Of a stretch of 64,000 bases of DNA, positions 1 to 64,000 are shown piece by piece (positions within the stretch are counted from its first letter, which is position 1; each line of letters starts with the position of its first letter). Source of the DNA: Candidatus Sulfopaludibacter sp. SbA3. GTDB lineage: Bacteria > Acidobacteriota > Terriglobia > Bryobacterales > Bryobacteraceae. The notes under the pieces are model-generated. The model had not been told where the DNA came from, did no database searches, and worked only from the letters and a program-made list of their open reading frames with translations. The position numbers were made by a program, and so were the translations under genes. The stretch spans positions 1-64,000 of the forward strand of contig CAMDED010000022.1 in assembly GCA_945893365.1 (NCBI GenBank), given 5' to 3'.

Positions 1-448
1 ATTCCTTGATCGGGTTGCACGCCTGCAGAGCCCCTCTCCGCTTCACCGACCGTACCAGAATAAAACGATTGCCTCAGCAGGGGAAAGGAATTATCATCGA
101 ACGGTACACAGTGTCTTAACTGTTTGTCTCGCCAAACAGGGCAACCCCACGAGTCCTCGAATAATCTCTTTTCCCCCGGCGCGCACCCATCCAGCTTTCG
201 CACAATTGGTTCAGACGCTCTCGCGCGCGCGGCTCGGACAGGTGTTCTGAGCCGTGACCGTGAGGGGAACTGTTGGTAAATCCCACGCGAGACAACAATC
301 CAGCAACTCCCAGAACGCGTTTGGTCCCAAATCGTAACCCCAAATTCATACACGCGGGGTAAAATCGTGTCTTGAAATCGGGATCCGGGGCAGCCGCCGC
401 TTGCGCCCTTTGCTAACATGGTACGTAACGGGTTTTGGAGGAGTCATC
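1..448. other. Upstream region without a supported gene
   Basis: I see no convincing coding region here. A 77-residue open frame on the minus strand (116-349) has no recognisable motif, is rich in Arg and Ser as chance frames in GC-rich DNA are, and lacks a clear ribosome site. A TAAAAT hexamer at 360-365 could be the -10 box for the receptor gene that follows, but no matching -35 box is evident. Confidence 0.4.
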
Positions 449-3400
449 ATGCGAAAGACGTTGCTTTTATCCGCTGCCATCGTATCGCTCGGAGCTGTCG
501 CCTATGGGCAGACGGTGGCTGGTATGGGCGCAATTACGGGTTTGGTCCGCGACGCATCGGGCGCTGCCGTTCCGAACGCCACCGTCGTGGTCGCTAACGA
601 ATCGAAGGGAATCAAGCGCACCTTGAACAGCAACGAGGCCGGGATTTTCAACGCGCCCGCTCTGTTGCCGGCGTCCGGGTATCGCGTCACGGCGTCGAAA
701 GAGGGCTTCGCTCAATACGACGCACGGGAGATTCAGATCCTGGTGGGCCAGAACGTGAATATCGGCGTCACGCTCGAAGTCGCGACGGCTGCAACGCAAA
801 TCGACGTGAGCGCCACGCAGTCGGTCGTGGAAGACACGAAAACCGACGTATCGCAGGTCGTGAACGCGCGCCAGATCCTCGACCTTCCGATTAACGGGCG
901 GCGAGTCGACTCCTTCGTCCTGCTGTCTCCAGCCATCGTTCCCGACGGCTCTTTCGGGCTTGTGAGCTTTAGGGGCGTCGCCGGCGGCAACAGCTATCTT
1001 ACGGACGGAAACGACACAACCAATCAGTTCTATAACGAGAACGCCGGACGCACCCGCATTTCGAGCCAGATCTCACAGGACGCGGTACAGGAGTTTCAGG
1101 TTATTTCAAACAATTTCGCGGCCGAGTTCGGACGCGCCTCGGGCGGCGTCATCAACACGGTCACGAAAAGCGGGCAGAACGAATTGCATGGCACGGGCTA
1201 CTGGTTTTTCCGGAACCGGACACTCAACGCCCGCGATCGATATGCCAATTTCAATCCGCCGGAGGTCCGTCATCAGGTGGGCGGCAGCCTCGGCGGGGCG
1301 ATCAAGAAGGACAAGCTGTTTTATTTCGTGAATTTGGAGGCCACGCGGCGCAGGTTCCCCCTGATCGCGACCGTGACGACGCCTCCGCTGTTCAACGCGG
1401 GCGGAGTCTTCCAGGATGTGCAGCCGGGCGGCGTGGCCACGTGCGCGGCGCCCGCCACCCCCGCGCAGTGCGCCACCGCCAAGCAGTTCGTCACCACGCG
1501 CAATTTCGCGGTGATCAAACGCACCGCCGATTCCGAGCTCGGGTTCGCCAAGCTCGACTGGCGCTCCTCCGAGCGCAACACGTTCAGCTTCAGTCTGAAC
1601 TACCTTCGCTGGATCTCTCCCAACGGAATTCAGACGCAAGCCGTGCTGGCCGACGGAAACGGCATTGGCAATAATGCGAACTCCACCGTCCGCACGCGCT
1701 ACGGGCGCGCCAGTTGGACGAATATCCCCAACGCGAATTCCGTCAATGAAGCGCGGTTCGGCTGGTTCAAGGATCGCCTCTTCGACGACGCCAGCCCCGA
1801 ATTCCTGGTTCCGGCACTGGGGCGCGCCGGTCTCACCATCAACGGCGTGAGCAATCTGGGCTACGCTACCAGCTATCCGCGCCTCAACCCCTCCGAACAG
1901 CGTTTCCAGTTCGCCGACAACCTTAGCTGGACGCGAGGCCGCCACGCCATGAAGTTCGGCGTCGACATCAGCCACACGGAGGATTACCAGAACCAGCTCA
2001 GCAATCAGTTCGGCACCTACACCTACGCGAGCTTCACGAATTTCGCGCGCGATTTCAGCGACAACGCGGCGGGCGGGAAGAACTGGACGCAGTACGCACA
2101 ACGGTTCGGAAATCCGATTGTCGACACGAAAATGGTGGACACCGGTCTCTACGCGCAGGACACCTATCGCCTCACGCCGCAGTTGGTGGTGAACTACGGC
2201 GTTCGCTACGAGTACGCAAAGATTCCGCAGCCGTCGCTCGTGAATCCGGACTACGCTCAGACGGGCGTTATCCCTTCGCCCGGAAAGAACTTCGCGCCCC
2301 GGGTAGGCGCGGCTTACAGTTTGAAGGACGGAAGGACCGTGATTCGAGCGGGTTACGGCTTGTTCTACGCGCGCTACCAGACGGGCATGATCAACACGTT
2401 CTTCCTCAACAACAACATCTATCAAAAGGCGATCACACTCACGGCGACGGCCACGGGCCCGGTTTTCCCGAATAATCTGCCCTCGACGGATCTGAATCCG
2501 CCGCCGGGTACGACGGACATTTCGGTTACCGACAAGAATCTCCGCAATCCGTACACACATCAGGCGAACCTCGCGATCGAGCGGCAGCTTTCGCGGGACA
2601 TTTCCATGAGCGTTTCCTACATCTGGAGCCGCGGCGTGCGGTTATACACGATCCGCGACCTCAACACCGGCCCGCTCGGCGCGCCTGTCACTTTCAATAT
2701 TCTGGATTCAAGCAACAACGTGACCGGGTCCTACTCCACCCCAACCTATCGCGGGCCGCGGACCGATCCCCGGTACCGCCGCGTCAGCCAAGTGGAGAAC
2801 GGCGGCATCAGCTATTACGATGGTCTGGCCCTGCAAGTGAACAAACGCTTCTCGCAGGGTTTCCAGGGATCAGTGGCGTACACCTGGTCTCATGCGATCG
2901 ACCTGAATCAGGGTGGCGGGAATAACAACATCTTCTTCAGCACCGGCCCCACAAGCTTCGCTAACGGGGAGTACGCCGCCGAGAAAGGCTCGTCGGCGCT
3001 GGATATCCGGCATCGCCTGGTAGTCAACACGGTGTGGAACCCAACGTTCACGAAGAGCGATGCCCTGTTGGCCCGCTACCTTGTGAACAATTGGCAGTTC
3101 AGCCAGATCACGACGCTGCAATCGTCGCCTCCGGTGAGTTCCACGATCAACATCAACGGCGCGGCCTTCCCCGGCGCCCTGGTAACGGCTTCGCTAAACG
3201 GACTGGGCGGAGTGAACCGCGTGCCTTTCCTTCCCGTGAACAATCTCGACGTGGACCGTATTTATCGCGTGGATGCGCGCGTCGCGAAGCTGCTGCCCAT
3301 CAACGATCGCATGAAATTCTACCTGCAGTTTGAAGCGTTCAACCTGTTCAACACGCCCTACGACACGGCGAGGCGGAACCAGCTATATCAGTTGAATGCC

Positions 3401-3514
3401 GCGAACGCCTCGCTGATCCCGCTAGCGACCTACGGATCGGGCAGCGCTTCTCAAGGCTTCCCGGACGGCACGAACGCACGCCGGGCCCAGGTTAGCTTGC
3501 GATTCTTGTTCTGA
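449..3514 (+). CDS. TonB-dependent receptor, Oar-like
   Basis: This 1021-residue protein is predicted to be an outer-membrane, TonB-energised transporter. It begins with a signal peptide (MRKTLLLSAAIVSLGAVAYG) followed by a carboxypeptidase-regulatory-like beta-sandwich (about residues 25-110, with GLVRDASGAAVPNATV), a plug domain (about 125-240, with INGRRVDS and GGVINTVTKSG) and a long beta-barrel that ends in Phe, as outer-membrane barrels do. I chose the ATG at 449 because GGAGGAG lies just upstream and the signal peptide begins there; an in-frame ATG at 401 would add 16 non-signal residues. The substrate cannot be read from sequence. Oligosaccharides or peptides are usual for the class. 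It stands alone, with no enzyme gene in the same direction next to it. Confidence 0.93.
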   Translation: MRKTLLLSAAIVSLGAVAYGQTVAGMGAITGLVRDASGAAVPNATVVVANESKGIKRTLNSNEAGIFNAPALLPASGYRVTASKEGFAQYDAREIQILVGQNVNIGVTLEVATAATQIDVSATQSVVEDTKTDVSQVVNARQILDLPINGRRVDSFVLLSPAIVPDGSFGLVSFRGVAGGNSYLTDGNDTTNQFYNENAGRTRISSQISQDAVQEFQVISNNFAAEFGRASGGVINTVTKSGQNELHGTGYWFFRNRTLNARDRYANFNPPEVRHQVGGSLGGAIKKDKLFYFVNLEATRRRFPLIATVTTPPLFNAGGVFQDVQPGGVATCAAPATPAQCATAKQFVTTRNFAVIKRTADSELGFAKLDWRSSERNTFSFSLNYLRWISPNGIQTQAVLADGNGIGNNANSTVRTRYGRASWTNIPNANSVNEARFGWFKDRLFDDASPEFLVPALGRAGLTINGVSNLGYATSYPRLNPSEQRFQFADNLSWTRGRHAMKFGVDISHTEDYQNQLSNQFGTYTYASFTNFARDFSDNAAGGKNWTQYAQRFGNPIVDTKMVDTGLYAQDTYRLTPQLVVNYGVRYEYAKIPQPSLVNPDYAQTGVIPSPGKNFAPRVGAAYSLKDGRTVIRAGYGLFYARYQTGMINTFFLNNNIYQKAITLTATATGPVFPNNLPSTDLNPPPGTTDISVTDKNLRNPYTHQANLAIERQLSRDISMSVSYIWSRGVRLYTIRDLNTGPLGAPVTFNILDSSNNVTGSYSTPTYRGPRTDPRYRRVSQVENGGISYYDGLALQVNKRFSQGFQGSVAYTWSHAIDLNQGGGNNNIFFSTGPTSFANGEYAAEKGSSALDIRHRLVVNTVWNPTFTKSDALLARYLVNNWQFSQITTLQSSPPVSSTININGAAFPGALVTASLNGLGGVNRVPFLPVNNLDVDRIYRVDARVAKLLPINDRMKFYLQFEAFNLFNTPYDTARRNQLYQLNAANASLIPLATYGSGSASQGFPDGTNARRAQVSLRFLF

Positions 3515-4023
3515 TCGAACCGCGCGCGAAGCGGTTGCGCCGTTTGGTGAATTCGGCGCCGGCTTTTGAGCCTGACAAGCCGCGATTCGTGGCCGCCGGC
3601 GTCCTTCAGTGAGTGGCACGATGTTCGGCGCGATGGTCATGCTTGCGCTCGCCAAACCGCGGCTGAATCGCCCTGCCATGCGGGTTGGATGGTTGTCGTC
3701 GGAACCATTGTGGCGCACGCCACCATATGCGGAACCCTCCACCGGTCTGGAGAAGTTTACCGTTCAAAGGGTTCAGTCGGCCAGCCATGCTTCGCAGCGT
3801 AACGCTACCCGCCGGTGACCGTAAGGCTTCGATACCTCAGCGGGCCGGTTCTGCTAAGAGAGCCGGGATGCGGTCCGCGCCGCTGTTTTCGCTCTTGATC
3901 GGCCGGGCAATTCCGTTCAGCTTGCCGGTACCCGTCTTGTGATCGAAACCCGGCCGGCGTGTCACTGGGCCGGGTTTTCGATCTACGGTCAACGCACTTA
4001 ATCTACTGCAAGCGCACTTGAAG
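3515..4023. other. Intergenic gap between convergent genes
   Basis: No supported gene lies in this 509-base gap between two convergent transcription units. The short frames present on both strands overlap one another and carry no motif. Its one distinct element is a long hairpin near the right end, listed separately. Confidence 0.5.
3941..3983. terminator. Long hairpin, likely bidirectional terminator
   Basis: The arms GATCGAAACCCGGCC and GGCCGGGTTTTCGATC pair with one bulged T around a 12-base loop. It sits between convergent genes, about 40 bases past the stop of the minus-strand DUF465 gene and well past the receptor gene on the plus strand. The T run is inside the stem instead of following it, so termination is plausible but not certain. 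Confidence 0.5.
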
Positions 4024-4260
4024 TTAAGCGACCGGCTGAGTCCTATACTGGCTCATGATCGCTTCCATCTGATCCTTAAACCGGAGTTTCAATTTCTTCA
4101 GCCGTACCTCCTCCACCAGTTGCTGGTCTGAGAGGTGCGGCATCGACGCCAAGTCATCCAACTGGCGGGAAAGCTCGGAATGTTGCTCCGCCAATTGTCG
4201 AAACTCCTGATTCGTCTGCATCAAATGCGCTTTCGTTTCTTCCTGCGCGATCCTATCCAT
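4024..4260 (-). CDS. DUF465 (YdcH-like) coiled-coil protein
   Basis: A 78-residue, almost wholly helical and charged protein. The C-terminal half (LVEEVRLKKLKLRFKDQME) matches the short coiled-coil pattern of DUF465/YdcH proteins, whose molecular role is not established. The ATG at 4260 has AGGAGG ten bases upstream. A longer frame to 4335 would add an unrelated leader and bypass that ribosome site. It is the last gene of a minus-strand run behind the secretin and the RimI-like acetyltransferase. The 123-base gap to the latter leaves room for its own promoter. Confidence 0.8.
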   Translation of the reverse strand: MDRIAQEETKAHLMQTNQEFRQLAEQHSELSRQLDDLASMPHLSDQQLVEEVRLKKLKLRFKDQMEAIMSQYRTQPVA

Positions 4261-4383
4261 ACAGGCTAAGCCTCCTAGGAGTGAGGGTTGCCGCGCCGAG
4301 TCGGATGTGAAAAGGGCTCGGTGGGTAATCTTCACTTCGTTCTCATAAAGATGAAGTGGCCCGTTATCGGGTCTACTGTGACA

Positions 4384-4791
4384 TTACCATGAAGGAAACT
4401 TCATGACAATACAATTTTCGGGAGGATACGAATAGTAGTTTGTCCTAGTACCAACCTGGCGAAATCCAAGGTGGCGGTAGAGCGCTTGGGCGGCGAGGTT
4501 CGATTCCCGAACTTCGAGAAAGCAACCGCCAGTCCTCTCAAGAATGTTTTGAATCAATTGGGTTGCGACGCCGCAGCGGCGCGCCGAGGGATCGACAGCG
4601 AGATTAAGGATCTCGGTTTCGCCGGGCGCGGTTTCGCGCCAAACCAGGAACGCCGCGATTTCACCATTCCAAATCGCAACGTCGCAGCGGTAGGAGGCGC
4701 CGGCGAGCGGGGCCCAGGACGCCGCTTCCGGGCAACGGGCTTGAATTGCGGCAATCGAGGCGGCGTCGGCTTCGGTTGAAGGGCGAATCAT
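4384..4791 (-). CDS. rimI: GNAT N-acetyltransferase, RimI-like
   Basis: This 135-residue protein carries the GNAT fold. Residues around 65-85 (EILNLAVDPSARRCGVATQLIQ) form the acetyl-CoA pyrophosphate loop, here R-x-C-G-V-A in place of the textbook Q/R-x-x-G-x-G/A. The C-terminal half (LEVRESNLAAQALYRHLGF, then a YYSYP-ENCIVM tail) is the pattern of RimI, which acetylates the N-terminal alanine of ribosomal protein S18. Activity on S18 is family knowledge, not seen here, and a related alanine N-acetyltransferase is possible. The gene follows the secretin by 32 bases and is probably cotranscribed with it. Confidence 0.82.
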   Translation of the reverse strand: MIRPSTEADAASIAAIQARCPEAASWAPLAGASYRCDVAIWNGEIAAFLVWRETAPGETEILNLAVDPSARRCGVATQLIQNILERTGGCFLEVRESNLAAQALYRHLGFRQVGTRTNYYSYPPENCIVMKFPSW

Positions 4792-4823
4792 CGGGTACCT
4801 AAAAGCTGGTGAGGGGCGTCGCC

Positions 4824-6467
4824 TTAAAAGCGGGCGAGGGGCTTCGTCTCGGATCCCACCCGGAGCGATCGCGTCGGGAACTCGTTCGCCGGTAAGCCGA
4901 GAATAACGGGCTTCAGGACGACGATGATCTCGCTTTCACTCCGGTTGCGCTCGTTTCTCCGCAAGAGAGGGCCGATTCCAGGCAGCGTGGAGAGCCCGGC
5001 AAGCCCGCTGAAGCTTCGCGCCTCGCCTGCGTTCATCATACCCGCGACAACCCCCCACTCTCCGGTGCGCAGACGCGCACGGGCGGTAATCTTGCGGCTT
5101 GAGATTGTGGGGATTCCGTTGAAACTCTCGGCGCCAAGCACCTTGAACTCGGCTTCAATTTCGAGCGTCACCTCCTCGCTGTCATGGATCTTCGGCGTGA
5201 CTTTGAACGCCACGCCGAGATCTTCGAAATTGAAGGAAGGGGGCGGCGTGTAAACCTGTCCAGGGGTGTCGATCACGCCGAAGTACCCGCTTGTGAGGAT
5301 GGGGTAGCGATCCCCGATATGAAAAGTTGCGGGCTGCCCGTCGAGGGAACTGAGTTCTACGCGTAACAGATTGGAGGAGTTGGATTTGTTCAGTTCGGCG
5401 ACGATCGCCGCGTCGGCGATCCCGATGGCGAAGGCAGTCTGTCCCCCTCCAAAGCGGAGCAGCCGTCCGAGCCCTTCGGTGGACACCGGAAGGTTGTTCA
5501 AAATGGTCGACAGACTGACCGCGGGAAAACTCGTGGGCAGGCGAAGGCCATAGGTCAGAAGCCGGCTCCGGCTGACTTCCATGAACTGAAGCTCAATGTC
5601 GACAGCCGGGCGGCGCGACATGAGATCCTGGAGAATCTCGACTGCCGGCATGGCTTTCGACACAGTGTCGCGGATAAAAACCATCCTCCTCCCCGCGTCC
5701 ACATGGAACTTGGCGAACTGCATGACTTGCCGGACAGCCTGCGCCATTTCCTGAGCTTCCTGTATAGTCACCAGTTCCGGAATTGGAATTGTGAGACTGA
5801 CGAAGGGCTCAACCTCCTGCCGCTTCGGCTGCGTGTCCTTCGCGACCAGAAACAAGCGGCTGGAAAGAGGAACGATGAAGTTTCCGGTCGCGAGCGAAAG
5901 CGCGCGAAGGGCGTCGCGGTAACCGGCGCGGCCCATTTGAAAACGGATCGAAGGGCCGGGCTGGAACTCACCGTCGAACACGGTATCGAGCCCGAAGGCG
6001 CGGGAAACCTGCTCGAATAAGAGCTTGGAATCTCCCTTGAGGTCGAAATCCTTGAGTCCGGGATCGGCGGTGAGCTCGACCGGGGGCTGGGGTTTGCGGG
6101 CGTCGTCGATCTCTCGGGCGGTGAAAGGCTCGGAGGGTACGGCCTCAGGCTCGGCTGGAGGCGGCAGTGGCGCCGAAGGAGGGGGAACGGGCTTGGCCTG
6201 AAGGGCGGCGCGCGAACGTACGGCCTGGCTTCGAAGCCAATAGAGCTTTCGATCGGGGTCGAGAGCCGCGGCTCTGGAATAAAGGAGATAGGCGCGAGCC
6301 ATCTCTCCGGCCTTCTCGGCCGCCCGCCCCTCCCGATAGATGGAACCGGCGGTCTGGGCCGCCAGCGGGGCGAGGATCAGCCATGCCAGAGTGAGGAAGC
6401 GAACAACTCGGGTGCAGGCCCGAACATGGATGCGGACTCCGGGATGGACCCGGATACGAACTGGCAC
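4824..6467 (-). CDS. Secretin (GspD/PilQ family)
   Basis: A 547-residue outer-membrane secretin for type II secretion or type IV pili. After a hydrophobic signal region (about residues 20-40) there is a TPR-like segment (YREGRAAEKAGEMARAYLLYSRAAALDP), a Pro-rich linker, N-domains including an STN-like part (FDLKGDSKLLFEQVSRAFGLDTVFDG), and the conserved secretin homology region. The region ends in the motif GLAGLSTLPGIGPLL followed by ESEIIVVLKPVIL. No other secretion or pilus genes lie next to it, so it is an orphan here. The TPR-like N-terminus fused to a secretin recurs in acidobacterial genomes (recalled, not checked). The start is the first ATG of the frame. A later start nearer the hydrophobic stretch is possible. 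Confidence 0.88.
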   Translation of the reverse strand: MPVRIRVHPGVRIHVRACTRVVRFLTLAWLILAPLAAQTAGSIYREGRAAEKAGEMARAYLLYSRAAALDPDRKLYWLRSQAVRSRAALQAKPVPPPSAPLPPPAEPEAVPSEPFTAREIDDARKPQPPVELTADPGLKDFDLKGDSKLLFEQVSRAFGLDTVFDGEFQPGPSIRFQMGRAGYRDALRALSLATGNFIVPLSSRLFLVAKDTQPKRQEVEPFVSLTIPIPELVTIQEAQEMAQAVRQVMQFAKFHVDAGRRMVFIRDTVSKAMPAVEILQDLMSRRPAVDIELQFMEVSRSRLLTYGLRLPTSFPAVSLSTILNNLPVSTEGLGRLLRFGGGQTAFAIGIADAAIVAELNKSNSSNLLRVELSSLDGQPATFHIGDRYPILTSGYFGVIDTPGQVYTPPPSFNFEDLGVAFKVTPKIHDSEEVTLEIEAEFKVLGAESFNGIPTISSRKITARARLRTGEWGVVAGMMNAGEARSFSGLAGLSTLPGIGPLLRRNERNRSESEIIVVLKPVILGLPANEFPTRSLRVGSETKPLARF

Positions 6468-6586
6468 ATAAGCATTGACGCTCAGCCGGCATAGATCGTT
6501 TAGAATTCACGCCGCGCGAGCCGCCGGGAATTCAGAGGAGGAATTCGCGCCGCGCGGGCAGGTTCGTTTAGAATTCGTAGTACAGC

Positions 6587-7057
6587 ATGAGCACCGCGCG
6601 CACGATGAAAGGCGGTTTCGCCGACAGGAAGGAGCTGCCGAAGGGTCCGTGTGGGCGGAGTCTCTGCCGCTGGTGCAATCTGGAAGTTCCCGCGGGGAGA
6701 TTCACTTTCTGCTCCGCCTGGTGCGTGGAAGAATGGCGGCTGCGGACGAACCCGGGCTACCTTCGGGAACGCGTATTCGAGCGCGACCGCGGCGTGTGCG
6801 CGGCGTGTGGAACCGATACCCCGGCGGAGTGGAATCACATCAGGAAACAGCGGGGCCCCGCGCGCCGCGTAGCCCTCGAGCGGTGGGGCTTGAAGAGCAT
6901 TTCGCGGCAAAGTCTCTGGGATGCGGATCACATCCTGCCCGTCCGCGAAGGCGGCGGGGAATGCGACCTTTCGAACCTCCGCACACTCTGCCTCCGCTGC
7001 CACCGCGAGGCGACGGCCGCCTTGCGGAAGCGAATTTCGAGTACAATCTTTCCATGA
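6587..7057 (+). CDS. HNH endonuclease-like zinc protein
   Basis: A 156-residue protein with two cysteine clusters in the first half (CRWCNLEV..FCSAWC, then CAACG) and an HNH nuclease core at the C-terminus: DADHILPV, then a G-rich turn, NLRTLCLRCH. That arrangement matches the HNH_1 domain, where the DH pair and the CxxCH cluster bind metal. A nuclease role is therefore likely, on an unknown substrate. Its TGA stop overlaps the ATG of the next gene in ATGA, implying translational coupling, although the two products have no evident functional link. Confidence 0.8.
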   Translation: MSTARTMKGGFADRKELPKGPCGRSLCRWCNLEVPAGRFTFCSAWCVEEWRLRTNPGYLRERVFERDRGVCAACGTDTPAEWNHIRKQRGPARRVALERWGLKSISRQSLWDADHILPVREGGGECDLSNLRTLCLRCHREATAALRKRISSTIFP

Positions 7058-8310
7058 ACCGATCCCGACGCGACTTTTTCCGGCAGGCTTCCGCGCTCAC
7101 GGCCCTGCCCGTAACCTGGAGCGCCTTCAGCGCCTCGATGCAAGCGGCGGCCGCGCAAACGCGGAGCGAAGACTACTGGCTGCTGGTGAAGCGTCAGTTT
7201 CCGCTCGACCCCAGCCTGATCTACATGAATGCGGCGAACGTTTGTCCGGCGTCGCGTCCGGTGATGGACCGTCATTTGGAATTCCTGCGGGACTTCCATT
7301 CAAACCCGTCGTTCCAGAATCGCGACAAGTACGCGCCCTTGCGCGAAACTCTGCGCGGGAAGATCGGCGCGATGTTCCGGGTGTCTGCGGAAGAGATTGC
7401 GATCACGCGGAACACGAGCGAGGGCAGCAATCTGATCGTGCGCGGAATCGATCTGAAGGCCGGCGACGAGATCGTGATTACGGACCACAACCATCCGTCG
7501 AACAACGATTCCTGGAAAGTGAGGGCGAAGCGTGACGGATTGGTCGTGAAATCCGTGCCGGTTCCGGTTCCCGCGAAGAGCGCGGACGATTTACTCGGCG
7601 GAATCGAGCGGGCGATTACACCGCGGACGCGCGTGATCGCGGTGACGCATTTGACGAGCACCACCGGTATCCTCTATCCCGCGCGGCAGATTGCGGAGTT
7701 GGCGCGGAAACGCGGAATCTACATGCATCTGGACGGCGCGCAGACGTTCGGGCTGCTCGACGTGAACCTAAAAGAGATCGGCTGCGATTCCTACTCGACA
7801 AGCGCGCACAAGTGGGGCATGGGACCACTCGAAGCGGGCATCCTTTATGTACGCTCGGAGCGTATCCCACAGATTTGGCCGTCGGTAGTTACCGCGGGCT
7901 GGTCCGATGAATTGAAGGGCGCGAGGAAGTTCGAAGTGTTCGGGCAGCGCGACGATCCTCGGGTTGTCGCCCTCGAAGCGGCTGTGGACTTTCTGAATCT
8001 GGTGGGGATGCCGGACGTCGAGAAGCGCGTGCGGGATCTGACGACGCACGCAAAGAACGGTCTGAAAAATCTGGGCGGCGTGGAATTGAAGACCAACATG
8101 GAAGCCGGGCTATCGGGCGGCGTGATCAAGTTCAAGCTGAAGAGCGTCCCGACGAAACGCGCGTACGACACGCTGTGGGAGAAGTATCGCATGGCGATCG
8201 CGAAGACGGATTCGGGCGACTCCGAGGGGTTGCGGTGGTCTCCGCACGTGTACAACTCGATCGAAGAGATCGACCGGGCGGTGGCCGCCGTGAAGGCTCT
8301 GGCGAGCTGA
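7054..8310 (+). CDS. Tat-exported class V aminotransferase-like protein
   Basis: This 418-residue protein starts with a twin-arginine signal (NRSRRDFFRQASALTALP), so it is probably exported folded with its cofactor. The body is a fold-type I, class V PLP enzyme (cysteine desulfurase, isopenicillin-N epimerase and kynureninase relatives). It shows ITRNTSEGSNLIVRG, then DHNHPSN, then LDGAQTFGLLDVNL, and the likely Schiff-base lysine in STSAHKWGMGP. The substrate is unknown; isopenicillin-N-epimerase-like is a common automatic label. The same frame stays open back to 6475 but only as a shadow of the HNH gene. The ATG at 7054 gives the signal peptide and the 4-base overlap. Confidence 0.87.
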   Translation: MNRSRRDFFRQASALTALPVTWSAFSASMQAAAAQTRSEDYWLLVKRQFPLDPSLIYMNAANVCPASRPVMDRHLEFLRDFHSNPSFQNRDKYAPLRETLRGKIGAMFRVSAEEIAITRNTSEGSNLIVRGIDLKAGDEIVITDHNHPSNNDSWKVRAKRDGLVVKSVPVPVPAKSADDLLGGIERAITPRTRVIAVTHLTSTTGILYPARQIAELARKRGIYMHLDGAQTFGLLDVNLKEIGCDSYSTSAHKWGMGPLEAGILYVRSERIPQIWPSVVTAGWSDELKGARKFEVFGQRDDPRVVALEAAVDFLNLVGMPDVEKRVRDLTTHAKNGLKNLGGVELKTNMEAGLSGGVIKFKLKSVPTKRAYDTLWEKYRMAIAKTDSGDSEGLRWSPHVYNSIEEIDRAVAAVKALAS

Positions 8311-8332
8311 TTCATAGACGAGTAATCGCGGT

Positions 8333-8356
8333 GTCCGGCAAGCCGGATGTTATAAT
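8333..8356 (+). promoter_or_regulatory. Promoter -10 box for tRNA-Leu
   Basis: A perfect TATAAT lies at 8351-8356, 20 bases before the tRNA 5' end, the right place for a -10 box with a start near 8363. The -35 region is not consensus. Directly upstream a small hairpin (TCCGGC-AA-GCCGGA) fills the spacer and may instead belong to the end of the aminotransferase transcript. Confidence 0.65.
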
Positions 8357-8375
8357 CCCTCTGAAAGCCTCGTGC

Positions 8376-8462
8376 GCGAACGTGGCGGAATTGGCAGACG
8401 CACCAGACTTAGGATCTGGCTCCCGAAAGGGAATGGGAGTTCGACCCTCCCCGTTCGCACCA
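8376..8462 (+). tRNA. tRNA-Leu (anticodon UAG)
   Basis: The acceptor arms GCGAACG and CGTTCGC pair fully, with discriminator A and an encoded CCA end. The D-arm reads GCGGAATTGGCAGACGC, the anticodon stem is CCAGA/TCTGG around loop CTTAGGA with anticodon TAG at 8410-8412, and a long variable arm precedes a GGGAGTTCGACCCTCC T-arm. A long variable arm (class II) plus UAG identifies leucine, reading CUN codons. It lies between the aminotransferase and ssb genes. Confidence 0.97.
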
Positions 8463-8528
8463 GGTCGTTCGACACGCGGCGCAACGGTCTCCGCTCACGG
8501 AGTGGAGTGTGCTACATTTCAGGTAACT

Positions 8529-9014
8529 ATGGCATCCCGCAGCGTAAACAAGGTCATTCTCGTCGGTCACCTCGGCCGCGACGCCGAAACCAAATTCACG
8601 CCTGGCGGCGCGGCGCGGACGTCGTTTTCCGTCGCCACGAGCAGGCGGTGGAAAGACCAGCAAACCGGCGACTGGAAGGAAGAAACCGATTGGGCCAACG
8701 TCACGCTGTGGCGCGCCGAGAACCTCTCGCCGTACCTCCTGAAAGGAAAACAGGTCTATATCGAGGGGCGTCTCCGCACGCGCAGCTATGAGGATAAGGA
8801 CGGCAAGAAAGTGTACGCCACCGAGGTTGTGGCCGAGGAAGTGATCCTGCTCGGCGGGCGCGGCGGCGACCAGGGCGCGGGTGGAAGCGGCGGCGACGAC
8901 TACCAAGCGCCTGTTTCCCAGCCTCGCAGCGCTCCCCGCCAGCAATCACAGGCGGCTCCCTCCGACGACTCGCCGTTTAATCAGGGCATCACCGACGACG
9001 ACGTACCGTTCTAG
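8529..9014 (+). CDS. ssb: Single-stranded DNA-binding protein
   Basis: A 161-residue SSB. Residues 1-110 form the OB fold, opening SVNKVILVGHLGRDAE and continuing through FSVATSRRWKD, EETDWANVTLW and VYIEGRLRTRSYEDKDG. A Gly/Gln-rich disordered linker follows, then the acidic tip DDDVPF that docks replication and repair partners. It coats single-stranded DNA in replication, repair and recombination. It lies 66 bases after tRNA-Leu without an obvious terminator between, and it lacks the rpsF-rpsR neighbours common elsewhere. Length and tail are normal, so the gene appears intact. Confidence 0.95.
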   Translation: MASRSVNKVILVGHLGRDAETKFTPGGAARTSFSVATSRRWKDQQTGDWKEETDWANVTLWRAENLSPYLLKGKQVYIEGRLRTRSYEDKDGKKVYATEVVAEEVILLGGRGGDQGAGGSGGDDYQAPVSQPRSAPRQQSQAAPSDDSPFNQGITDDDVPF

Positions 9015-9201
9015 CGCGGTTGAAAGAAGCAAGCGGGTGATCTTTCGCGGCAAAGACCGAACGGGAACGCTGGTTCGGAAGGTCGCTTTCAGTTGCTCCC
9101 GTTTTCGCGTGACACGGGCGGGGTGTTCCCTACGCTTGTCGATGGGCACGCTGGCAAAACGCTGGCTTTTTTCACGTGAGGCCGGGTACAATCGGGAGGC
9201 T

Positions 9202-9444
9202 GTGACGAAGAAACCTTACACCGCGCAACAGGGGCAATACCTGGCGTTCATTGCTTCCTATACGAAGATCCACCGCATGGCCCCTGCCGAGGCGGATATG
9301 CAGCGCTACTTCAAGGTCTCGCCGCCGTCGACGCATCAGATGGTGTTGAGACTTGAGGCCAATGGTTTTATCGCGCGAACTCCGGGGCAAGGGCGATCGA
9401 TCCGTCTGCTGATCCCGCGAGAAGAACTCCCTCAACTGGAGTAG
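9202..9444 (+). CDS. LexA-type winged-helix DNA-binding protein
   Basis: An 80-residue protein equal to the N-terminal DNA-binding domain of LexA and little else. TAQQGQYLAFIASYTKIHRMAPAEADMQRYFKVSPPSTHQMVLRLEANGFI is a helix-turn-helix plus wing, ending in a basic GQGRSIRLL. It lacks the serine-lysine self-cleavage domain, so it cannot be a RecA-regulated SOS repressor. I chose the GTG at 9202, just after GGGAGG, because the family-like sequence begins there. The spacing is short, and an ATG at 9142 would add 20 residues. It may be a small transcription factor. Targets are unknown. Confidence 0.72.
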   Translation: MTKKPYTAQQGQYLAFIASYTKIHRMAPAEADMQRYFKVSPPSTHQMVLRLEANGFIARTPGQGRSIRLLIPREELPQLE

Positions 9445-9591
9445 AATTCATTTTCATTTGCTGCCGATTGGCGCGGAGAGTCCTTGGACCGGCCTACCTG
9501 AATCGGAGGTGCGAGCCGCTTCGGACCGTTGCTAGAATAAGGCCTTAGAGCAGGTGGCAGGCAAGAGGCGCACCCTCGGGAGCACGGGCGA

Positions 9592-10602
9592 GTGAAGCAA
9601 GACGACTACAACTCGTGGGAGGAGGCGCAGCGCCGCTGCAAGCTGTCGGACGCGGAGGTTCGCATGGCCAAGGAACTCGGCTTCCAGCCCAAGTCCCTCA
9701 TAAAGAACATTCCCGCTCCGTCCCAGAAATGGAAGGCGCCGGTGAGCGTATGGGTGAGGACGCTCTACGAAGAAAAGTTCGGGTCGCGAGGAAAGGCGGA
9801 CGCCGCTCTGGGCGCGCGGACGATGCAACACGCCGTGTTCGAAAACCGGAACCCGGAGTATCCGTGGCCCGACAAGCCGAAGATTCCCCAGCTGGTCTTC
9901 GACGAATCGATCGAATCTCAAGACGATGAGGACGTGGAGACGGAATGGAGCGAGTATCCCTTCCGGGACCGTTTCGGGCCGCCATCGGACGCGGAAATCG
10001 ACGAAGAGAACGCCCTGATGCTGCGCCGCCAGTGCAAATTCCGCTGGGCCGCGCAATCAATCGCTGTCGCCCTGAGCAAGTTACCGGAGGTTCAGAAGGT
10101 GGCGGCGTTCGGGGCGGTTGCACAACCCCTGGAAATGGAGGTTCCACGCTTCAGTGAGTTTCGCCGCCACCGTGTGGAAGTTCTGCACGAATGCGCCGAT
10201 CTGGATCTGGCAGTCTGGTTGACAGACGTGTCGCGGCTCAGGGAACTGAAGAACGCGATGACTCGCGGGCTGTCGATGACCCAAGACACGCTGTACGGAG
10301 GCGTAGCCCCACATCAGGTGGATGTCCACATCCTGGACGCCGTGAGTGGGGACTACCGCGGGCGGCTCTGCGCTTTTGGACAGTGCCCTAAACCACGCAA
10401 GATCCAGTGCCTTGTCCCTGGATGCGGGGCGCAGCCGTTCCTGCGGCAGTTCGAAAAATACCGTTTCAATCGGGGGCGATTCGAAGGCGAGCCGAGGGTC
10501 ACCCTATTCGACAGGGCTGTCGGATTCCTCGTGCGCCTGCCGCGGATTGGCGCGGCGCCGGCCCGTATTGAGGATCGGGACGGCCAGGAAACGCCGTACT
10601 GA
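9592..10602 (+). CDS. Nucleotidyltransferase-fold protein with Cys cluster
   Basis: A 336-residue protein of unknown role. Around residues 165-250 it has a Pol-beta-superfamily nucleotidyltransferase pattern: a glycine turn (AFGAVAQ), the metal-binding pair in ADLDLAVW (Asp203, Asp205) and a third aspartate in HQVDVHIL (Asp244). Four cysteines follow in CAFGQCPKPRKIQC and PGCG, a possible zinc site, and the tail LRQF..LFDRA looks conserved. The N-terminal half (about 1-130) is charged and matches no domain I know. The start is GTG. The gene stands between the LexA-like gene and a convergent hypothetical gene. It could modify nucleotides, RNA or protein. Confidence 0.68.
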   Translation: MKQDDYNSWEEAQRRCKLSDAEVRMAKELGFQPKSLIKNIPAPSQKWKAPVSVWVRTLYEEKFGSRGKADAALGARTMQHAVFENRNPEYPWPDKPKIPQLVFDESIESQDDEDVETEWSEYPFRDRFGPPSDAEIDEENALMLRRQCKFRWAAQSIAVALSKLPEVQKVAAFGAVAQPLEMEVPRFSEFRRHRVEVLHECADLDLAVWLTDVSRLRELKNAMTRGLSMTQDTLYGGVAPHQVDVHILDAVSGDYRGRLCAFGQCPKPRKIQCLVPGCGAQPFLRQFEKYRFNRGRFEGEPRVTLFDRAVGFLVRLPRIGAAPARIEDRDGQETPY

Positions 10603-10631
10603 CGTATCCTTCCCGGGCGTGTGTGACTCGT

Positions 10632-11303
10632 CTATAGCCACCGATAGAAGAACGCCTGCCGCACCGTGATGGGTTCGCCCGCGTGTCCCATGAGCGTCTC
10701 TTCGGTGGCTCGCAGCCAGGGAACGGGACGCTCCAAGTCTACCTCGGGAATGACGGTAACCCTGAATGTTTTCAGGACACGGACAATCTGAGATCGCAGG
10801 TTCTCAAGGATCGACAGTCCTTCTTCGCCGCCCGTCTTCCGGCAGTGACCTTCCAAATCCAGCTTTCCCCCATCCAAACTGAACATGTGGGGCTCCACAT
10901 CCGGCTCCGACAAGGATCCGCTCTCGAAAATTTCGTATTGGTCGAGGCTTACCGCGGCGAATCGGCCCACGACGGATATTCCCACCACCCAGCCGATCGA
11001 GCCCTCCGGGGATACGAATAACAGGCAGTACGAACGCGATTCCTCGTCCCAACCCGGAAAATCGTCGTCCTCATCCTCATCCTCCGAGCCGCTCCACGAG
11101 TCCTGAACCACGGGCTCGCGCTCATACAGGACACGGGCTCCGGGGATGCGCGATACGCTCGCCTTCAACCTCGCATATCTGCCCATGAGGGGAGCGTCAT
11201 CCGAGTTGTTCGGTATGTCCACGACGTCATCCGGCCAGGCTTTCCGAATGGCATCGGCAATGTACTGTGGCAGGTCTTTATCCGGCGGCTGGATCTTCCT
11301 CAT
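10632..11303 (-). CDS. Hypothetical acidic protein
   Basis: I do not recognise this 223-residue protein. It is strongly acidic, with an Asp/Glu/Ser run near residues 72-90 (SGSEDEDEDDDFPGWDEES), and has alternating hydrophobic stretches suggesting a mixed alpha/beta fold (YCLLFVSPEGSIGWVVGISVV). No signal peptide or membrane segment is visible, so it is probably cytoplasmic. It is convergent with the nucleotidyltransferase-like gene, with a 29-base gap. Its coding reality rests on length, a plausible composition and the absence of a better frame. A link with its neighbour would be guesswork. Confidence 0.6.
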   Translation of the reverse strand: MRKIQPPDKDLPQYIADAIRKAWPDDVVDIPNNSDDAPLMGRYARLKASVSRIPGARVLYEREPVVQDSWSGSEDEDEDDDFPGWDEESRSYCLLFVSPEGSIGWVVGISVVGRFAAVSLDQYEIFESGSLSEPDVEPHMFSLDGGKLDLEGHCRKTGGEEGLSILENLRSQIVRVLKTFRVTVIPEVDLERPVPWLRATEETLMGHAGEPITVRQAFFYRWL

Positions 11304-11606
11304 GACTGTCCTCGGCGTTCTTGCCCAACCAGAACACTATAGCGGAAGGGGAAACGGGACGCCCTGGAGTTGCCGCCGCCGTACGTCAAACCGGCGAAGT
11401 GAGCCGGGGAGGCTATCGTCGCCGGATGACGCTTCGGACGGGCCGCTCCGCACTCGTTTCACGCGCCGCAATTTCCGCATTCGGGAATCCCGTTCTGCTA
11501 TAGTGGCGTTTGACCTTCAACAGCCGATCGAAGGGGTTTGCACCTCGCCGGCGGGCTGTTGCGGTACCCCTTGCATGATCCACGTTCACTTTACCCGGAG
11601 AGCCGC
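11304..11606. other. Divergent intergenic region
   Basis: This 303-base gap separates the start of the acidic hypothetical gene (minus) from the PfkB kinase gene (plus), so it should hold promoters for both. A TATAGT hexamer near 11500 could be a -10 box for the kinase, preceded by a partial inverted repeat (TTCCGCATTCGGGAA). I see no gene or RNA in it. Confidence 0.4.
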
Positions 11607-12689
11607 ATGAGCAATACTCTGAATATTCGTCAAGATGGCGCATTGGACTGCCTGTCTCTCGGCGCGTTGATCCACCGGCTGGATCCTGGAATCATCCCGT
11701 TCCGCAAAGCTACCGAGTGCCAAATCCACGTCAGCGGGGGGGAGTTCAACCTCGCCGCCAACTTGTCGGATTGCTTCCGTCTGAAGACCGGCATCGCATC
11801 CGCGATGGTCGACTATCCGGTTGGCGACCTTATCGCGGAGCGCGTCAGGGCCATGGGCGTCACTCCGTTCTATAAGCGATTCAACCATGACGGCGTCACC
11901 GGCCCCAATATGGCTACCGTTTATAGCGATCGAGGCCATGGCGTCCGCGCTCCGGTCGTCTTCTACAATCGTGCAAATGAAGCCGCCGCGCGCCTGAAGC
12001 CGGGCGATTTCGATTGGAATGCAATCTTCGCAGGCGGCGTGCGCTGGTTTCACAGCGGCGGCATTTTCGCCGCGCTCTCACCCACCACCGCGGAAGTGAT
12101 CATCGAAGGCATGCAGGCCGCCAGAGCCGCCGGCGCGATCGTCTCTTTCGACTTGAACTTCCGGGAGAAGCTCTGGAGTTTCTCGGGCGGCAACGAGCAC
12201 GCCGTCAAGGTCATCGCGCGCATTGTGAAAAATGTCGATGTCCTGGTGGGAAATGAGGAGGACTTGCAGAAGGGTCTTGGTATCCCCGGTCCGGAAGTCG
12301 CGTCGAAGTCGAAGCTCGATTCATCCGCGTTCTTCGGCATGATCGATCGCGTGGTCGACCGGCATCCGCGGATCAAGATCGTCGCCACCACGCTGCGAGA
12401 GGTGCACTCGACCGTCCGCCACGGTTGGGGCGCGGTCGCCTGGGTTGAGGGAACGACGTACGTTGCGCCAACCTGCGATCTCGACGTCCTCGATCGCGTT
12501 GGCGGGGGCGACGGCTTTGCGGCCGGATTCTTCTATGGGCTGCTTTCCGGCGAGACGCCGGAGGAAGCGATTAAGCTCGGTTGGGCGCATGGCGCGCTTC
12601 TCACGACTTTCCCCGGAGACACCACCATGGCAACCGTCGAACAGGTGCGCGCCTTTGCCAAGGGCGGTTCGGCGCGCATTCAACGCTGA
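11607..12689 (+). CDS. PfkB-family carbohydrate kinase
   Basis: A 360-residue ribokinase/PfkB sugar kinase. The N-terminal sugar-binding part has VSGGEFNLAANLSDCF, close to the G-G-x-x-x-N-x-A motif, and the C-terminal catalytic part has DRVGGGDGFAAGFFYGLLSG with the general-base aspartate in GGGD. Overall it most resembles 2-keto-3-deoxygluconate (KDG) kinases, which phosphorylate KDG in uronic-acid or Entner-Doudoroff pathways. The exact sugar is an inference. The ATG at 11607 has a CGGAGAG ribosome site; the frame extends upstream without a start of similar quality. It is convergent with the aldehyde-dehydrogenase gene, so it is not in that operon. Confidence 0.87.
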   Translation: MSNTLNIRQDGALDCLSLGALIHRLDPGIIPFRKATECQIHVSGGEFNLAANLSDCFRLKTGIASAMVDYPVGDLIAERVRAMGVTPFYKRFNHDGVTGPNMATVYSDRGHGVRAPVVFYNRANEAAARLKPGDFDWNAIFAGGVRWFHSGGIFAALSPTTAEVIIEGMQAARAAGAIVSFDLNFREKLWSFSGGNEHAVKVIARIVKNVDVLVGNEEDLQKGLGIPGPEVASKSKLDSSAFFGMIDRVVDRHPRIKIVATTLREVHSTVRHGWGAVAWVEGTTYVAPTCDLDVLDRVGGGDGFAAGFFYGLLSGETPEEAIKLGWAHGALLTTFPGDTTMATVEQVRAFAKGGSARIQR

Positions 12690-12706
12690 CGGCCGCTACG
12701 TTGTAT

Positions 12707-12724
12707 CGCCGCGCCTTCGCGGCG
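12707..12724. terminator. GC hairpin between convergent genes
   Basis: CGCCGCG and CGCGGCG form a perfect 7-base-pair stem with a CCTT loop in the 46-base gap between the convergent kinase and aldehyde-dehydrogenase genes. There is no T run, so it could be a weak bidirectional terminator or only a chance GC palindrome. Confidence 0.35.
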
Positions 12725-12735
12725 CCATAGCCGCC

Positions 12736-14163
12736 TCAAACCGCGATATCGAGCGTCTGGAACGCTCGCGGCCGGAACAGAAACTCCACGATGTTCCCTT
12801 CATGCGGCTGTAGCCAGTCCAGCTTGATCGTGGGGATCGCGCCGACATTCAAGCGGTCGATGTGCGTGGCGTCGATGAGTTGCCTGGTCCACTGAGCGTC
12901 GTTGGTTATGGCGCTGCATACCAGCGTCGGGCCGATGTTACGGAGCATTTGACTCTGCGGGCACTCGACCACCGTTACGTAGGGATACATGTATTCCGTG
13001 TTCGCCAGGCCCGCATCCGGTGAATCGCAGTGAATCACCGTCGGGCGCAAATACCCGCACCGCTCCATCTCGATCAGCCGGGGACCGAACGGCGCGGTCA
13101 TGTGGGTCACGCCGGTTTCGTCGAGCTTCCCGGCGATGGAATTCCAGATCGCCTTTGCCGCCCCCGGTATCGTGAACGCCGCTAGCGCAGCCTCCGGGTC
13201 TTCCGGCGGTTTCGCTTCGATCGGCCCCAGACGCTCCGCAAGCGCCTGCGCGATCTCCTTCGTGTGCCGCGACGCCCACACGCCCGAACAATTGATGCAC
13301 CCGCGGCCGCTGTTCAGATACACGCTATCCGCCATGAGGCCGATGTACTTCTCCCACTGGTCCACCACGTCGTCTCCCAGCAGAATCTTGCTGAAACCCG
13401 GCCCGTGAACCTGTACTCTCGGATCGCCCTTGTAGCGCTCGACCGTTGCCGTCCCGCCGAATATCATGCTTCTGCCCGCGCGCCGCACCACTTCCGCGCC
13501 CATGTCCCCGCCCCCCGGGTAGATCGCGATCGCTTCCTTCGGAATTCCCGCTTCCGTGAACGCCGCCGCCATTCTGTAGGGCGTCCAGGGCTCCTGCGGC
13601 CCGGGCTTCAGCAGCAACCCGACCTGCATCGGAATCACCGGTAGCCATAGCGTGTGGACGCCGGGAGAATTCGAGGGCAGCACAAGCCCCAGGACCGGCG
13701 ACTGCGTCTGGTAGCTCACCACGACACCCCGCGATTCCGTGCCATACCCGCGCGTCAGAATGTCGAGGTTCAGGCCGCGCGTGAGGCAATCGAGAATCTG
13801 ATCCATGTGATGCAGCACGAAGTGGTTCTTCTTCATGTTGCCCTTGCACATGTGCTCCGGCAGTCCGGTGCTTGCCGATTGTTGGCGGGCGAAGTCGTCC
13901 GGCGATTGCTCGCCGTCGCCCATTCGCAGCGTTCCATTCAGGTAGAGATCGCCGGCCTTCTTCATGATCTCGATGAGCTGCGGGATCGGGATCTCCGCCA
14001 AAACGTCCCGCGCGCGGCCCGCCAGGCGCATGTCGCGTCCCAGCAGCCCGGTGTTCGCCTGGCTCACCTTCGCCAGCGTTTTCCCTGTGAGAAAGTGGAC
14101 TACGGAGTCCTGTTCAAGACTCGTGTAGGGCCGGCCCCATCGCAAAATCGGCAGATTCAGCAT
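12736..14163 (-). CDS. Aldehyde dehydrogenase-family acyl reductase (EhpG-like)
   Basis: A 475-residue member of the NAD(P)-dependent aldehyde dehydrogenase superfamily. It has the cofactor-binding turn IFGGTATVERYKGDP and the catalytic cysteine region SGRGCINCSG (Cys289 or Cys292). The usual general-base glutamate motif LELGG reads HGPGF here. Loss of that glutamate is known in superfamily members that reduce or transfer acyl groups, such as CoA-acylating enzymes and LuxC, rather than hydrolyse them. The gene starts 4 bases after an adenylate-forming gene. The pair resembles EhpF and EhpG, which activate and reduce a phenazine carboxylate in Pantoea, and also LuxE/LuxC. I infer carboxylate-to-aldehyde reduction on an unknown substrate. 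Confidence 0.78.
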   Translation of the reverse strand: MLNLPILRWGRPYTSLEQDSVVHFLTGKTLAKVSQANTGLLGRDMRLAGRARDVLAEIPIPQLIEIMKKAGDLYLNGTLRMGDGEQSPDDFARQQSASTGLPEHMCKGNMKKNHFVLHHMDQILDCLTRGLNLDILTRGYGTESRGVVVSYQTQSPVLGLVLPSNSPGVHTLWLPVIPMQVGLLLKPGPQEPWTPYRMAAAFTEAGIPKEAIAIYPGGGDMGAEVVRRAGRSMIFGGTATVERYKGDPRVQVHGPGFSKILLGDDVVDQWEKYIGLMADSVYLNSGRGCINCSGVWASRHTKEIAQALAERLGPIEAKPPEDPEAALAAFTIPGAAKAIWNSIAGKLDETGVTHMTAPFGPRLIEMERCGYLRPTVIHCDSPDAGLANTEYMYPYVTVVECPQSQMLRNIGPTLVCSAITNDAQWTRQLIDATHIDRLNVGAIPTIKLDWLQPHEGNIVEFLFRPRAFQTLDIAV

Positions 14164-14167
14164 GATT

Positions 14168-15265
14168 TCAATAGACTCCCACGGTTGTTGAAGAGGCAAA
14201 CTGTCTGAACGGACGGACGCCGCTGATCCCGTCCCATGGATATTTTTCGAACGGAGGCTCCCGCTCACCCTCATCGCGCTCGAGAAAACCAGGAATGAAC
14301 GTTTCCCGCGTCAATGTAGTCAGACGCACCCGTCCGGTTTCGCCATAGCCCACTACCCGATCGTAGTTGTCGAACTTCACGACTTCGATGACCGCGCGAG
14401 GCTGGGGCGCATAGTAGGCGATCTTGTATCCGTCTTCCGCGGTTACAGGCTTGGAACAGGCCAGACCCATCAGCGTGTTTCCGTACGTAGGCGTCAGGTA
14501 GACTCCCTCTCCCAGCAATTCTTCGATCGCGAATCGGGTGTACTGCGGGGTGAACTCCGTCCCGCCCGCGAAGATACCTGTAACGCCGGCTTCACGGATG
14601 CTCGATCCGCGGCTTTCGAGCGTTTCGGCAAGCGCCTCGAGCAGCTTCGGCGTCGTGAAAAGGCACTTGATCTCGTGCCCCGCGCCAAGCAAGGTTACCG
14701 CCTGCTCGATCACGTGGGATTTATAAAGCTCCATCTGCTCCATGAGTCCCTGGCGGATGAGCTTCACCACCCAGCGCGGGTCGAGGTCGACGCAGAAACA
14801 AATGCCTCCCCGATGCTGGCAGAGATGTTCCACAGCCAGGCGCAGCCGGCGCGGACCCGACGGTCCGAGCATCAGCCAGTTCGCACCGCGCGGAAAATAG
14901 CGCTCGGGCAGCGTGTCGCTGAACATCTCATAGTCGGTGCGGAAATCTTCAAAAGCCAGGCGGCTCTTCGGAATTCCGGTGGTGCCGCCGGTTTCGAAGA
15001 TGAACATCGGCTTCCCGGCGAGACCCTTGGGAGCCCATTTCCGGACCGGTCCGCCGCGCAGCCACTCGTCCTGAAAAGGCGGGAACCTCTTCAGATCCTC
15101 GAAGCACTTGATTTCCTTCCTGGGATCCCATCCCGCCTTCGCGGCGAAGTCCAACCAGAATGGGCAACCAGTCCCGGGATTGAAATGCCATTCGACGATC
15201 TCGCGAGTATGGGCGTCCAGTCGCGCCCCCGCTTCTTTTCCGGTTTCATTCCCGGCCGTTGTCAT
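14168..15265 (-). CDS. Short adenylate-forming enzyme (PaaK/EhpF-like)
   Basis: A 365-residue member of the phenylacetate-CoA ligase side of the ANL superfamily. FETGGTTGIPKSRLAF is the ATP-phosphate loop, LTPTYGNTLMGLA lies where the adenine-binding segment is expected, and VVGYGETGRVRLT near the end is the D/E-x-G-R region. It stops soon after that hinge and so lacks most of the C-terminal lid domain, as reported for EhpF (about 369 residues). It should activate a carboxylate as an acyl-adenylate. Four bases separate its stop from the aldehyde-dehydrogenase gene, strong evidence of one operon. Whether CoA, a carrier or the reductase itself receives the acyl group cannot be read from sequence. 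Confidence 0.8.
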   Translation of the reverse strand: MTTAGNETGKEAGARLDAHTREIVEWHFNPGTGCPFWLDFAAKAGWDPRKEIKCFEDLKRFPPFQDEWLRGGPVRKWAPKGLAGKPMFIFETGGTTGIPKSRLAFEDFRTDYEMFSDTLPERYFPRGANWLMLGPSGPRRLRLAVEHLCQHRGGICFCVDLDPRWVVKLIRQGLMEQMELYKSHVIEQAVTLLGAGHEIKCLFTTPKLLEALAETLESRGSSIREAGVTGIFAGGTEFTPQYTRFAIEELLGEGVYLTPTYGNTLMGLACSKPVTAEDGYKIAYYAPQPRAVIEVVKFDNYDRVVGYGETGRVRLTTLTRETFIPGFLERDEGEREPPFEKYPWDGISGVRPFRQFASSTTVGVY

Positions 15266-15339
15266 TCCACACGCTCCTGCTCAGGGTTCACTTGCAATAA
15301 ACTAGAGTATCCGACCGCACCGTTAGAGACAACCCCGAC

Positions 15340-16113
15340 ATGCACGATTCCCCACTGAGCCTTCTGTTGTTGTCCGCAGCGGCCTTTCTCGGCGGAGCCA
15401 TAAACGCCATCGCGGGCGGCGGAACTCTCCTTACCTTTCCCGCGCTTCTTGCGATCCTCAGCCCCGTTTCAGCCAACGCCACCAGTACGGTGGCGCTGTT
15501 TCCCGGCTCGCTCGCCGGAGCTTGGGGATATCGCCGGGAGCTCGCTGAAGTACAGCCCGTGCTGGCCCGGCTGTGGTTGCCCAGTCTCATCGGAGGTATC
15601 CTCGGATCTCTCGCGGTGACACGGTTTCCCGAACGGGTTTTTGAAACCCTCGTCCCGTGGCTTCTGCTCGCGGCCTCAACCCTCATGCTCCTGCAAAGGC
15701 CGATCGCCCGCCGGATCGGCGCTCACCCGCACACCGCGCCGGCCGCCTCAACCGCCGCCGCAGTGGCCTTCTTTCAACTGCTCGTGGGAATTTACGGCGG
15801 CTACTTCGGGGCTGGCATCGGAATCCTGATGCTCAGCTCCCTGAGTCTGATGGGCATCGGAAATATCCACCGGATGAATGCGCTGAAGACCATCCTCGCG
15901 GCCATGATCAACGGCGTCACGGTTGCCATTTTCATGTTCGAGCGCATCATCGTGTGGAAGTATGCGTTGATTATGGCGGTCGCCTCTATCGCCGGAGGGT
16001 ACCTCGGGGCGCGAGGCGCTCGCCGGTTGCCGCAAAAAGTCGTCCGGACGATCGTTTTGGCCATCGGATTCGGCGTATCGGGGTACTATTTCTATCGCCG
16101 ATTTGTAAATTGA
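15340..16113 (+). CDS. TauE/SafE-family membrane exporter
   Basis: A 257-residue integral membrane protein with about seven to eight hydrophobic segments and the duplicated TauE/SafE pattern. The first half has AFLGGAINAIAGGGTLLTFPAL and the second repeats it in the region GIYGGYFGAGIGILML. Members export sulfite, sulfoacetate or related anions, but many are uncharacterised. The ATG at 15340 begins the first hydrophobic segment. It is divergent from the adenylating-enzyme gene across a 74-base gap. A tie to the sulfatase about 23 kb away would be speculative. Confidence 0.86.
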   Translation: MHDSPLSLLLLSAAAFLGGAINAIAGGGTLLTFPALLAILSPVSANATSTVALFPGSLAGAWGYRRELAEVQPVLARLWLPSLIGGILGSLAVTRFPERVFETLVPWLLLAASTLMLLQRPIARRIGAHPHTAPAASTAAAVAFFQLLVGIYGGYFGAGIGILMLSSLSLMGIGNIHRMNALKTILAAMINGVTVAIFMFERIIVWKYALIMAVASIAGGYLGARGARRLPQKVVRTIVLAIGFGVSGYYFYRRFVN

Positions 16114-16265
16114 TTGCCAGTCTGAAAAAGCCGATTCAGCGGTCCTTGGTTGAGAAATCCCGATCCGGTCAGGCTTTTTCCAGTCTCATCCGGGGTATTC
16201 CCGCATCCGAAAAAACGCGTACTGGCTTGATATAAAGTTACTTAGGCTTCACGCCACGGCGCGCT

Positions 16266-16349
16266 CTAGGCGCCACCACCGCCGCTTCCGTAGTAGTATT
16301 CCGGTACCGGCTCTCGCACTGTCGGCGGGCCAGTACTTTTTCCCTCCAT
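16266..16349 (-). CDS. Possible 27-residue Tyr/Gly peptide
   Basis: A short minus-strand frame begins MEGKSTGPP and ends PEYYYGSGGGGA before TAG. The low-complexity Tyr-Gly tail looks peptide-like instead of a random GC-rich frame. Against it, no ribosome site is visible before the ATG, and the frame continues upstream through Arg-rich sequence as a shadow frame would. It lies in the leader of the PEP-CTERM gene on the opposite strand. I list it as a candidate only. Confidence 0.2.
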   Translation of the reverse strand: MEGKSTGPPTVREPVPEYYYGSGGGGA

Positions 16350-16396
16350 TTTGGCCAAGTTTCGTGATAACCTTGATTTTCGGGGGTATGGTCTAT

Positions 16397-17185
16397 ATGA
16401 CAAAAAGTATAAAGGTCGGAATTGTCGCTCTCTTCTCCCCGGTGTTGGCTGCGAATTTATGCGCCTCCTCAATCGGAATCGTTAACCCCTCATTCGAAAG
16501 CCTTGGCAACCTGAATAACGGCTACCTGACTTGCGCTTCGATAGCTGTCTTTCAGGCGAAGGGATGCCGGACGGATGAAAATCCGGGCACGGGGTGGATC
16601 GGATCGTTTGCGGGCGGCGCCGATAACACTATGCAATTTGGTGTTACGAGTCCCTACCTTACTGGCGACCTAAGCTTAACCGGCTTAGATCCATCCTATG
16701 TCACTGGTGTGAAGGATCCCGGTCCAAACGTCGCAGGTGGGAGCTACGGTTACGTTGCTTTGAGGGGGGCCGGGGCAACGCTCAACACCCAAGTTGATTT
16801 GACTCAGACGCTTACTGGGGTGTTCCTTGAGCTTAACTTGGACTACATCCTGAGAGTTTCTGTCGGGTATAGGGCGCAGGCCGCAACACCGACGGCGTAC
16901 TCAGTCATTCTCGGGACAACGACTGGAGGAGAGCTGGCTTCCAACTCGGTAGCTCTTACACCCGGTCAATGGACTGATGTAGCCGTGGTCTACTCTTCGG
17001 GGGCCAGTAACGCGCGTGCGGGTCAAACCCTGACGATCACCTTGCGCGGTCTCAGCACCGTTGAGACGGGTTTCGACAACGTCAGACTCGACGCCGCTGT
17101 TCCGGAGCCCGGCACCGTTTTCCTTCTCGGCGGTTCGCTCCTGGGTCTGTGGGCGTACCGAAGGAAGCGCGCCTCGAAAGTATAG
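16397..17185 (+). CDS. PEP-CTERM sorting-domain secreted protein
   Basis: A 262-residue exported protein. An N-terminal signal (TKSIKVGIVALFSPVLAANLCASS) is followed by a Gly/Thr-rich beta-sandwich that begins IVNPSFES, a carbohydrate-binding-like jelly-roll pattern. It ends with VPEPGTVFLLGGSLLGLWAYRRKR: the PEP motif, a hydrophobic span and a basic tail recognised by exosortase. It is probably anchored in, or released from, the envelope together with exopolysaccharide. The ATG at 16397 is favoured because GGGGG lies ten bases upstream; ATGs at 16388 and 16364 are alternatives. No exosortase is in this window. Confidence 0.85.
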   Translation: MTKSIKVGIVALFSPVLAANLCASSIGIVNPSFESLGNLNNGYLTCASIAVFQAKGCRTDENPGTGWIGSFAGGADNTMQFGVTSPYLTGDLSLTGLDPSYVTGVKDPGPNVAGGSYGYVALRGAGATLNTQVDLTQTLTGVFLELNLDYILRVSVGYRAQAATPTAYSVILGTTTGGELASNSVALTPGQWTDVAVVYSSGASNARAGQTLTITLRGLSTVETGFDNVRLDAAVPEPGTVFLLGGSLLGLWAYRRKRASKV

Positions 17186-17224
17186 TCAGTCTGTCTGGCT
17201 CTTTACCTCAGTTGTCGCTTTGCC

Positions 17225-17251
17225 GGTCGAGGGGACCCAGTCCTCTCGACC
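17225..17251 (+). terminator. Hairpin after PEP-CTERM gene
   Basis: GGTCGAGGGGA pairs with TCCTCTCGACC (11 pairs counting one G-U) around a CCCAG loop and is followed by ATTGTCTTT. It lies 40 bases after the PEP-CTERM stop codon. The T-rich tail is interrupted, so this is a likely but imperfect intrinsic terminator. Confidence 0.6.
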
Positions 17252-17369
17252 ATTGTCTTTACGTCCCTTCGTTTTCCCGTTCGTCAAAACAACTATCGGA
17301 TACGCTGCTGGCTCGGTTAGTTTGCCAACTGAGCGATAGAGCCGCTAGTGTCCGGTATGACCTCAACAG

Positions 17370-17900
17370 AACGCAGAATTGGCCGAGGCGCCGCCCGCCG
17401 GGCCCGTTGTCAATAGCGTCGAAACCGGCAGCCGGACCAACGGTGAAAAACGCTGAGTTTGGGCGCTGTGTACGCCGTGGTTCGTGTTCTACCACATCGC
17501 CCGCAAACGGGGGCGGTGCTGGCGCACGTGCTGGGGGAAGCCTACGCCGGGATTCTCTGTTCGGACCGTTGTCCGACGTACTTGAGTTACCGTCTGGGAC
17601 TGGCGCAGTTCTGCCGGGCGCACTTGGGGCGTTGTCGGGTATCCAGGAAGACGCTCGCGACATGCTTTTCGCCGTCGAGCGGTTGTTTGCTTTGTGGCGC
17701 CGCTTTCGAGGCGAGGCCGGGGAGCGTTTGCTGTTGCGTAAGGAATTTATGAAACAATCGATTCCGGCGAAATGAAGATCTGCGGTCTGGCGAAGCCACT
17801 CATCCGCAAAATCACCTACGGCAACCGCAGCGCCAAGGGCGAAATCGCCTTGGCCCGCCTGCTAACCGCGATCATACGCCCATTGCTCTCCGCCAGCCTC
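17370..17900 (+). pseudogene. IS66-family transposase remnant
   Basis: Pieces of an IS66-type (TnpC) transposase appear in order but in different frames. First comes PPAGPVVNSVETGSRTNGEKR, then an in-frame TGA at 17454-17456 and VWALCTPWFVFYHIARKRG, matching the 'DETGWR-NG--WLW' catalytic region. A second frame then carries VLGEAYAGILCSDR and QFCRAHLGR. A third has MLFAVERLFALWRRFRGEAGERLLLRKEF. A final piece reads LAKPLIRKITYGNRSAKGEIALARLLTAI. The catalytic Asp-Glu at the start reads V-E here. At least one stop, two frameshifts and an internal deletion show the element is dead. I could not identify its terminal inverted repeats. Confidence 0.65.
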
Positions 17901-18158
17901 CAGCCGGAGCCGTCAGCCAGACCCCTCAACCCATCAATGGTCACTATGAAAGTTTGCGCGCCGCGATGCGTAACCTCTTCAAGGAGTTTGGCATTGCTGC
18001 CTGCACATCGTCGCCAACTTATTTTCATCTTTTCGCCTAAGCGACTAAGCCGCTTTCGGCCCTTACCGTGGCCGCCCGGGCAGGGGGCGCGTTAGGCGCC
18101 GAAAGCAACTCCGCTTGCCGCACAGGGTTAGAACCGTATTAACATAGGTCGGTCACTC

Positions 18159-21100
18159 GTGTCTCCCATCTCTCGAAATCGTCTCAATTTCGCGGCTCTT
18201 GGATCTCTCGCATTGTACTTTGCCGCCACCCCGGTAATCCTCGCTCAGGATGTCGGGCAAGGGGCTCCGAACGAATCCATCAGGCAGCGCTTCGTTAACG
18301 CTTACTTCCGCGGGAATTTTCAGCGCCTGGTTTCCTCGCCGAAGGGTGAAGTCAGGCGTCTCGGTTCCACCACAGGCTTGGTGCAGGAGTTCTCCGACGC
18401 CGACCCAACAAAGAACGCTACCTACGCCCTGATTCGCGCCAATTCGTCACCCGTCGTCGTCGAGGGCGTGAATGACGTGCTGCAAATGACCGCCGACATG
18501 TACCCCTTCTTCACGCAACAAGGGGTGAATACCGTCGGCTTCCCGACTAACGATACATCGCCCTGCGCCGCGCCCGCCGGCGCTTCCGGTTGCGGCTACC
18601 AATTCTTCGACAAGACCTACGTCCTCGTCGCCTACAGGTCGAACGGAGCCGCACAGGACTGCGCGATCAAGGATCCCTTCTATTCGAAATGGACCGCGGC
18701 CGGCGGGATCAACACGATCGGCGCCTGTATCGACGCTGAGCGCGCGGTCACCGGCCTTTCGAGCGTAACGGCGAACCAGCAAATCTACCTGAACGGCGCC
18801 ATCTACAGCGTCACGTCCGGCACGCAGACGGGGAGCGCCTTCACTGTTTCCGGAGCGATATACGCATTTTACGGAACAAATGGGGGGCACGAGGCTTTTC
18901 TCGGACTGCCCACGTCGGAGGAAACCAGTGTCGCGGACGGAAAAAGGCGTCAGGCGTTTCAGGGTGGCGCCGTCGAGTACGTTCCTGGGCCGTCACCGGC
19001 GCCCGCGGTGAAATATCCCGTGAGCTCGGTGTCGCTGAGCGGACAGGCGTCGGGCGGCGTCCTGCGCCTGAAACTCGGAGAAACGGCGAACATCGGCGCT
19101 CTGTTGTTCGCGCCGAACGGCACGACCTTGACCGATCGGCAGGTCAGTTGGACGACGACGAACGGCCGCGTGGCCACGGTTCAGCCGGGCGGCTTGACAG
19201 CGGTCGTCCGCGCGGAGGGTGGGGGGACGGCTCTGGTCGCGGCAAGTAGCGAGGGCAAGGTGAGCCCATCGCTGCAGGTCATCGTAACCGCGCCGTGTTG
19301 CCGGATCGGAGAAGGAGCGCCTTCATCCGCGATCGAACAATCCTTCCAGGACGCGGTCGTGCGAAATGGCCTCAACGTTCAATTACCCGCCGCGAATTCC
19401 GTGCGCCGCGCAGGCGCCGGCTACGTGCAGGACCTTCAGTCCGCCGGGGCTCCCACGGAGCGCTATCTTATCGCCAAAGCCGATAAGCTTTCCGCGGCCT
19501 TCGTCCTCAGTGGCGAGCTTCTGCGCCGGTACGATGAGTTGGGCGGACCGGCGGGGAGCCTCGGGCATCCGATCTCGGACGCCACTGCGGCCGGGAGGCA
19601 ACTTTTTGAAAACTCCGTAGCGCTGGCGGGGACGCCCGCGCGCGTTGTGTCCGGAGTGATTCTGGCAAAGTGGGCGAATTTGGGCTATGAAACCGGCGCC
19701 GCGGGCTTGCCCGTCGAGGAAGCGGCCGTTTTCCTGACGTTCAGCTCGACGCCGGGCCTTTCGCAGTCGTTCCGCAATGGCGTGGTGTTTGGAATCTCGG
19801 GTGGAGCGCGTTCAGGACAAGCCTATTTCGTCGCCGGTCCAATCCTCGCTCGCTATCGCGCTCTCGGGGGCGTCAGCGGCGCCTTTGGCGCTCCCGTGAG
19901 TGACGAGTTTGGCATGGAAGGACTACGCCGCCAGAATTTCGAGGGTGGTTACTTCGACTACGTCGCTGGCGCCGCCCTTGCGCAGGCTCACGAAAACGAG
20001 CGCAAACCATCGGTTGCTGCAACCCCTCGCGCGGCGGTGGCCGGTGGACGCGTCCGCGTAGCCGTAAGCGGATTCAGCCTGGGCGCGACCTTACGAGTCT
20101 CAGTGACGGGCCAACCCGATTTTGTCGTCAACACGGCTAACGGCGCCTATTCCTGGGAGTCCTACATTCCACCCAACGCAACCACGGCTTCCGTCACCGT
20201 GAGAGCCGCGGAGGTTGGCGGGTCCGCAACGGCTCAAGTCACCTACCAAATCAGGTCGGTGACCGATAGCCACCCTCGGTTGTCAAGGGTTAGGGGACAC
20301 GAGCAGGTAGGAACACCGGGCTCGCTGTTGCCAAGTCCGCTGCGCGTCCTTCTGCAAGACGACGCAGGTAACCCCATCGCGGGCGCTCAAGTGGTGTTCC
20401 GCGCCGTCTTTGGAACGCCGCTGGCTGCCTCCGCCGTGACGGACGGGAGCGGGCAGGCTGAAACCCTGTTTCGCCTTCCCTCGGATGAGAGAGCCACCTC
20501 GGTGTCTGCCGAATCCGCAGGGCAAGTCATCACGTTTAATGAGCGCTCGGTGGCGGCTTCTTTGCGCGATTTTCCCAGGCTGACACAGGCGGTGGACGGA
20601 ACGCTTGGAAACGGCTCCGCAAGCATCGCCCAAAAAGGCGCACTGCTCGCGGCCACGGCGTCCCTGCTCCGCTACCATCAGAATCGCGCAGAGTTACCCT
20701 CCCCCAATGGCCCCGCCGAAGTTTCGCAGTTGAACGATTATCTAAAGACGTTCTGCACGCTTGACCTGCAAGGCAACAGGCTCTGCGATGGTTTTCTGTC
20801 GAATCCCGCGACCTCCGGCGATCAAATTCTGAATCTATGGCGGGCCGGGGCTTATGCCGGCGGAACCGTCGACATCGCGGTGGAGAATCCATCGGAGGCT
20901 TCCATACGCGACCTGGTTTCGGCGGGAAGTCCTGTTTTGGTCATTTTGTCGCTCTCGCGGGACGGCGTGACGGCGGGTGGTCATGCAGTGGTGGCGATCG
21001 GGGTGGCGGGCGATGGCGGTCTGGTGATTCACGATCCGAATCCTGCTTTCGGCCGCCAAACGCTTGGTGAGTATTTGGGAGGCTTCACGACCGGGTCCAG

Positions 21101-22106
21101 GCAGTGGAGCGGCACGATTGAAAGCGCGCTAAGGCTATTACCTAGAGCGCCCGGCGCAACGGGTTTTCTGCTTTCCGCTCCCTCGCAGGCAGGCGGAACT
21201 CCTCCTGCGCTGTCGTCGAACGCCGGCGCCTGCGGCCAGCCCGTAATGATACAGGATTTGGCAGTTGCGAGCGGCGATGTCCCATCTGTCCCACCGCCTG
21301 TGTCGTTTTTGCTCTACTGTGACGGACTCCAACCTGCTTACCAACTGACGGGTACCGCAGGCTATCCTTTCAGAGTTACGGACCTTTCGGGCGGCGGCGC
21401 CAAACAAGATATACTGTCCATAGAATCAAAGACTTACCGTGTCTCAAGAACCGGGTCTCAGGTAGCCGTCACGGCCCTAGCCACCGCCTTTTCCGCGACC
21501 TCCGTGGTGAACGCGGCTACGTTTGGCACGGGAATTGCTCCAGGAGGGCTAATGGCGATTTTCGGATCGGGATTGGCGGGCGGCGGGACGAACACTTCCG
21601 TGGAGATGAATGGTATACCCGTTCGCATTGTCGCCACCACTCCGTTCCAGCTGAATGCGGAGGTTCCCGCGGATTTGGCCGCTGGTGCGTATTCATTGCG
21701 GATACGTTCGGCATTCGGCGCGGCTGAGCAGCAGGTGAGCGTGAGTGAATCGGCTCCCGGCATCTTCGTGATCGACAGTTCCGGCCGCGGAGCGGTTGTG
21801 AACCAGGATGGCAATATCAATTCGCCGGCAGCCGTGGCGAGGCGCGGCCAGACGGTGGTAATCTATGGGACGGGTTTTGGAGCGGTCAACCGGCAGGGTA
21901 ACCTCTCGGTGGCTCGTAACCGCGTGACCGCGCTGCTGAACGGGCAGGAGCTCCCGGTGTCGTTTGCCGGTCTCGCGCCTGGGTTTATCGGGCTCTATCA
22001 GGTGAATCTGGCGCTGCCGCAGACCGTGCCTCCGGGCCTCGATTTGCCGCTCGCCCTCCGTCAGTCCGGGGTGGACAGCAATACCGTCCCGGTGTCGGTT
22101 CAGTGA
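18159..22106 (+). CDS. Giant secreted LGFP/C39-like/TIGR03437 protein
   Basis: A 1315-residue exported protein starting at GTG with a signal peptide ending near VILAQ. LGFP-type repeats, each with a G-x-L/F-G-x-P core, occur about residues 230-280 and 385-620. A bacterial Ig-like domain is near 287-375 and a Big_1-like domain near 719-800. Residues 804-985 resemble a papain-like C39 peptidase: His942 (GGHAVVAIG) and Asp959 (HDPNP) are present, but the expected cysteine after QKG is Ala828, so it is probably inactive. The end (1116-1315, VVNAATFGTGIAPGGLMAIFG onward) is a TIGR03437 domain. LGFP repeats are linked to cell-surface association in other bacteria. I infer a surface adhesin or binding protein. 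Confidence 0.82.
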   Translation: MSPISRNRLNFAALGSLALYFAATPVILAQDVGQGAPNESIRQRFVNAYFRGNFQRLVSSPKGEVRRLGSTTGLVQEFSDADPTKNATYALIRANSSPVVVEGVNDVLQMTADMYPFFTQQGVNTVGFPTNDTSPCAAPAGASGCGYQFFDKTYVLVAYRSNGAAQDCAIKDPFYSKWTAAGGINTIGACIDAERAVTGLSSVTANQQIYLNGAIYSVTSGTQTGSAFTVSGAIYAFYGTNGGHEAFLGLPTSEETSVADGKRRQAFQGGAVEYVPGPSPAPAVKYPVSSVSLSGQASGGVLRLKLGETANIGALLFAPNGTTLTDRQVSWTTTNGRVATVQPGGLTAVVRAEGGGTALVAASSEGKVSPSLQVIVTAPCCRIGEGAPSSAIEQSFQDAVVRNGLNVQLPAANSVRRAGAGYVQDLQSAGAPTERYLIAKADKLSAAFVLSGELLRRYDELGGPAGSLGHPISDATAAGRQLFENSVALAGTPARVVSGVILAKWANLGYETGAAGLPVEEAAVFLTFSSTPGLSQSFRNGVVFGISGGARSGQAYFVAGPILARYRALGGVSGAFGAPVSDEFGMEGLRRQNFEGGYFDYVAGAALAQAHENERKPSVAATPRAAVAGGRVRVAVSGFSLGATLRVSVTGQPDFVVNTANGAYSWESYIPPNATTASVTVRAAEVGGSATAQVTYQIRSVTDSHPRLSRVRGHEQVGTPGSLLPSPLRVLLQDDAGNPIAGAQVVFRAVFGTPLAASAVTDGSGQAETLFRLPSDERATSVSAESAGQVITFNERSVAASLRDFPRLTQAVDGTLGNGSASIAQKGALLAATASLLRYHQNRAELPSPNGPAEVSQLNDYLKTFCTLDLQGNRLCDGFLSNPATSGDQILNLWRAGAYAGGTVDIAVENPSEASIRDLVSAGSPVLVILSLSRDGVTAGGHAVVAIGVAGDGGLVIHDPNPAFGRQTLGEYLGGFTTGSRQWSGTIESALRLLPRAPGATGFLLSAPSQAGGTPPALSSNAGACGQPVMIQDLAVASGDVPSVPPPVSFLLYCDGLQPAYQLTGTAGYPFRVTDLSGGGAKQDILSIESKTYRVSRTGSQVAVTALATAFSATSVVNAATFGTGIAPGGLMAIFGSGLAGGGTNTSVEMNGIPVRIVATTPFQLNAEVPADLAAGAYSLRIRSAFGAAEQQVSVSESAPGIFVIDSSGRGAVVNQDGNINSPAAVARRGQTVVIYGTGFGAVNRQGNLSVARNRVTALLNGQELPVSFAGLAPGFIGLYQVNLALPQTVPPGLDLPLALRQSGVDSNTVPVSVQ

Positions 22107-22113
22107 AAAAACA

Positions 22114-22142
22114 TTGACGTGGCCGGGATTTGATGTTGTAAT
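22114..22142 (+). promoter_or_regulatory. Sigma70-type promoter of leader/571-aa gene
   Basis: TTGACG at 22114-22119 and TGTAAT at 22137-22142 are separated by exactly 17 bases, the optimal spacing. Each box matches consensus at five of six positions. It begins eight bases after the previous stop codon. Transcription would start near 22149, giving a 5' leader of about 370 bases. Confidence 0.65.
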
Positions 22143-22148
22143 AGGAGA

Positions 22149-22517
22149 TTCAAGCCTGAGGTAGTACGTCTCGGGTGGGTGCGACCTAAAGAGGTCGACT
22201 TGACATGGGTTCGTTCCATGAGCTATCGATTATCTGAACCGCGCCGCTGGCGCGACATCGGACTCGCGCTGTTGTGCGTGCAATTTTGCGCTTCACTCCC
22301 GCGAGCATGAAGAGCAGTTGAGGCAGGAACGAGAAGTTAAAACACAAGAACTCGCAGGTGCAGTTTGCAACGCCCCGCCGGTCCACTTGAGGACGGCGGG
22401 CTCTCCGCCCGACACGGAGAAGTTCCCTGGTATACAAGGTTTTCGAAGTAGTCTGAGGCTCAGGTGAAAGAGAACTTCGACCGATTTCAATTTTCGCAAA
22501 TTAACAAGGAGAAACAA
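22149..22517 (+). ncRNA. Candidate structured 5' leader RNA
   Basis: The stretch between the promoter and the next start codon is unusually rich in hairpins. CCTGAG/CTCGGG is near 22154-22175. CGACCT-AAAG-AGGTCG is at 22182-22197 and CATGG/CCATG at 22204-22220. CGCGCC-GCT-GGCGCG is at 22240-22254. A nine-pair hairpin with one bulged base is at 22375-22399, and its 3' arm GGCGG can also pair with CCGCC at 22405-22409. It matches no riboswitch class I can recognise. It may be a long regulatory leader or a separate small RNA. GC-rich DNA makes some hairpins expected by chance. Confidence 0.4.
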
Positions 22518-24233
22518 ATGGCAGCTTTTCGCAAAGTGTTTTTAGCGCTAGTTGTGGTTGCCCTCGCGGCAGCGACGGCCAGTGCGCAGGTAATTTGTAC
22601 CGGTGGCGCCTCACCTAAGATCGTACGCACGGAAGGTCTTACGGAACTGCTGGGCGACATCGTCCTCAGCTGTAACATTACCGCCGGTACCCCGGCTTCG
22701 TCGTTCAACATTCAGGTCACCCTGAACACGAACGCCACGTCCCCGTTCGGCGGCACTGGAGATCCGCAGGTTGATGCGGTGCTCGTGGTGACTCAAGCTC
22801 TCGCGACCCCTATACGCGGCATCAAGGCTTCGGATACGACGGTCTCGTTCCTCAGTGTGCCGATCGCGGCATCCCCGCTAGCCTCGACCGCGACGATCCA
22901 GATCAGTAACCTTCGCGGTAACGCAAGTGGCCTTGCTGTCGGTTCGGCGATCACCGCCTTCGTGTCCTCAAGCGGTGGCGGTGCCACTACTCTGACCATA
23001 TCCAATAATACGTTCACGGTCGGCTCGACGAGCAGCAGCGTCACCTTCCGGGCTCGGAATACCATCAATGATACGACGCAGGCCTTCACTGGTTTGCAGT
23101 GTGCCGCTACCAACGGCGACCTGTTTAGCGACGCAACGAAGACTAACCAAACGCTGAGCGGGAACCTTCAATTCCAGGAACAGCAGCAGTCTGCGTTCAA
23201 GACGGCGGCTGATGAAGTGGGTAACTATACCGCCGCCGGCTTCGGTGCCGTAACGAACGGTACGCGTTTGAAAGCCACCTTTAACAATGTTCCCGCGAAC
23301 GTGGCTCTGTTTGTCACAACCCGCGACGTTGAGAACGGCACCACGGCGTTTGCCGCGGCCGCGAAGGCAGTTCTTGTCGGCGCGGATTCGACAGGTGCGG
23401 GAGGAACGGCCACAGCTTACACTGAAGTCGATGCCGGTTGCTTGGCGCTCACCGCGGCTTGCGGTCCGGCGGGCAGCGGCGGTGACGCCAGGGTCTCCTC
23501 GACGGTCCTCCGGCGCTATAGAATCCAGCAGTTGACTGTCAGCAATGGCAGTGCGACGGCTGTGTGGGAAATCGTCTCCACCAATGCGAATGCGGCCGAG
23601 GACATCAGCTTCGGTTTCGCTACGGCGTTCAAGGCTGGTCAGCCGGCTTTGGGCACGGCGACGGTTAATGGCGGCTTGGCGCCGATAAGCACCGTCAAGT
23701 TGCCTGCCGTTCTTAGCACTCCTCCGGCAGGACAGCCGGTTCCGCGGTTCGCCGATACGTCTTCGGCGACCAACGTCTTCACCCTCAACCCCTGCGCCAC
23801 GAACCTGCTGTTCCCGTACGTGACGAATCAGGCTGGCTTCGACACCGGTTTGGTGGTCTCGAATACATCGAGCGATCCTTTCGGCACGTCCGGCCAGGCA
23901 GGTACCTGCACGCTGAACTACTACGGCGCAACCACGGGTGGCGGCGCGGCTCCTGCCGCGGTGACCACGCAGTCCGTGCCGGCCGGTGGCCAGCTGGTTT
24001 GGACACTGTCTTCGGGTGGCAATCTGGGCGCAACGGCAACACCGGGCTTCCAGGGCTACGTGATCGCACAGTGCCAGTTCCGCTTCGGTCACGGCTTCGC
24101 GTTTGTTAGCGATGTCGGGGCGCGTAATCTGGCCATGGGTTACCTCCCGCTAGTTATGGACGGGGATGGTATAGCCACAAGTCTTGGCGCGAAACGCGAC
24201 ACCAAGACCAATGGTGAGATCTTCGGGAACTAA
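22518..24233 (+). CDS. Secreted protein of unknown function
   Basis: A 571-residue exported protein. The signal peptide (AAFRKVFLALVVVALAAATASAQ) ends at about residue 24. The rest is Ala/Thr/Gly/Ser-rich beta-strand sequence with few charged residues, like surface or extracellular structural proteins. The last 140 residues (NLLFPYVTNQAGFDTGLVVSNTS.., then FAFVSDVGARNLAMGYLPLVM) look like a compact domain of a type I recall from Solibacter proteins, with no assigned function. The ATG at 22518 follows AAGGAG at good spacing. A long structured leader precedes it and a strong intrinsic terminator follows, so it is a one-gene transcript and possibly highly expressed. Confidence 0.78.
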   Translation: MAAFRKVFLALVVVALAAATASAQVICTGGASPKIVRTEGLTELLGDIVLSCNITAGTPASSFNIQVTLNTNATSPFGGTGDPQVDAVLVVTQALATPIRGIKASDTTVSFLSVPIAASPLASTATIQISNLRGNASGLAVGSAITAFVSSSGGGATTLTISNNTFTVGSTSSSVTFRARNTINDTTQAFTGLQCAATNGDLFSDATKTNQTLSGNLQFQEQQQSAFKTAADEVGNYTAAGFGAVTNGTRLKATFNNVPANVALFVTTRDVENGTTAFAAAAKAVLVGADSTGAGGTATAYTEVDAGCLALTAACGPAGSGGDARVSSTVLRRYRIQQLTVSNGSATAVWEIVSTNANAAEDISFGFATAFKAGQPALGTATVNGGLAPISTVKLPAVLSTPPAGQPVPRFADTSSATNVFTLNPCATNLLFPYVTNQAGFDTGLVVSNTSSDPFGTSGQAGTCTLNYYGATTGGGAAPAAVTTQSVPAGGQLVWTLSSGGNLGATATPGFQGYVIAQCQFRFGHGFAFVSDVGARNLAMGYLPLVMDGDGIATSLGAKRDTKTNGEIFGN

Positions 24234-24252
24234 GCGACACTTGCAGTTTGAG

Positions 24253-24287
24253 ATGGAGGGGAGAGCAATCTCCCCTCCATTTTTTTT
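24253..24287 (+). terminator. Strong intrinsic terminator
   Basis: ATGGAGGGGAGA and TCTCCCCTCCAT form a perfect 12-base-pair stem with a GCAA tetraloop, followed at once by eight T residues (24280-24287). It lies 20 bases after the stop of the 571-residue secreted protein gene. This is the clearest Rho-independent terminator in the window. Confidence 0.96.
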
Positions 24288-24312
24288 GCCCGCGCCCGCC
24301 GGCGCGAGAACC

Positions 24313-24353
24313 TTATCCAGCCAGCTATTGAATGCTAAAATCGGAATATTCCG
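24313..24353 (+). promoter_or_regulatory. Candidate promoter with palindromic operator
   Basis: TTATCC (24313-24318) and TAAAAT (24336-24341) are spaced by 17 bases and could be -35 and -10 boxes, the former weak. Directly downstream lies a perfect 12-base palindrome, CGGAATATTCCG (24342-24353), over the expected transcription start, where a dimeric repressor could bind. It would serve the two tandem propeller-protein genes. Confidence 0.4.
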
Positions 24354-24393
24354 GGAAACGGTTCCGACCCTGTTAACACTTGTCGAGGTCGCC

Positions 24394-27300
24394 ATGAAAA
24401 CAAAAACGCTTGCACTGTGGTCTCTTCTCTGCCTCTTTGCATATACACCAGCGTCGGAAGCGCGAAATGTCTTTGTTCTCCCCGGAGGTTCCGGCGCCGC
24501 CATCACGACTTTCACGGGCGAACCCTTCGTCGCGTCCGGAACCATCGCCGCCGCACCCACGACCTTTCGAGTGTTGGCGCATCCCGCGGGCACGAAGTAC
24601 TATGTGCTTTCGAAGGCCGACACAGACACTGTTTTGGTCATGGACGCGACCCTCGGCAGCGTCCTGCGCCGGATCAGTATTACAGGCGGAGCAACCGCCG
24701 CTACTTTGACGCCGGACGGGCGCCGTCTCGTAGTAGTCGGATCCGTCGTTTCAGTCATAGACACGACGACCGACCTGCGCTTGACCTTCCCCACGATCGA
24801 CGTCGGTATCAATCCGATCGACGTCGCGGTGAGTCACGATTCCAGCCGCGCCTTCATCCTTAGCAGCGCATCGAATCGCGTGACTACCATCGATTTGTTC
24901 GGCAACGTACAGCTTGGGCTCACAGTGGCAGTCCCAGGCGTCTCCACCGGCATCACCCGGGGTCCAAACGATTTGCTTTATGTGAGCGCGCAAAACAGAA
25001 TCTTCGAAATCGATGGACGGACGCAAAGCATCCGAAATGAGATCCCCTTAAACGAGAGCCCGGGCAAAATAGCCTTTACGCCAGACGGCACGCGGGGAAT
25101 AGCCCTCAACTCAACATCGGTGACAGGCTCGGTTCTAGTTATATTCGATACGGCCACCCGTACCGTGACACGGCTTACCAATGCGCAACTGCCCTCCGTG
25201 ACTCTAGAGAAGCTTGTCGTGGCTGGAAACAACCGTGCGCTGGGCATCTCGGCGGGATCCCGGACCCTTTACGACATCGGACTGAATCCGACTAGTGGCT
25301 CCCTCGCGACCCTTGGGGTGATCGGCGGCTTTGTCTCGGTTGCCGATGTCGCGGTGTCGGGCGAGCTCCCGGCCACTTCAAACGGTGTCGCGAAGTTCGC
25401 ATACATCGCAACCGCCTCGACCTTGACGAGAGTCGATCTGACGACGAACGCCCCGAGCGGGCAATTTGCCTTGACCCCGCCACCAGGCGGCGTCGCTTTC
25501 GCCGGGCCCGCCTCCACTGCGGCGCCGTCCGGTTTCGCCCAATTTAACGCCAATCAAACGTTCACCGTGCTGCAAGGCCCTTTGCCTTTGGCGCTCCGCG
25601 TGTTGGACGCGAATAACCTGCCGCTAATCAATGTGCCGGTGTCCTTCAGTTCGTCCTCACCCGGCCTCGTCATCCAAGGACAGACCGCGACTACGAACGG
25701 AGAGGGCATTGCTTCCACCACAGTCCTCGTGTCATCCACCACCGGTTCGGGAATCGTCACGGCGACCATTGGCGCCGGAAATTTGATTGCAACTTTCTCG
25801 CTCTTGATAGCCGGAGGGGGCGCCGCGGGAGTCCCTACCACTATCGAGAGCGTGGGCGGTAACGGCCAAGTGGTGCTTCAGAACGGCGGCAAGACCAACT
25901 TTCCGATCAGCATTCTACTCCGGGACGGCAATGGGACCCCTGTCCCGAACAGTCCGGTTACCTGGACACTGCAGGGTACCGGCACCGGAACACTGTCCGA
26001 CGCCCAGCTCCAGACCGACGCAAATGGCGTCGCGACCACCTACTTCATAGGGGGCGCGCTGACCGGTGGCGTTTCATCGTCGCAGCGCGCCATTATCGTT
26101 GGAAACGCCACCTTGGGCAAGACTTTGTACGTCACAACCAGCAGCACCTTGCCCGCTGTCACCTTCCTGGCGCCGGCGGGCGACAACCCGAGAATCGTCG
26201 CGCAGGCCGGACAGACGATCAGCGGCGCCGTTCAGATCCGCCTGAACCAGTTTGTGGGCAACGTAGGAGTGCGAGCAACGGCCAATGTCGCTCTTGCCGC
26301 CACGGAACCATCTGCCAACTGCACCGCCGAGGCGGGAACTGTATTAAGCGACTTTGCCGGAATCGCAATCTGCGACCTGAAAATCGGGCCTCGCACCGGC
26401 GAGACTGATCTGACCGTGAACGTAGGCGGGTACTCCGAGACGACGATACCCCTGGTCGTGAATCCAGGTCCTCCAGGCGCGTTGCGCGTCATTCAGGGCA
26501 GCAATCAGGCTGGCTTTACGGGTCAACCACTGCCTTTGGCTTTGGTTGCGGAAGTCACGGACGCTGTCGGGAACCCCTTAACCGGAGCGGCCGTCGAATG
26601 GGAGGTTGTGACGCCAGGGACTATCACCCTGTCGAACGTATTTAACCGGAGCAGCCAGGGAGGGAGGGTTTCCGCGCTGGCTACACTGGGGAACACAGGC
26701 GGTACCTATCAGGTGCGCGTCAAAATCGGGACGACGGCAACCGCGACCTTCAATCTAACCGTCAACATTCCTTTCGCCACACTCGTGAAGGGCGGCGGCG
26801 ATTCACAATCGGCGGCACTCAATCAACCGTTCGCGTCTCCCGTAACCGTTCAGGTCAGTGACAGTACCGGTCGCCCCGTCCCGGGCGTACCGGTGGCATT
26901 CAACGTGGCCTCCGGATCGGGGTCCGTCGTGACCAGTCCATCCGTTTCCGATGCCCAGGGCCGTGCATCAACTCTGGTCAGAGCCGGCGCCACCGCCGGG
27001 CCGCTGACCATCATTGCTACATCCGGCTCTCTTTCAGTGACGTTTGATCTGACCGTTCTACCGCCCGGACCGAGTCTCACGGCATCAAGTTTCGCCAGCG
27101 CAACAAGCGGAGCAGCGGGCGTCACACCGGGAGGACTCGTCACCATCACCGGTCGCGGCCTCGCCACCGACCTCCAAGGCACGGTCAACGCAAATCCATT
27201 GCTGGGTCCGGGCTTCTCAACCCTCGCCGGCCTTAGTGTAAGCTTCAATGGAACGCCCGCACCCATATTTTCCATAACCAACCTCAACGGTGTGGAATCC

Positions 27301-27798
27301 GCGATCGTGCAGGCGCCTTTCGAACTCCAACCGGGCTTCGTGTCCGTAAGAGTCGACTCGGGCGGCACGCCTCTGATCATCGACAATGTGCCTGTGCTTG
27401 CCTATCAACCGGGAATTCTGGAAACAGCCAGCGGCGGCCGCAAGTACGGAGTTGTCCGGAAAGCCGACCGCAGCTTCGCGTCGCCGTCGAACCCGGTTTT
27501 TAGGGGCGAGGTGATACGCGTGTTCGCGACGGGTCTAGGCCAAGTGACGCCTGCCGCCGGGACTGGACGAGCCGGCGTACCCGGCCAACTCGTGAGTGCG
27601 TCACTCATAGTGGGTGTGGACAACGCAGGCGCCAGCATCGTTAACGCGCAACTGGCCGTCAATCTGATTGGAGTCTACCAAGTGGACGTTGAAGTTCCGC
27701 AGGACGCATCTGCGGGCGTGAAGAACCTTGTCATCGCGGTTACTTCGCCGGACGGCAGCGTCGCGTTTTCACAGAGTACGCTTATCGCCATACAATAG
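24394..27798 (+). CDS. Secreted propeller/Ig-like/TIGR03437 protein, copy 1
   Basis: An 1134-residue exported protein. After a signal peptide (KTKTLALWSLLCLFAYTPASEA) comes a YVTN/YncE-type beta-propeller (about residues 25-370) with repeated blades such as TPDGRRLVVVGSVVSVIDTTTDLR and FTPDGTRGIALNS. Several Big_1-like immunoglobulin domains follow (about 385-890; for example LPLALRVLDANNLPLINVPVSFSSSSPG). The end is a TIGR03437 domain (from about 898, GVTPGGLVTITGRGLA). The ATG at 24394 has GAGG nearby and begins the signal peptide. It probably acts outside the cell or on its surface. The next gene is a close paralogue 59 bases downstream. Confidence 0.86.
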   Translation: MKTKTLALWSLLCLFAYTPASEARNVFVLPGGSGAAITTFTGEPFVASGTIAAAPTTFRVLAHPAGTKYYVLSKADTDTVLVMDATLGSVLRRISITGGATAATLTPDGRRLVVVGSVVSVIDTTTDLRLTFPTIDVGINPIDVAVSHDSSRAFILSSASNRVTTIDLFGNVQLGLTVAVPGVSTGITRGPNDLLYVSAQNRIFEIDGRTQSIRNEIPLNESPGKIAFTPDGTRGIALNSTSVTGSVLVIFDTATRTVTRLTNAQLPSVTLEKLVVAGNNRALGISAGSRTLYDIGLNPTSGSLATLGVIGGFVSVADVAVSGELPATSNGVAKFAYIATASTLTRVDLTTNAPSGQFALTPPPGGVAFAGPASTAAPSGFAQFNANQTFTVLQGPLPLALRVLDANNLPLINVPVSFSSSSPGLVIQGQTATTNGEGIASTTVLVSSTTGSGIVTATIGAGNLIATFSLLIAGGGAAGVPTTIESVGGNGQVVLQNGGKTNFPISILLRDGNGTPVPNSPVTWTLQGTGTGTLSDAQLQTDANGVATTYFIGGALTGGVSSSQRAIIVGNATLGKTLYVTTSSTLPAVTFLAPAGDNPRIVAQAGQTISGAVQIRLNQFVGNVGVRATANVALAATEPSANCTAEAGTVLSDFAGIAICDLKIGPRTGETDLTVNVGGYSETTIPLVVNPGPPGALRVIQGSNQAGFTGQPLPLALVAEVTDAVGNPLTGAAVEWEVVTPGTITLSNVFNRSSQGGRVSALATLGNTGGTYQVRVKIGTTATATFNLTVNIPFATLVKGGGDSQSAALNQPFASPVTVQVSDSTGRPVPGVPVAFNVASGSGSVVTSPSVSDAQGRASTLVRAGATAGPLTIIATSGSLSVTFDLTVLPPGPSLTASSFASATSGAAGVTPGGLVTITGRGLATDLQGTVNANPLLGPGFSTLAGLSVSFNGTPAPIFSITNLNGVESAIVQAPFELQPGFVSVRVDSGGTPLIIDNVPVLAYQPGILETASGGRKYGVVRKADRSFASPSNPVFRGEVIRVFATGLGQVTPAAGTGRAGVPGQLVSASLIVGVDNAGASIVNAQLAVNLIGVYQVDVEVPQDASAGVKNLVIAVTSPDGSVAFSQSTLIAIQ

Positions 27799-27857
27799 TG
27801 CGCCGCCGGACCCGCTGCTGCCCGTGGCAGTGGATCCGGTCGCCTTACTCGCATCCC

Positions 27858-30800
27858 ATGATCAAGACTCGTATCACCGTTGCCTTTCTCATTACCGCGG
27901 CGATGATGCACGGGCGCAATGTGCTTGTGCTTCCGAACGGCGCGGCGCGGCAACCCGTTGCCGTCTTCAAGGGCGATTCCCTCACTGCGGCTGGAACGTT
28001 CGTAGCCTCGTCGTCCGCATTCACCGCGTTCTCGAATCCAGCCGGCGCCAAGTACTACGTTGTGGGGCGCGAGGCAACGGAGACGCTAGTCGTAGTCGAT
28101 GGGACGTTTTCCAACAGGCTGAAGAGTTTCGATGTTGCCGGCGGCGCCCGAGCCGCGGCAATCACACCCGACGGACGCCGCATCCTTATACTCGGAAGCG
28201 GTCTTCACATCTTCGACACCGCCGAGGATCGGGAAATCGCCGTCGGCGTTCCTCAGGACTTGGGGGAGGATCCGGGCGAGCTTTCCGTGAGCCAGGACTC
28301 GCGCCGCGCCTACGTACTCAGCATCGCTTCGCGGCGCCTCACGGTAATCGATCTGGCCACCAACACAGTAGCAGGTAGCCTCCCGATACTCGGCACAACG
28401 ACTGGCGTAACCGTCGGCCCGAACGACCTTGTTTACGTTTCGGCACAGAATCGGATTTATGAGATTGACGGGCGCGCAGTCGCGTTGCGCGGAGAGATTC
28501 CGCTCAACGAGTTGCCAGGCAAAGTCGGCTTCACTCCGGATGGACGGGGGGTTGTGTCGAACAGGACGACGCTCACCGGCTCTGTCTTTGCGCTCTTCAA
28601 CCCGACAAATCGTACTGTCGGAAGGTTACCGAGCTTTTTTCTTCCGGGCGTGACGCTGGACCGAATGCATTCGGCCGGCAATAATCGTGTCTTTGCCGTG
28701 ACCGGCGGAAGTATTTACGAGATTACGCTAAACCCGGTGACCGCCGCGCTCTCGTCATTTACGTCCATCGGCGGTCAGGGCGCAGTCAACGATCTCGCAT
28801 TCTCCAATGAGATATCGACGCTGCCGAATGGCACGGTCTCCCGCTACCTCTACATCGCGCAAGGGCGCTCGCTGAACCGGATCGATCTCAGTCTGAATCA
28901 GTTGAGCGGCGCCGCTCAACTCGGATACGAAGGAGCTAGGCTAGCCTACGCGGGCCCAGTATCGACAAATCCAGTGGCTGGATTTCTAACTTACAACGTG
29001 AAGCAGACAGTGTCGCCAGGGGGAACATCCATTCCGCTTGTGGTGCGTCTGTACGACTCGGATGGCCAGCCCGTGTACAACGCTCCTGTTGTGTACACCG
29101 CCTCAGCCGCCGGTGTGACAATCCAAACGCCTTCCGCGACGACGAATGCCGACGGCTTCGCCCAAACCGTGCTGACCGTGCCGGCGGCTCCGGGATCGTT
29201 CACGGTGACAGCCGGCTTCGGGACGGGATTGACAACGCGATTCACGGTTAACATCGGAAATCCGGCCCAGGGAACCCCCTCCGTCATTGAAGTGGTTTCC
29301 GGAAACGGCCAATTGGCCGGCGCCGGCAGCGGAGCGCCTGAAGCGCTACGGGTAGCGGTTCGGGACGCGTTTGAGAACCCAATACCGGGCGCCGAAGTGC
29401 GGTGGAGCATGATCGGTCCCGGCCGGTTGAGCGCAGAGTCGGTTCTCACCGACGCCAACGGACAAGCCGCGGTGACATTCGCCGCGCCGGAGAATATCAA
29501 CCCGCTTTTTTTTATTGCGGGGTCGGTCAAGGCAACCGTCGCCGGCATCTCCGCCGATCTTTACGTAACCACCTTTTTCGTTTCGAATGTCCTACCGAAT
29601 ATTACGATCGTGACTCCAAACAACAACCCCCGAGGAATTACCGGGGTCGCCGGCCAAACTTTGACCGGCGCGCTCCAGGTGCGTGTAACCAGCCCGCTTG
29701 GACAGGCAATGCCGAACGTAAGCCTCCGCGCGGGTGCGGCTACCGACGCCACAAGTCAACTCTCCGCCGGCTGCGCGAACGAAAACGGAACTGCCCTCAC
29801 CGATAGCACCGGTCTTGCGTCGTGCGATCTTAAGCTCGGCGGACTCATCGGCAACAGCACGCTCAACGCCGCCGTCGGAAATGTATTCCCGGTCGCACCG
29901 GTAGGCCTGACCGTAACGGCTGGGGCGCCCACGCTCATTCGTATCCAGCGAGGAAATCAGCAATCGGGGCAGACCGGCCAGACTTTGGCCTCCGCGCTAC
30001 TGGCGACGGTTACCGATGAGTTCGGCAATGTCCTGCCCGGCACGCAGGTGCAATGGGAAGTCGTGACTCCAAACTCCATCACCCTGACGCAAGTTGTGAG
30101 TACGGCAAATTCCCAGGGCCAAGTCTCGGCGCTGCCGACGTTGGGGCCCTTCGCGGGAACCTATCAGGTCAAAGTAAGTACGGGCGGCGTCTCGGCCGTC
30201 TTCAGCCTGACCGTTACGACGACGTCCGCACAGATGACGAAGGTGTCCGGAGACAACCAAACGGCCTCGCAGAATCAACCCTTCCTGCAACCTCTGCGAG
30301 TCCGTGTGATTGATGGCACGGGCCGTTCGGTACCTGGCGTGCCAGTCGCATTTGTAGTCTCGACCGGACGCGCGACGCTTGAATCCACGTCGGGAACCAC
30401 GGACGCGGACGGCAACGCTTCGACTACAGTCCGCGCGGGCGATGCTTCAGGCACCGTGACCATCGCGGCCTTCGCCCAGAATCTCTCCACTGCTTTCACG
30501 CTGACCGTGCGCGTGCGGGGGCCGGTGATCGTGGCGAGCGGCATCGTGAACGCGGCGAGTCTTCAGCCCGGCGTAACGCCCGGCGCCATCGTCACCATTC
30601 GCGGCACGGACATCGCCACCGGAATCGATGGTACTGTTTCTACTAACCCCGGCTCGCCGCTGCCCACGATTCTCGCCGGCGTTACCGTACGATTCGGATT
30701 CATCTTCGCGCCCATTCTCTCGATTTCAAACGTGAATGGGCAGGAGTCGATCACGGTGCAGGCCCCGTTTGAACTACAGCCCGGCGTGACTCCCGTCACG

Positions 30801-31250
30801 ATCGACGTCAGCGGCTTTTCAACGACGGTAAGCACAGCCGTGCTGCCGTATCAACCGGGCGTCTTTGAAACCGTTGCTTCGGACGGAAAACGCTACGCTA
30901 CCTTGTTTCGCTCCGACGGCACAGCCGTTACGCCCGGGAATCCCGCCCGGCGCGGAGAAACGCTCCGGTTGCACGCAACGGGACTTGGACAGGTTTCGCC
31001 CTCGACGGGCACGAACCGGCCCGGCGTGCCCGGCCAGAGGGTGATCGCCCAACTCATCGTGGGCGTGAACGATGAGGGAGTTGTCCTGGTGAACGCGGAA
31101 TACGCGCCACGCAATATCGGGCTTTATTACGTGGACTTTCAGGTTCCCGAGCAAACCGCTTCCGGCGCCGAAATACACTTGGCGCTGGCGCTCGTGCAAC
31201 CCGACGGAAGCGCGATTTTTGCCAATACCGCGCGAATTCCGATCGAGTAG
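27858..31250 (+). CDS. Secreted propeller/Ig-like/TIGR03437 protein, copy 2
   Basis: This 1130-residue protein has the same domain order and nearly the same length as the gene before it. It has a short signal (IKTRITVAFLITAAMMHG), a YVTN-type propeller (opening RNVLVLPNGAARQPVAVFKG, against RNVFVLPGGSGAAITTFTG in copy 1), Big_1-like domains and a TIGR03437 end from about residue 894 (LQPGVTPGAIVTIRGTDIA). The shared phrases along the whole length (GPNDLVYVSAQNRIYEIDGR, LGQVSPSTGTNRPGVPGQ) show a tandem duplication that has since diverged. The ATG at 27858 begins the signal. Only 59 bases separate the two genes, so they are probably cotranscribed. Confidence 0.86.
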   Translation: MIKTRITVAFLITAAMMHGRNVLVLPNGAARQPVAVFKGDSLTAAGTFVASSSAFTAFSNPAGAKYYVVGREATETLVVVDGTFSNRLKSFDVAGGARAAAITPDGRRILILGSGLHIFDTAEDREIAVGVPQDLGEDPGELSVSQDSRRAYVLSIASRRLTVIDLATNTVAGSLPILGTTTGVTVGPNDLVYVSAQNRIYEIDGRAVALRGEIPLNELPGKVGFTPDGRGVVSNRTTLTGSVFALFNPTNRTVGRLPSFFLPGVTLDRMHSAGNNRVFAVTGGSIYEITLNPVTAALSSFTSIGGQGAVNDLAFSNEISTLPNGTVSRYLYIAQGRSLNRIDLSLNQLSGAAQLGYEGARLAYAGPVSTNPVAGFLTYNVKQTVSPGGTSIPLVVRLYDSDGQPVYNAPVVYTASAAGVTIQTPSATTNADGFAQTVLTVPAAPGSFTVTAGFGTGLTTRFTVNIGNPAQGTPSVIEVVSGNGQLAGAGSGAPEALRVAVRDAFENPIPGAEVRWSMIGPGRLSAESVLTDANGQAAVTFAAPENINPLFFIAGSVKATVAGISADLYVTTFFVSNVLPNITIVTPNNNPRGITGVAGQTLTGALQVRVTSPLGQAMPNVSLRAGAATDATSQLSAGCANENGTALTDSTGLASCDLKLGGLIGNSTLNAAVGNVFPVAPVGLTVTAGAPTLIRIQRGNQQSGQTGQTLASALLATVTDEFGNVLPGTQVQWEVVTPNSITLTQVVSTANSQGQVSALPTLGPFAGTYQVKVSTGGVSAVFSLTVTTTSAQMTKVSGDNQTASQNQPFLQPLRVRVIDGTGRSVPGVPVAFVVSTGRATLESTSGTTDADGNASTTVRAGDASGTVTIAAFAQNLSTAFTLTVRVRGPVIVASGIVNAASLQPGVTPGAIVTIRGTDIATGIDGTVSTNPGSPLPTILAGVTVRFGFIFAPILSISNVNGQESITVQAPFELQPGVTPVTIDVSGFSTTVSTAVLPYQPGVFETVASDGKRYATLFRSDGTAVTPGNPARRGETLRLHATGLGQVSPSTGTNRPGVPGQRVIAQLIVGVNDEGVVLVNAEYAPRNIGLYYVDFQVPEQTASGAEIHLALALVQPDGSAIFANTARIPIE

Positions 31251-31276
31251 CCGCAAGCGGGCACAACACCGCATCG

Positions 31277-31348
31277 GCCAGCGGTACGCGCCAGCCGCAA
31301 TCGTCAGCGGCATACGCCAGCGGCAACCCGCCAGCCGCGCCCGCCAGC
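31277..31348. repeat. Degenerate 13-bp tandem repeat
   Basis: About five and a half copies of a 13- to 14-base unit with consensus GCCAGC(G/C)GCAAYC run head to tail, each opening GCCAGC or GTCAGC. The array fills most of the 111-base gap between the second propeller protein and the TIGR00300 gene, and ends directly before TAAAAT, a possible -10 box for the latter. Confidence 0.7.
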
Positions 31349-31361
31349 TAAAATAGAGCTT

Positions 31362-32594
31362 ATGACTCCCCAAACCGCCCTGCCCTTCCAGGAAGTCGTC
31401 GAAGCGGCCGGACACCTGATCGACTCCCATGTCATGGAGGAGATCTTCGACAAGGTCGTCGAATATAACGCGCGCTTCGAAGTGGAGCAGTTCCGAATCG
31501 GCCGCACCAACACCGATTCTTCCTATCTGCGCCTCAAGGTTGAAGCGCCGACCGCCGAGTTGATGGAGCATCTGCTGCAGCAGTTGCTGGGACTCGGTTG
31601 CGCGCCGGTCGATTCGGGCGACGCGCAGCTGAAGGAAGTCGAACGCGACCGCTGCGCCCCGGAAGATTTCTATTCCACCACCAACCACCGCACGCAGGTG
31701 CGCCATAACCAGCAATGGCTCGAGGTGGAGGATCAGCGCATGGACGCGATGGTCGTGGTGGGTGAGGGCCGGGCGTTTTGCCGGCGTCTGCGCGACCTCA
31801 AATCCGGCGACCACATCGTTGTGGGTCTGCGCGGCATCCGCGTGTTGCCTGAAGCGAAGGAGCGCGACCGGCAGTCGTTCGCCTTCATGTCAAACGGAAT
31901 CTCCTCGGAGCGGCAGGTGGACACGGCCGTCCGCCAGACCGCGGCTCTGGTTGAGCAGGCGATCGAGCAGGGGCAGAAGGTAATCGTGGTAGCGGGGCCG
32001 GTCGTGGTCCACACCGGAGGCGCGCGCGGTCTGGCCGATCTCATTCGCAACGGCTACGTAAGCGCGTTGCTGAGCGGGAATGCGTTGGGCGTGCATGATA
32101 TCGAGGCGGCGCTCTTCGGCACATCCCTCGGCGTACGAGCATCCGACGGACGGCAGGAAGAGCACGGGCATCGCAACCACATGCGCGCCATCAACGCCAT
32201 CCATCACGCGGGCAGCGTACACGGAGCTGTGGAGAGCGGACGCCTGCAATCGGGAGTGATGTTCGAGTGCGTCATGAACAACGTGCCGTTCGTGCTTGCA
32301 GGGAGTCTGCGCGACGATGGTCCGCTGCCCGACACGATTACCGACATGAACGAAGCCCAGGACGCTTATGCCGGGCATCTGAAAGGGGCCGGCCTGGTGC
32401 TGTGTCTGGGGTCGATGCTGCACGCCATCGCGACGGGTAACATGCTGCCGAGCTGGGTGAAGATCGTCTGCGTCGATATCAACCCCGCCGTCGCCACCAA
32501 GGTAAGCGACCGTGGAACCGGCCAATGCGTGGGCGTCGTCACCGACGTCGGTCTGTTTCTCGACATGCTTTCGCGAATGCTGGTGAAGAAGTGA
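31362..32594 (+). CDS. TIGR00300 family (LOR/SDH-like) protein
   Basis: A 410-residue protein I assign to the TIGR00300 family. Homologues form the C-terminal part of cyanobacterial AgrE/ArgZ and are described in archaea as an unusual ornithine cyclodeaminase that uses a nickel-pincer nucleotide. It has an N-terminal ACT-like region (FEVEQFRIGRTNTDSSYLRLKVEAP), a glycine-rich core (VIVVAGPVVVHTGGARGLADLIRNGYVSALLSGNALGVHDIE) and GSMLHAIATGNMLPSWVKIVCVDINPAVATKV. The likely role is ornithine to proline conversion, an assignment from family knowledge. Its stop overlaps the queF start in GTGA, implying coupled translation. Confidence 0.8.
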   Translation: MTPQTALPFQEVVEAAGHLIDSHVMEEIFDKVVEYNARFEVEQFRIGRTNTDSSYLRLKVEAPTAELMEHLLQQLLGLGCAPVDSGDAQLKEVERDRCAPEDFYSTTNHRTQVRHNQQWLEVEDQRMDAMVVVGEGRAFCRRLRDLKSGDHIVVGLRGIRVLPEAKERDRQSFAFMSNGISSERQVDTAVRQTAALVEQAIEQGQKVIVVAGPVVVHTGGARGLADLIRNGYVSALLSGNALGVHDIEAALFGTSLGVRASDGRQEEHGHRNHMRAINAIHHAGSVHGAVESGRLQSGVMFECVMNNVPFVLAGSLRDDGPLPDTITDMNEAQDAYAGHLKGAGLVLCLGSMLHAIATGNMLPSWVKIVCVDINPAVATKVSDRGTGQCVGVVTDVGLFLDMLSRMLVKK

Positions 32595-33001
32595 AGAGAG
32601 CCTACTCGGACGCGCACGCGGAGGCTGGGATCGCAACGCCGCTGCCTGAAATTGAAACGTGGCCGAATCAGTTTCCGGGCTATGAGATCGAGATCGTCAT
32701 ACCGGAGTTTACCTCGGTGTGTCCCAAGACCGGGTTGCCGGATTTCGGCCGCATCACGCTGCGCTACACGCCAAACAAGCACTGTCTTGAGCTGAAATCG
32801 TTGAAGCTCTACGTGCTCGCTTACCGGGATTTGGGCATCTTCTACGAGAACGTGGTGAACCGCTTTCTGCGGGACGTGGTCGCCGCAACTAAGCCGGTGA
32901 GCGCAAACGTAACCGGAGAGTTCACTCCGCGGGGCGGGCTACACTCGAAAGTGACGGCAGCCTACACGGCGCGGAAGGGGAGCGGAAAGCGTGGGCGTTG
33001 A
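32591..33001 (+). CDS. queF: NADPH-dependent preQ0 reductase
   Basis: A 136-residue unimodular QueF, which reduces the nitrile preQ0 to preQ1 in queuosine tRNA modification. The thioimide-forming cysteine is Cys44 in SVCPKTGLPDFG, with the proton donor Asp51 seven residues on, the same spacing as Cys55/Asp62 of Bacillus subtilis QueF. The substrate-binding motif reads ELKSLKLYVLAYRD, then IFYENVVNRFLRD. The GTG start overlaps the preceding stop by four bases, and the gene overlaps the next by eleven. No other queuosine genes are in the window. Confidence 0.92.
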   Translation: MKRAYSDAHAEAGIATPLPEIETWPNQFPGYEIEIVIPEFTSVCPKTGLPDFGRITLRYTPNKHCLELKSLKLYVLAYRDLGIFYENVVNRFLRDVVAATKPVSANVTGEFTPRGGLHSKVTAAYTARKGSGKRGR

Positions 33002-34469
33002 GGACGGCGGGGGAATCCGCACCGAAGAGTTGGCGTCGGTGATTCAGGAGATTCGCAGCCGTGTTCGCGCGCGGCACCCGGAGACCTCGATCGCGCCGTA
33101 CGCGATTCCGCTCCCGGACCTGATGCCGCTGCTGCATGCCAGGGATGCCGCTGAAGCCAAGGCGTCCGCCATAGGAAGCGTGAACCCCCGCGCGGGCGGC
33201 GCGCTGAACGCCATCATCCAGTTGGTGAAGAAGGCGGTGGCGCGCGCGCTCGACTGGCATGTGCGGGAGCAGGTGGAGTTCAACCGCAACACCATCCTGT
33301 GCGTTCAAGCGACGCTCGAAGCGCTCGGCGAGATGAACCACACGCTCGCCCTGCTCGCGGACCGGATGAACAGTGAGATTGAGTCCGCGCGCCGCGAACG
33401 CGACGACGCGCGGGCCAAGTCGATAGCGCTTCTTGCGGAGTTCGAGCGCTCCATCGCTCCGCTTCGCGGCGAGATCCGGGAACTGAAGGACATCCGTCTA
33501 CATTGGACGGAATGGCGCCAGTCCTGGGAGCGGAAACTCGCCATTAACGAGATACAGTTCCTGAGGAGCGTCGCGGACCTGCAGGGAGCGTTTCAGCATC
33601 GGGCTACTCTGATGGAGGCGAACTTCAGGGACATCGTAAAGAGTCAGCACGCCGACTATCTGGCGGCGCTCGACCGCTCAGGCGATGCGTTGCAGAAACT
33701 GCTGTGGGGCGAGATTGCGAAATCGCGCGCCGACTTCGAGAAACTCATTCACCTGGAGCTGCGGCTGATCCGGCAACGGAGCGCCGCCGCCGTGACTTCC
33801 GCTCCTACCGTTGCGCTTCCGAGCGCGCCGCATGAAGCTTTCGACTACGGCCGATTCGCCGAAAGGTTTCGGGGCGGGGAAGAGTACGTCAGGGAGCGGC
33901 AGAAATTCTATGTGCCGCACTTCGCGGCGTGCGGAGAGGTTCTCGACATCGGCTGCGGCCGGGGAGAGTTCCTGGAGCTCATGCGCGAGGCAGGCGTACC
34001 GGCGCGCGGTATCGACTTGAGCGGCGAATCGGTGGCGGTATGCCTGGGCAAGGGACTCGACGCCACGCAAGACGACTTGTTTACGCATCTCGCAAGCCTG
34101 CCGGACGGGAGCCTCGACGGCATCTTCAGTTCTCAAGTGGTGGAGCACATCGAACCGGACCGGCTGCCGGAGATGATCCGTCTGGCCGCGGCGAAGCTTG
34201 CGCGCGGCGGCGTGCTGGCGCTCGAAACGCCGAATCCCGGCTGTCTCGCGATATTCGCGACCCATTTTTACCTCGATCCGACGCATCACAGGCCGATTCC
34301 CCACGCCCTGCTTTCGTTCTACATGGAGGAATTCGGTCTAGGCGGCGTGGAAGTGCACACCCTGTCACCCGCGGTCGAGTCGATGCCGTCTCTCGCCGGG
34401 TTGCCTGAAGATTTCCGGGAGGCCTTTTTCGGCGGTCTCGATTACGCCATTATCGGCAGGAAGCTGTGA
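32991..34469 (+). CDS. SAM methyltransferase with coiled-coil N-terminus
   Basis: A 492-residue protein starting at GTG inside the end of queF. Residues 1-290 are mostly helical and highly charged (NSEIESARRERDDARAKSIALLAEFE and similar), predicted as coiled coil. Residues about 300-492 are a class I SAM-dependent methyltransferase: motif I is VLDIGCGRGEFLELM, the acidic residue ending strand 2 is in GIDLS, and a later motif is GIFSSQVVEHI. ALETPNPGC and FYLDPTHHRP are typical of methyltransferases in polysaccharide loci, including chain-terminating enzymes with coiled-coil rulers. I infer a glycan or lipid target, without direct evidence. Confidence 0.83.
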   Translation: MGVEDGGGIRTEELASVIQEIRSRVRARHPETSIAPYAIPLPDLMPLLHARDAAEAKASAIGSVNPRAGGALNAIIQLVKKAVARALDWHVREQVEFNRNTILCVQATLEALGEMNHTLALLADRMNSEIESARRERDDARAKSIALLAEFERSIAPLRGEIRELKDIRLHWTEWRQSWERKLAINEIQFLRSVADLQGAFQHRATLMEANFRDIVKSQHADYLAALDRSGDALQKLLWGEIAKSRADFEKLIHLELRLIRQRSAAAVTSAPTVALPSAPHEAFDYGRFAERFRGGEEYVRERQKFYVPHFAACGEVLDIGCGRGEFLELMREAGVPARGIDLSGESVAVCLGKGLDATQDDLFTHLASLPDGSLDGIFSSQVVEHIEPDRLPEMIRLAAAKLARGGVLALETPNPGCLAIFATHFYLDPTHHRPIPHALLSFYMEEFGLGGVEVHTLSPAVESMPSLAGLPEDFREAFFGGLDYAIIGRKL

Positions 34470-34490
34470 TGCCGGCTTGGGCTCGTACTG

Positions 34491-35411
34491 TTACGCCACC
34501 CTCCGCTTGCGAACTTCGTCGAGCGTCACCGCCAGAATGATCACCGCTCCGATGATCGCCTGCTGCAAGTATGGCGAGACGCCCAGCAGGTCGCTGCCGT
34601 TCGACAGCAATCCCATGATGAACGCGCCGATCAGCGTACCGACGACGCTGCCCTCCCCGCCGTGCAGGCTGCCTCCGCCGATCACCACCGCCGCAATCGC
34701 CTGCAACTCGTAGCCCTGGCCGGCCGTCGGCTGTCCGGTCATCAATCGCGACGCTTCGATCATCCCCGCAAGGCCCGTCAGCATTCCGCCGATCGCGTAC
34801 ACCGCCGTCGTGTGGAACGCCACCGGAATGCCCGCGTACACAGCCGCTTCGGGATTGCTGCCGATCGCGAATGCGTAACGGCCGAGGCGCGTGTGCTCGA
34901 GCGTGAAGTGCGTCAGAGCCGCGCACGCCACCAGAATCCATAGCACGAACGGCACGCCAAGCACGGTGCCCTCGCCCAGAAAGGAGAAACGCTGAGGAAT
35001 CCGGTGCACCGGGAGCCCGTTCGAAATGATTAACGTGACGCCGCGAATGATCCCCAGCGTGCCAAGCGTCACGATGAAGGGCGCGATTCCAAGGCGCGTC
35101 GTAAGGAAGCCGTTCGCGAAACCGCAAGCCAGTCCCACTAGGACGCCGATCGCGATGCCGGCTGGAATCGGCATGCCCTTTTCCATCGACATCGTGCCAA
35201 GCAGTCCACCCATCGCGAGAATTGCGCCAACGGAGAGATCGATGCCGCCGGCGATGATGATCATCGTCATCCCGAGCGCCATGATGTTGATCACGGCCGT
35301 CTGCCGCACGACGCTCGAAAGGTTCGTGTTCGTCAGGAAATGCGGCGACGCGATGGCGAGCGCGATAAACAGGATGGTCAGACTCAGAAACGGCAGCAGC
35401 CGCTGCATCAT
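34491..35411 (-). CDS. Sugar ABC transporter permease (RbsC-like)
   Basis: A 306-residue inner-membrane permease of the ribose/autoinducer-2 (BPD_transp_2) class. It has about eight to ten hydrophobic segments, the conserved VINIMALGMTMIIIAGGIDLSVGAILAM near residues 40-68, and YELQAIAAVVIGGGSLHGGEGSVVGTLIGAF near 230-260. The start overlaps the ATPase stop by four bases (ATGA). It is the last gene of a four-gene minus-strand operon. With the ATPase it should import a monosaccharide, but no periplasmic binding protein is in the operon or elsewhere in the window. Confidence 0.93.
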   Translation of the reverse strand: MMQRLLPFLSLTILFIALAIASPHFLTNTNLSSVVRQTAVINIMALGMTMIIIAGGIDLSVGAILAMGGLLGTMSMEKGMPIPAGIAIGVLVGLACGFANGFLTTRLGIAPFIVTLGTLGIIRGVTLIISNGLPVHRIPQRFSFLGEGTVLGVPFVLWILVACAALTHFTLEHTRLGRYAFAIGSNPEAAVYAGIPVAFHTTAVYAIGGMLTGLAGMIEASRLMTGQPTAGQGYELQAIAAVVIGGGSLHGGEGSVVGTLIGAFIMGLLSNGSDLLGVSPYLQQAIIGAVIILAVTLDEVRKRRVA

Positions 35412-36928
35412 TGGGCATTCTCCCGAGACAGGCGCTCCTGAGACAAGCTCTCCTGCGTATCGAGCGCCGCGAGACGCATCACCTGCTCCTGCGAAGCGCC
35501 CTTCGGCAGTTCGCCCGTAATTCGGCCCTGCCGCATCACCAATATCCGGTCCGGCACCTGCAGCAACTCGGGAAGCTCGGAGCTCACCATCAGAATCGCC
35601 GCCCCATTGCGCGCCAGTTCGTCCATTACGGCGAAGACCTCAGCCTTCGCGCCGACGTCGATGCCGCGCGTCGGTTCGTCGAACAGAAAGATGCGCGCCT
35701 GGCGGAAGAGCCACTTTGCTATCACGACCTTCTGCTGATTGCCGCCACTCAGCCGCAGCGCCATTTGCGCGCCCGACGAAGCCTTGATGCGCAACCGTGC
35801 GATCGACTGCGTGGCCGCCTCCCGCTCCGCGCTCAGGTCGAGCACGCCCAGGCGGCTCACGGCATTCAAATTGGCCATGGTGATGTTGTGCGCGATCGAA
35901 AGCCTGAGCGCGAGCCCCGTCTTCTGCCGGTCCTCCGTCACAAGCGCGATGCCCGCGGCTACGCCCTCGCCCGCCGAATGAATCTCAGTCTTCCGCCCTT
36001 CCACCGAAACCGTTCCGCTGTCCACCGGATCGACGCCAAAGATTGCGCGGCACAGCTCCGTGCGCCCGGCACCCACCAAGCCGCCGAGGCCGACAATCTC
36101 TCCCGCGCGCAGAGAGAAGCTGACGTCGTGCAGCTTGCCGGCCCGCGACAACCCTTCCACGCGCAGCAGCTCCGCCCCCGGCGCTTGCGCTTCACGGGTG
36201 TAGATCGCTTCCACTTCGCGGCCCACCATGTGATGGATGATCTGATGCGTGGTCAGCTCTTCAAGCGGCGCCGAATGGACCGTGCGGCCGTCGCGGAAGA
36301 TGGTCACGCGGTCCCCCACGGCGCGCAGCTCCTCAAGACGATGGGTGATGTAGATCACGCCCATGTTGCGGTCGCGCAAGGACCGCACGATGCGGAACAC
36401 TTCCCCGGTTTCGGCTTCGGAAAGCGAAGACGTCGGCTCGTCGAAGATCAGGAGGCTCGAACCGTGCTGAATGGCGCGGCAGATCTCGACCAGCTGCTTA
36501 CCCGCGGGACTGAGTTTTCCGACGCGCCATTCCGGCTGCAACGGGAAGCCGTGCTCCTCAATCAACCGCCGCGCGCGTTCGATTGTACGCCGTCTGTGCA
36601 CCCACCCGAACGGGAGCCGATCCTCCCGGCCAAGGAAAATATTTTCCGCAACCGACAGGTGAGGCGCAAGCAGAGACTCCTGATGTACCATGGCCACGCC
36701 GATTGCCGCCGCGTCGGCTGGACGTTTCAGAAACACTTCGCGGCCCTGCCACAGCATGCGGCCCCCGTCCCGCTCCTGCATGCCGGCGACGATCTTCATC
36801 AGCGTCGACTTTCCCGCTCCGTTCTCGCCGAGCAAGAGATGTACTTCGCCCGCGCGCACGTGGAGATTGCCCGCCGAAAGCGCGGTCACGCCGCCGAAGC
36901 GTTTTTGAATATCCTTCAGCTCAAGCAT
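35408..36928 (-). CDS. Sugar ABC transporter ATPase (RbsA-like)
   Basis: A 506-residue fused double ATPase of the RbsA/XylG/MglA class. The first domain has Walker A GENGAGKST near residue 35 and Walker B LLIFDEPTSSLS. The second has the degenerate Walker A GLVGAGRTE, usual for the family, a signature LSGGNQQKVVIAKWL near residue 400 and Walker B IFLFDEPTRGIDVG. It powers import through the RbsC-like permease whose gene overlaps its end. The ATG at 36928 lies eight bases inside the preceding dehydrogenase gene; a longer frame to 36997 would overlap more and adds no domain. Confidence 0.94.
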   Translation of the reverse strand: MLELKDIQKRFGGVTALSAGNLHVRAGEVHLLLGENGAGKSTLMKIVAGMQERDGGRMLWQGREVFLKRPADAAAIGVAMVHQESLLAPHLSVAENIFLGREDRLPFGWVHRRRTIERARRLIEEHGFPLQPEWRVGKLSPAGKQLVEICRAIQHGSSLLIFDEPTSSLSEAETGEVFRIVRSLRDRNMGVIYITHRLEELRAVGDRVTIFRDGRTVHSAPLEELTTHQIIHHMVGREVEAIYTREAQAPGAELLRVEGLSRAGKLHDVSFSLRAGEIVGLGGLVGAGRTELCRAIFGVDPVDSGTVSVEGRKTEIHSAGEGVAAGIALVTEDRQKTGLALRLSIAHNITMANLNAVSRLGVLDLSAEREAATQSIARLRIKASSGAQMALRLSGGNQQKVVIAKWLFRQARIFLFDEPTRGIDVGAKAEVFAVMDELARNGAAILMVSSELPELLQVPDRILVMRQGRITGELPKGASQEQVMRLAALDTQESLSQERLSRENAQ

Positions 36929-37985
36929 AGCTACCCGGCACGCGGACCCCAAGCTTCGAGGCTGCATCGAGCAGACTCTGCCACGTGCCGCCTTCAACGG
37001 GGACGCCTTCCGAGGCGCGCCGCGCTTCCATCCTGTACTCCGGATCGCCCGCCACCAATACTTCGTCGTATCCGCGCGCGGGCGGCGCGGATTTCACCAT
37101 GCGGATCAGACTATCCATGCGCGCCGTAAATTCCTCCGCCGGGAGAAATCGTTTGATGTCGATCGCGATAAACGTCTGGCTGACGCGCATAGCGCGGCCT
37201 CGAATGCGGATGCCGCCTATTTCCGTGCTCATCGCGCCGCCGCTCAGAACCGAGCAGAGAATTTCCACCATCATCGCAAGGCCGCTGCCCTTGTACCCGC
37301 CGAGCGGCATGAGAAGACCTTTCAACGCCGCTTCCGTGCTCGTAGTGGGCGCCCCTTCGGAATCCATTGCCCAGCCCGCCGGAATCTCCGCATGCCCGTT
37401 GATTCCGGCTTTGTAAATCTTGCCCGCGGCCACGGTCGTGGTGGCCATATCGAGAAGCCACGGCAACTCCTCACCGCCCGGAACCGAAACGCAGATCGGA
37501 TTCGTGCCGAAGCGAGGCGCCTTCGCTTGCCAAGGCGGCACCATTGAGGAGGCGGTACAGAACACGATTCCGATTTGTCCAGCCGCGGACATCTTTTGCG
37601 CCCAATACGCGCACGCGCCAAAATGATTCGACTCGCGCGCCACCACCATGCTCATGCCGCGTTCACTCGCAATTCGTACGGCATGCCCACAGCATATTTC
37701 GGCAATCGCCTGACCGACGCCATTTTCGCCGTCGTAGAGAAGGCAGGACCCGGCTTCGGAGACGACGCGGCCGGTTGCCGCCGGATTCACGTCGCCCCAC
37801 GCGATCTGCTCCAGATAATAGTGAAGCAGCTGCACGCCGTGTGAATCCACGCCGCGCACGTTCGCGGCCACAAGCGACGACGCGACAAGCTGCGCCGTCC
37901 GGGCGGAAACGCCGGCGGCCACGCAAATCCGCTCCACGAACGCGGTCAGCTCGGAGGCGGAGATGACGGTTTCCGCCGCCGCCAT
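36921..37985 (-). CDS. Malate/L-lactate (Ldh_2) family dehydrogenase
   Basis: A 354-residue NAD(P)-dependent oxidoreductase of the non-Rossmann malate/L-lactate dehydrogenase family, which also includes ureidoglycolate, 2,3-diketogulonate and sulfolactate dehydrogenases. Family marks are SLVAANVRGVDSHGVQLL near residue 38, ARESNHFGACAYWAQKM, APRFGTNPICVSVP and LKGLLMPLGGYKGSGLAMMVEIL. The substrate cannot be chosen from sequence. Its stop overlaps the ABC ATPase start by eight bases and it begins one base after the isomerase gene, so it belongs to a sugar uptake and oxidation operon. Confidence 0.9.
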   Translation of the reverse strand: MAAAETVISASELTAFVERICVAAGVSARTAQLVASSLVAANVRGVDSHGVQLLHYYLEQIAWGDVNPAATGRVVSEAGSCLLYDGENGVGQAIAEICCGHAVRIASERGMSMVVARESNHFGACAYWAQKMSAAGQIGIVFCTASSMVPPWQAKAPRFGTNPICVSVPGGEELPWLLDMATTTVAAGKIYKAGINGHAEIPAGWAMDSEGAPTTSTEAALKGLLMPLGGYKGSGLAMMVEILCSVLSGGAMSTEIGGIRIRGRAMRVSQTFIAIDIKRFLPAEEFTARMDSLIRMVKSAPPARGYDEVLVAGDPEYRMEARRASEGVPVEGGTWQSLLDAASKLGVRVPGSYA

Positions 37986-38840
37986 TCAGCCCTTCAATCC
38001 GTCGAGCACTCCCCGCATGTACGCGAACGACTTTACCATTCCAGGCAACGGATTCTCCGCCTCGATCTCGTATTCGAGCATCACGCCGCCCTGGTAATTC
38101 ATCTTCTTCAGCTCTTTGAAAATCGCGACGATCGGCATTGCGCCTTCGCCCACGACGCACTGGCTGTCCTTGCCGTTCAGGTCGCGAAGATCCTTGACGT
38201 GCATGTCGAGCAGGCGCGGCCCGGCTTCGCGAATGGATTGCACGACGTCGGTTCCGGTGCGCGTGGTGTGGCCGACGTCGATGCAAAGTCCGATGCGCGG
38301 GTCCATGTCCTTGATCGCTTTGAGCGCATCCTGCGGCGCGGGGTAATTCTTATCTTCGGGGCCGTGGTTGTGGATGGCTACCTTGATGTCGTACTGCTTC
38401 ACGAATTTTTCAAGACGCGCGGTGGCCTTCCTCGTGGGCATGATCACCATGAGAGGCATGCCGCAGGCCTTTGCGTATTCGAAATACTTCCGCATGTCGT
38501 CGTCATCGTCATGGGCGAGCTGGATGGTTCCGCCTCCCAGGATCTGCAGGCCCGCCGCCTCGATTTCCTTGCGGCCCTTCGCCAGCTCTTCCGCCGTGCT
38601 TCGATAGGGCAGGTGGAATTCCTTGATGTTGATGTATGGAGTCTTCAGCGCTTTCGTGCCGCTGATGGCGATCTTCCGGCTGAACTCCCGGAAGGAATAG
38701 CTGGCAACGCCGAGTTTCACTTCCCCTGGCGCACCCGGCTTGTCGACTGCCGCGGCTGCTGCCATGGCCCCACCGGGCAACCCGGCCGCGAGGACTCCCG
38801 CACTGCCCATAAAGCCTCTGCGGCTGGTTTTAAACGTCAT
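37986..38840 (-). CDS. Tat-exported sugar phosphate isomerase/epimerase-like TIM barrel
   Basis: A 284-residue xylose-isomerase-like TIM-barrel protein with a twin-arginine signal (KTSRRGFMGSAGVLAAGLPGG), so the enzyme probably works outside the cytoplasm. The barrel shows metal-ligand segments KVAIHNHGPED, IGLCIDVGHTT, LLDMHVKDL and MLEYEIE. Relatives are sugar isomerases, epimerases and inositol-catabolism enzymes. An exported form suggests action on sugars before uptake. The ATG at 38840 has GGGAGG upstream. It is the first gene of the four-gene operon and faces away from the sulfatase gene 45 bases off. Confidence 0.87.
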   Translation of the reverse strand: MTFKTSRRGFMGSAGVLAAGLPGGAMAAAAAVDKPGAPGEVKLGVASYSFREFSRKIAISGTKALKTPYINIKEFHLPYRSTAEELAKGRKEIEAAGLQILGGGTIQLAHDDDDDMRKYFEYAKACGMPLMVIMPTRKATARLEKFVKQYDIKVAIHNHGPEDKNYPAPQDALKAIKDMDPRIGLCIDVGHTTRTGTDVVQSIREAGPRLLDMHVKDLRDLNGKDSQCVVGEGAMPIVAIFKELKKMNYQGGVMLEYEIEAENPLPGMVKSFAYMRGVLDGLKG

Positions 38841-38885
38841 AGTGTAACCTCCCGTCTAAGCCTACAATATTACTACGCCTAAAAT

Positions 38886-40307
38886 ATGATAATGACTCGC
38901 CGTGAACTGCTCGCCGCGTCCGCCGGCTCTCTTGCGGGCTCGCCTCCGGCCCGCGCCGCCTCGCGGAAAACGAACGTCATCATGTTCATGACGGACGATC
39001 ATGGCGCCTGGGCCATGGGGGCCTACGGCTGCAAGGAAATCCAAACTCCAAATCTCGACAAGCTGGCGGCGGGAGGAGCGCGCTTCACCAGGGCTTTCGC
39101 TTCGACGCCGGTTTGTTCCCCGAGCCGGATGACGTACATGACGGGAAAGCTGCCGTCCCTTCACGGCGTGCAGGATTGGCTCATCCCGCAAGACGCCTTC
39201 GGCGAACGGAGCATTCGATTCCTCGACGGCCACACCACCTACGCTGAGATTCTGGCGCGGAACGGCTACAAGCTTGGGATGTGCGGCAAGTGGCACATGG
39301 GAGACGACGACAAAGCCCAGCGCGGATTCAGCTACTGGCACACCGTACCGGGCGGCGGCGGTACGTACAAGGATGCCGAGTTCGTCACCAACGGCAAGAA
39401 GCAGGTTCTCGAGGGTTACAAGACGGACCGCGTGGCGGACGGCGCGATCGACTTCCTGAATCAGGTGCGCGAGCAGCCGTTCTACCTGCTGGTCCCGTTC
39501 TATGCGCCGCACACGCCGTTCAACTATCAGCCGGAGGAGTACCGGAAGCCCTACGCGGATTCGAAGTTCGCCTGCTTCCCGGATACGCCGATGCACGATT
39601 GGCAAAATCCCGGTCTGGCCTCGCATCATGGCAACCGGGACAGCAAGCTTGCGTATTCCGCACTGATCACGGGGATGGATCACAACGTGGGCCGCATCCT
39701 GCAGCGCCTCGACGAGTTGAAGCTGCGGGAAGACACGCTGATCGTATTCACGTCGGATCAAGGCTGGAACGCGGGCCACCATGGCGTGTGGGGGAAAGGG
39801 AACGGTACGTGGCCGCTCAACATGTACGAAGAATCGCTGCGAGTGCCGCTGATCTGGAACCATCCGAAGCGGATCAAAGCCGGGCAGACCGTGCCGGCCA
39901 TGGTTTCGAGCTACGACTACTTCCCGACGATTCTCGACTACCTTGGCATGCCTTCGCACAAGGACTCGAAGCTGCTTGGGCAAAGCTACGTGGGAGCGAT
40001 GACAGGAGGGAGGATTCCGGCCCGGCGGCGTTTGTATTTCGAGTACGAATTCGTTCGCGGCATCCGTACCGAGAACCTGAAGTACATCGAGCGGACGAAG
40101 GAGTGGCCAAGCGAACTGTACGATCTCGAAGCCGACCCCGGCGAGTCGAAGAACGTGATCGCCGACGCCGGATATGCAAAGCAACTCGCCACGCTGCGCG
40201 CGGATTTGCAGGGCGCGTTTCAGAAGATGGGCGCGCCGCCGATTGAGGATTGGCGCGGAACGACGCGGCAGAAGCTGACGGTTTACAGGCAGCGGGAGAA
40301 GCCGTAG
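38886..40307 (+). CDS. Exported sulfatase
   Basis: A 473-residue type I sulfatase. Near the start VIMFMTDDHGAWAMG holds the metal-binding Asp pair. VCSPSRMTYMTG (Cys77 if the first ATG is used) is the C-x-P-x-R motif in which a maturase converts Cys to formylglycine, and GKWHMG follows later. An Arg-Arg N-terminal signal (MTRRELLAASAGSLAG) points to export. It should cleave sulfate esters from glycans or smaller molecules. ATGs at 38886 and 38892 are both possible and neither has a clear ribosome site. It is divergent from the sugar operon, which suggests shared control. No maturase gene is in the window. Confidence 0.9.
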   Translation: MIMTRRELLAASAGSLAGSPPARAASRKTNVIMFMTDDHGAWAMGAYGCKEIQTPNLDKLAAGGARFTRAFASTPVCSPSRMTYMTGKLPSLHGVQDWLIPQDAFGERSIRFLDGHTTYAEILARNGYKLGMCGKWHMGDDDKAQRGFSYWHTVPGGGGTYKDAEFVTNGKKQVLEGYKTDRVADGAIDFLNQVREQPFYLLVPFYAPHTPFNYQPEEYRKPYADSKFACFPDTPMHDWQNPGLASHHGNRDSKLAYSALITGMDHNVGRILQRLDELKLREDTLIVFTSDQGWNAGHHGVWGKGNGTWPLNMYEESLRVPLIWNHPKRIKAGQTVPAMVSSYDYFPTILDYLGMPSHKDSKLLGQSYVGAMTGGRIPARRRLYFEYEFVRGIRTENLKYIERTKEWPSELYDLEADPGESKNVIADAGYAKQLATLRADLQGAFQKMGAPPIEDWRGTTRQKLTVYRQREKP

Positions 40308-40369
40308 CCACGGCGTTCCCAGACGGGGAGGCGCGGGACGTGAAAATCGGTCTGGGGCTCTTGGTTGGT

Positions 40370-40434
40370 TTGCAAGCGGCTTTTTATCATATACTTGGAA
40401 CTGGGTGGCGCAGAGAGTTAACTTTGTGTTTTTA
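40370..40434 (+). repeat. Direct repeat, copy A
   Basis: A 65-base unit that recurs exactly 190 bases downstream with roughly 80 percent identity. Both copies share the identical 19-base core CGCAGAGAGTTAACTTTGT (here 40409-40427), preceded by TTTATCAT and followed by a T run. Confidence 0.75.
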
Positions 40435-40559
40435 GTGAGGCGAGCACGTATTTGAATGGCCGTGAGGCGGCGCGCTATTCGGGTGCTTCCGGTGGCCAGG
40501 CTGTGCGGGCCGTGGGAGTGGCGCTGGACGGAAACTTCGGGCCGGACGTCCGGACTCAC

Positions 40560-40624
40560 TTGTAAGTGGCTCTTTATCATAAATTTATGACAGGGTGACG
40601 CAGAGAGTTAACTTTGTATTTTTC
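40560..40624 (+). repeat. Direct repeat, copy B
   Basis: The second copy of the 65-base unit, with the same 19-base core at 40599-40617. The AT-rich content (TTTATCATAAATTTATGA) contrasts with the GC-rich surroundings. It may be a small interspersed element or a duplicated regulatory or RNA segment. Confidence 0.75.
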
Positions 40625-40850
40625 GCGGCGCTGAGACTCCGTGGAATGCCGGAGCCTCAGTTCTCAATTCGGAGTATACACGCCGGACTTGGCAGGCTGG
40701 TGGCGGGAATGGACCTAAGACTCGTGAAATCAACGCGGAAAAATAGTTTCAAGGCGGTGAATGAAAAATGGGCCGCTACGCTCTGCCGCAATGGCGGACG
40801 AGTGTAGTGGTCGAAGCTCGGAAGCCCGGTACGCCTGCCGTGTGCGGTGG

Positions 40851-41357
40851 CTACATCGCCCCGTCAACGCCCGCCCACAGATTCATCGTGTTCAACTCCT
40901 CGCGGCCGCAAGCCTTCAAGTAGCAGAATAGCTGCGTCCGGTACGCCGCATGGCCGCACAGCACAATATCGACCAGCCACTTGCCGCGCGTCATCTTGGT
41001 TCCGCTCATCCCGAACAGATCAATCCCGTCCCGGAATTCTTCATCGGAAAACGCGCCCACGGCTTCAGCGTAAAACGCCGACTGCGTCTCCAGATCCTTC
41101 ACCACGGCGTCGAAATTCAACGCCTCCGCCTTCTTTTCTCCAGCTGTCCACAGGTCTGGCAGGAATGCCCCGCCCTTGATCGATGGGACCATCACAGGAC
41201 CCATCACCGTTAAGTAACGCAACAGTTCGATCAGGCTCCGCTGTTTCGGCGTCGGCCGGTAATCGACCATCGCCGGCTGCACCTTGCCGCACAGGTGCAG
41301 CAGAATCCGAATTTCATTCTGAAACGAAGAGACAAGTTCCGCTTTTGTGAGTACCAT
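40851..41357 (-). CDS. DinB-like four-helix protein
   Basis: A 168-residue helical protein that looks like a DinB/DUF1569-type four-helix bundle. It has an N-terminal helix ELVSSFQNEIRILLHLCGKV, the segment YRPTPKQRSLIELLRYLTVMG typical of DinB-like proteins, and a late helix IVLCGHAAYRTQLFCYLK with a histidine where the family often binds metal. Roles in the superfamily range from thiol transfer to unknown. The ATG at 41357 starts the family-like sequence. The gene is convergent with the sulfatase and isolated. Confidence 0.72.
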   Translation of the reverse strand: MVLTKAELVSSFQNEIRILLHLCGKVQPAMVDYRPTPKQRSLIELLRYLTVMGPVMVPSIKGGAFLPDLWTAGEKKAEALNFDAVVKDLETQSAFYAEAVGAFSDEEFRDGIDLFGMSGTKMTRGKWLVDIVLCGHAAYRTQLFCYLKACGREELNTMNLWAGVDGAM

Positions 41358-41417
41358 TTTCCGCAAGAGTAGCATCCCGGCAGCGGCAATTCAACCTCCC
41401 GGCAATCCTAAACTCGA

Positions 41418-41434
41418 GCCAGGATCGAACTGGC
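41418..41434 (-). other. tRNA T-arm-like hairpin (possible tRNA relic)
   Basis: Read on the minus strand this is GCCAG-TTCGATC-CTGGC, a perfect T-stem and T-loop. It is preceded by GTC and followed by a possible acceptor half TCGAGTT. I could not find a matching 5' acceptor, D-arm or anticodon arm upstream, so it is not an intact tRNA. It could be a leftover from integration at a tRNA gene, or chance. Confidence 0.25.
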
Positions 41435-41635
41435 GACCGAGGCGGAACGGCGCGCAAAGCCCTTTAGGACTTGTCAGGAAAGAGCTGCTCCAGATTTGCC
41501 GATGGAACTGTGGCGCCAGTTGGGGCGCCCGATACATGCGCGGCAGAAGGCGGGCGACGAAGGACGATCGCCCGCCCCACCGGCTGCCAAATTGCAAGAC
41601 GTGTTCATCGGAGAGGTAGCCGGGGCTGATAGGGC

Positions 41636-42727
41636 CTAAACACTCCAGGTCTCGCTGAGCACACGCTCGAAATTCCCACCGAGAACAAGTTCGATATTCC
41701 GGCTGGAGTAGTTTCGCTTCACCAAGCCTTCGGTTAGGTCGTAAATTTTCTTCGCATAGTCGATTCCATCAAGATCGAATTTCCTTGTGGGACGAAGCCG
41801 GCTATCCCGCCCGTCCAAATCGACGTCGCTCCCTATTCCGACGTGTTCAATCCCGACGAGTTTAGTCGAGTGATCAATATGATCCAGAACATGCTCCATC
41901 GTAACTGGTCCCGCCGCCCGGACGAAGGAACGGACCATGGTAATACCCATGACCCCTCCCTTCACCGCCATGTGTTTGATCGCTTCATCAGTTTTACAGC
42001 GTGCCGCCGGAACCAAAGCACGACAGTTGGAGTGCGTAATAAGCACAGGCTTCCGGGCGGCTTCGATCGCATTCATCGTGGTCCGGTCGCCGCAATGGGA
42101 AATGTCCACGGCCATACCAATTTCATTCATACGTTCCAGAATTTGAAGGCCATAGCTGCTGAGCCCATCGTCTCGATGGTCGGAAGATCCTCCGCCGATC
42201 CGATTTCCCCTATATGTCAGCTGTGAGACTCGCTGGCCTAGATTATAGAAGCGCTCTACGTCGCCGACGGTCCGAAAATGCGCGGAGTTCTGTTGGCCGA
42301 TCAGGATGCCGATTTTTCCGAGCTCTTTCGCCTGTTTGAAATGAGCGATTCTCTCTATGCGCTGGAACTGTCCCGCATGCGCGCGGAGGAACGCGTTCCA
42401 CCCCAGGATGTTTTTCACCGACTCCGCGTAAATGTCCCCCGCCGTATGGCCGACAGCGGGGTGGAATACGGTAGTTCCCGAATCTTTCAAACGGAGAAAA
42501 TCGGCTTGCCGGAACCGGCCCGGATCGGATCCCCAGGCCGACACTTTCCTGTAGTCCAACGTGAGTAAGCCCAGCATGTCGATCACCGTGGAGCGACGAA
42601 TCAGGTCCACGGTACGAACCGAATATTCCGCTTCGCTATGGGCGAAAAGGGAGAATCGGCCACGGTTGATCATGGGCGCACATAGCGATACGACTGCGCT
42701 TTTCAGAACCGGGCGACGGGAGATCAT
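41636..42727 (-). CDS. M19 membrane dipeptidase-like hydrolase
   Basis: A 363-residue renal-dipeptidase (M19) family zinc hydrolase with an Arg-Arg-type signal (ISRRPVLKSAVVSLCAP). Catalytic-site segments include STVIDMLG, IGQQNSAHF, VDISHCGDRTT, VLITHSNCRALVP and HVGIGSDVDLDG. The first metal motif is D-M-L instead of the usual D-x-H-x-D seen in many members, so metal binding may differ. Members cleave dipeptides, often with a C-terminal D-amino acid, or related amides. The ATG at 42727 begins the signal. It lies 107 bases downstream of a small membrane-protein gene on the same strand. Confidence 0.85.
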   Translation of the reverse strand: MISRRPVLKSAVVSLCAPMINRGRFSLFAHSEAEYSVRTVDLIRRSTVIDMLGLLTLDYRKVSAWGSDPGRFRQADFLRLKDSGTTVFHPAVGHTAGDIYAESVKNILGWNAFLRAHAGQFQRIERIAHFKQAKELGKIGILIGQQNSAHFRTVGDVERFYNLGQRVSQLTYRGNRIGGGSSDHRDDGLSSYGLQILERMNEIGMAVDISHCGDRTTMNAIEAARKPVLITHSNCRALVPAARCKTDEAIKHMAVKGGVMGITMVRSFVRAAGPVTMEHVLDHIDHSTKLVGIEHVGIGSDVDLDGRDSRLRPTRKFDLDGIDYAKKIYDLTEGLVKRNYSSRNIELVLGGNFERVLSETWSV

Positions 42728-42834
42728 GATAGCCTTATCGGTCAATTTCCGGCGCGGGTACTCTCCCGGAGTCGTGCTAGACCGATCATTTCCGACCAAG
42801 GGCAGGGGGTGGCCCGGCCAGCCGTTTTCGGACA

Positions 42835-43062
42835 TTACTTCCCGCCCGCCGCCTTGAACGGATTCAGCTTTGAACCAGCGCCCCGGATACCGGCGGCCGC
42901 CGACTCGACCTTCGATTCACCTACTCTTCCGGCGGCCGCGACAAGGCCCAAAATGGGGCTGATACTTGCCAGCGAGACGGTCCGCGTGGTCCGATTGACG
43001 AGGAAGATCGTAAAACAGACGAGCGCGCACAAACTAAAAAGCTTCGCGAACCTTAACAACAT
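42835..43062 (-). CDS. Small single-span membrane protein
   Basis: A 75-residue protein with one hydrophobic segment near the N-terminus (FAKLFSLCALVCFTIFLV) and a small-residue-rich tail ending in basic residues (SKLNPFKAAGGK). I recognise no family. Support for a real gene is an excellent ribosome site (GGAGGT, four bases before the ATG) and a sensible membrane-protein composition. A longer frame to 43104 would skip that site. It precedes the M19 dipeptidase gene on the same strand and may be cotranscribed with it. Confidence 0.55.
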   Translation of the reverse strand: MLLRFAKLFSLCALVCFTIFLVNRTTRTVSLASISPILGLVAAAGRVGESKVESAAAGIRGAGSKLNPFKAAGGK

Positions 43063-43336
43063 TTTCACCTCCACGCTTCGCGGGCCTGCACCGCTGGGAT
43101 TCATTCGGACTCAGTATATCGAACAGATCGTTCCAGCCCCCCTCGCGGCCGAACCGGCGCGGCGGCTTCCGGATCAAAATACGCGACCGAACTTCTGAAG
43201 CGAAGGATTGGCGGGCGCCCGGTTTTTCCGGGACCGCTCGGGAGAAGGGTGTGTGGCGCTGGCGATGCCGCTTGGCATTGGCGCCTGGGTCGCCAACCCG
43301 CCCCGCCGGACGCACGGGTCGTGCGACAATTTCGGA

Positions 43337-44737
43337 ATGCACAATCTGCCGCGATCATTCCTTTGTCTGGTGTGCCTGGGGGCCGCTGCGCTGGCCGAGG
43401 AGCCTACCGTCTGGTCCCGCTTTCGGGGTCCCAACGGCTCAGGCGTTTCGCAAGACCGCGGCTTTCCTACCGTTTTCAGCAAGACCACGAACGTCGCCTG
43501 GCGCACGCCCGTCAGGCCCGGAAAGTCCTCGCCGATTCTCACGCGCAGACACATATTTCTTACCGCGTCCGACCAGCGTAAGCTCTACACGCAGTGCTTT
43601 GACCGCAGGGGCGGGAAGTTGCTCTGGGAGCGTTCCCTCGATCAGCCTCACACCGAGGTGGCGAACCGCTTGAATCACGAGGCGGCGGCCACGCCTGTTA
43701 CCGATGGCGAGAACGTATATGTGTTCTTCAAGGACTTCGGCTTCGTTTCCTACGATGCCGCGGGGAAGCTTCGATGGAAGACGCCGCTCGGCCCCTTCGT
43801 CAACTCCCAGGGGCTCGCAGCGTCTCCGATCATCGCCGGCGATTCCTTGATTCTGGTCGCCGATCAATGGGAGAACTCCTACATTGCGGCGTTCAGCCTC
43901 AAGAGCGGTGAAATGCGATGGAAAACTTCACGCGAGGAATCCGAAGGTTGGGGAACGCCGCTGCTCCATCAGAAACCTGGTTCCGCTCCGGAGATCCTCA
44001 CCGTGAGCCGTGGGATGTTCGGCCTTCATAGCCTCGCGGATGGACGGCGCACCGCGTCGCTCGCGGGACTGGCCGTTGCCGTGGTCGCCAGTCCGGTTCT
44101 CGACGGGGATACGGTGTACACGTTTGGCTACGGCGTGGAAACGCCAGCGCCATTCGCGCCGCGCCTGGAGAAGCTCGATAAAAACAAGGACGGCAGGCTT
44201 TCGCCGGATGAGTATGCGGACGATCCGATTCTCAATAATGTGGGAAAGAACGCCGGGAACCGCGATAGTATCGTCTCCGAAGACGAATGGAAGATCTTCG
44301 CCAATCGAGTTCTGGGGCCGAACTGCCTGGCCGCCGTACGGATGGAGAAAGGCGGCGCGCGCATCTTGTGGCGCTACGACAAGAACTTCAGTTTCGTCGT
44401 TCCTTCGACGCTCGCCTACCGGAACGTGCTGTACGTTGCGCGGAACGGCGGCATTCTCACGACGCACGACGCAGCCACCGGCAACGTGATCAAGGCGGAG
44501 CGGATCAAGGGCGCGCTGGGCGGATACTCCTCTTCGCCGGTTGCCGCCGACGGAAAGGTGTGGCTTGCGAGCGAGGAGGGAAAAGTGTCCGTGCTGGGCG
44601 CGGCGGGCGATTGGGAGCTGCTGGCGGTGAACGATCTCGGGGAGGGATGTTACGCGACCCCGGCGCTCTCCGGCGGCGTAATTTACCTGCGCACGGATGA
44701 GGCGCTGTATGCGTTCTCTTCGAACGCGGGGAACTGA
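43337..44737 (+). CDS. PQQ-type beta-propeller with EF-hand
   Basis: A 466-residue secreted protein. After a signal (HNLPRSFLCLVCLGAAALA) comes WSRFRGPNGSGVS, the opening of many BamB-like PQQ-repeat propellers in Planctomycetes and Acidobacteria. Blades follow, such as CFDRRGGKLLWERSL, SYDAAGKLRWKTPLG and VSVLGAAGDWELLAVNDLG. Inserted near residues 275-300 is DKNKDGRLSPDEY, a canonical EF-hand calcium loop (D-x-N-x-D-G-x-L-x-x-x-E). It is likely a periplasmic or surface scaffold, not a PQQ dehydrogenase. The frame is open upstream to 43208, but the signal starts at 43337. Confidence 0.85.
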   Translation: MHNLPRSFLCLVCLGAAALAEEPTVWSRFRGPNGSGVSQDRGFPTVFSKTTNVAWRTPVRPGKSSPILTRRHIFLTASDQRKLYTQCFDRRGGKLLWERSLDQPHTEVANRLNHEAAATPVTDGENVYVFFKDFGFVSYDAAGKLRWKTPLGPFVNSQGLAASPIIAGDSLILVADQWENSYIAAFSLKSGEMRWKTSREESEGWGTPLLHQKPGSAPEILTVSRGMFGLHSLADGRRTASLAGLAVAVVASPVLDGDTVYTFGYGVETPAPFAPRLEKLDKNKDGRLSPDEYADDPILNNVGKNAGNRDSIVSEDEWKIFANRVLGPNCLAAVRMEKGGARILWRYDKNFSFVVPSTLAYRNVLYVARNGGILTTHDAATGNVIKAERIKGALGGYSSSPVAADGKVWLASEEGKVSVLGAAGDWELLAVNDLGEGCYATPALSGGVIYLRTDEALYAFSSNAGN

Positions 44738-44774
44738 AACCGTCGGGCGGCGCGGGGCAGAGCAGGAAGCGTCA

Positions 44775-45713
44775 TTATTGTTGCCGCAAACGGTTGAGCC
44801 GCAATGTAACCGCCGCCACAAACGCCTTTTGCACAGGCACTCCGCCTAATGGACGCAGCGCAGCCAGTATTTGATTCGGATCGGCCATTCGAGATACGGC
44901 AAGCAACTCCTGGCTGATGGTATGAAATGGGGGCAAGGTCGAAGCGTCCCGGATTTCGCTTTGCACCCTCGATATACTGTCCTCCGCGGGCGAAACCTTG
45001 GGGGCCAAGGTATACGCCGTAACCTCATGACGGTCCGTGGTGTCGAGTTCGAGCATCTTCGCGCGTAACCAGGCGGATGCGCCGTCGAAAAACTGTCCGT
45101 CGGTCAATTCGTCGTTTTTTGGAAAAACGAACGCGGGCAGAATCCGCACTTTAACCATGCCGGGCACGTCCGTTGAAGAAAAGGCAAATGAAGTTGCTTT
45201 ACCGGCAGCGAGGCGCGGGTCGGTATCGGGAGTGACTTTTGTAACCATGATCATTGAGGGTACGCGACCGTCAAATGTCTTGCGTATCGCCGCCCAACCC
45301 CCCTCGACCGATGCGGTCACGCGTTGGGGATCCGACACCTCGATAATGACAGCCGACAACTCACGTTTCGCGCCCACGCCATTGGATAGCCGGTAATCAT
45401 ATCTGAGTATTCCGGACCCCGTGTCCTGGACAGCGACGTCAAGATCCGCCTTCAACTCAGCGGCCTTGTTCGGCAGCCGAATGATCACGCCGCGCGACTC
45501 CGCAATCAACTCACCCGTCGATTCGTCAACCCGTATGTTGTCGCCAGGCTCCGCCTTCGGAGGCTCAGGAGGTCTCTTGCCGACGACTCGAATTTCAAGT
45601 CTTGTGCCGCCGTTTGGGGGCGTTTGCTGGGCGAACGCAAGGGTACCAGGCGCCTGGAACATGACGGTTGCAAAGAATATGACAGCCGGCGCCGCCCCTC
45701 GGAATAGCCGCAT
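44775..45713 (-). CDS. Secreted hypothetical protein
   Basis: I do not recognise this 312-residue protein. It has a signal peptide (RLFRGAAPAVIFFATVMFQAPGTLAFAQ) and a Pro-rich stretch (KRPPEPPKAEPGD). The body is mixed beta structure including LRYDYRLSNGVGAKRELSAVIIEV and MVKVRILPAFVFPKNDELTDG. It starts five bases after the stop of a TonB-dependent receptor gene, so the two are almost certainly cotranscribed, and a periplasmic or surface accessory role for that receptor is a reasonable guess. No lipobox or enzyme motif is visible. Confidence 0.7.
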   Translation of the reverse strand: MRLFRGAAPAVIFFATVMFQAPGTLAFAQQTPPNGGTRLEIRVVGKRPPEPPKAEPGDNIRVDESTGELIAESRGVIIRLPNKAAELKADLDVAVQDTGSGILRYDYRLSNGVGAKRELSAVIIEVSDPQRVTASVEGGWAAIRKTFDGRVPSMIMVTKVTPDTDPRLAAGKATSFAFSSTDVPGMVKVRILPAFVFPKNDELTDGQFFDGASAWLRAKMLELDTTDRHEVTAYTLAPKVSPAEDSISRVQSEIRDASTLPPFHTISQELLAVSRMADPNQILAALRPLGGVPVQKAFVAAVTLRLNRLRQQ

Positions 45714-45718
45714 CTGCG

Positions 45719-48700
45719 TTAGAACATGATCTTCAGCGCGAGACGGAACTGCCGCTCCGTCGCCGCGGCCGCGGTGATCTCCGTCCAGCCGTTCAGCGCG
45801 CGAATCGAGTTGTCCGCGTTCCGCGTCGGCGCCGAGACCGTGGCTCCCGGGTTGTTGAAGAACGGCGTATTCGAAACGTTGAACGCTTCGGCGCGGAATT
45901 GCATCTTGAAGCGTTCCGTGAGACGGAAACTTCGGAACAGGCTCGCGTCGATATTAATAAGCCCGGGTCCGCGCAGAGCATTGCGGCCGCTGTTGCCAAA
46001 GCGTACATCGGTCACGGGGAGGTATGCATAGGGATCGAAATAGCTTTCGCCGCGCCCGATGCCGCCCAGGATCCTGACTTCGCCAACCACCTGGTCCGCT
46101 GTCTGCGTGCTGCCGGGCGCGTTCACCGAAGTGCCCGCCGAGGCCACGTTGAACGGTGCGCCGCTCACCCGGCTCAGAATGCCGTTGATCTGCCAGCCGC
46201 TCGCGAGCGCCGACGCGAATCCCTGGCTCACGTACTTCTTCCCGCGTCCGAACGGAAGATCGTAGACGCCGTAGAGTTGCAGATTATGCGGACGGTCGAA
46301 GCCGGCGACCGCCTTGTTCCGGTTTAGCATGGGGCCCCAGTTCCAGGTCAGCCCGGAATCGCTGTTGTCGGCGTAGTTGATCGCCTTCGAGAACGTATAG
46401 GACAGACCGACGATCGACTCGCCGCCCATCGAGCGGGTGACCTTGCTCTGAAACGCGTTGTAATTCGCTGTGTTGAAGGGCGACAAGTAATTGATGTTGC
46501 CCACGCGGCCCGGATACTTCACCGCGAGCGCGCGTCCCGCGTTAGCGCCGCCGGGAGGCGCGTTGTTGATATTCTGAACCGCCGTCTGCCTGATGGCGCG
46601 CGAACCGACGTAGCCAGCCTGGACGTTGAACCCCGCGCCAATGTCGCGTTGAATGGTGAAGTTGAACGACTGGATGTACCCTCGCCTGAAATCCTTGGCG
46701 AACGTTTGCGTGCCCACGGCGAGCGGCAGATCGATGATTCCCTGCGTCAGGTCCGGACCGTTTACCGCCGGAATTCCCGTGCGAAGGGAACCCGCCGCTT
46801 CGAAGGTGGAGTTGCCCGAGTACTGCGTGGAAATCGTGGCCGGGTAGCTGTCGCGCAACAGGCGGAACGTAACCGGATCCACGCTAATGCCGTAACCGGT
46901 ACGGATGACGGTCTTGTCGCTCAAACGGTACGCGATGCCGAAGCGCGGCGCAAGCTGGCCTTTTCCAACGTCGATACCGGTGCTTCTGGGAACGTTGCCC
47001 AAGCCGCCGATGTAGACTTTATCCGTATCCGGATCGTAGCGCTCGCCGCCGCGATGATCGCGGGAAGCGAACGGATAATATTCATACCGCACGCCGTAGC
47101 TCACGGTCATCTTGCGAGTGACCTGCCACTGATCGCGCGCATAGAAACCCGTGCCTGGCATGCGGACGGCGGCTGGATTCACATACTGGACGTCCTTTCC
47201 CATCCCGTTCGCGAGGCCCAGAAGGAAGTCCGCGAAGCCATTGAATAGAGTGGGCGGCGCGCCCCCGCGCAGCGCGGTTAAGCCGCCGGTGAAGTTGAAC
47301 CCGCCGCGCGGACCGAAGGCCGCCTGGGGTTGAAAGTGGTTGATCGTGTAATAGGTGTACTCGCCGCCGAAGCGGAAAGAATGCGCACCCCTCACCCAGC
47401 TCAGATTTCCGGCGGCAACATACTGATTGTCGCGGAACAGGAACGGGTTCGACACGTTCGGATTGCCGATGGCGGAAAATCCGCTGATGTTGAAGCGTGG
47501 ATAGCCGCCCTGCAGGCGGTCGCCGCCGTTGGTGCCTGGAATATTCAGTACGTCGGCGCCGTAATTCTTGTCGATGTCGATGTTCTCGGCTCCCAGGCGC
47601 TGCCGCGTGAAGCCGATGTTACCGTCGAGCAGGACGCGCGCCGACAACGTATAGGTGCCGCCCACCGCGGCGCTTTGGATGCGTCCCGGAGCGAGACCGG
47701 GCTGTCCGCCGGCGAGCGCATCGCCGCCCGCATCGAGCAGCGACGGCGGATCGAAGATGCGGCTCGGGGAGTAGCTGTAACGCGCAAACACGGAAGCCCT
47801 ATCGGTGGGGTTGTAGTTCACCTTGAAATCCGCGTTGTCGCGATTGAATTCGTAGGTGCCGCTCGCGAAGTAATTGTTGGCCAGTTGATTCGGCAGATTA
47901 TTCTGATTCGGCTGCGGAATGAGCTGTGTCATCTTGGCCGCCGCGCCGTCGATGCGGCTCGCCGGAATCTGCAGATTGGGGAACAACTGGCGGCCGGAGC
48001 CGTCGGTCGAGCCGGTGGCGGGATCGTAAATCAGCGAGCCGGTGCCCGCGAACGCGCCCTGCCGCAGGTTGGTATCCGGAAGGGTCCGGAACGCGGAGGC
48101 GTTCTGGCGGCGGACGGTGCGCTCCCAATCGGCGAAGAAGAACAACTTGTTCTTCTTGATGGGTCCGCCGATTGTGCCGCCGAACTGGTTCAGGATGTTC
48201 TTCGGCAGGCGGTCGCCGTAGTAGAAATAGTTGCGCGCTTTCATGGCGCTGTTGGTGTGAAACTCGTGCGCCGTGCCGTGAAATTCGTTCGTACCGGATT
48301 TGATCGTGACGTTGATGGCGGCGCCGCCCGCCATACCCTGCTCGGCGTCGAAGCTATTGGTCACGATGTTGACCATTTCGACGGCGTCGGCGGGAGGCAC
48401 GTAGGCTACGATATGCGGTAGCCAAGGATAGCTGATGGTCGCGCCGTCGAGCCGCGTGTTGTTGGTCTGATAGGACACGCCGTTGACGTTCGTGATGAGC
48501 GCGCGCTGCGGATTGCCGGCGTCTGAGTGCGCATCGGCGGGCGGGCTGAAACCGGGAATGAGCTTGTAGAGCTGCTGGAAATTGCGTCCGGCGCCGATCG
48601 GGAGATTCGAGACCTGAGAACGCGGAAGCTGGGCGTTTACGTCCGCGCGGTCGGTTTGCAGCGTGACGGCGGACGCTTCCACATTGATGCTTTCGCTCAC

Positions 48701-49063
48701 CTGCGCGACCTGCATGCGGACGTCGAAACGGCGCGTGGTATTGGCATCGATCGCAACGCCGTTCTGCACGACGGTCGAGAAGGCGGTGGCCGACACAGTC
48801 ACCTTGTAGGAGCCGGGCTGGAGATCGTTGAACTGATAGCTGCCCCGGTCGTCGCTCGAAGTCTGTCTGGTAACGCCGGTAGCCTGGTTCGCGGCTTCGA
48901 TCTTCGAGAGCGCGACGGCGGCGCCGGTTCCGTCGGTGACGTTGCCGGTCAACGAACCATAGAGAACCTGCGCGGAAAGGCTGGCGGAACCGGCGGTAAA
49001 AACGGCGAGCAGAGTTAGATAGGACCGCGCGCAACGCGGCGAAAGGCTTGGGAATCGGGACAT
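45719..49063 (-). CDS. TonB-dependent receptor, Oar-like
   Basis: An 1114-residue outer-membrane receptor. The N-terminus is a signal peptide (cleavage near SASLSAQ), then a carboxypeptidase-regulatory-like domain (LTGNVTDGTGAAVALSKIEA, to about residue 110), a plug with LPIGAGRNFQQL and AGGAAINVTIKSGTNEFHG, and a barrel ending in LALKIMF. The ATG at 49063 is preceded by GAGGGGG. It heads a two-gene operon with the secreted hypothetical 44775-45713. Ligand unknown. Confidence 0.93.
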   Translation of the reverse strand: MSRFPSLSPRCARSYLTLLAVFTAGSASLSAQVLYGSLTGNVTDGTGAAVALSKIEAANQATGVTRQTSSDDRGSYQFNDLQPGSYKVTVSATAFSTVVQNGVAIDANTTRRFDVRMQVAQVSESINVEASAVTLQTDRADVNAQLPRSQVSNLPIGAGRNFQQLYKLIPGFSPPADAHSDAGNPQRALITNVNGVSYQTNNTRLDGATISYPWLPHIVAYVPPADAVEMVNIVTNSFDAEQGMAGGAAINVTIKSGTNEFHGTAHEFHTNSAMKARNYFYYGDRLPKNILNQFGGTIGGPIKKNKLFFFADWERTVRRQNASAFRTLPDTNLRQGAFAGTGSLIYDPATGSTDGSGRQLFPNLQIPASRIDGAAAKMTQLIPQPNQNNLPNQLANNYFASGTYEFNRDNADFKVNYNPTDRASVFARYSYSPSRIFDPPSLLDAGGDALAGGQPGLAPGRIQSAAVGGTYTLSARVLLDGNIGFTRQRLGAENIDIDKNYGADVLNIPGTNGGDRLQGGYPRFNISGFSAIGNPNVSNPFLFRDNQYVAAGNLSWVRGAHSFRFGGEYTYYTINHFQPQAAFGPRGGFNFTGGLTALRGGAPPTLFNGFADFLLGLANGMGKDVQYVNPAAVRMPGTGFYARDQWQVTRKMTVSYGVRYEYYPFASRDHRGGERYDPDTDKVYIGGLGNVPRSTGIDVGKGQLAPRFGIAYRLSDKTVIRTGYGISVDPVTFRLLRDSYPATISTQYSGNSTFEAAGSLRTGIPAVNGPDLTQGIIDLPLAVGTQTFAKDFRRGYIQSFNFTIQRDIGAGFNVQAGYVGSRAIRQTAVQNINNAPPGGANAGRALAVKYPGRVGNINYLSPFNTANYNAFQSKVTRSMGGESIVGLSYTFSKAINYADNSDSGLTWNWGPMLNRNKAVAGFDRPHNLQLYGVYDLPFGRGKKYVSQGFASALASGWQINGILSRVSGAPFNVASAGTSVNAPGSTQTADQVVGEVRILGGIGRGESYFDPYAYLPVTDVRFGNSGRNALRGPGLINIDASLFRSFRLTERFKMQFRAEAFNVSNTPFFNNPGATVSAPTRNADNSIRALNGWTEITAAAATERQFRLALKIMF

Positions 49064-49208
49064 GGAACCCCCTCAGTCAGATTGGACTAAGGACACGATA
49101 GCGGATCGTGCGACTTGACGCAAACGGTTGGCGCGAAAATTCGCTGAAGCCGGGTAACGGGAGTCTTCAGACGCGACACCGGCCTGCGCGCGGCGGTAAA
49201 CTGACCAG

Positions 49209-49598
49209 ATGCAGCTCAGGGTCAGCCGGTCGACTGCCTTGGTGGCCGGCATAGTGCTGCCGTGCATCGAAACGTGGCGCCGATGGCATACGCTGGCGGA
49301 CTGGCCGTTTTTGCTGGACGACTATATCGCGGCGGCGCTCCTGCTCCACGCCTGGTATGCAGGAGGGCGGCAAGTGTCCCGCAGCCGCCCTTACTTGATG
49401 GCCGCCTGGGGCTATACGATGGGCATTGCCTACATGAGCTTCTTCGGCCAATTCAAGACTTTAGCCGCCGCGGACCCATCGGGCATGCCGCAGTCCGTGG
49501 TGCTTGCCTTCAAAGGCTTCGGTTTGACGCTCGCCGTTTGCGGCCTGATTCTAGCGTGGAGCGCGCCAGACGGGCGGAGCGGCGATCATGCCCAATAG
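49209..49598 (+). CDS. Small multi-span membrane protein
   Basis: A 129-residue protein with about four hydrophobic segments: STALVAGIVLPCIE, LLDDYIAAALLLHAWYAG, YLMAAWGYTMGIAYMSFF and AFKGFGLTLAVCGLILAW. Acidic and Trp-rich loops occur between them. I recognise no family. It is divergent from the receptor gene to its left and convergent with the TPR gene to its right. A clean membrane topology supports a real gene; its function is unknown. Confidence 0.65.
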   Translation: MQLRVSRSTALVAGIVLPCIETWRRWHTLADWPFLLDDYIAAALLLHAWYAGGRQVSRSRPYLMAAWGYTMGIAYMSFFGQFKTLAAADPSGMPQSVVLAFKGFGLTLAVCGLILAWSAPDGRSGDHAQ

Positions 49599-49839
49599 TC
49601 GGGAAACGCGCCACCGGAGTCCGGCGCGGCGTCCGGGCGAACGTCATTCCGGATTGCGGCCGCATGACGGCACTTTCTCTCAGTGCGGGATTATGCACGG
49701 GCGTCGCCGATTGCCTATCGGCGCGCGCGGAAACCGGCACTCCTCAATGCCTCGATTCGGATTATACAGGCCCGGGAACGACAACGCGCCGATTGCGTCT
49801 ACATCGAGCGAACGCGCGCCTCGCTTTGAGTCTCCCGAT

Positions 49840-50709
49840 CTACTTGATGTCTAACAACAATGTTCGTTGATTCGCGGCGTGGGTTGCACGCGCTTTTTCG
49901 TAGGTTTGGAAGGCATCCGCACTCTCTTTTGCCAAGCCCAGCCGCTTCAGGACCTGGCCAAGAATGTAGTAGGTCTTGGAATCTTCGCTTTTCAGGGCGA
50001 TGGCATTCTTGAGCATGACCGCAGCTTCGCGATCGCGACGGCTGTCGGCCAACAATTTTCCCAAGAGCAAAGGCGGCCGCCAGTCGCCCGGCGCCAGTTC
50101 GAGCGCGCGGCGGACCTGCGTCTCCGCCGTGCGCAGACTCTCGCCGTTCTGTCTGCCGATGCCGTACGCCGCCGTCGCGCCATAATACCAGCCGTTGCCG
50201 TTGTTCGGGTTCAGAGCCCTGAGCCGCTCGGCAATCTTCCCCGTGTTCTCCCAGTCTTGGGTAATGTCATGGCATTCGGCCAGCAGTTGGTAACCCATCT
50301 CGTCGCCGGGCTTGGTTCGGATCAAATCTGTAAAGGACTGCTTCGCCTTGTCGTAGTCCCGCATGTTCAGGTAAGCGACACCCAATGCGGATTGAATCCG
50401 GAACGATTCAGGCAAAGCTTTCCGCGCGGCTTCGAACACAATCACCACAGCCTCGCGGGCATTGTTCCGGGCAAGCACCTCCCCCAAATCCAGATAGTAC
50501 CGTTCGCTAGTCGGCTCCAGGCGTATGGCTTTTTGAAGGTGGTCCAAAGTGGACTGGATCTCACCTGCCCGGTAGTAAGCATGACCCACGTTGCGGTGCC
50601 ATTCCGCGGAGTCGCCGCGTGGGTTGGCCAACAACGCGGAAAGGCTCTGCGGCGCTTGCGCCAAGGTTGCCTGCATCATTGCTAGCGCCAAGGGGATTGG
50701 GCGAAGCAC
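49840..50709 (-). CDS. TPR-repeat protein
   Basis: A 289-residue protein of about six tetratricopeptide repeats after a short signal-like N-terminus (RPIPLALAMMQATLAQAPQ). Examples are WHRNVGHAYYRAGEIQSTLDHLQKAIRLEP, YYLDLGEVLARNNAREAVVIVFEAARKALP and TYYILGQVLKRLGLAKESADAFQTY. TPRs mediate protein contacts, so it may be a periplasmic scaffold. The start is GTG at 50709, six bases after the amidohydrolase stop, making it the last gene of the receptor, amidohydrolase and TPR operon. Internal ATGs near 50679 are alternatives. Confidence 0.82.
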   Translation of the reverse strand: MLRPIPLALAMMQATLAQAPQSLSALLANPRGDSAEWHRNVGHAYYRAGEIQSTLDHLQKAIRLEPTSERYYLDLGEVLARNNAREAVVIVFEAARKALPESFRIQSALGVAYLNMRDYDKAKQSFTDLIRTKPGDEMGYQLLAECHDITQDWENTGKIAERLRALNPNNGNGWYYGATAAYGIGRQNGESLRTAETQVRRALELAPGDWRPPLLLGKLLADSRRDREAAVMLKNAIALKSEDSKTYYILGQVLKRLGLAKESADAFQTYEKARATHAANQRTLLLDIK

Positions 50710-50715
50710 GTTCCC

Positions 50716-52032
50716 TCAGTTCGCAAACAAACCCATTACGGCCGCAGTCATGGCTTTCACGCCGGTCTTGATGGTTGGCTCCGGCAGGGGTGCGAACCGG
50801 CTTGAATGCAGGGAAGGCAAGGCCGCCCCTCCACGAACTTTTTGAGGATCGACGGCGCCGAGCCAAAACAAACACAATGGACGTTTCTCAGGGGTCCGGC
50901 CGAAGACGCCGAAATCTTCACCGCCCATCACCTTGTCCGCCGGCAGCATGTTTTCTTTGCCCAGTATACCCTCGATCGAAGCGCTGACGCGGCCCGTCAG
51001 CTCCGGCGTATTGTAGACGGGTGGAATGGATTCATGGTCACGAAGCTTCACGAGGGGCTCCAGCTCCTTCGGGACGCCTCCGGTTGCCGCCACACCCTTC
51101 GCGATGCGGTCGATGCTGGATAAAATGCGTTCCCGCACCGCGTCCGAATAGTAGCGGATCGTCATTTCCAAACGGACTTCATCGGGGATAATGTTGTGTT
51201 TGGCGCCGCCATGGATTGAGCCCACGGTGACCACCGCCGGTTCGACGGCGGGAATCTCACGGCTGACAATGGTCTGGAAAGCCAGCACGGTTTGCGCCGC
51301 CAGCACCACCGGATCTTTGGTGGTGTAGGCATAAGCGCCGTGACCGCTCACTCCGCGGATCGTGACATCGAGCGTATCGGTTCCCGCCAGCGCATCTCCG
51401 GGCCTTAGGCGAACTTTGCCCGCTTCCAGACTGGCATCGGAATGCAATGCCAACATATAGTCGGGCAGGGGAAACCTCTGAAAGAGTCCATCCTTCAGCA
51501 TTGCCTTCGACCCGACACTAATCTCTTCCGCCGGCTGAGCGACCATGAGGAGAGTGCCGCGCCAACGCTGCTTCATTTGGCTCAGGAGTCTCGCCGTTCC
51601 GATGAAGCACGTCATATGAATGTCGTGACCGCATGCGTGCATCACGCCGACATCCCGGCCTTGCACGTCCTTCGTGCGAATGCGGCTGGCGTAGTCGAGC
51701 CCGGTTTCCTCCACTACCGGCAAACCATCAAGGTCGGTCCGCACCATGATTACGGGACCGTCACCGTTCTTCAAAACTCCGACAAAGCCGTGACCGCCGA
51801 CATTGCGCGTGACCGAAAAGCCGGCGCTTTCCAGCTCCTTGCTGAGCCGCGCGGCTGTATTCACCTCGCGCAAGGACAATTCGGGGTTCGAGTGCAGGCC
51901 GGTGTAGAGAGTCAATAGGGACTGAATCTCCCGATCCGTCAGCGACCGGATTTCCGCGTCGCTCGCGGCTTGTAGACTCTGCATGGCAATTCGCAAGGCC
52001 ATGACGAGGGGCAAAATCCGAAGCATGCGCAT
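50716..52032 (-). CDS. Exported M20 amidohydrolase
   Basis: A 438-residue M20D amidohydrolase (hippurate hydrolase, N-acyl-amino-acid or indole-acetyl-amino-acid hydrolase relatives) with an N-terminal hydrophobic signal (LPLVMALRIAMQSLQAAS). Metal-site segments are MVRTDLDGLPV, MHACGHDIHMT and AQPAEEISVGSKAML, with a final histidine in LPSLHSSRF. The dimerisation domain holds VSGHGAYAYTTKDPVVLAA, and MGGEDFGVF is typical. It should split an acyl group from an amino acid or peptide in the periplasm. It starts four bases after the stop of a TonB receptor. ATGs at 52032 and 52026 are both possible. Confidence 0.87.
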   Translation of the reverse strand: MRMLRILPLVMALRIAMQSLQAASDAEIRSLTDREIQSLLTLYTGLHSNPELSLREVNTAARLSKELESAGFSVTRNVGGHGFVGVLKNGDGPVIMVRTDLDGLPVVEETGLDYASRIRTKDVQGRDVGVMHACGHDIHMTCFIGTARLLSQMKQRWRGTLLMVAQPAEEISVGSKAMLKDGLFQRFPLPDYMLALHSDASLEAGKVRLRPGDALAGTDTLDVTIRGVSGHGAYAYTTKDPVVLAAQTVLAFQTIVSREIPAVEPAVVTVGSIHGGAKHNIIPDEVRLEMTIRYYSDAVRERILSSIDRIAKGVAATGGVPKELEPLVKLRDHESIPPVYNTPELTGRVSASIEGILGKENMLPADKVMGGEDFGVFGRTPEKRPLCLFWLGAVDPQKVRGGAALPSLHSSRFAPLPEPTIKTGVKAMTAAVMGLFAN

Positions 52033-52036
52033 CCCG

Positions 52037-55000
52037 TCAGAAGTCAAGCCTGAGACCGATCTGCACCTCCCGTGCCTGCGTTGAGGTGGACACGATCCGG
52101 CCGAAGTTGGCTGTTCCAAAGGAAACTCCCGGGTCTGCGAAATTCGCGTGATTGAGAGAGTTGAACAGTTCCGCGCGGAACTGGACCCGCTTCCCCTCCG
52201 AAATCCGGAAGTCTTTATAGAACGATAAATCCACCACTCCAATCCCCGGACCCTCCACCGTACCGGTGCCCGCGTTCCCGAAGGTGTACTGCGCGGCGCG
52301 CCGGAAGGCGCCGGTGTCGAAAAACTGAGTTAGCATCGCCTGCTTGTTGGGAGTGCTGAAATTATTGGGATTGCCAATGATGTCCGGCCTGCTGCCGCCG
52401 GCGTTCGAATTGTTGAAGGAATCCGTAGGCGTCAGGTAGTGGCCGGATTGGAACGTGGCGATCCCGCCGAACTTCCACCCGCCGACTATCAACTGAGCGA
52501 CGCTATTGGCGCTACCACCCAGAGCTTTCCCCCTTCCCGCAGGTAGCTCATAGACCCAGCTCATCGCCACAATGTGGCGAATATCGAAAGGTGTGGGGCC
52601 TGCATCGTTTTTCCAGTTTCTGGTATCACGGAAGGGAACCTGCCCATTGAATTTGATTCCGGAGACGGAGGTTCCAAGCGCCTTTCCGAAAGTGTAAGCG
52701 CCCGACAACAGCAGGCCTTCGGGCCCGAGTTCCTTCTTCACTTTCATCTGCAGCGCGTTGTAATTGTTTGTGCCCCATGCCGGGTTGCCGGACAAACCCC
52801 CAAACTCCGGGTATGGGGATCGCGAAGCGACTGTGCCTGCGCCTGCCAATGGTTGATTAAAGTTGTAATCGAGGTAGGCCTTCCGTCCGGCGTTGGCAAC
52901 GTAGGCGACCTCACCGCCTAGTTTCGGAGTGAACGAATGGCCGAGGCTCAGGGAATACTGCATGATGTACGGCGTCCGGTTGGTGTAGGCCGTGACGACC
53001 CTTCCCGAGACAGAGGGTACGACGCTGGTTTGATACGGAACGGCAAACGTGACCGCTGGAAAATCAGGGTTGCTGGTGATGGAAAGGGAAGGAACCCACG
53101 GTGGGCCAAAGGCCATGGCTTGTGTCACGTTCTGCGTAACCCAGTTGTAGAACATCCCATAGCCTCCGCGGAGAACCGTCTTATTGGAGCCGAATACTCT
53201 CCAGGCGAAGCCCAGCCGCGGAGCGAAATCATTGTGGTCCGTCCCCATCACCATGTTTCGCGGCAAGCCCAACGAGTCGGCGGTTACGGCGCCGGCCGGA
53301 GTGCCGGGCAAAGTGGGAACGGTATCACCGGAGAACACAAACTTCTTTATGCCCAAATCGAATGCGACCAGCCGGTTCTTGTTCTCGACCATGCGGGACC
53401 ACAATTCGTATCGCAGGCCGAGGTTCACGGTGAAATTCTGTGTGACCTTCCAGTCGTCCTGGACGAAGCCCATGTACCAGCTTTGCGACAGGTCTTCCAC
53501 CAATCTGGCCCCATTAACCGAGCTGCTGGCTACCTGTCCCAGCAGGAAGTCGGCAAAGGAGTGGAACTGATTCCCGGGGGTGCTCACGCCCGGCGTCGTG
53601 TAGTTGGGCCCAAAGTTGATGCCTCCTCTGGTGTTGGCTTCGAAGTCGACCTGATTGATTCGATTCCGGATGATGTCCACGCCGACTTTCCAGTTATGGG
53701 ATCCGCTCACCTTGCTGAACGTGTCGGAAAACACGTAATTTGTGTAGGGCTCCCGGACCGGAGCAAAGGGGTCGTCGGCGATATTGGACCATCCGCTGAC
53801 CGCTAGATTCGGAATGCCCGCTTTCTGTCTTTCGGCGCCGATGCCGGAAATGCCCGCGCCCTGAAAGTAAGCGGGACCCGACAACTTGCCGCGGCTTCCC
53901 CCGTTTATGAAGAAGCCGGCTTCGGTGGTTTCGTTATCGGCCGTGCGCTGATACTTGCTGAGCCCGAAGTTGAACGTGTTTAGAGCGGATGGGCCGAAAG
54001 CGTGTGTCCAGGAGGAACTGAAGTTGTAGCCCCTGAGGTCGAGATTCTGTCCAAATCCGGAGATCGGCAAAATCAGCCCCGGTCGTTGCCATGGCTCCAG
54101 TGCGCTGTCGGTTTCCCGCGTGTACCTTGCGGACAGGGTATCCTTCTCCGAGAAGTTGCGATCATAGCGGGCGGAGTATTGATTGCCGTCCGCCACCCGT
54201 TTAGGATTTGAAATGAAATTGCCGGCGAGACCGGGCAGCGTAGGATCCGGCCAGATCTGTCTGATGAATCTTGCTTGCGGCGTGATCCGAGCTTGCGGAA
54301 TGAAGTTGCCTGGGAAGGGCAGGCGCGCCCGGGTCGCCGGATCGAGCGTGATCGGGTCGTAGATCGTCGCCCCCGTTCCCGTGAAGTCGCCGTTCTTGAT
54401 GGCCGCGGAAGGCACCGTGATGGGCGCGGTCAGCCCGCGGGCTTGACGCTTCCCTTCATACGCCAGGAAGAAGAAGTCTTTGGTCGATTTCGGAATCTTC
54501 CCACCGAATGTGCCTCCAAACTGGTGGCGGCGGAACTCCGGCAGGTTCCCCGGTTGGAAAAACGGCCGCGCATCCAGGTTGTCATTGCGTGTGAAGAAGA
54601 AGGCGGATCCGTGGTATTGGTTCCCGCCGCGCTTAGTCACGACGTTGACTTGAGAGGCTCCGCTCAGGCCGAATGCGGCATCGTAAGTGTTCGTCTGGAT
54701 CTTGAACTCCTGGATCATGTCGAGGCTGGGCGAGTAATTCTGGCGGCCCGCGCCGAACTCCATATTGATCACTCCATCGATCATGGTTGTGTTGGAGCCG
54801 GGGTCGGTCCCATTGGCGGAGAAGCTTCCGCCGGATTCGTCATAGAACGCCGCGTTTGCGGCGCTTCTTTGCACGCCAGGCGTTAGCAGGGCGAGCGACA
54901 AATACTGGCGGCCATTGAGCGGGAGCTCAACCACCTTCTTGTTGTCGATGACCTCGCCGATGGTTGCGTTCTCGCTCACAACAATCTGCGCCGCGCCTTC

Positions 55001-55354
55001 CACCACGACCTGCTGCGTCACGTCGCCAACCTGAAGAGCGATGTCGATTCTCGCGCGCTCATCCACCTGAAGCACAATTCCCCGAATCGTCTGGGTGCTA
55101 AAACCTGTGGCCCCGGCTGTGATTTCATACACGCCCGGCTTCAGATTCGCCGCTACGTATGACCCGTCGGCGCCGCTCACGACCTTGCGAACAAGGCCCG
55201 TTCCCGTGTCTTTCAGGGTTACCGAGGCTCCGGTGACGCTTGCTCCCGTTGGGTCGCTTACGGTCCCGACTACGGTACCTGTGCTCACCTGCGCGAGAAT
55301 CGCCCCAACCATGACTGCAAGGTACAGTGCAATACACAAAGCTTTATTTTTCAC
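52037..55354 (-). CDS. TonB-dependent receptor, Oar-like
   Basis: A 1105-residue receptor with a signal (KNKALCIALYLAVMVGAILAQ), a carboxypeptidase-regulatory-like domain (VVGTVSDPTGASVTGASVTL, to about residue 105), a plug (LPLNGRQYLSL, GASQVNVVTKRGGNQYHGS) and a barrel ending in IGLRLDF. I placed the start at the GTG at 55354, which follows AAAAAGGAAA at good spacing and begins the signal peptide. The frame is open to 55615 but that part has no signal. It heads an operon with the M20 amidohydrolase and TPR genes, suggesting an amide-linked nutrient as ligand. Confidence 0.92.
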   Translation of the reverse strand: MKNKALCIALYLAVMVGAILAQVSTGTVVGTVSDPTGASVTGASVTLKDTGTGLVRKVVSGADGSYVAANLKPGVYEITAGATGFSTQTIRGIVLQVDERARIDIALQVGDVTQQVVVEGAAQIVVSENATIGEVIDNKKVVELPLNGRQYLSLALLTPGVQRSAANAAFYDESGGSFSANGTDPGSNTTMIDGVINMEFGAGRQNYSPSLDMIQEFKIQTNTYDAAFGLSGASQVNVVTKRGGNQYHGSAFFFTRNDNLDARPFFQPGNLPEFRRHQFGGTFGGKIPKSTKDFFFLAYEGKRQARGLTAPITVPSAAIKNGDFTGTGATIYDPITLDPATRARLPFPGNFIPQARITPQARFIRQIWPDPTLPGLAGNFISNPKRVADGNQYSARYDRNFSEKDTLSARYTRETDSALEPWQRPGLILPISGFGQNLDLRGYNFSSSWTHAFGPSALNTFNFGLSKYQRTADNETTEAGFFINGGSRGKLSGPAYFQGAGISGIGAERQKAGIPNLAVSGWSNIADDPFAPVREPYTNYVFSDTFSKVSGSHNWKVGVDIIRNRINQVDFEANTRGGINFGPNYTTPGVSTPGNQFHSFADFLLGQVASSSVNGARLVEDLSQSWYMGFVQDDWKVTQNFTVNLGLRYELWSRMVENKNRLVAFDLGIKKFVFSGDTVPTLPGTPAGAVTADSLGLPRNMVMGTDHNDFAPRLGFAWRVFGSNKTVLRGGYGMFYNWVTQNVTQAMAFGPPWVPSLSITSNPDFPAVTFAVPYQTSVVPSVSGRVVTAYTNRTPYIMQYSLSLGHSFTPKLGGEVAYVANAGRKAYLDYNFNQPLAGAGTVASRSPYPEFGGLSGNPAWGTNNYNALQMKVKKELGPEGLLLSGAYTFGKALGTSVSGIKFNGQVPFRDTRNWKNDAGPTPFDIRHIVAMSWVYELPAGRGKALGGSANSVAQLIVGGWKFGGIATFQSGHYLTPTDSFNNSNAGGSRPDIIGNPNNFSTPNKQAMLTQFFDTGAFRRAAQYTFGNAGTGTVEGPGIGVVDLSFYKDFRISEGKRVQFRAELFNSLNHANFADPGVSFGTANFGRIVSTSTQAREVQIGLRLDF

Positions 55355-55639
55355 GGCTGTTTCCTTTTTGATGGAGATGCAAAGACCGAGACGGTCGGAG
55401 TCCTGAAAGTCTTTCTCCGAGTCTAGGCATATGGCCCTGAAACTACAATGTCCAGGGTGCATGGAAGGGCCTGGTTGGCTCCGCCGGGAGCGAATCGTGG
55501 TTGTCCGATTTTGGAGATGTTCCGGCCGTGTATGCGGATCAGCCAAGCGGCTCGCCGGGATGCGCTGTGAATCCACCTGTGCCGGATGGCATTTCCGCCG
55601 CGTTGCCGGACTCAAAGAGATGCGCGGGCCGGGAGTTCG

Positions 55640-58600
55640 TCAGAACTGCAGCTTCAGAGCGAGTTGAACCTGACGCGGATTGTTTCCCTGGCTGCTGACT
55701 ACCCCGAACGTCGCGTTGCCGAAAAGGGTCGCCGGAACTCCAAACTGGACATGGTTGAAGACGTTGAAGAATTCCGCGCGAAATTGCAGGTTGAAGCGCT
55801 CGCCTTTCCCAAACTGGTTGTTCTTGAAAAGGCTGAAATCCAGATTGTTCAACAGGTGCGAACGCGCGTCCGGGAGCGTGCGCGCCGTGTTTCCATAGGT
55901 GAAGGCGGGGGGTTGGCTGAACGTGCCGACGTCAAACCAGCGATTCAGCCTGTCCACGGGATTGCCTTCGAGTCTTGCGCTTGTGCCATTGTTGTTGGGC
56001 ACGGCGTTGCTGACGAACGTACCGTAGACATCGGTGATTTGAGTGAAATTCCCGGTCAGATTCGTGTTGGTCGCAATCGAAAGAGGCCTCCCGCTCTGAG
56101 CCGAGTAGATGCCGTTCACCTGCCAGCCCGCAACAACCCGGTTCAGCGCCCCCAAGCCGTTCAGCAGACGGCGGCCCTTGCCGAAAGGCACCTCCCATGA
56201 GTAGCTGACGGCCAGACGCTGCGGCACGTCGTACGCCGAGAGAGAACGGTTGAGGCCGCGGTTGTAGATGTTTAGAAATCCCGCGTTCGTGGAGTTTCCG
56301 CCGGTATCGAGCCGGGCTTCGGTGTTCCCTATCGCCTTACTTGCCGTGTAGGCGACGGTTACCAGAGCGCCCCCGAACCTCTGCTTATATTGAACCTGCA
56401 GTGCGTGGTAGTTGGAATGCCCCACCGGATTCCCTTCATCGAATAGCGTGGTGAACTGAGGATACGGGCGCAGCAGTTGAGAGCGCGTCACCGTGCGCAG
56501 CGCCAGAGCGCCGGACTGGACGACGCCGAAGAACGGGTTCGGCACCTGTGCGTTGAGCCCCGTGCCGAGGCTCAGGTACTGGTCCGGAAGCTGATTCTGC
56601 TGGGCTGCGAATCCGGCGGGAAGCCCCACGCCGGCGCTGCCGGCATAACTCACTTCGAGCACCGTTTCCCGCGCCAGCTCCTGTTGAATACTGAAATTCC
56701 ACTGCTGCATGTAGCCGCTGCGATAACGCCTGAGGTTCGCGGCCGCATCCTGACCGATCAGCGTATTCAGGCCCAGCGTGTTTCCGGGAGGTTCGAGGAG
56801 TCCGCCGGGATACGGATTGTCGAGCGTATTGTAAGGCGTCAGTCCACCGTCGAGCGACGTCACCATCGGGGTGTTGATGGCCCAGGCGGGAGCCCGTGTG
56901 TCGCCGGTGACTTCGGTCAGAGCGGCGGGAATCCAGAACAAGCCGAATCCGCTGCGAATCACCATGCGCGGAAACAGTTGGTAGGCGAGCCCAACGCGCG
57001 GCCCAAACTGGCGCTTGTAAAGGTCGAACGGCGACCGGGTCTTCGAATCGGCGAAGCGAAAGCCGCCGAGCAGCGGCAAGCCGACGGTCTGGCTGATGGG
57101 TAGCTGCGCGGATGGGTCGAGCCACATCTTGCGGTTATAGCGTTCGGTGATGGGCAGCTCCAGGCTGTAATCCATCCCGATGTTCAAGGTGAGCTTGCGG
57201 GTGATCTTCCAGTCGTCCTGAGCGAACACCGACAGGTATTTCCGCTGGTTCGCCAGCGGTTGGCTCTTGGCCGCCGAGGCGCTGGCAACGTCACCGAGCA
57301 GGAACGAGGCCAGTGGGACGCCGCTCGCGGCATTGAGGCTGAGCGGATTGATAGCGGTCATCTGATTCGTGAAATTGAAAATCGGCAGCAGCGAGTTCGC
57401 CAGGAACTGATTCATTTGCTGAACCCTGTAATCGCCTCCGAACTTAAGAGTGTGGTTTCTCTTTACCCAGGTGAGCGAGGCGCGCTGCCCCCAACTGTTC
57501 ATTCCGCCAAAACTCTGACCGGCCGAAGCCGAGCCGCCGATACCGGCCAACCCGGCAATCGCAAAAGCGGGGAAACTCTTGATCTGAGCGTTGTCGGCAA
57601 AAGCTCTGGGGAAGCCGAGCGTGGTTACATCGAAACCCAGCGCTTCGGGAAAGCTCTGGAAATACAAGCGGGCGAAGCCGGTTCGGAATTCCCCGATGAG
57701 ACTGGGATTAAAGACGGCGGTGGCTGAAAGCGTGGTGTGGTTACGAGCGTTCGTGACGGCCCGCGTCAACTTTGGCTCGTAGCCGAAGGGATCGTCGTTG
57801 CCTTGATCGAGCCAATCCCGCGCGTAGGTGCCGAAGATTTTCCAGCGAGCGTTCAGGTTATGGTCGAGCTTCGTAATGACCTGGTGCTCGTTGACCCGGC
57901 TGCCCGCTCGCGTCGAATAATTGTTGACGTTGGTCAAGGCCTGACCCGTCAGTGTGGGGAGCGGGAAAACCTTGACCACGTTTCCCGCAACGCGGCTGAT
58001 CCGGTTCGGGGGAATGACGTTTCCGGGGAATACCTGGCGCATGTAAGTCCCGTTCGGCTGCAAGGTGGTGGTGAGCGGATCGGCAACGGCGACCAGCGCT
58101 CCGGCCGCGGTAAACGTCTGTGAGAAATTGCCCGACTGCTGCAAGGCCGTGGGAACGGTCGTGATGGCGGGCGCGCCTATCACCTGGCGGTATTCGTCCA
58201 CATTGACGAAAAAGAAGGTCTGGTCGCGGCGGATAGGTCCGCCGAACGTGCCGCCGAATTCATTTTGATTGAAGGGCGCCCGCGGATTCCCGACGCGGTT
58301 CTGGAAGAAGTTGTTGGCGTTCAAATCCCGGTTGCGGAAGTACTCGTAGAGAGAACCGCGGAAGTTGTTGGTGCCCGACTTGATGCTCATGCTGATGACC
58401 GCTCCCGTGGTGCGGCCATACTCGGCGGAGAACTTGTTGGTCTGAGCGCGAAACTCCTGTGTGGCGTCGGCGGGGGGAACGAAGCTGGGCGCGTTCATTT
58501 GGGCCATATCGAGCGCGAGTCCCTCGACCAGGGTCGCATTGGACCCGGCGATCCCACCGTTGAACGAGTAGCCTTGATAACCGCCGCCGGGAGTGCCGGC

Positions 58601-59119
58601 TTGCACCGATCTCCCGCCGAAGCCGGCCTGAATTCGGATGCCCGCGCTCAACGCGAGCAGATCGATTGGATTCCGGCCGTTGAGCGGCAGCTCCGAAATC
58701 TGACGGCTTTCCACTGTCGTGCCTATCGTGCTGGTGGCGGCGTCGAGCAGAACGGCGCCCGCCTCGACGGAAACGGTTTCCCGCGTCTCTCCCACTTCAA
58801 GGTTGAAGTCGAGACGCGCCACTTGATCCACCTCAAGGCGGATCGGCTCGCGGCTGATCTGCTTGAAGCCCGGCGCCTCGGTGGTAACCCTGTAGCTCCC
58901 CGGCAGCAGGGCGGTGATGAGATAGTTGCCGGTCTGGTTCGCCACCGTTGAGCGGGCGACGGAGGTATCGATGTTGGTGGCCGTCACTTTCGTGCCCGCC
59001 ACGACGGCGGAGGACTGGTCGGTAACGGTTCCCGTCAACTGCGCCGTTTGACCGAAACCGATCGCGGCAAACAGGCTGGCGGCGGCAAGAGCTTGGATAG
59101 ACAACATAGTCTTCTTCAT
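55640..59119 (-). CDS. TonB-dependent receptor, Oar-like
   Basis: An 1159-residue receptor. Signal peptide KKTMLSIQALAAASLFAAIGFG, regulatory-like beta domain (LTGTVTDQSSAVVAGTKVTA, to about residue 115), plug (LPLNGRNPIDLLAL, GAVISMSIKSGTNNFRGSLYEYFRNRD) and a barrel ending in LALKLQF. The ATG at 59119 begins the signal; an upstream ATG at 59179 would precede it with non-signal sequence. It lies 285 bases upstream of the start of the 52037-55354 receptor on the same strand, too far to assume one transcript. Confidence 0.93.
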   Translation of the reverse strand: MKKTMLSIQALAAASLFAAIGFGQTAQLTGTVTDQSSAVVAGTKVTATNIDTSVARSTVANQTGNYLITALLPGSYRVTTEAPGFKQISREPIRLEVDQVARLDFNLEVGETRETVSVEAGAVLLDAATSTIGTTVESRQISELPLNGRNPIDLLALSAGIRIQAGFGGRSVQAGTPGGGYQGYSFNGGIAGSNATLVEGLALDMAQMNAPSFVPPADATQEFRAQTNKFSAEYGRTTGAVISMSIKSGTNNFRGSLYEYFRNRDLNANNFFQNRVGNPRAPFNQNEFGGTFGGPIRRDQTFFFVNVDEYRQVIGAPAITTVPTALQQSGNFSQTFTAAGALVAVADPLTTTLQPNGTYMRQVFPGNVIPPNRISRVAGNVVKVFPLPTLTGQALTNVNNYSTRAGSRVNEHQVITKLDHNLNARWKIFGTYARDWLDQGNDDPFGYEPKLTRAVTNARNHTTLSATAVFNPSLIGEFRTGFARLYFQSFPEALGFDVTTLGFPRAFADNAQIKSFPAFAIAGLAGIGGSASAGQSFGGMNSWGQRASLTWVKRNHTLKFGGDYRVQQMNQFLANSLLPIFNFTNQMTAINPLSLNAASGVPLASFLLGDVASASAAKSQPLANQRKYLSVFAQDDWKITRKLTLNIGMDYSLELPITERYNRKMWLDPSAQLPISQTVGLPLLGGFRFADSKTRSPFDLYKRQFGPRVGLAYQLFPRMVIRSGFGLFWIPAALTEVTGDTRAPAWAINTPMVTSLDGGLTPYNTLDNPYPGGLLEPPGNTLGLNTLIGQDAAANLRRYRSGYMQQWNFSIQQELARETVLEVSYAGSAGVGLPAGFAAQQNQLPDQYLSLGTGLNAQVPNPFFGVVQSGALALRTVTRSQLLRPYPQFTTLFDEGNPVGHSNYHALQVQYKQRFGGALVTVAYTASKAIGNTEARLDTGGNSTNAGFLNIYNRGLNRSLSAYDVPQRLAVSYSWEVPFGKGRRLLNGLGALNRVVAGWQVNGIYSAQSGRPLSIATNTNLTGNFTQITDVYGTFVSNAVPNNNGTSARLEGNPVDRLNRWFDVGTFSQPPAFTYGNTARTLPDARSHLLNNLDFSLFKNNQFGKGERFNLQFRAEFFNVFNHVQFGVPATLFGNATFGVVSSQGNNPRQVQLALKLQF

Positions 59120-59316
59120 AGGGGCATCTCCCGAACTGCGATGAAGTATATCAATTTTGGACTTGCGTGGAAATTCCACCCAATTTCACGCAATTTCGCT
59201 GGCGGCGGAACCGGCGTCCAGTACGCGCACAGCCGCGATCTTCGGAAGCGGCTGTAAGTTGACCGGCGCATCGCCCACCAGGCTCATCTCCCGATCCGTG
59301 TGTTATCCTGCGGGCC

Positions 59317-59742
59317 ATGAGGCTCCTGGCCGCCGCTTTTTGTTTGGTCTCTCTTTCGTGCGCCAAGCGCGACGTTCCCGCGCTTGAAAAGCAGTTCGCG
59401 GAATCCATGTCGGGCGTGACGCTTGTGGGCCGGTTTTCCGGCCACGGAAAGGATCTGAAGGAAGACCGGTACGAGATTGAAAGCGTGTCCAAGATACAGG
59501 GAAATCTGTGGCTTTTCAAAGCGCGGATCCTGTACGAGAAACACGACGTGACAGTCCCTCTGCCGCTCGTGGTGGAATGGGCGGGCGACACTCCCGTGAT
59601 TACGCTCACCGATGTATCGGTGCCCGGACTGGGTACGTTCACGGCCCGCATACTCATTTACCGCGGCGAGTATGCCGGGACCTGGAGGGGCAAGACCGCG
59701 GGCGGACAGATGTTCGGTCGAGTGATCAAGACGCTGAAGTGA
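59317..59742 (+). CDS. Predicted lipoprotein, hypothetical
   Basis: A 141-residue protein with a lipoprotein signal: RLLAAAFCLVSLSC, a lipobox with the lipidated Cys at about residue 15. The rest is beta-rich (VTLVGRFSGHGKDLKEDRYEIESVSKIQGNLWLFKARI, then VPLPLVVEWAGDTPVITLTDVSVPGLGTF), suggesting a small lipocalin- or barrel-like domain. I recall similar sequences as uncharacterised proteins in Planctomycetes and Acidobacteria. It is divergent from the receptor gene and followed 73 bases on by another small gene. Function unknown. Confidence 0.78.
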   Translation: MRLLAAAFCLVSLSCAKRDVPALEKQFAESMSGVTLVGRFSGHGKDLKEDRYEIESVSKIQGNLWLFKARILYEKHDVTVPLPLVVEWAGDTPVITLTDVSVPGLGTFTARILIYRGEYAGTWRGKTAGGQMFGRVIKTLK

Positions 59743-59815
59743 GTAGTGGATGGAGACGCCAGCCATCCGCGGCGTTTGACACACGCCGTATTCGCGGTAT
59801 ATTACAATCACCAGG

Positions 59816-60196
59816 ATGAACACAGAGTTCACCACCTCCGCTCGGGAGCATTTCATACCGAATCCTCACTTGAGCGATGAGGTGAACGGCAGCATCATCC
59901 AGTCGGAAATCGAAGGCGGCGTGTATGTCGGCGATCTGCCGCAGGGCGCGGAACTCGAGGTACAGACGCAGAACCGTTCCTACAGGCTGGTCAATCAGGG
60001 GAACGGAAACGTATTGATTTCCGGACACCCGAGATTCTGCCCCGAGCCGGTGCTTGTGCATATCGACGGCTCCAACTGGGGCGGGTCGATGCTGAAGGTA
60101 TCCTTTATCGGACGCGGCATGCACCTGGAGTTCCGGCATCCCGAGTACAGCACCGTCATCACTTCACGCATCGTGGAAATTCGTCCCGTAAGCTGA
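59816..60196 (+). CDS. Small hypothetical protein
   Basis: A 126-residue soluble-looking protein with no signal or membrane segment. The pattern [57 protein letters not shown] reads as a compact beta-barrel, and [20 protein letters not shown] adds two more strands. I assign no family or function. A TATTACAAT-like box and CCAGG precede the ATG at 59816, consistent with its own promoter. Confidence 0.7.
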
Positions 60197-60575
60197 GCGG
60201 AGCTTCCGGGACGCAGCCGGCGTCCGGAGACTACCGGTGCGGCGTCGATTGGCGCCGCGGCGGCCGAGTCGAGCAGATAGAGACTGCGCGCACCGAAAGA
60301 CACCCCTGGTCACAAAGAACAGGCGCCCCTGAAGACGCATCGAAAATCTACTACCTCAGTCCGGCCGGCGAAATCGAGCGCCATCTCCGGCGCGACGTCG
60401 AACGGCCGCGCGGCAGTGAGGCGCGCCCCAGCCATCCAGCCTGAACCCCGGGCTGGACAGAAAAGCTCGGCAACCCCTTCCGCGCCATGCCCCAATTCGG
60501 CCATTGCTTAATGCCGCGCCGTGAACGATAATGAAGTAGAACTTCCGAATGTTCAGTACCGGACCAGGAGATACT
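60197..60575. other. Intergenic region upstream of clpX
   Basis: In these 379 bases I see no gene. There is a modest hairpin (CCAGCC/GGGCTGG near 60436-60457) without a T run. It should hold the clpX promoter, but no clear boxes stand out. clpP and tig, which often precede clpX, are absent. Confidence 0.45.
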
Positions 60576-61847
<1,272 letters not shown>

Positions 61848-61934
61848 ACTTCGCCCGAATTGGCGGACACGCTGTTGCGCGCGTTTCTGCTACCCTGAAA
61901 GTTGCAGCCGTCCAAGGCGGTTGAAATCGAATTG

Positions 61935-64000
<2,066 letters not shown>

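Follow-up and report, generated by a model that had tools for sequence, protein, structure and literature searches.

The DNA between two neighbouring genes of the window, i.e., the whole stretch of 64,000 nucleotides that was analysed, is best explained, at a probability of roughly 0.55, as encoding a conserved and structured 5' leader RNA of the Bryobacteraceae that controls the translation or the mRNA stability of an abundant, adhesin-like surface protein. Sequence comparison supports the promoter motifs, the leader, covarying helices, a constraint at the level of the RNA and the specificity for one gene, and we infer from these that the leader is transcribed, that the protein is abundant and at which level control is exerted. 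Across species the predicted leader lies between a promoter motif and the start codon of the same gene.

Organisation of the Locus

The features of the locus, all on the forward strand (+), are as follows.

22114-22142 (+): distal promoter motif, TTGACG (22114-22119), a 17-nt spacer and TGTAAT (22137-22142), with the TG of an extended -10 at 22134-22135; found by the family pattern
22200-22230 (+): proximal promoter motif, TTGACA (22200-22205), an 18-nt spacer and TATCGAT (22224-22230), with a predicted transcription start at ~22236; found by motif score
22238-22263 (+): 26-nt insertion, ambiguous in its placement by a few bases, containing the hairpin 22240-22254; from the alignment with the same-genus genomes G001 and G002, which lack it
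22298-22358 (+): helix P2, CCcGCGAG (22298-22305) with CUCGCaGG (22351-22358), around the family motif CCCGCGAGCACAG; from covariation
22374-22400 (+): hairpin P3, CCCGCC-g-GUCC / GGAC-GGCGGG; from covariation
22402-22420 (+): hairpin P4, UCUCCG-CCCGACA-CGGAGA; stem and loop hardly vary
22455-22468 (+): block 1, GAGGCTCAGGTGAA (family form GAGGCTCAGGTTGAA); conserved sequence
22474-22487 (+): block 2, ACTTCGACCGATTT (family form ACTTC[CG]AYCRATTC); from alignments A1 and A2
22506-22535 (+): block 3, Shine-Dalgarno sequence AAGGAG, start codon and codons 2-6; constrained at the level of the RNA
22518-24233 (+): gene of the secreted all-beta protein of 571 residues served by the leader; start codon at 22518
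24258-24285 (+): terminator-like hairpin with a T-rich tail (site 24258-24273), 3' of this gene; from a terminator scan and the letters

The leader is preceded by a gene at 18159-22106, the product of which contains LGFP repeats and a Solibacter C-terminal domain (Soli_cterm) and, alongside these, a below-threshold match to a C39-like peptidase. Seven bases lie between the stop codon of this gene and the TTGACG. The single gene of a secreted protein predicted behind the leader was confirmed in its start codon and in its length of 571 residues (the corresponding entry in the list of open reading frames is longer than 22518-24233 and includes the start at 22518), and the terminator predicted to follow it is present as the terminator-like site with its T-rich tail. 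Directly downstream lie two large paralogues side by side (24394-27795 and 27798-31247), with Big_1 and Soli_cterm domains and weak beta-propeller matches. On the other side of the leader, the protein encoded at 16364-17185 ends in VPEPGTVFLLGGSLLGLWAYRRKR, which we take to resemble a PEP-CTERM sorting signal.

Judged by eye, the 571-residue protein appears to carry a typical signal peptide at its N-terminus. Its structure model (pLDDT 84.9, pTM 0.81) is all beta except for the signal peptide and short helices. In fold comparisons, residues 25-422 of the model are similar to the C-terminal region of a streptococcal antigen I/II-type surface protein (Z 9.7 and rmsd 5.2 over 263 residues), pilins and integrin modules are matched by single domains, and the Foldseek matches have TM-scores of ~0.2. 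What such comparisons return are common beta-sandwich arrangements; the modelled matches would fit a surface or adhesin-like protein as a shared arrangement that does not by itself indicate a function, and Z-values below 10 and TM-scores of ~0.2 are weak evidence for the role of the protein. Pfam and NCBIfam have no match to the window protein and each gave one weak match in one member among 51 members of its family, and a comparison with PDB sequences yielded none at E ≤ 1.

Conservation and Distribution of the Leader

In a blastn comparison of the leader with 41 genomes, full-length matches were obtained in two genomes of the same genus (83-84%), and other genera matched in the 3' part. Three blocks, in a few of the leaders in weakened form, are common to 27 leaders upstream of homologues of the protein, which were chosen by a translated start motif: GAGGCTCAGGTTGAA, ACTTC[CG]AYCRATTC and CACAAGGAGAAGGAAATGGCAGATTTTCGC, the last being the ribosome-binding site and start. 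R1, a sequence-only model of this 3' part that spans blocks 1 and 2, the ribosome-binding site and the first codons, was derived from 26 of these leaders, L065 being too short. R1 matches 101 of 121 genomes at E ≤ 0.01 and 189 of 237 Bryobacteraceae genomes at E ≤ 0.001, and it is found in 128 of 148 good genomes and 64 of 76 genera of this family, while a sample covering the phylum gave 5 matches in 297, three of them in Bryobacteraceae and two of them weak. Among the 189 genomes, 177 have one R1 place and 12 have two (G004, G005, G013, G047, G078, G442, G456, G486, G500, G523 and G526, plus L058 of G051 with places at 1901 and 3933); some of the second places may be a single copy, broken up or present twice at the ends of contigs. 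When named genomes were scanned with a pattern, 53 stretches came up, and 50 of them have block matches at E ≤ 1e-11; L201 and L235 have no block match and L208 reaches 15 bits. Most of the 50 matching records are named Bryobacteraceae, Bryobacterales, Bryobacter, Solibacter, Terriglobia, Acidobacteria or similar, and it is on such names that the assignment of the family to the Bryobacteraceae is based. The records L236 (Flammeovirgaceae) and L238 (Acidimicrobiia) also bear leader and gene and are probably misnamed or mixed metagenome bins.

From 117 profile hits, a set of 99 sites was obtained after six hits lacking a start readable by the pattern were left out and repeats were merged. At 95 of these 99 sites, block 1 has a mean pairwise identity of 0.88 over 13 nt, a value inflated by locating the sites through their likeness to the consensus, compared with 0.26, equal to random, in the adjacent 26 nt upstream. 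The spacers around blocks 1 and 2 vary in length, and RNAalifold predicted no pair in the region of blocks 1-3. Conservation extends into the coding sequence, where synonymous codons are used unevenly (counted at 98 of the 99 sites, with one of the two L058 sites omitted): GCA encodes 46 of the 50 alanines at codon 2 and 9% of the alanines elsewhere in the genes, TTT encodes 82 of the 91 phenylalanines at codon 4 (17% elsewhere), and GAT encodes 67 of the 68 aspartates within the first codons (41% elsewhere). Because low structure near start codons is a general trend, this codon bias shows selection on the RNA and not a particular mechanism. In these alignments the 3' domain is thus conserved as sequence, without conserved pairing, through the ribosome-binding site to codon 6. 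A candidate hairpin between block 1 and block 2 (GGUUGAA with UUCGACC) fits only the leaders of the window's group, where it is strong, and was dropped: over 92 sites the true partners gave -5.15 kcal/mol versus -5.64 kcal/mol for shuffled partners and were worse in 200 of 200 shuffles.

Homologues of the 571-residue protein occur in 50 of 61 related genomes, and the protein after the leader belongs to one family at 96 of the 99 sites by a family profile that was built from 51 of the sequences it was tested on; with the window protein alone as the query, 94 of the 99 site proteins are found. The three exceptions to the profile are L187 (6 residues at a contig end), L142 (151 residues, no match) and L183 (a match of 16 bits).

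Promoter Motifs and Leader Length

Compared with shuffled sequences, which control for chance and not for the fact that both patterns were written after inspection by eye, the proximal family form CTTGACW-N16..19-TATSAAT (N17/18 in the family form) scores at least 11 in 69 of 98 sites versus 1 of 98 (one short site was omitted), and the distal form TTGAC-N15..18-TGnTnnAnT, in which the base before the last T is limited to A, C or T, occurs in 55 of 83 leaders compared with 0 of 1660 shuffled segments. Leaders are here the 84 of the 98 sites with a promoter score of at least 10.5, and 83 of them have enough upstream sequence for the distal pattern. The distal motif lies 30-135 nt (median 93 nt) upstream of the proximal -35 and is present in both same-genus genomes; the proximal TTGACA/TATCGAT is the top-scoring promoter site of the window leader. 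A plain consensus promoter scanner listed neither of the two motifs and reported one site, inside a coding sequence, versus 0.7 expected. The TTGACG-17-TGTAAT promoter of the original prediction is present and, in the comparison of leaders, strong, but unremarkable for a plain consensus scan. Both motifs are conserved across genera. Measured from the proximal motif, the 84 leaders have a median length of ~260 nt (range 180-358), the one of the window ~282 nt; this second motif would allow a leader of ~282 nt besides the one of ~369 nt that starts from the distal motif.

Covarying Helices in the 5' Domain

The leaders split into two groups, 30 of the 84, including the window, with a 5' domain of P2, P3 and P4, and 54 others. 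After RNAalifold had given 10 pairs of P3 and P4, 27 pairs were drawn by hand on an alignment of 28 of the 30 P4-group leaders (A3; L176 and L096 omitted). In A3, 83.8% of the pair cells are paired, compared with 36-44% when the partners are slid, 18 of the 27 pairs show double-sided change, and none of 500 shuffles reaches any of five measures. P4 hardly varies, and therefore its invariance neither supports nor opposes pairing. A covariance model of the P2-P4 structure (R2) finds the core at 58 places in 57 of the 237 Bryobacteraceae genomes. In 24 held-out copies, whose alignment was fitted to R2 and so favours the structure, 81.6% of the pair cells are paired (36-43% slid), double-sided changes, which slides and shuffles do not reproduce, occur in 19 of the 27 pairs and in 99 cells, the covariation score is 0.383 versus at most 0.087 slid, and each measure is reached by 0 or 1 of 500 shuffles. 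As 14 of the 24 copies come from one genus (g54) absent from A3, and others share genera with A3, these changes count sequences and not events. The pairing of P2 and P3 is kept by compensatory changes. The leaders upstream of homologues of the 571-residue protein, whose alignment the original prediction had proposed as a check, are accordingly conserved with compensatory changes, and a lack of conservation or covariation was not borne out.

Within the other group, 44 of the 54 leaders contain the motif CCCGCGAGCAC with at most three mismatches, and 41 of these form alignment A4 (L103, L143 and L172 omitted). They have a hairpin GCGGCAUUCA / UGAAUCCCGC upstream of GAGCACA, for which 86.7% of the cells are paired versus at most 49% slid; covariation in these 41 sequences was not above that of shuffles. 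Since P2-P4 is found in 57 of 237 genomes and the 5' hairpin of the other group lacks covariation above shuffles, the leader structure is not uniform over the Bryobacteraceae. The motif CCCGCGAGCACAG is common to both groups (A3 and A4), with its partner downstream in one of them (P2) and upstream in the other; such a change of partner might reflect switching between two folds, or the motif might be a site of recognition.

Folding Energy and Search for a Switch

The folding energy of the whole leader is not below that of shuffles (z -0.20), and the same holds for 22236-22517 of the window (z -0.27) and for related leaders, of which every second one was taken for the energy and accessibility tests (mean z -0.33 for 15 and -0.64 for 27; 4 of 42 below -2). 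As the leader folds no better than shuffled sequence, hairpins spotted by eye are no evidence alone. Complementary arms exist for all four hairpins named in the original prediction, but three of them are not conserved structure: in the two same-genus genomes the arms of 22182-22197 do not complement each other, 22240-22254 lies inside the 26-nt insertion missing from both of them, and 22204-22220, although unchanged in them, runs across the -35 and the spacer of the proximal promoter motif. The arms near 22375-22409, on the other hand, are conserved and correspond to P3 and the first half of P4.

A terminator scan of the window leader found none; T5 runs occur in 27 and T6 runs in 7 of the 84 leaders. 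Upstream open reading frames, judged by length only, are not beyond chance, the longest ATG-started one having on average 27 codons versus 29.1 in shuffles (84 leaders). Together, the lack of a terminator in the window leader and of upstream reading frames longer than in shuffles argue against attenuation. The Shine-Dalgarno sequence is unpaired with an average probability of 0.47 over the 84 leaders, and its accessibility in 42 leaders is 0.46 versus 0.49 in shuffled ones, so that these values establish neither an enhanced access nor a masking such as that in an RNA thermometer. P4 carries in its 3' strand the same GGAGA as the ribosome-binding site; alternative pairing between the Shine-Dalgarno sequence and P4 has a mean probability of 0.016 and a highest one of 0.231 in 30 leaders. 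With no terminator in the window leader, no upstream reading frame longer than in shuffles and no consistent masking of the Shine-Dalgarno sequence, these results speak against the usual attenuators and switches.

Comparison With Known RNAs

Rfam release 15 gave only a tRNA in the window at the gathering threshold, no match at E ≤ 5 in the leader region (22050-22560), and none at the gathering threshold in 12 related loci. The predicted unlikeness of the leader to any known riboswitch therefore held in a check that included Acido-1 and Acido-Lenti-1, and the missing Rfam match, the occurrence in 189 of 237 genomes and the compensatory changes, which extend to held-out copies, agree with the prediction of an undescribed acidobacterial leader RNA. 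Acido-1 (RF01686) and Acido-Lenti-1 (RF01687) are, like the leader, structured RNA candidates of Acidobacteria; neither has an Rfam match in the leader or in the 12 related loci, and Table 1 of PMC2864571 gives both as not cis-regulatory. The same table describes Solibacter-1 as "RNA ?", not cis-regulatory, with one species and no Rfam number (Weinberg et al., 2010; PMC2864571). Solibacter-1 is likewise an RNA candidate, from Solibacter usitatus, and may conceivably be the same RNA as the leader, although the latter is seen by comparison of many genera. A leader with one copy per genome would be an unlikely product of a one-species search such as the one that gave Solibacter-1. Solibacter usitatus presumably belongs to the same order as the host of the leader. 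A literature search, which had most subscription journals outside its reach, found no paper on the leader.

Genes of S-layer and other abundant surface proteins have long 5' leaders, strong or tandem promoters and a conserved ribosome-binding region. By analogy, the window leader may be likened to these, as it serves one gene with a long leader, strong or tandem promoters and a conserved ribosome-binding region; set beside them, it has covarying helices of its own and sequence blocks that are family-wide. With riboswitches in general it shares covarying helices and an invariant hairpin upstream of the start codon, whereas no Rfam class was matched.

Proposed Role and Alternative Explanations

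Control of a surface protein is favoured because a folded domain and a conserved region for the landing of the ribosome, without conserved pairing, serve one protein family. The leader would act in cis on ribosome loading and on the mRNA lifetime of one presumably abundant, adhesin-like protein of the cell surface; its folded 5' domain might protect the 5' end or bind a regulator, and the ribosome, an RNA-binding protein or a small RNA might land on the conserved 3' segment. It is unlikely, though worth considering ahead of other alternatives, that the 3' blocks bind a small RNA or an RNA-binding protein acting in trans, in feedback or stress control, and that the 5' helices do no more than make the message stable: the sequence of blocks 1 and 2 is conserved between variable spacers and without a pair in RNAalifold, but this conservation could equally serve the ribosome or a putative long-range pairing, e.g., of GAGC with GCUC. 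We hold it for rather unlikely that the leader represents a new class of signal-sensing RNA, in which the P2/P3 scaffold presents P4 to a ligand, a protein or a small RNA and so switches the synthesis of the adhesin. A binder that opens or holds P4 would then free or block the strand opposing the Shine-Dalgarno sequence and switch the main surface adhesin; as the unaided swap is rare at its mean probability of 0.016, a binder would be needed. Distinctly unlikely is a ligand-sensing leader of the riboswitch type, in which P2-P4 would bind a small molecule or an ion and alter access to the ribosome-binding site. Known aptamers combine covarying helices with an invariant hairpin and conserved single-stranded blocks, and the leader likewise has the covarying P2 and P3 beside a near-invariant P4 and conserved single-stranded blocks; against this, it serves a single protein family without a known link to a pathway, P2-P4 is confined to 57 of 237 genomes, the window leader has no terminator, and pairing of the Shine-Dalgarno sequence with P4 is not the default in the 30 leaders.

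An independent small RNA had been considered in the original prediction and is not favoured; that the leader yields one in addition to the mRNA we regard as very unlikely, since the ribosome-binding site and the first codons are part of the conserved element and no terminator precedes the gene in the window leader. One genome (G063) has a second copy on another contig (L250, G063:C74, 1019-1157) with a promoter and P2-P4, which keeps 23 of the 27 pairs and P4, has decayed blocks 1-3 and lacks a protein of the family in the surrounding 4.7 kb; it is either a partial duplication or an independent RNA, but 58 places in 57 genomes mean that it is the one extra copy. Highly improbable, and the least probable of all readings, is a conservation at the DNA level only, with tandem promoters, operators and a strong ribosome-binding site and an RNA structure that has no function. 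The conserved promoter motifs, the lack of conserved pairing in blocks 1-3, the ordinary folding energy and the hairpin of the larger group, without covariation above shuffles, would all fit such a reading, but compensatory changes in P2 and P3, including those in held-out copies, are not expected from DNA-binding sites.

Significance for the Bryobacteraceae

Many soils are rich in Acidobacteriota, a phylum whose regulatory RNAs have received little study. With its coordinates and predicted pairs, the leader offers a well-defined RNA for tests of post-transcriptional control in these organisms, and promoters and leader together might be put to use as an expression signal in the genetics of Bryobacteraceae. 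Its occurrence in 189 of 237 genomes, its position before one protein family at 96 of 99 sites and its absence from Rfam would mark this surface protein as important and as controlled.
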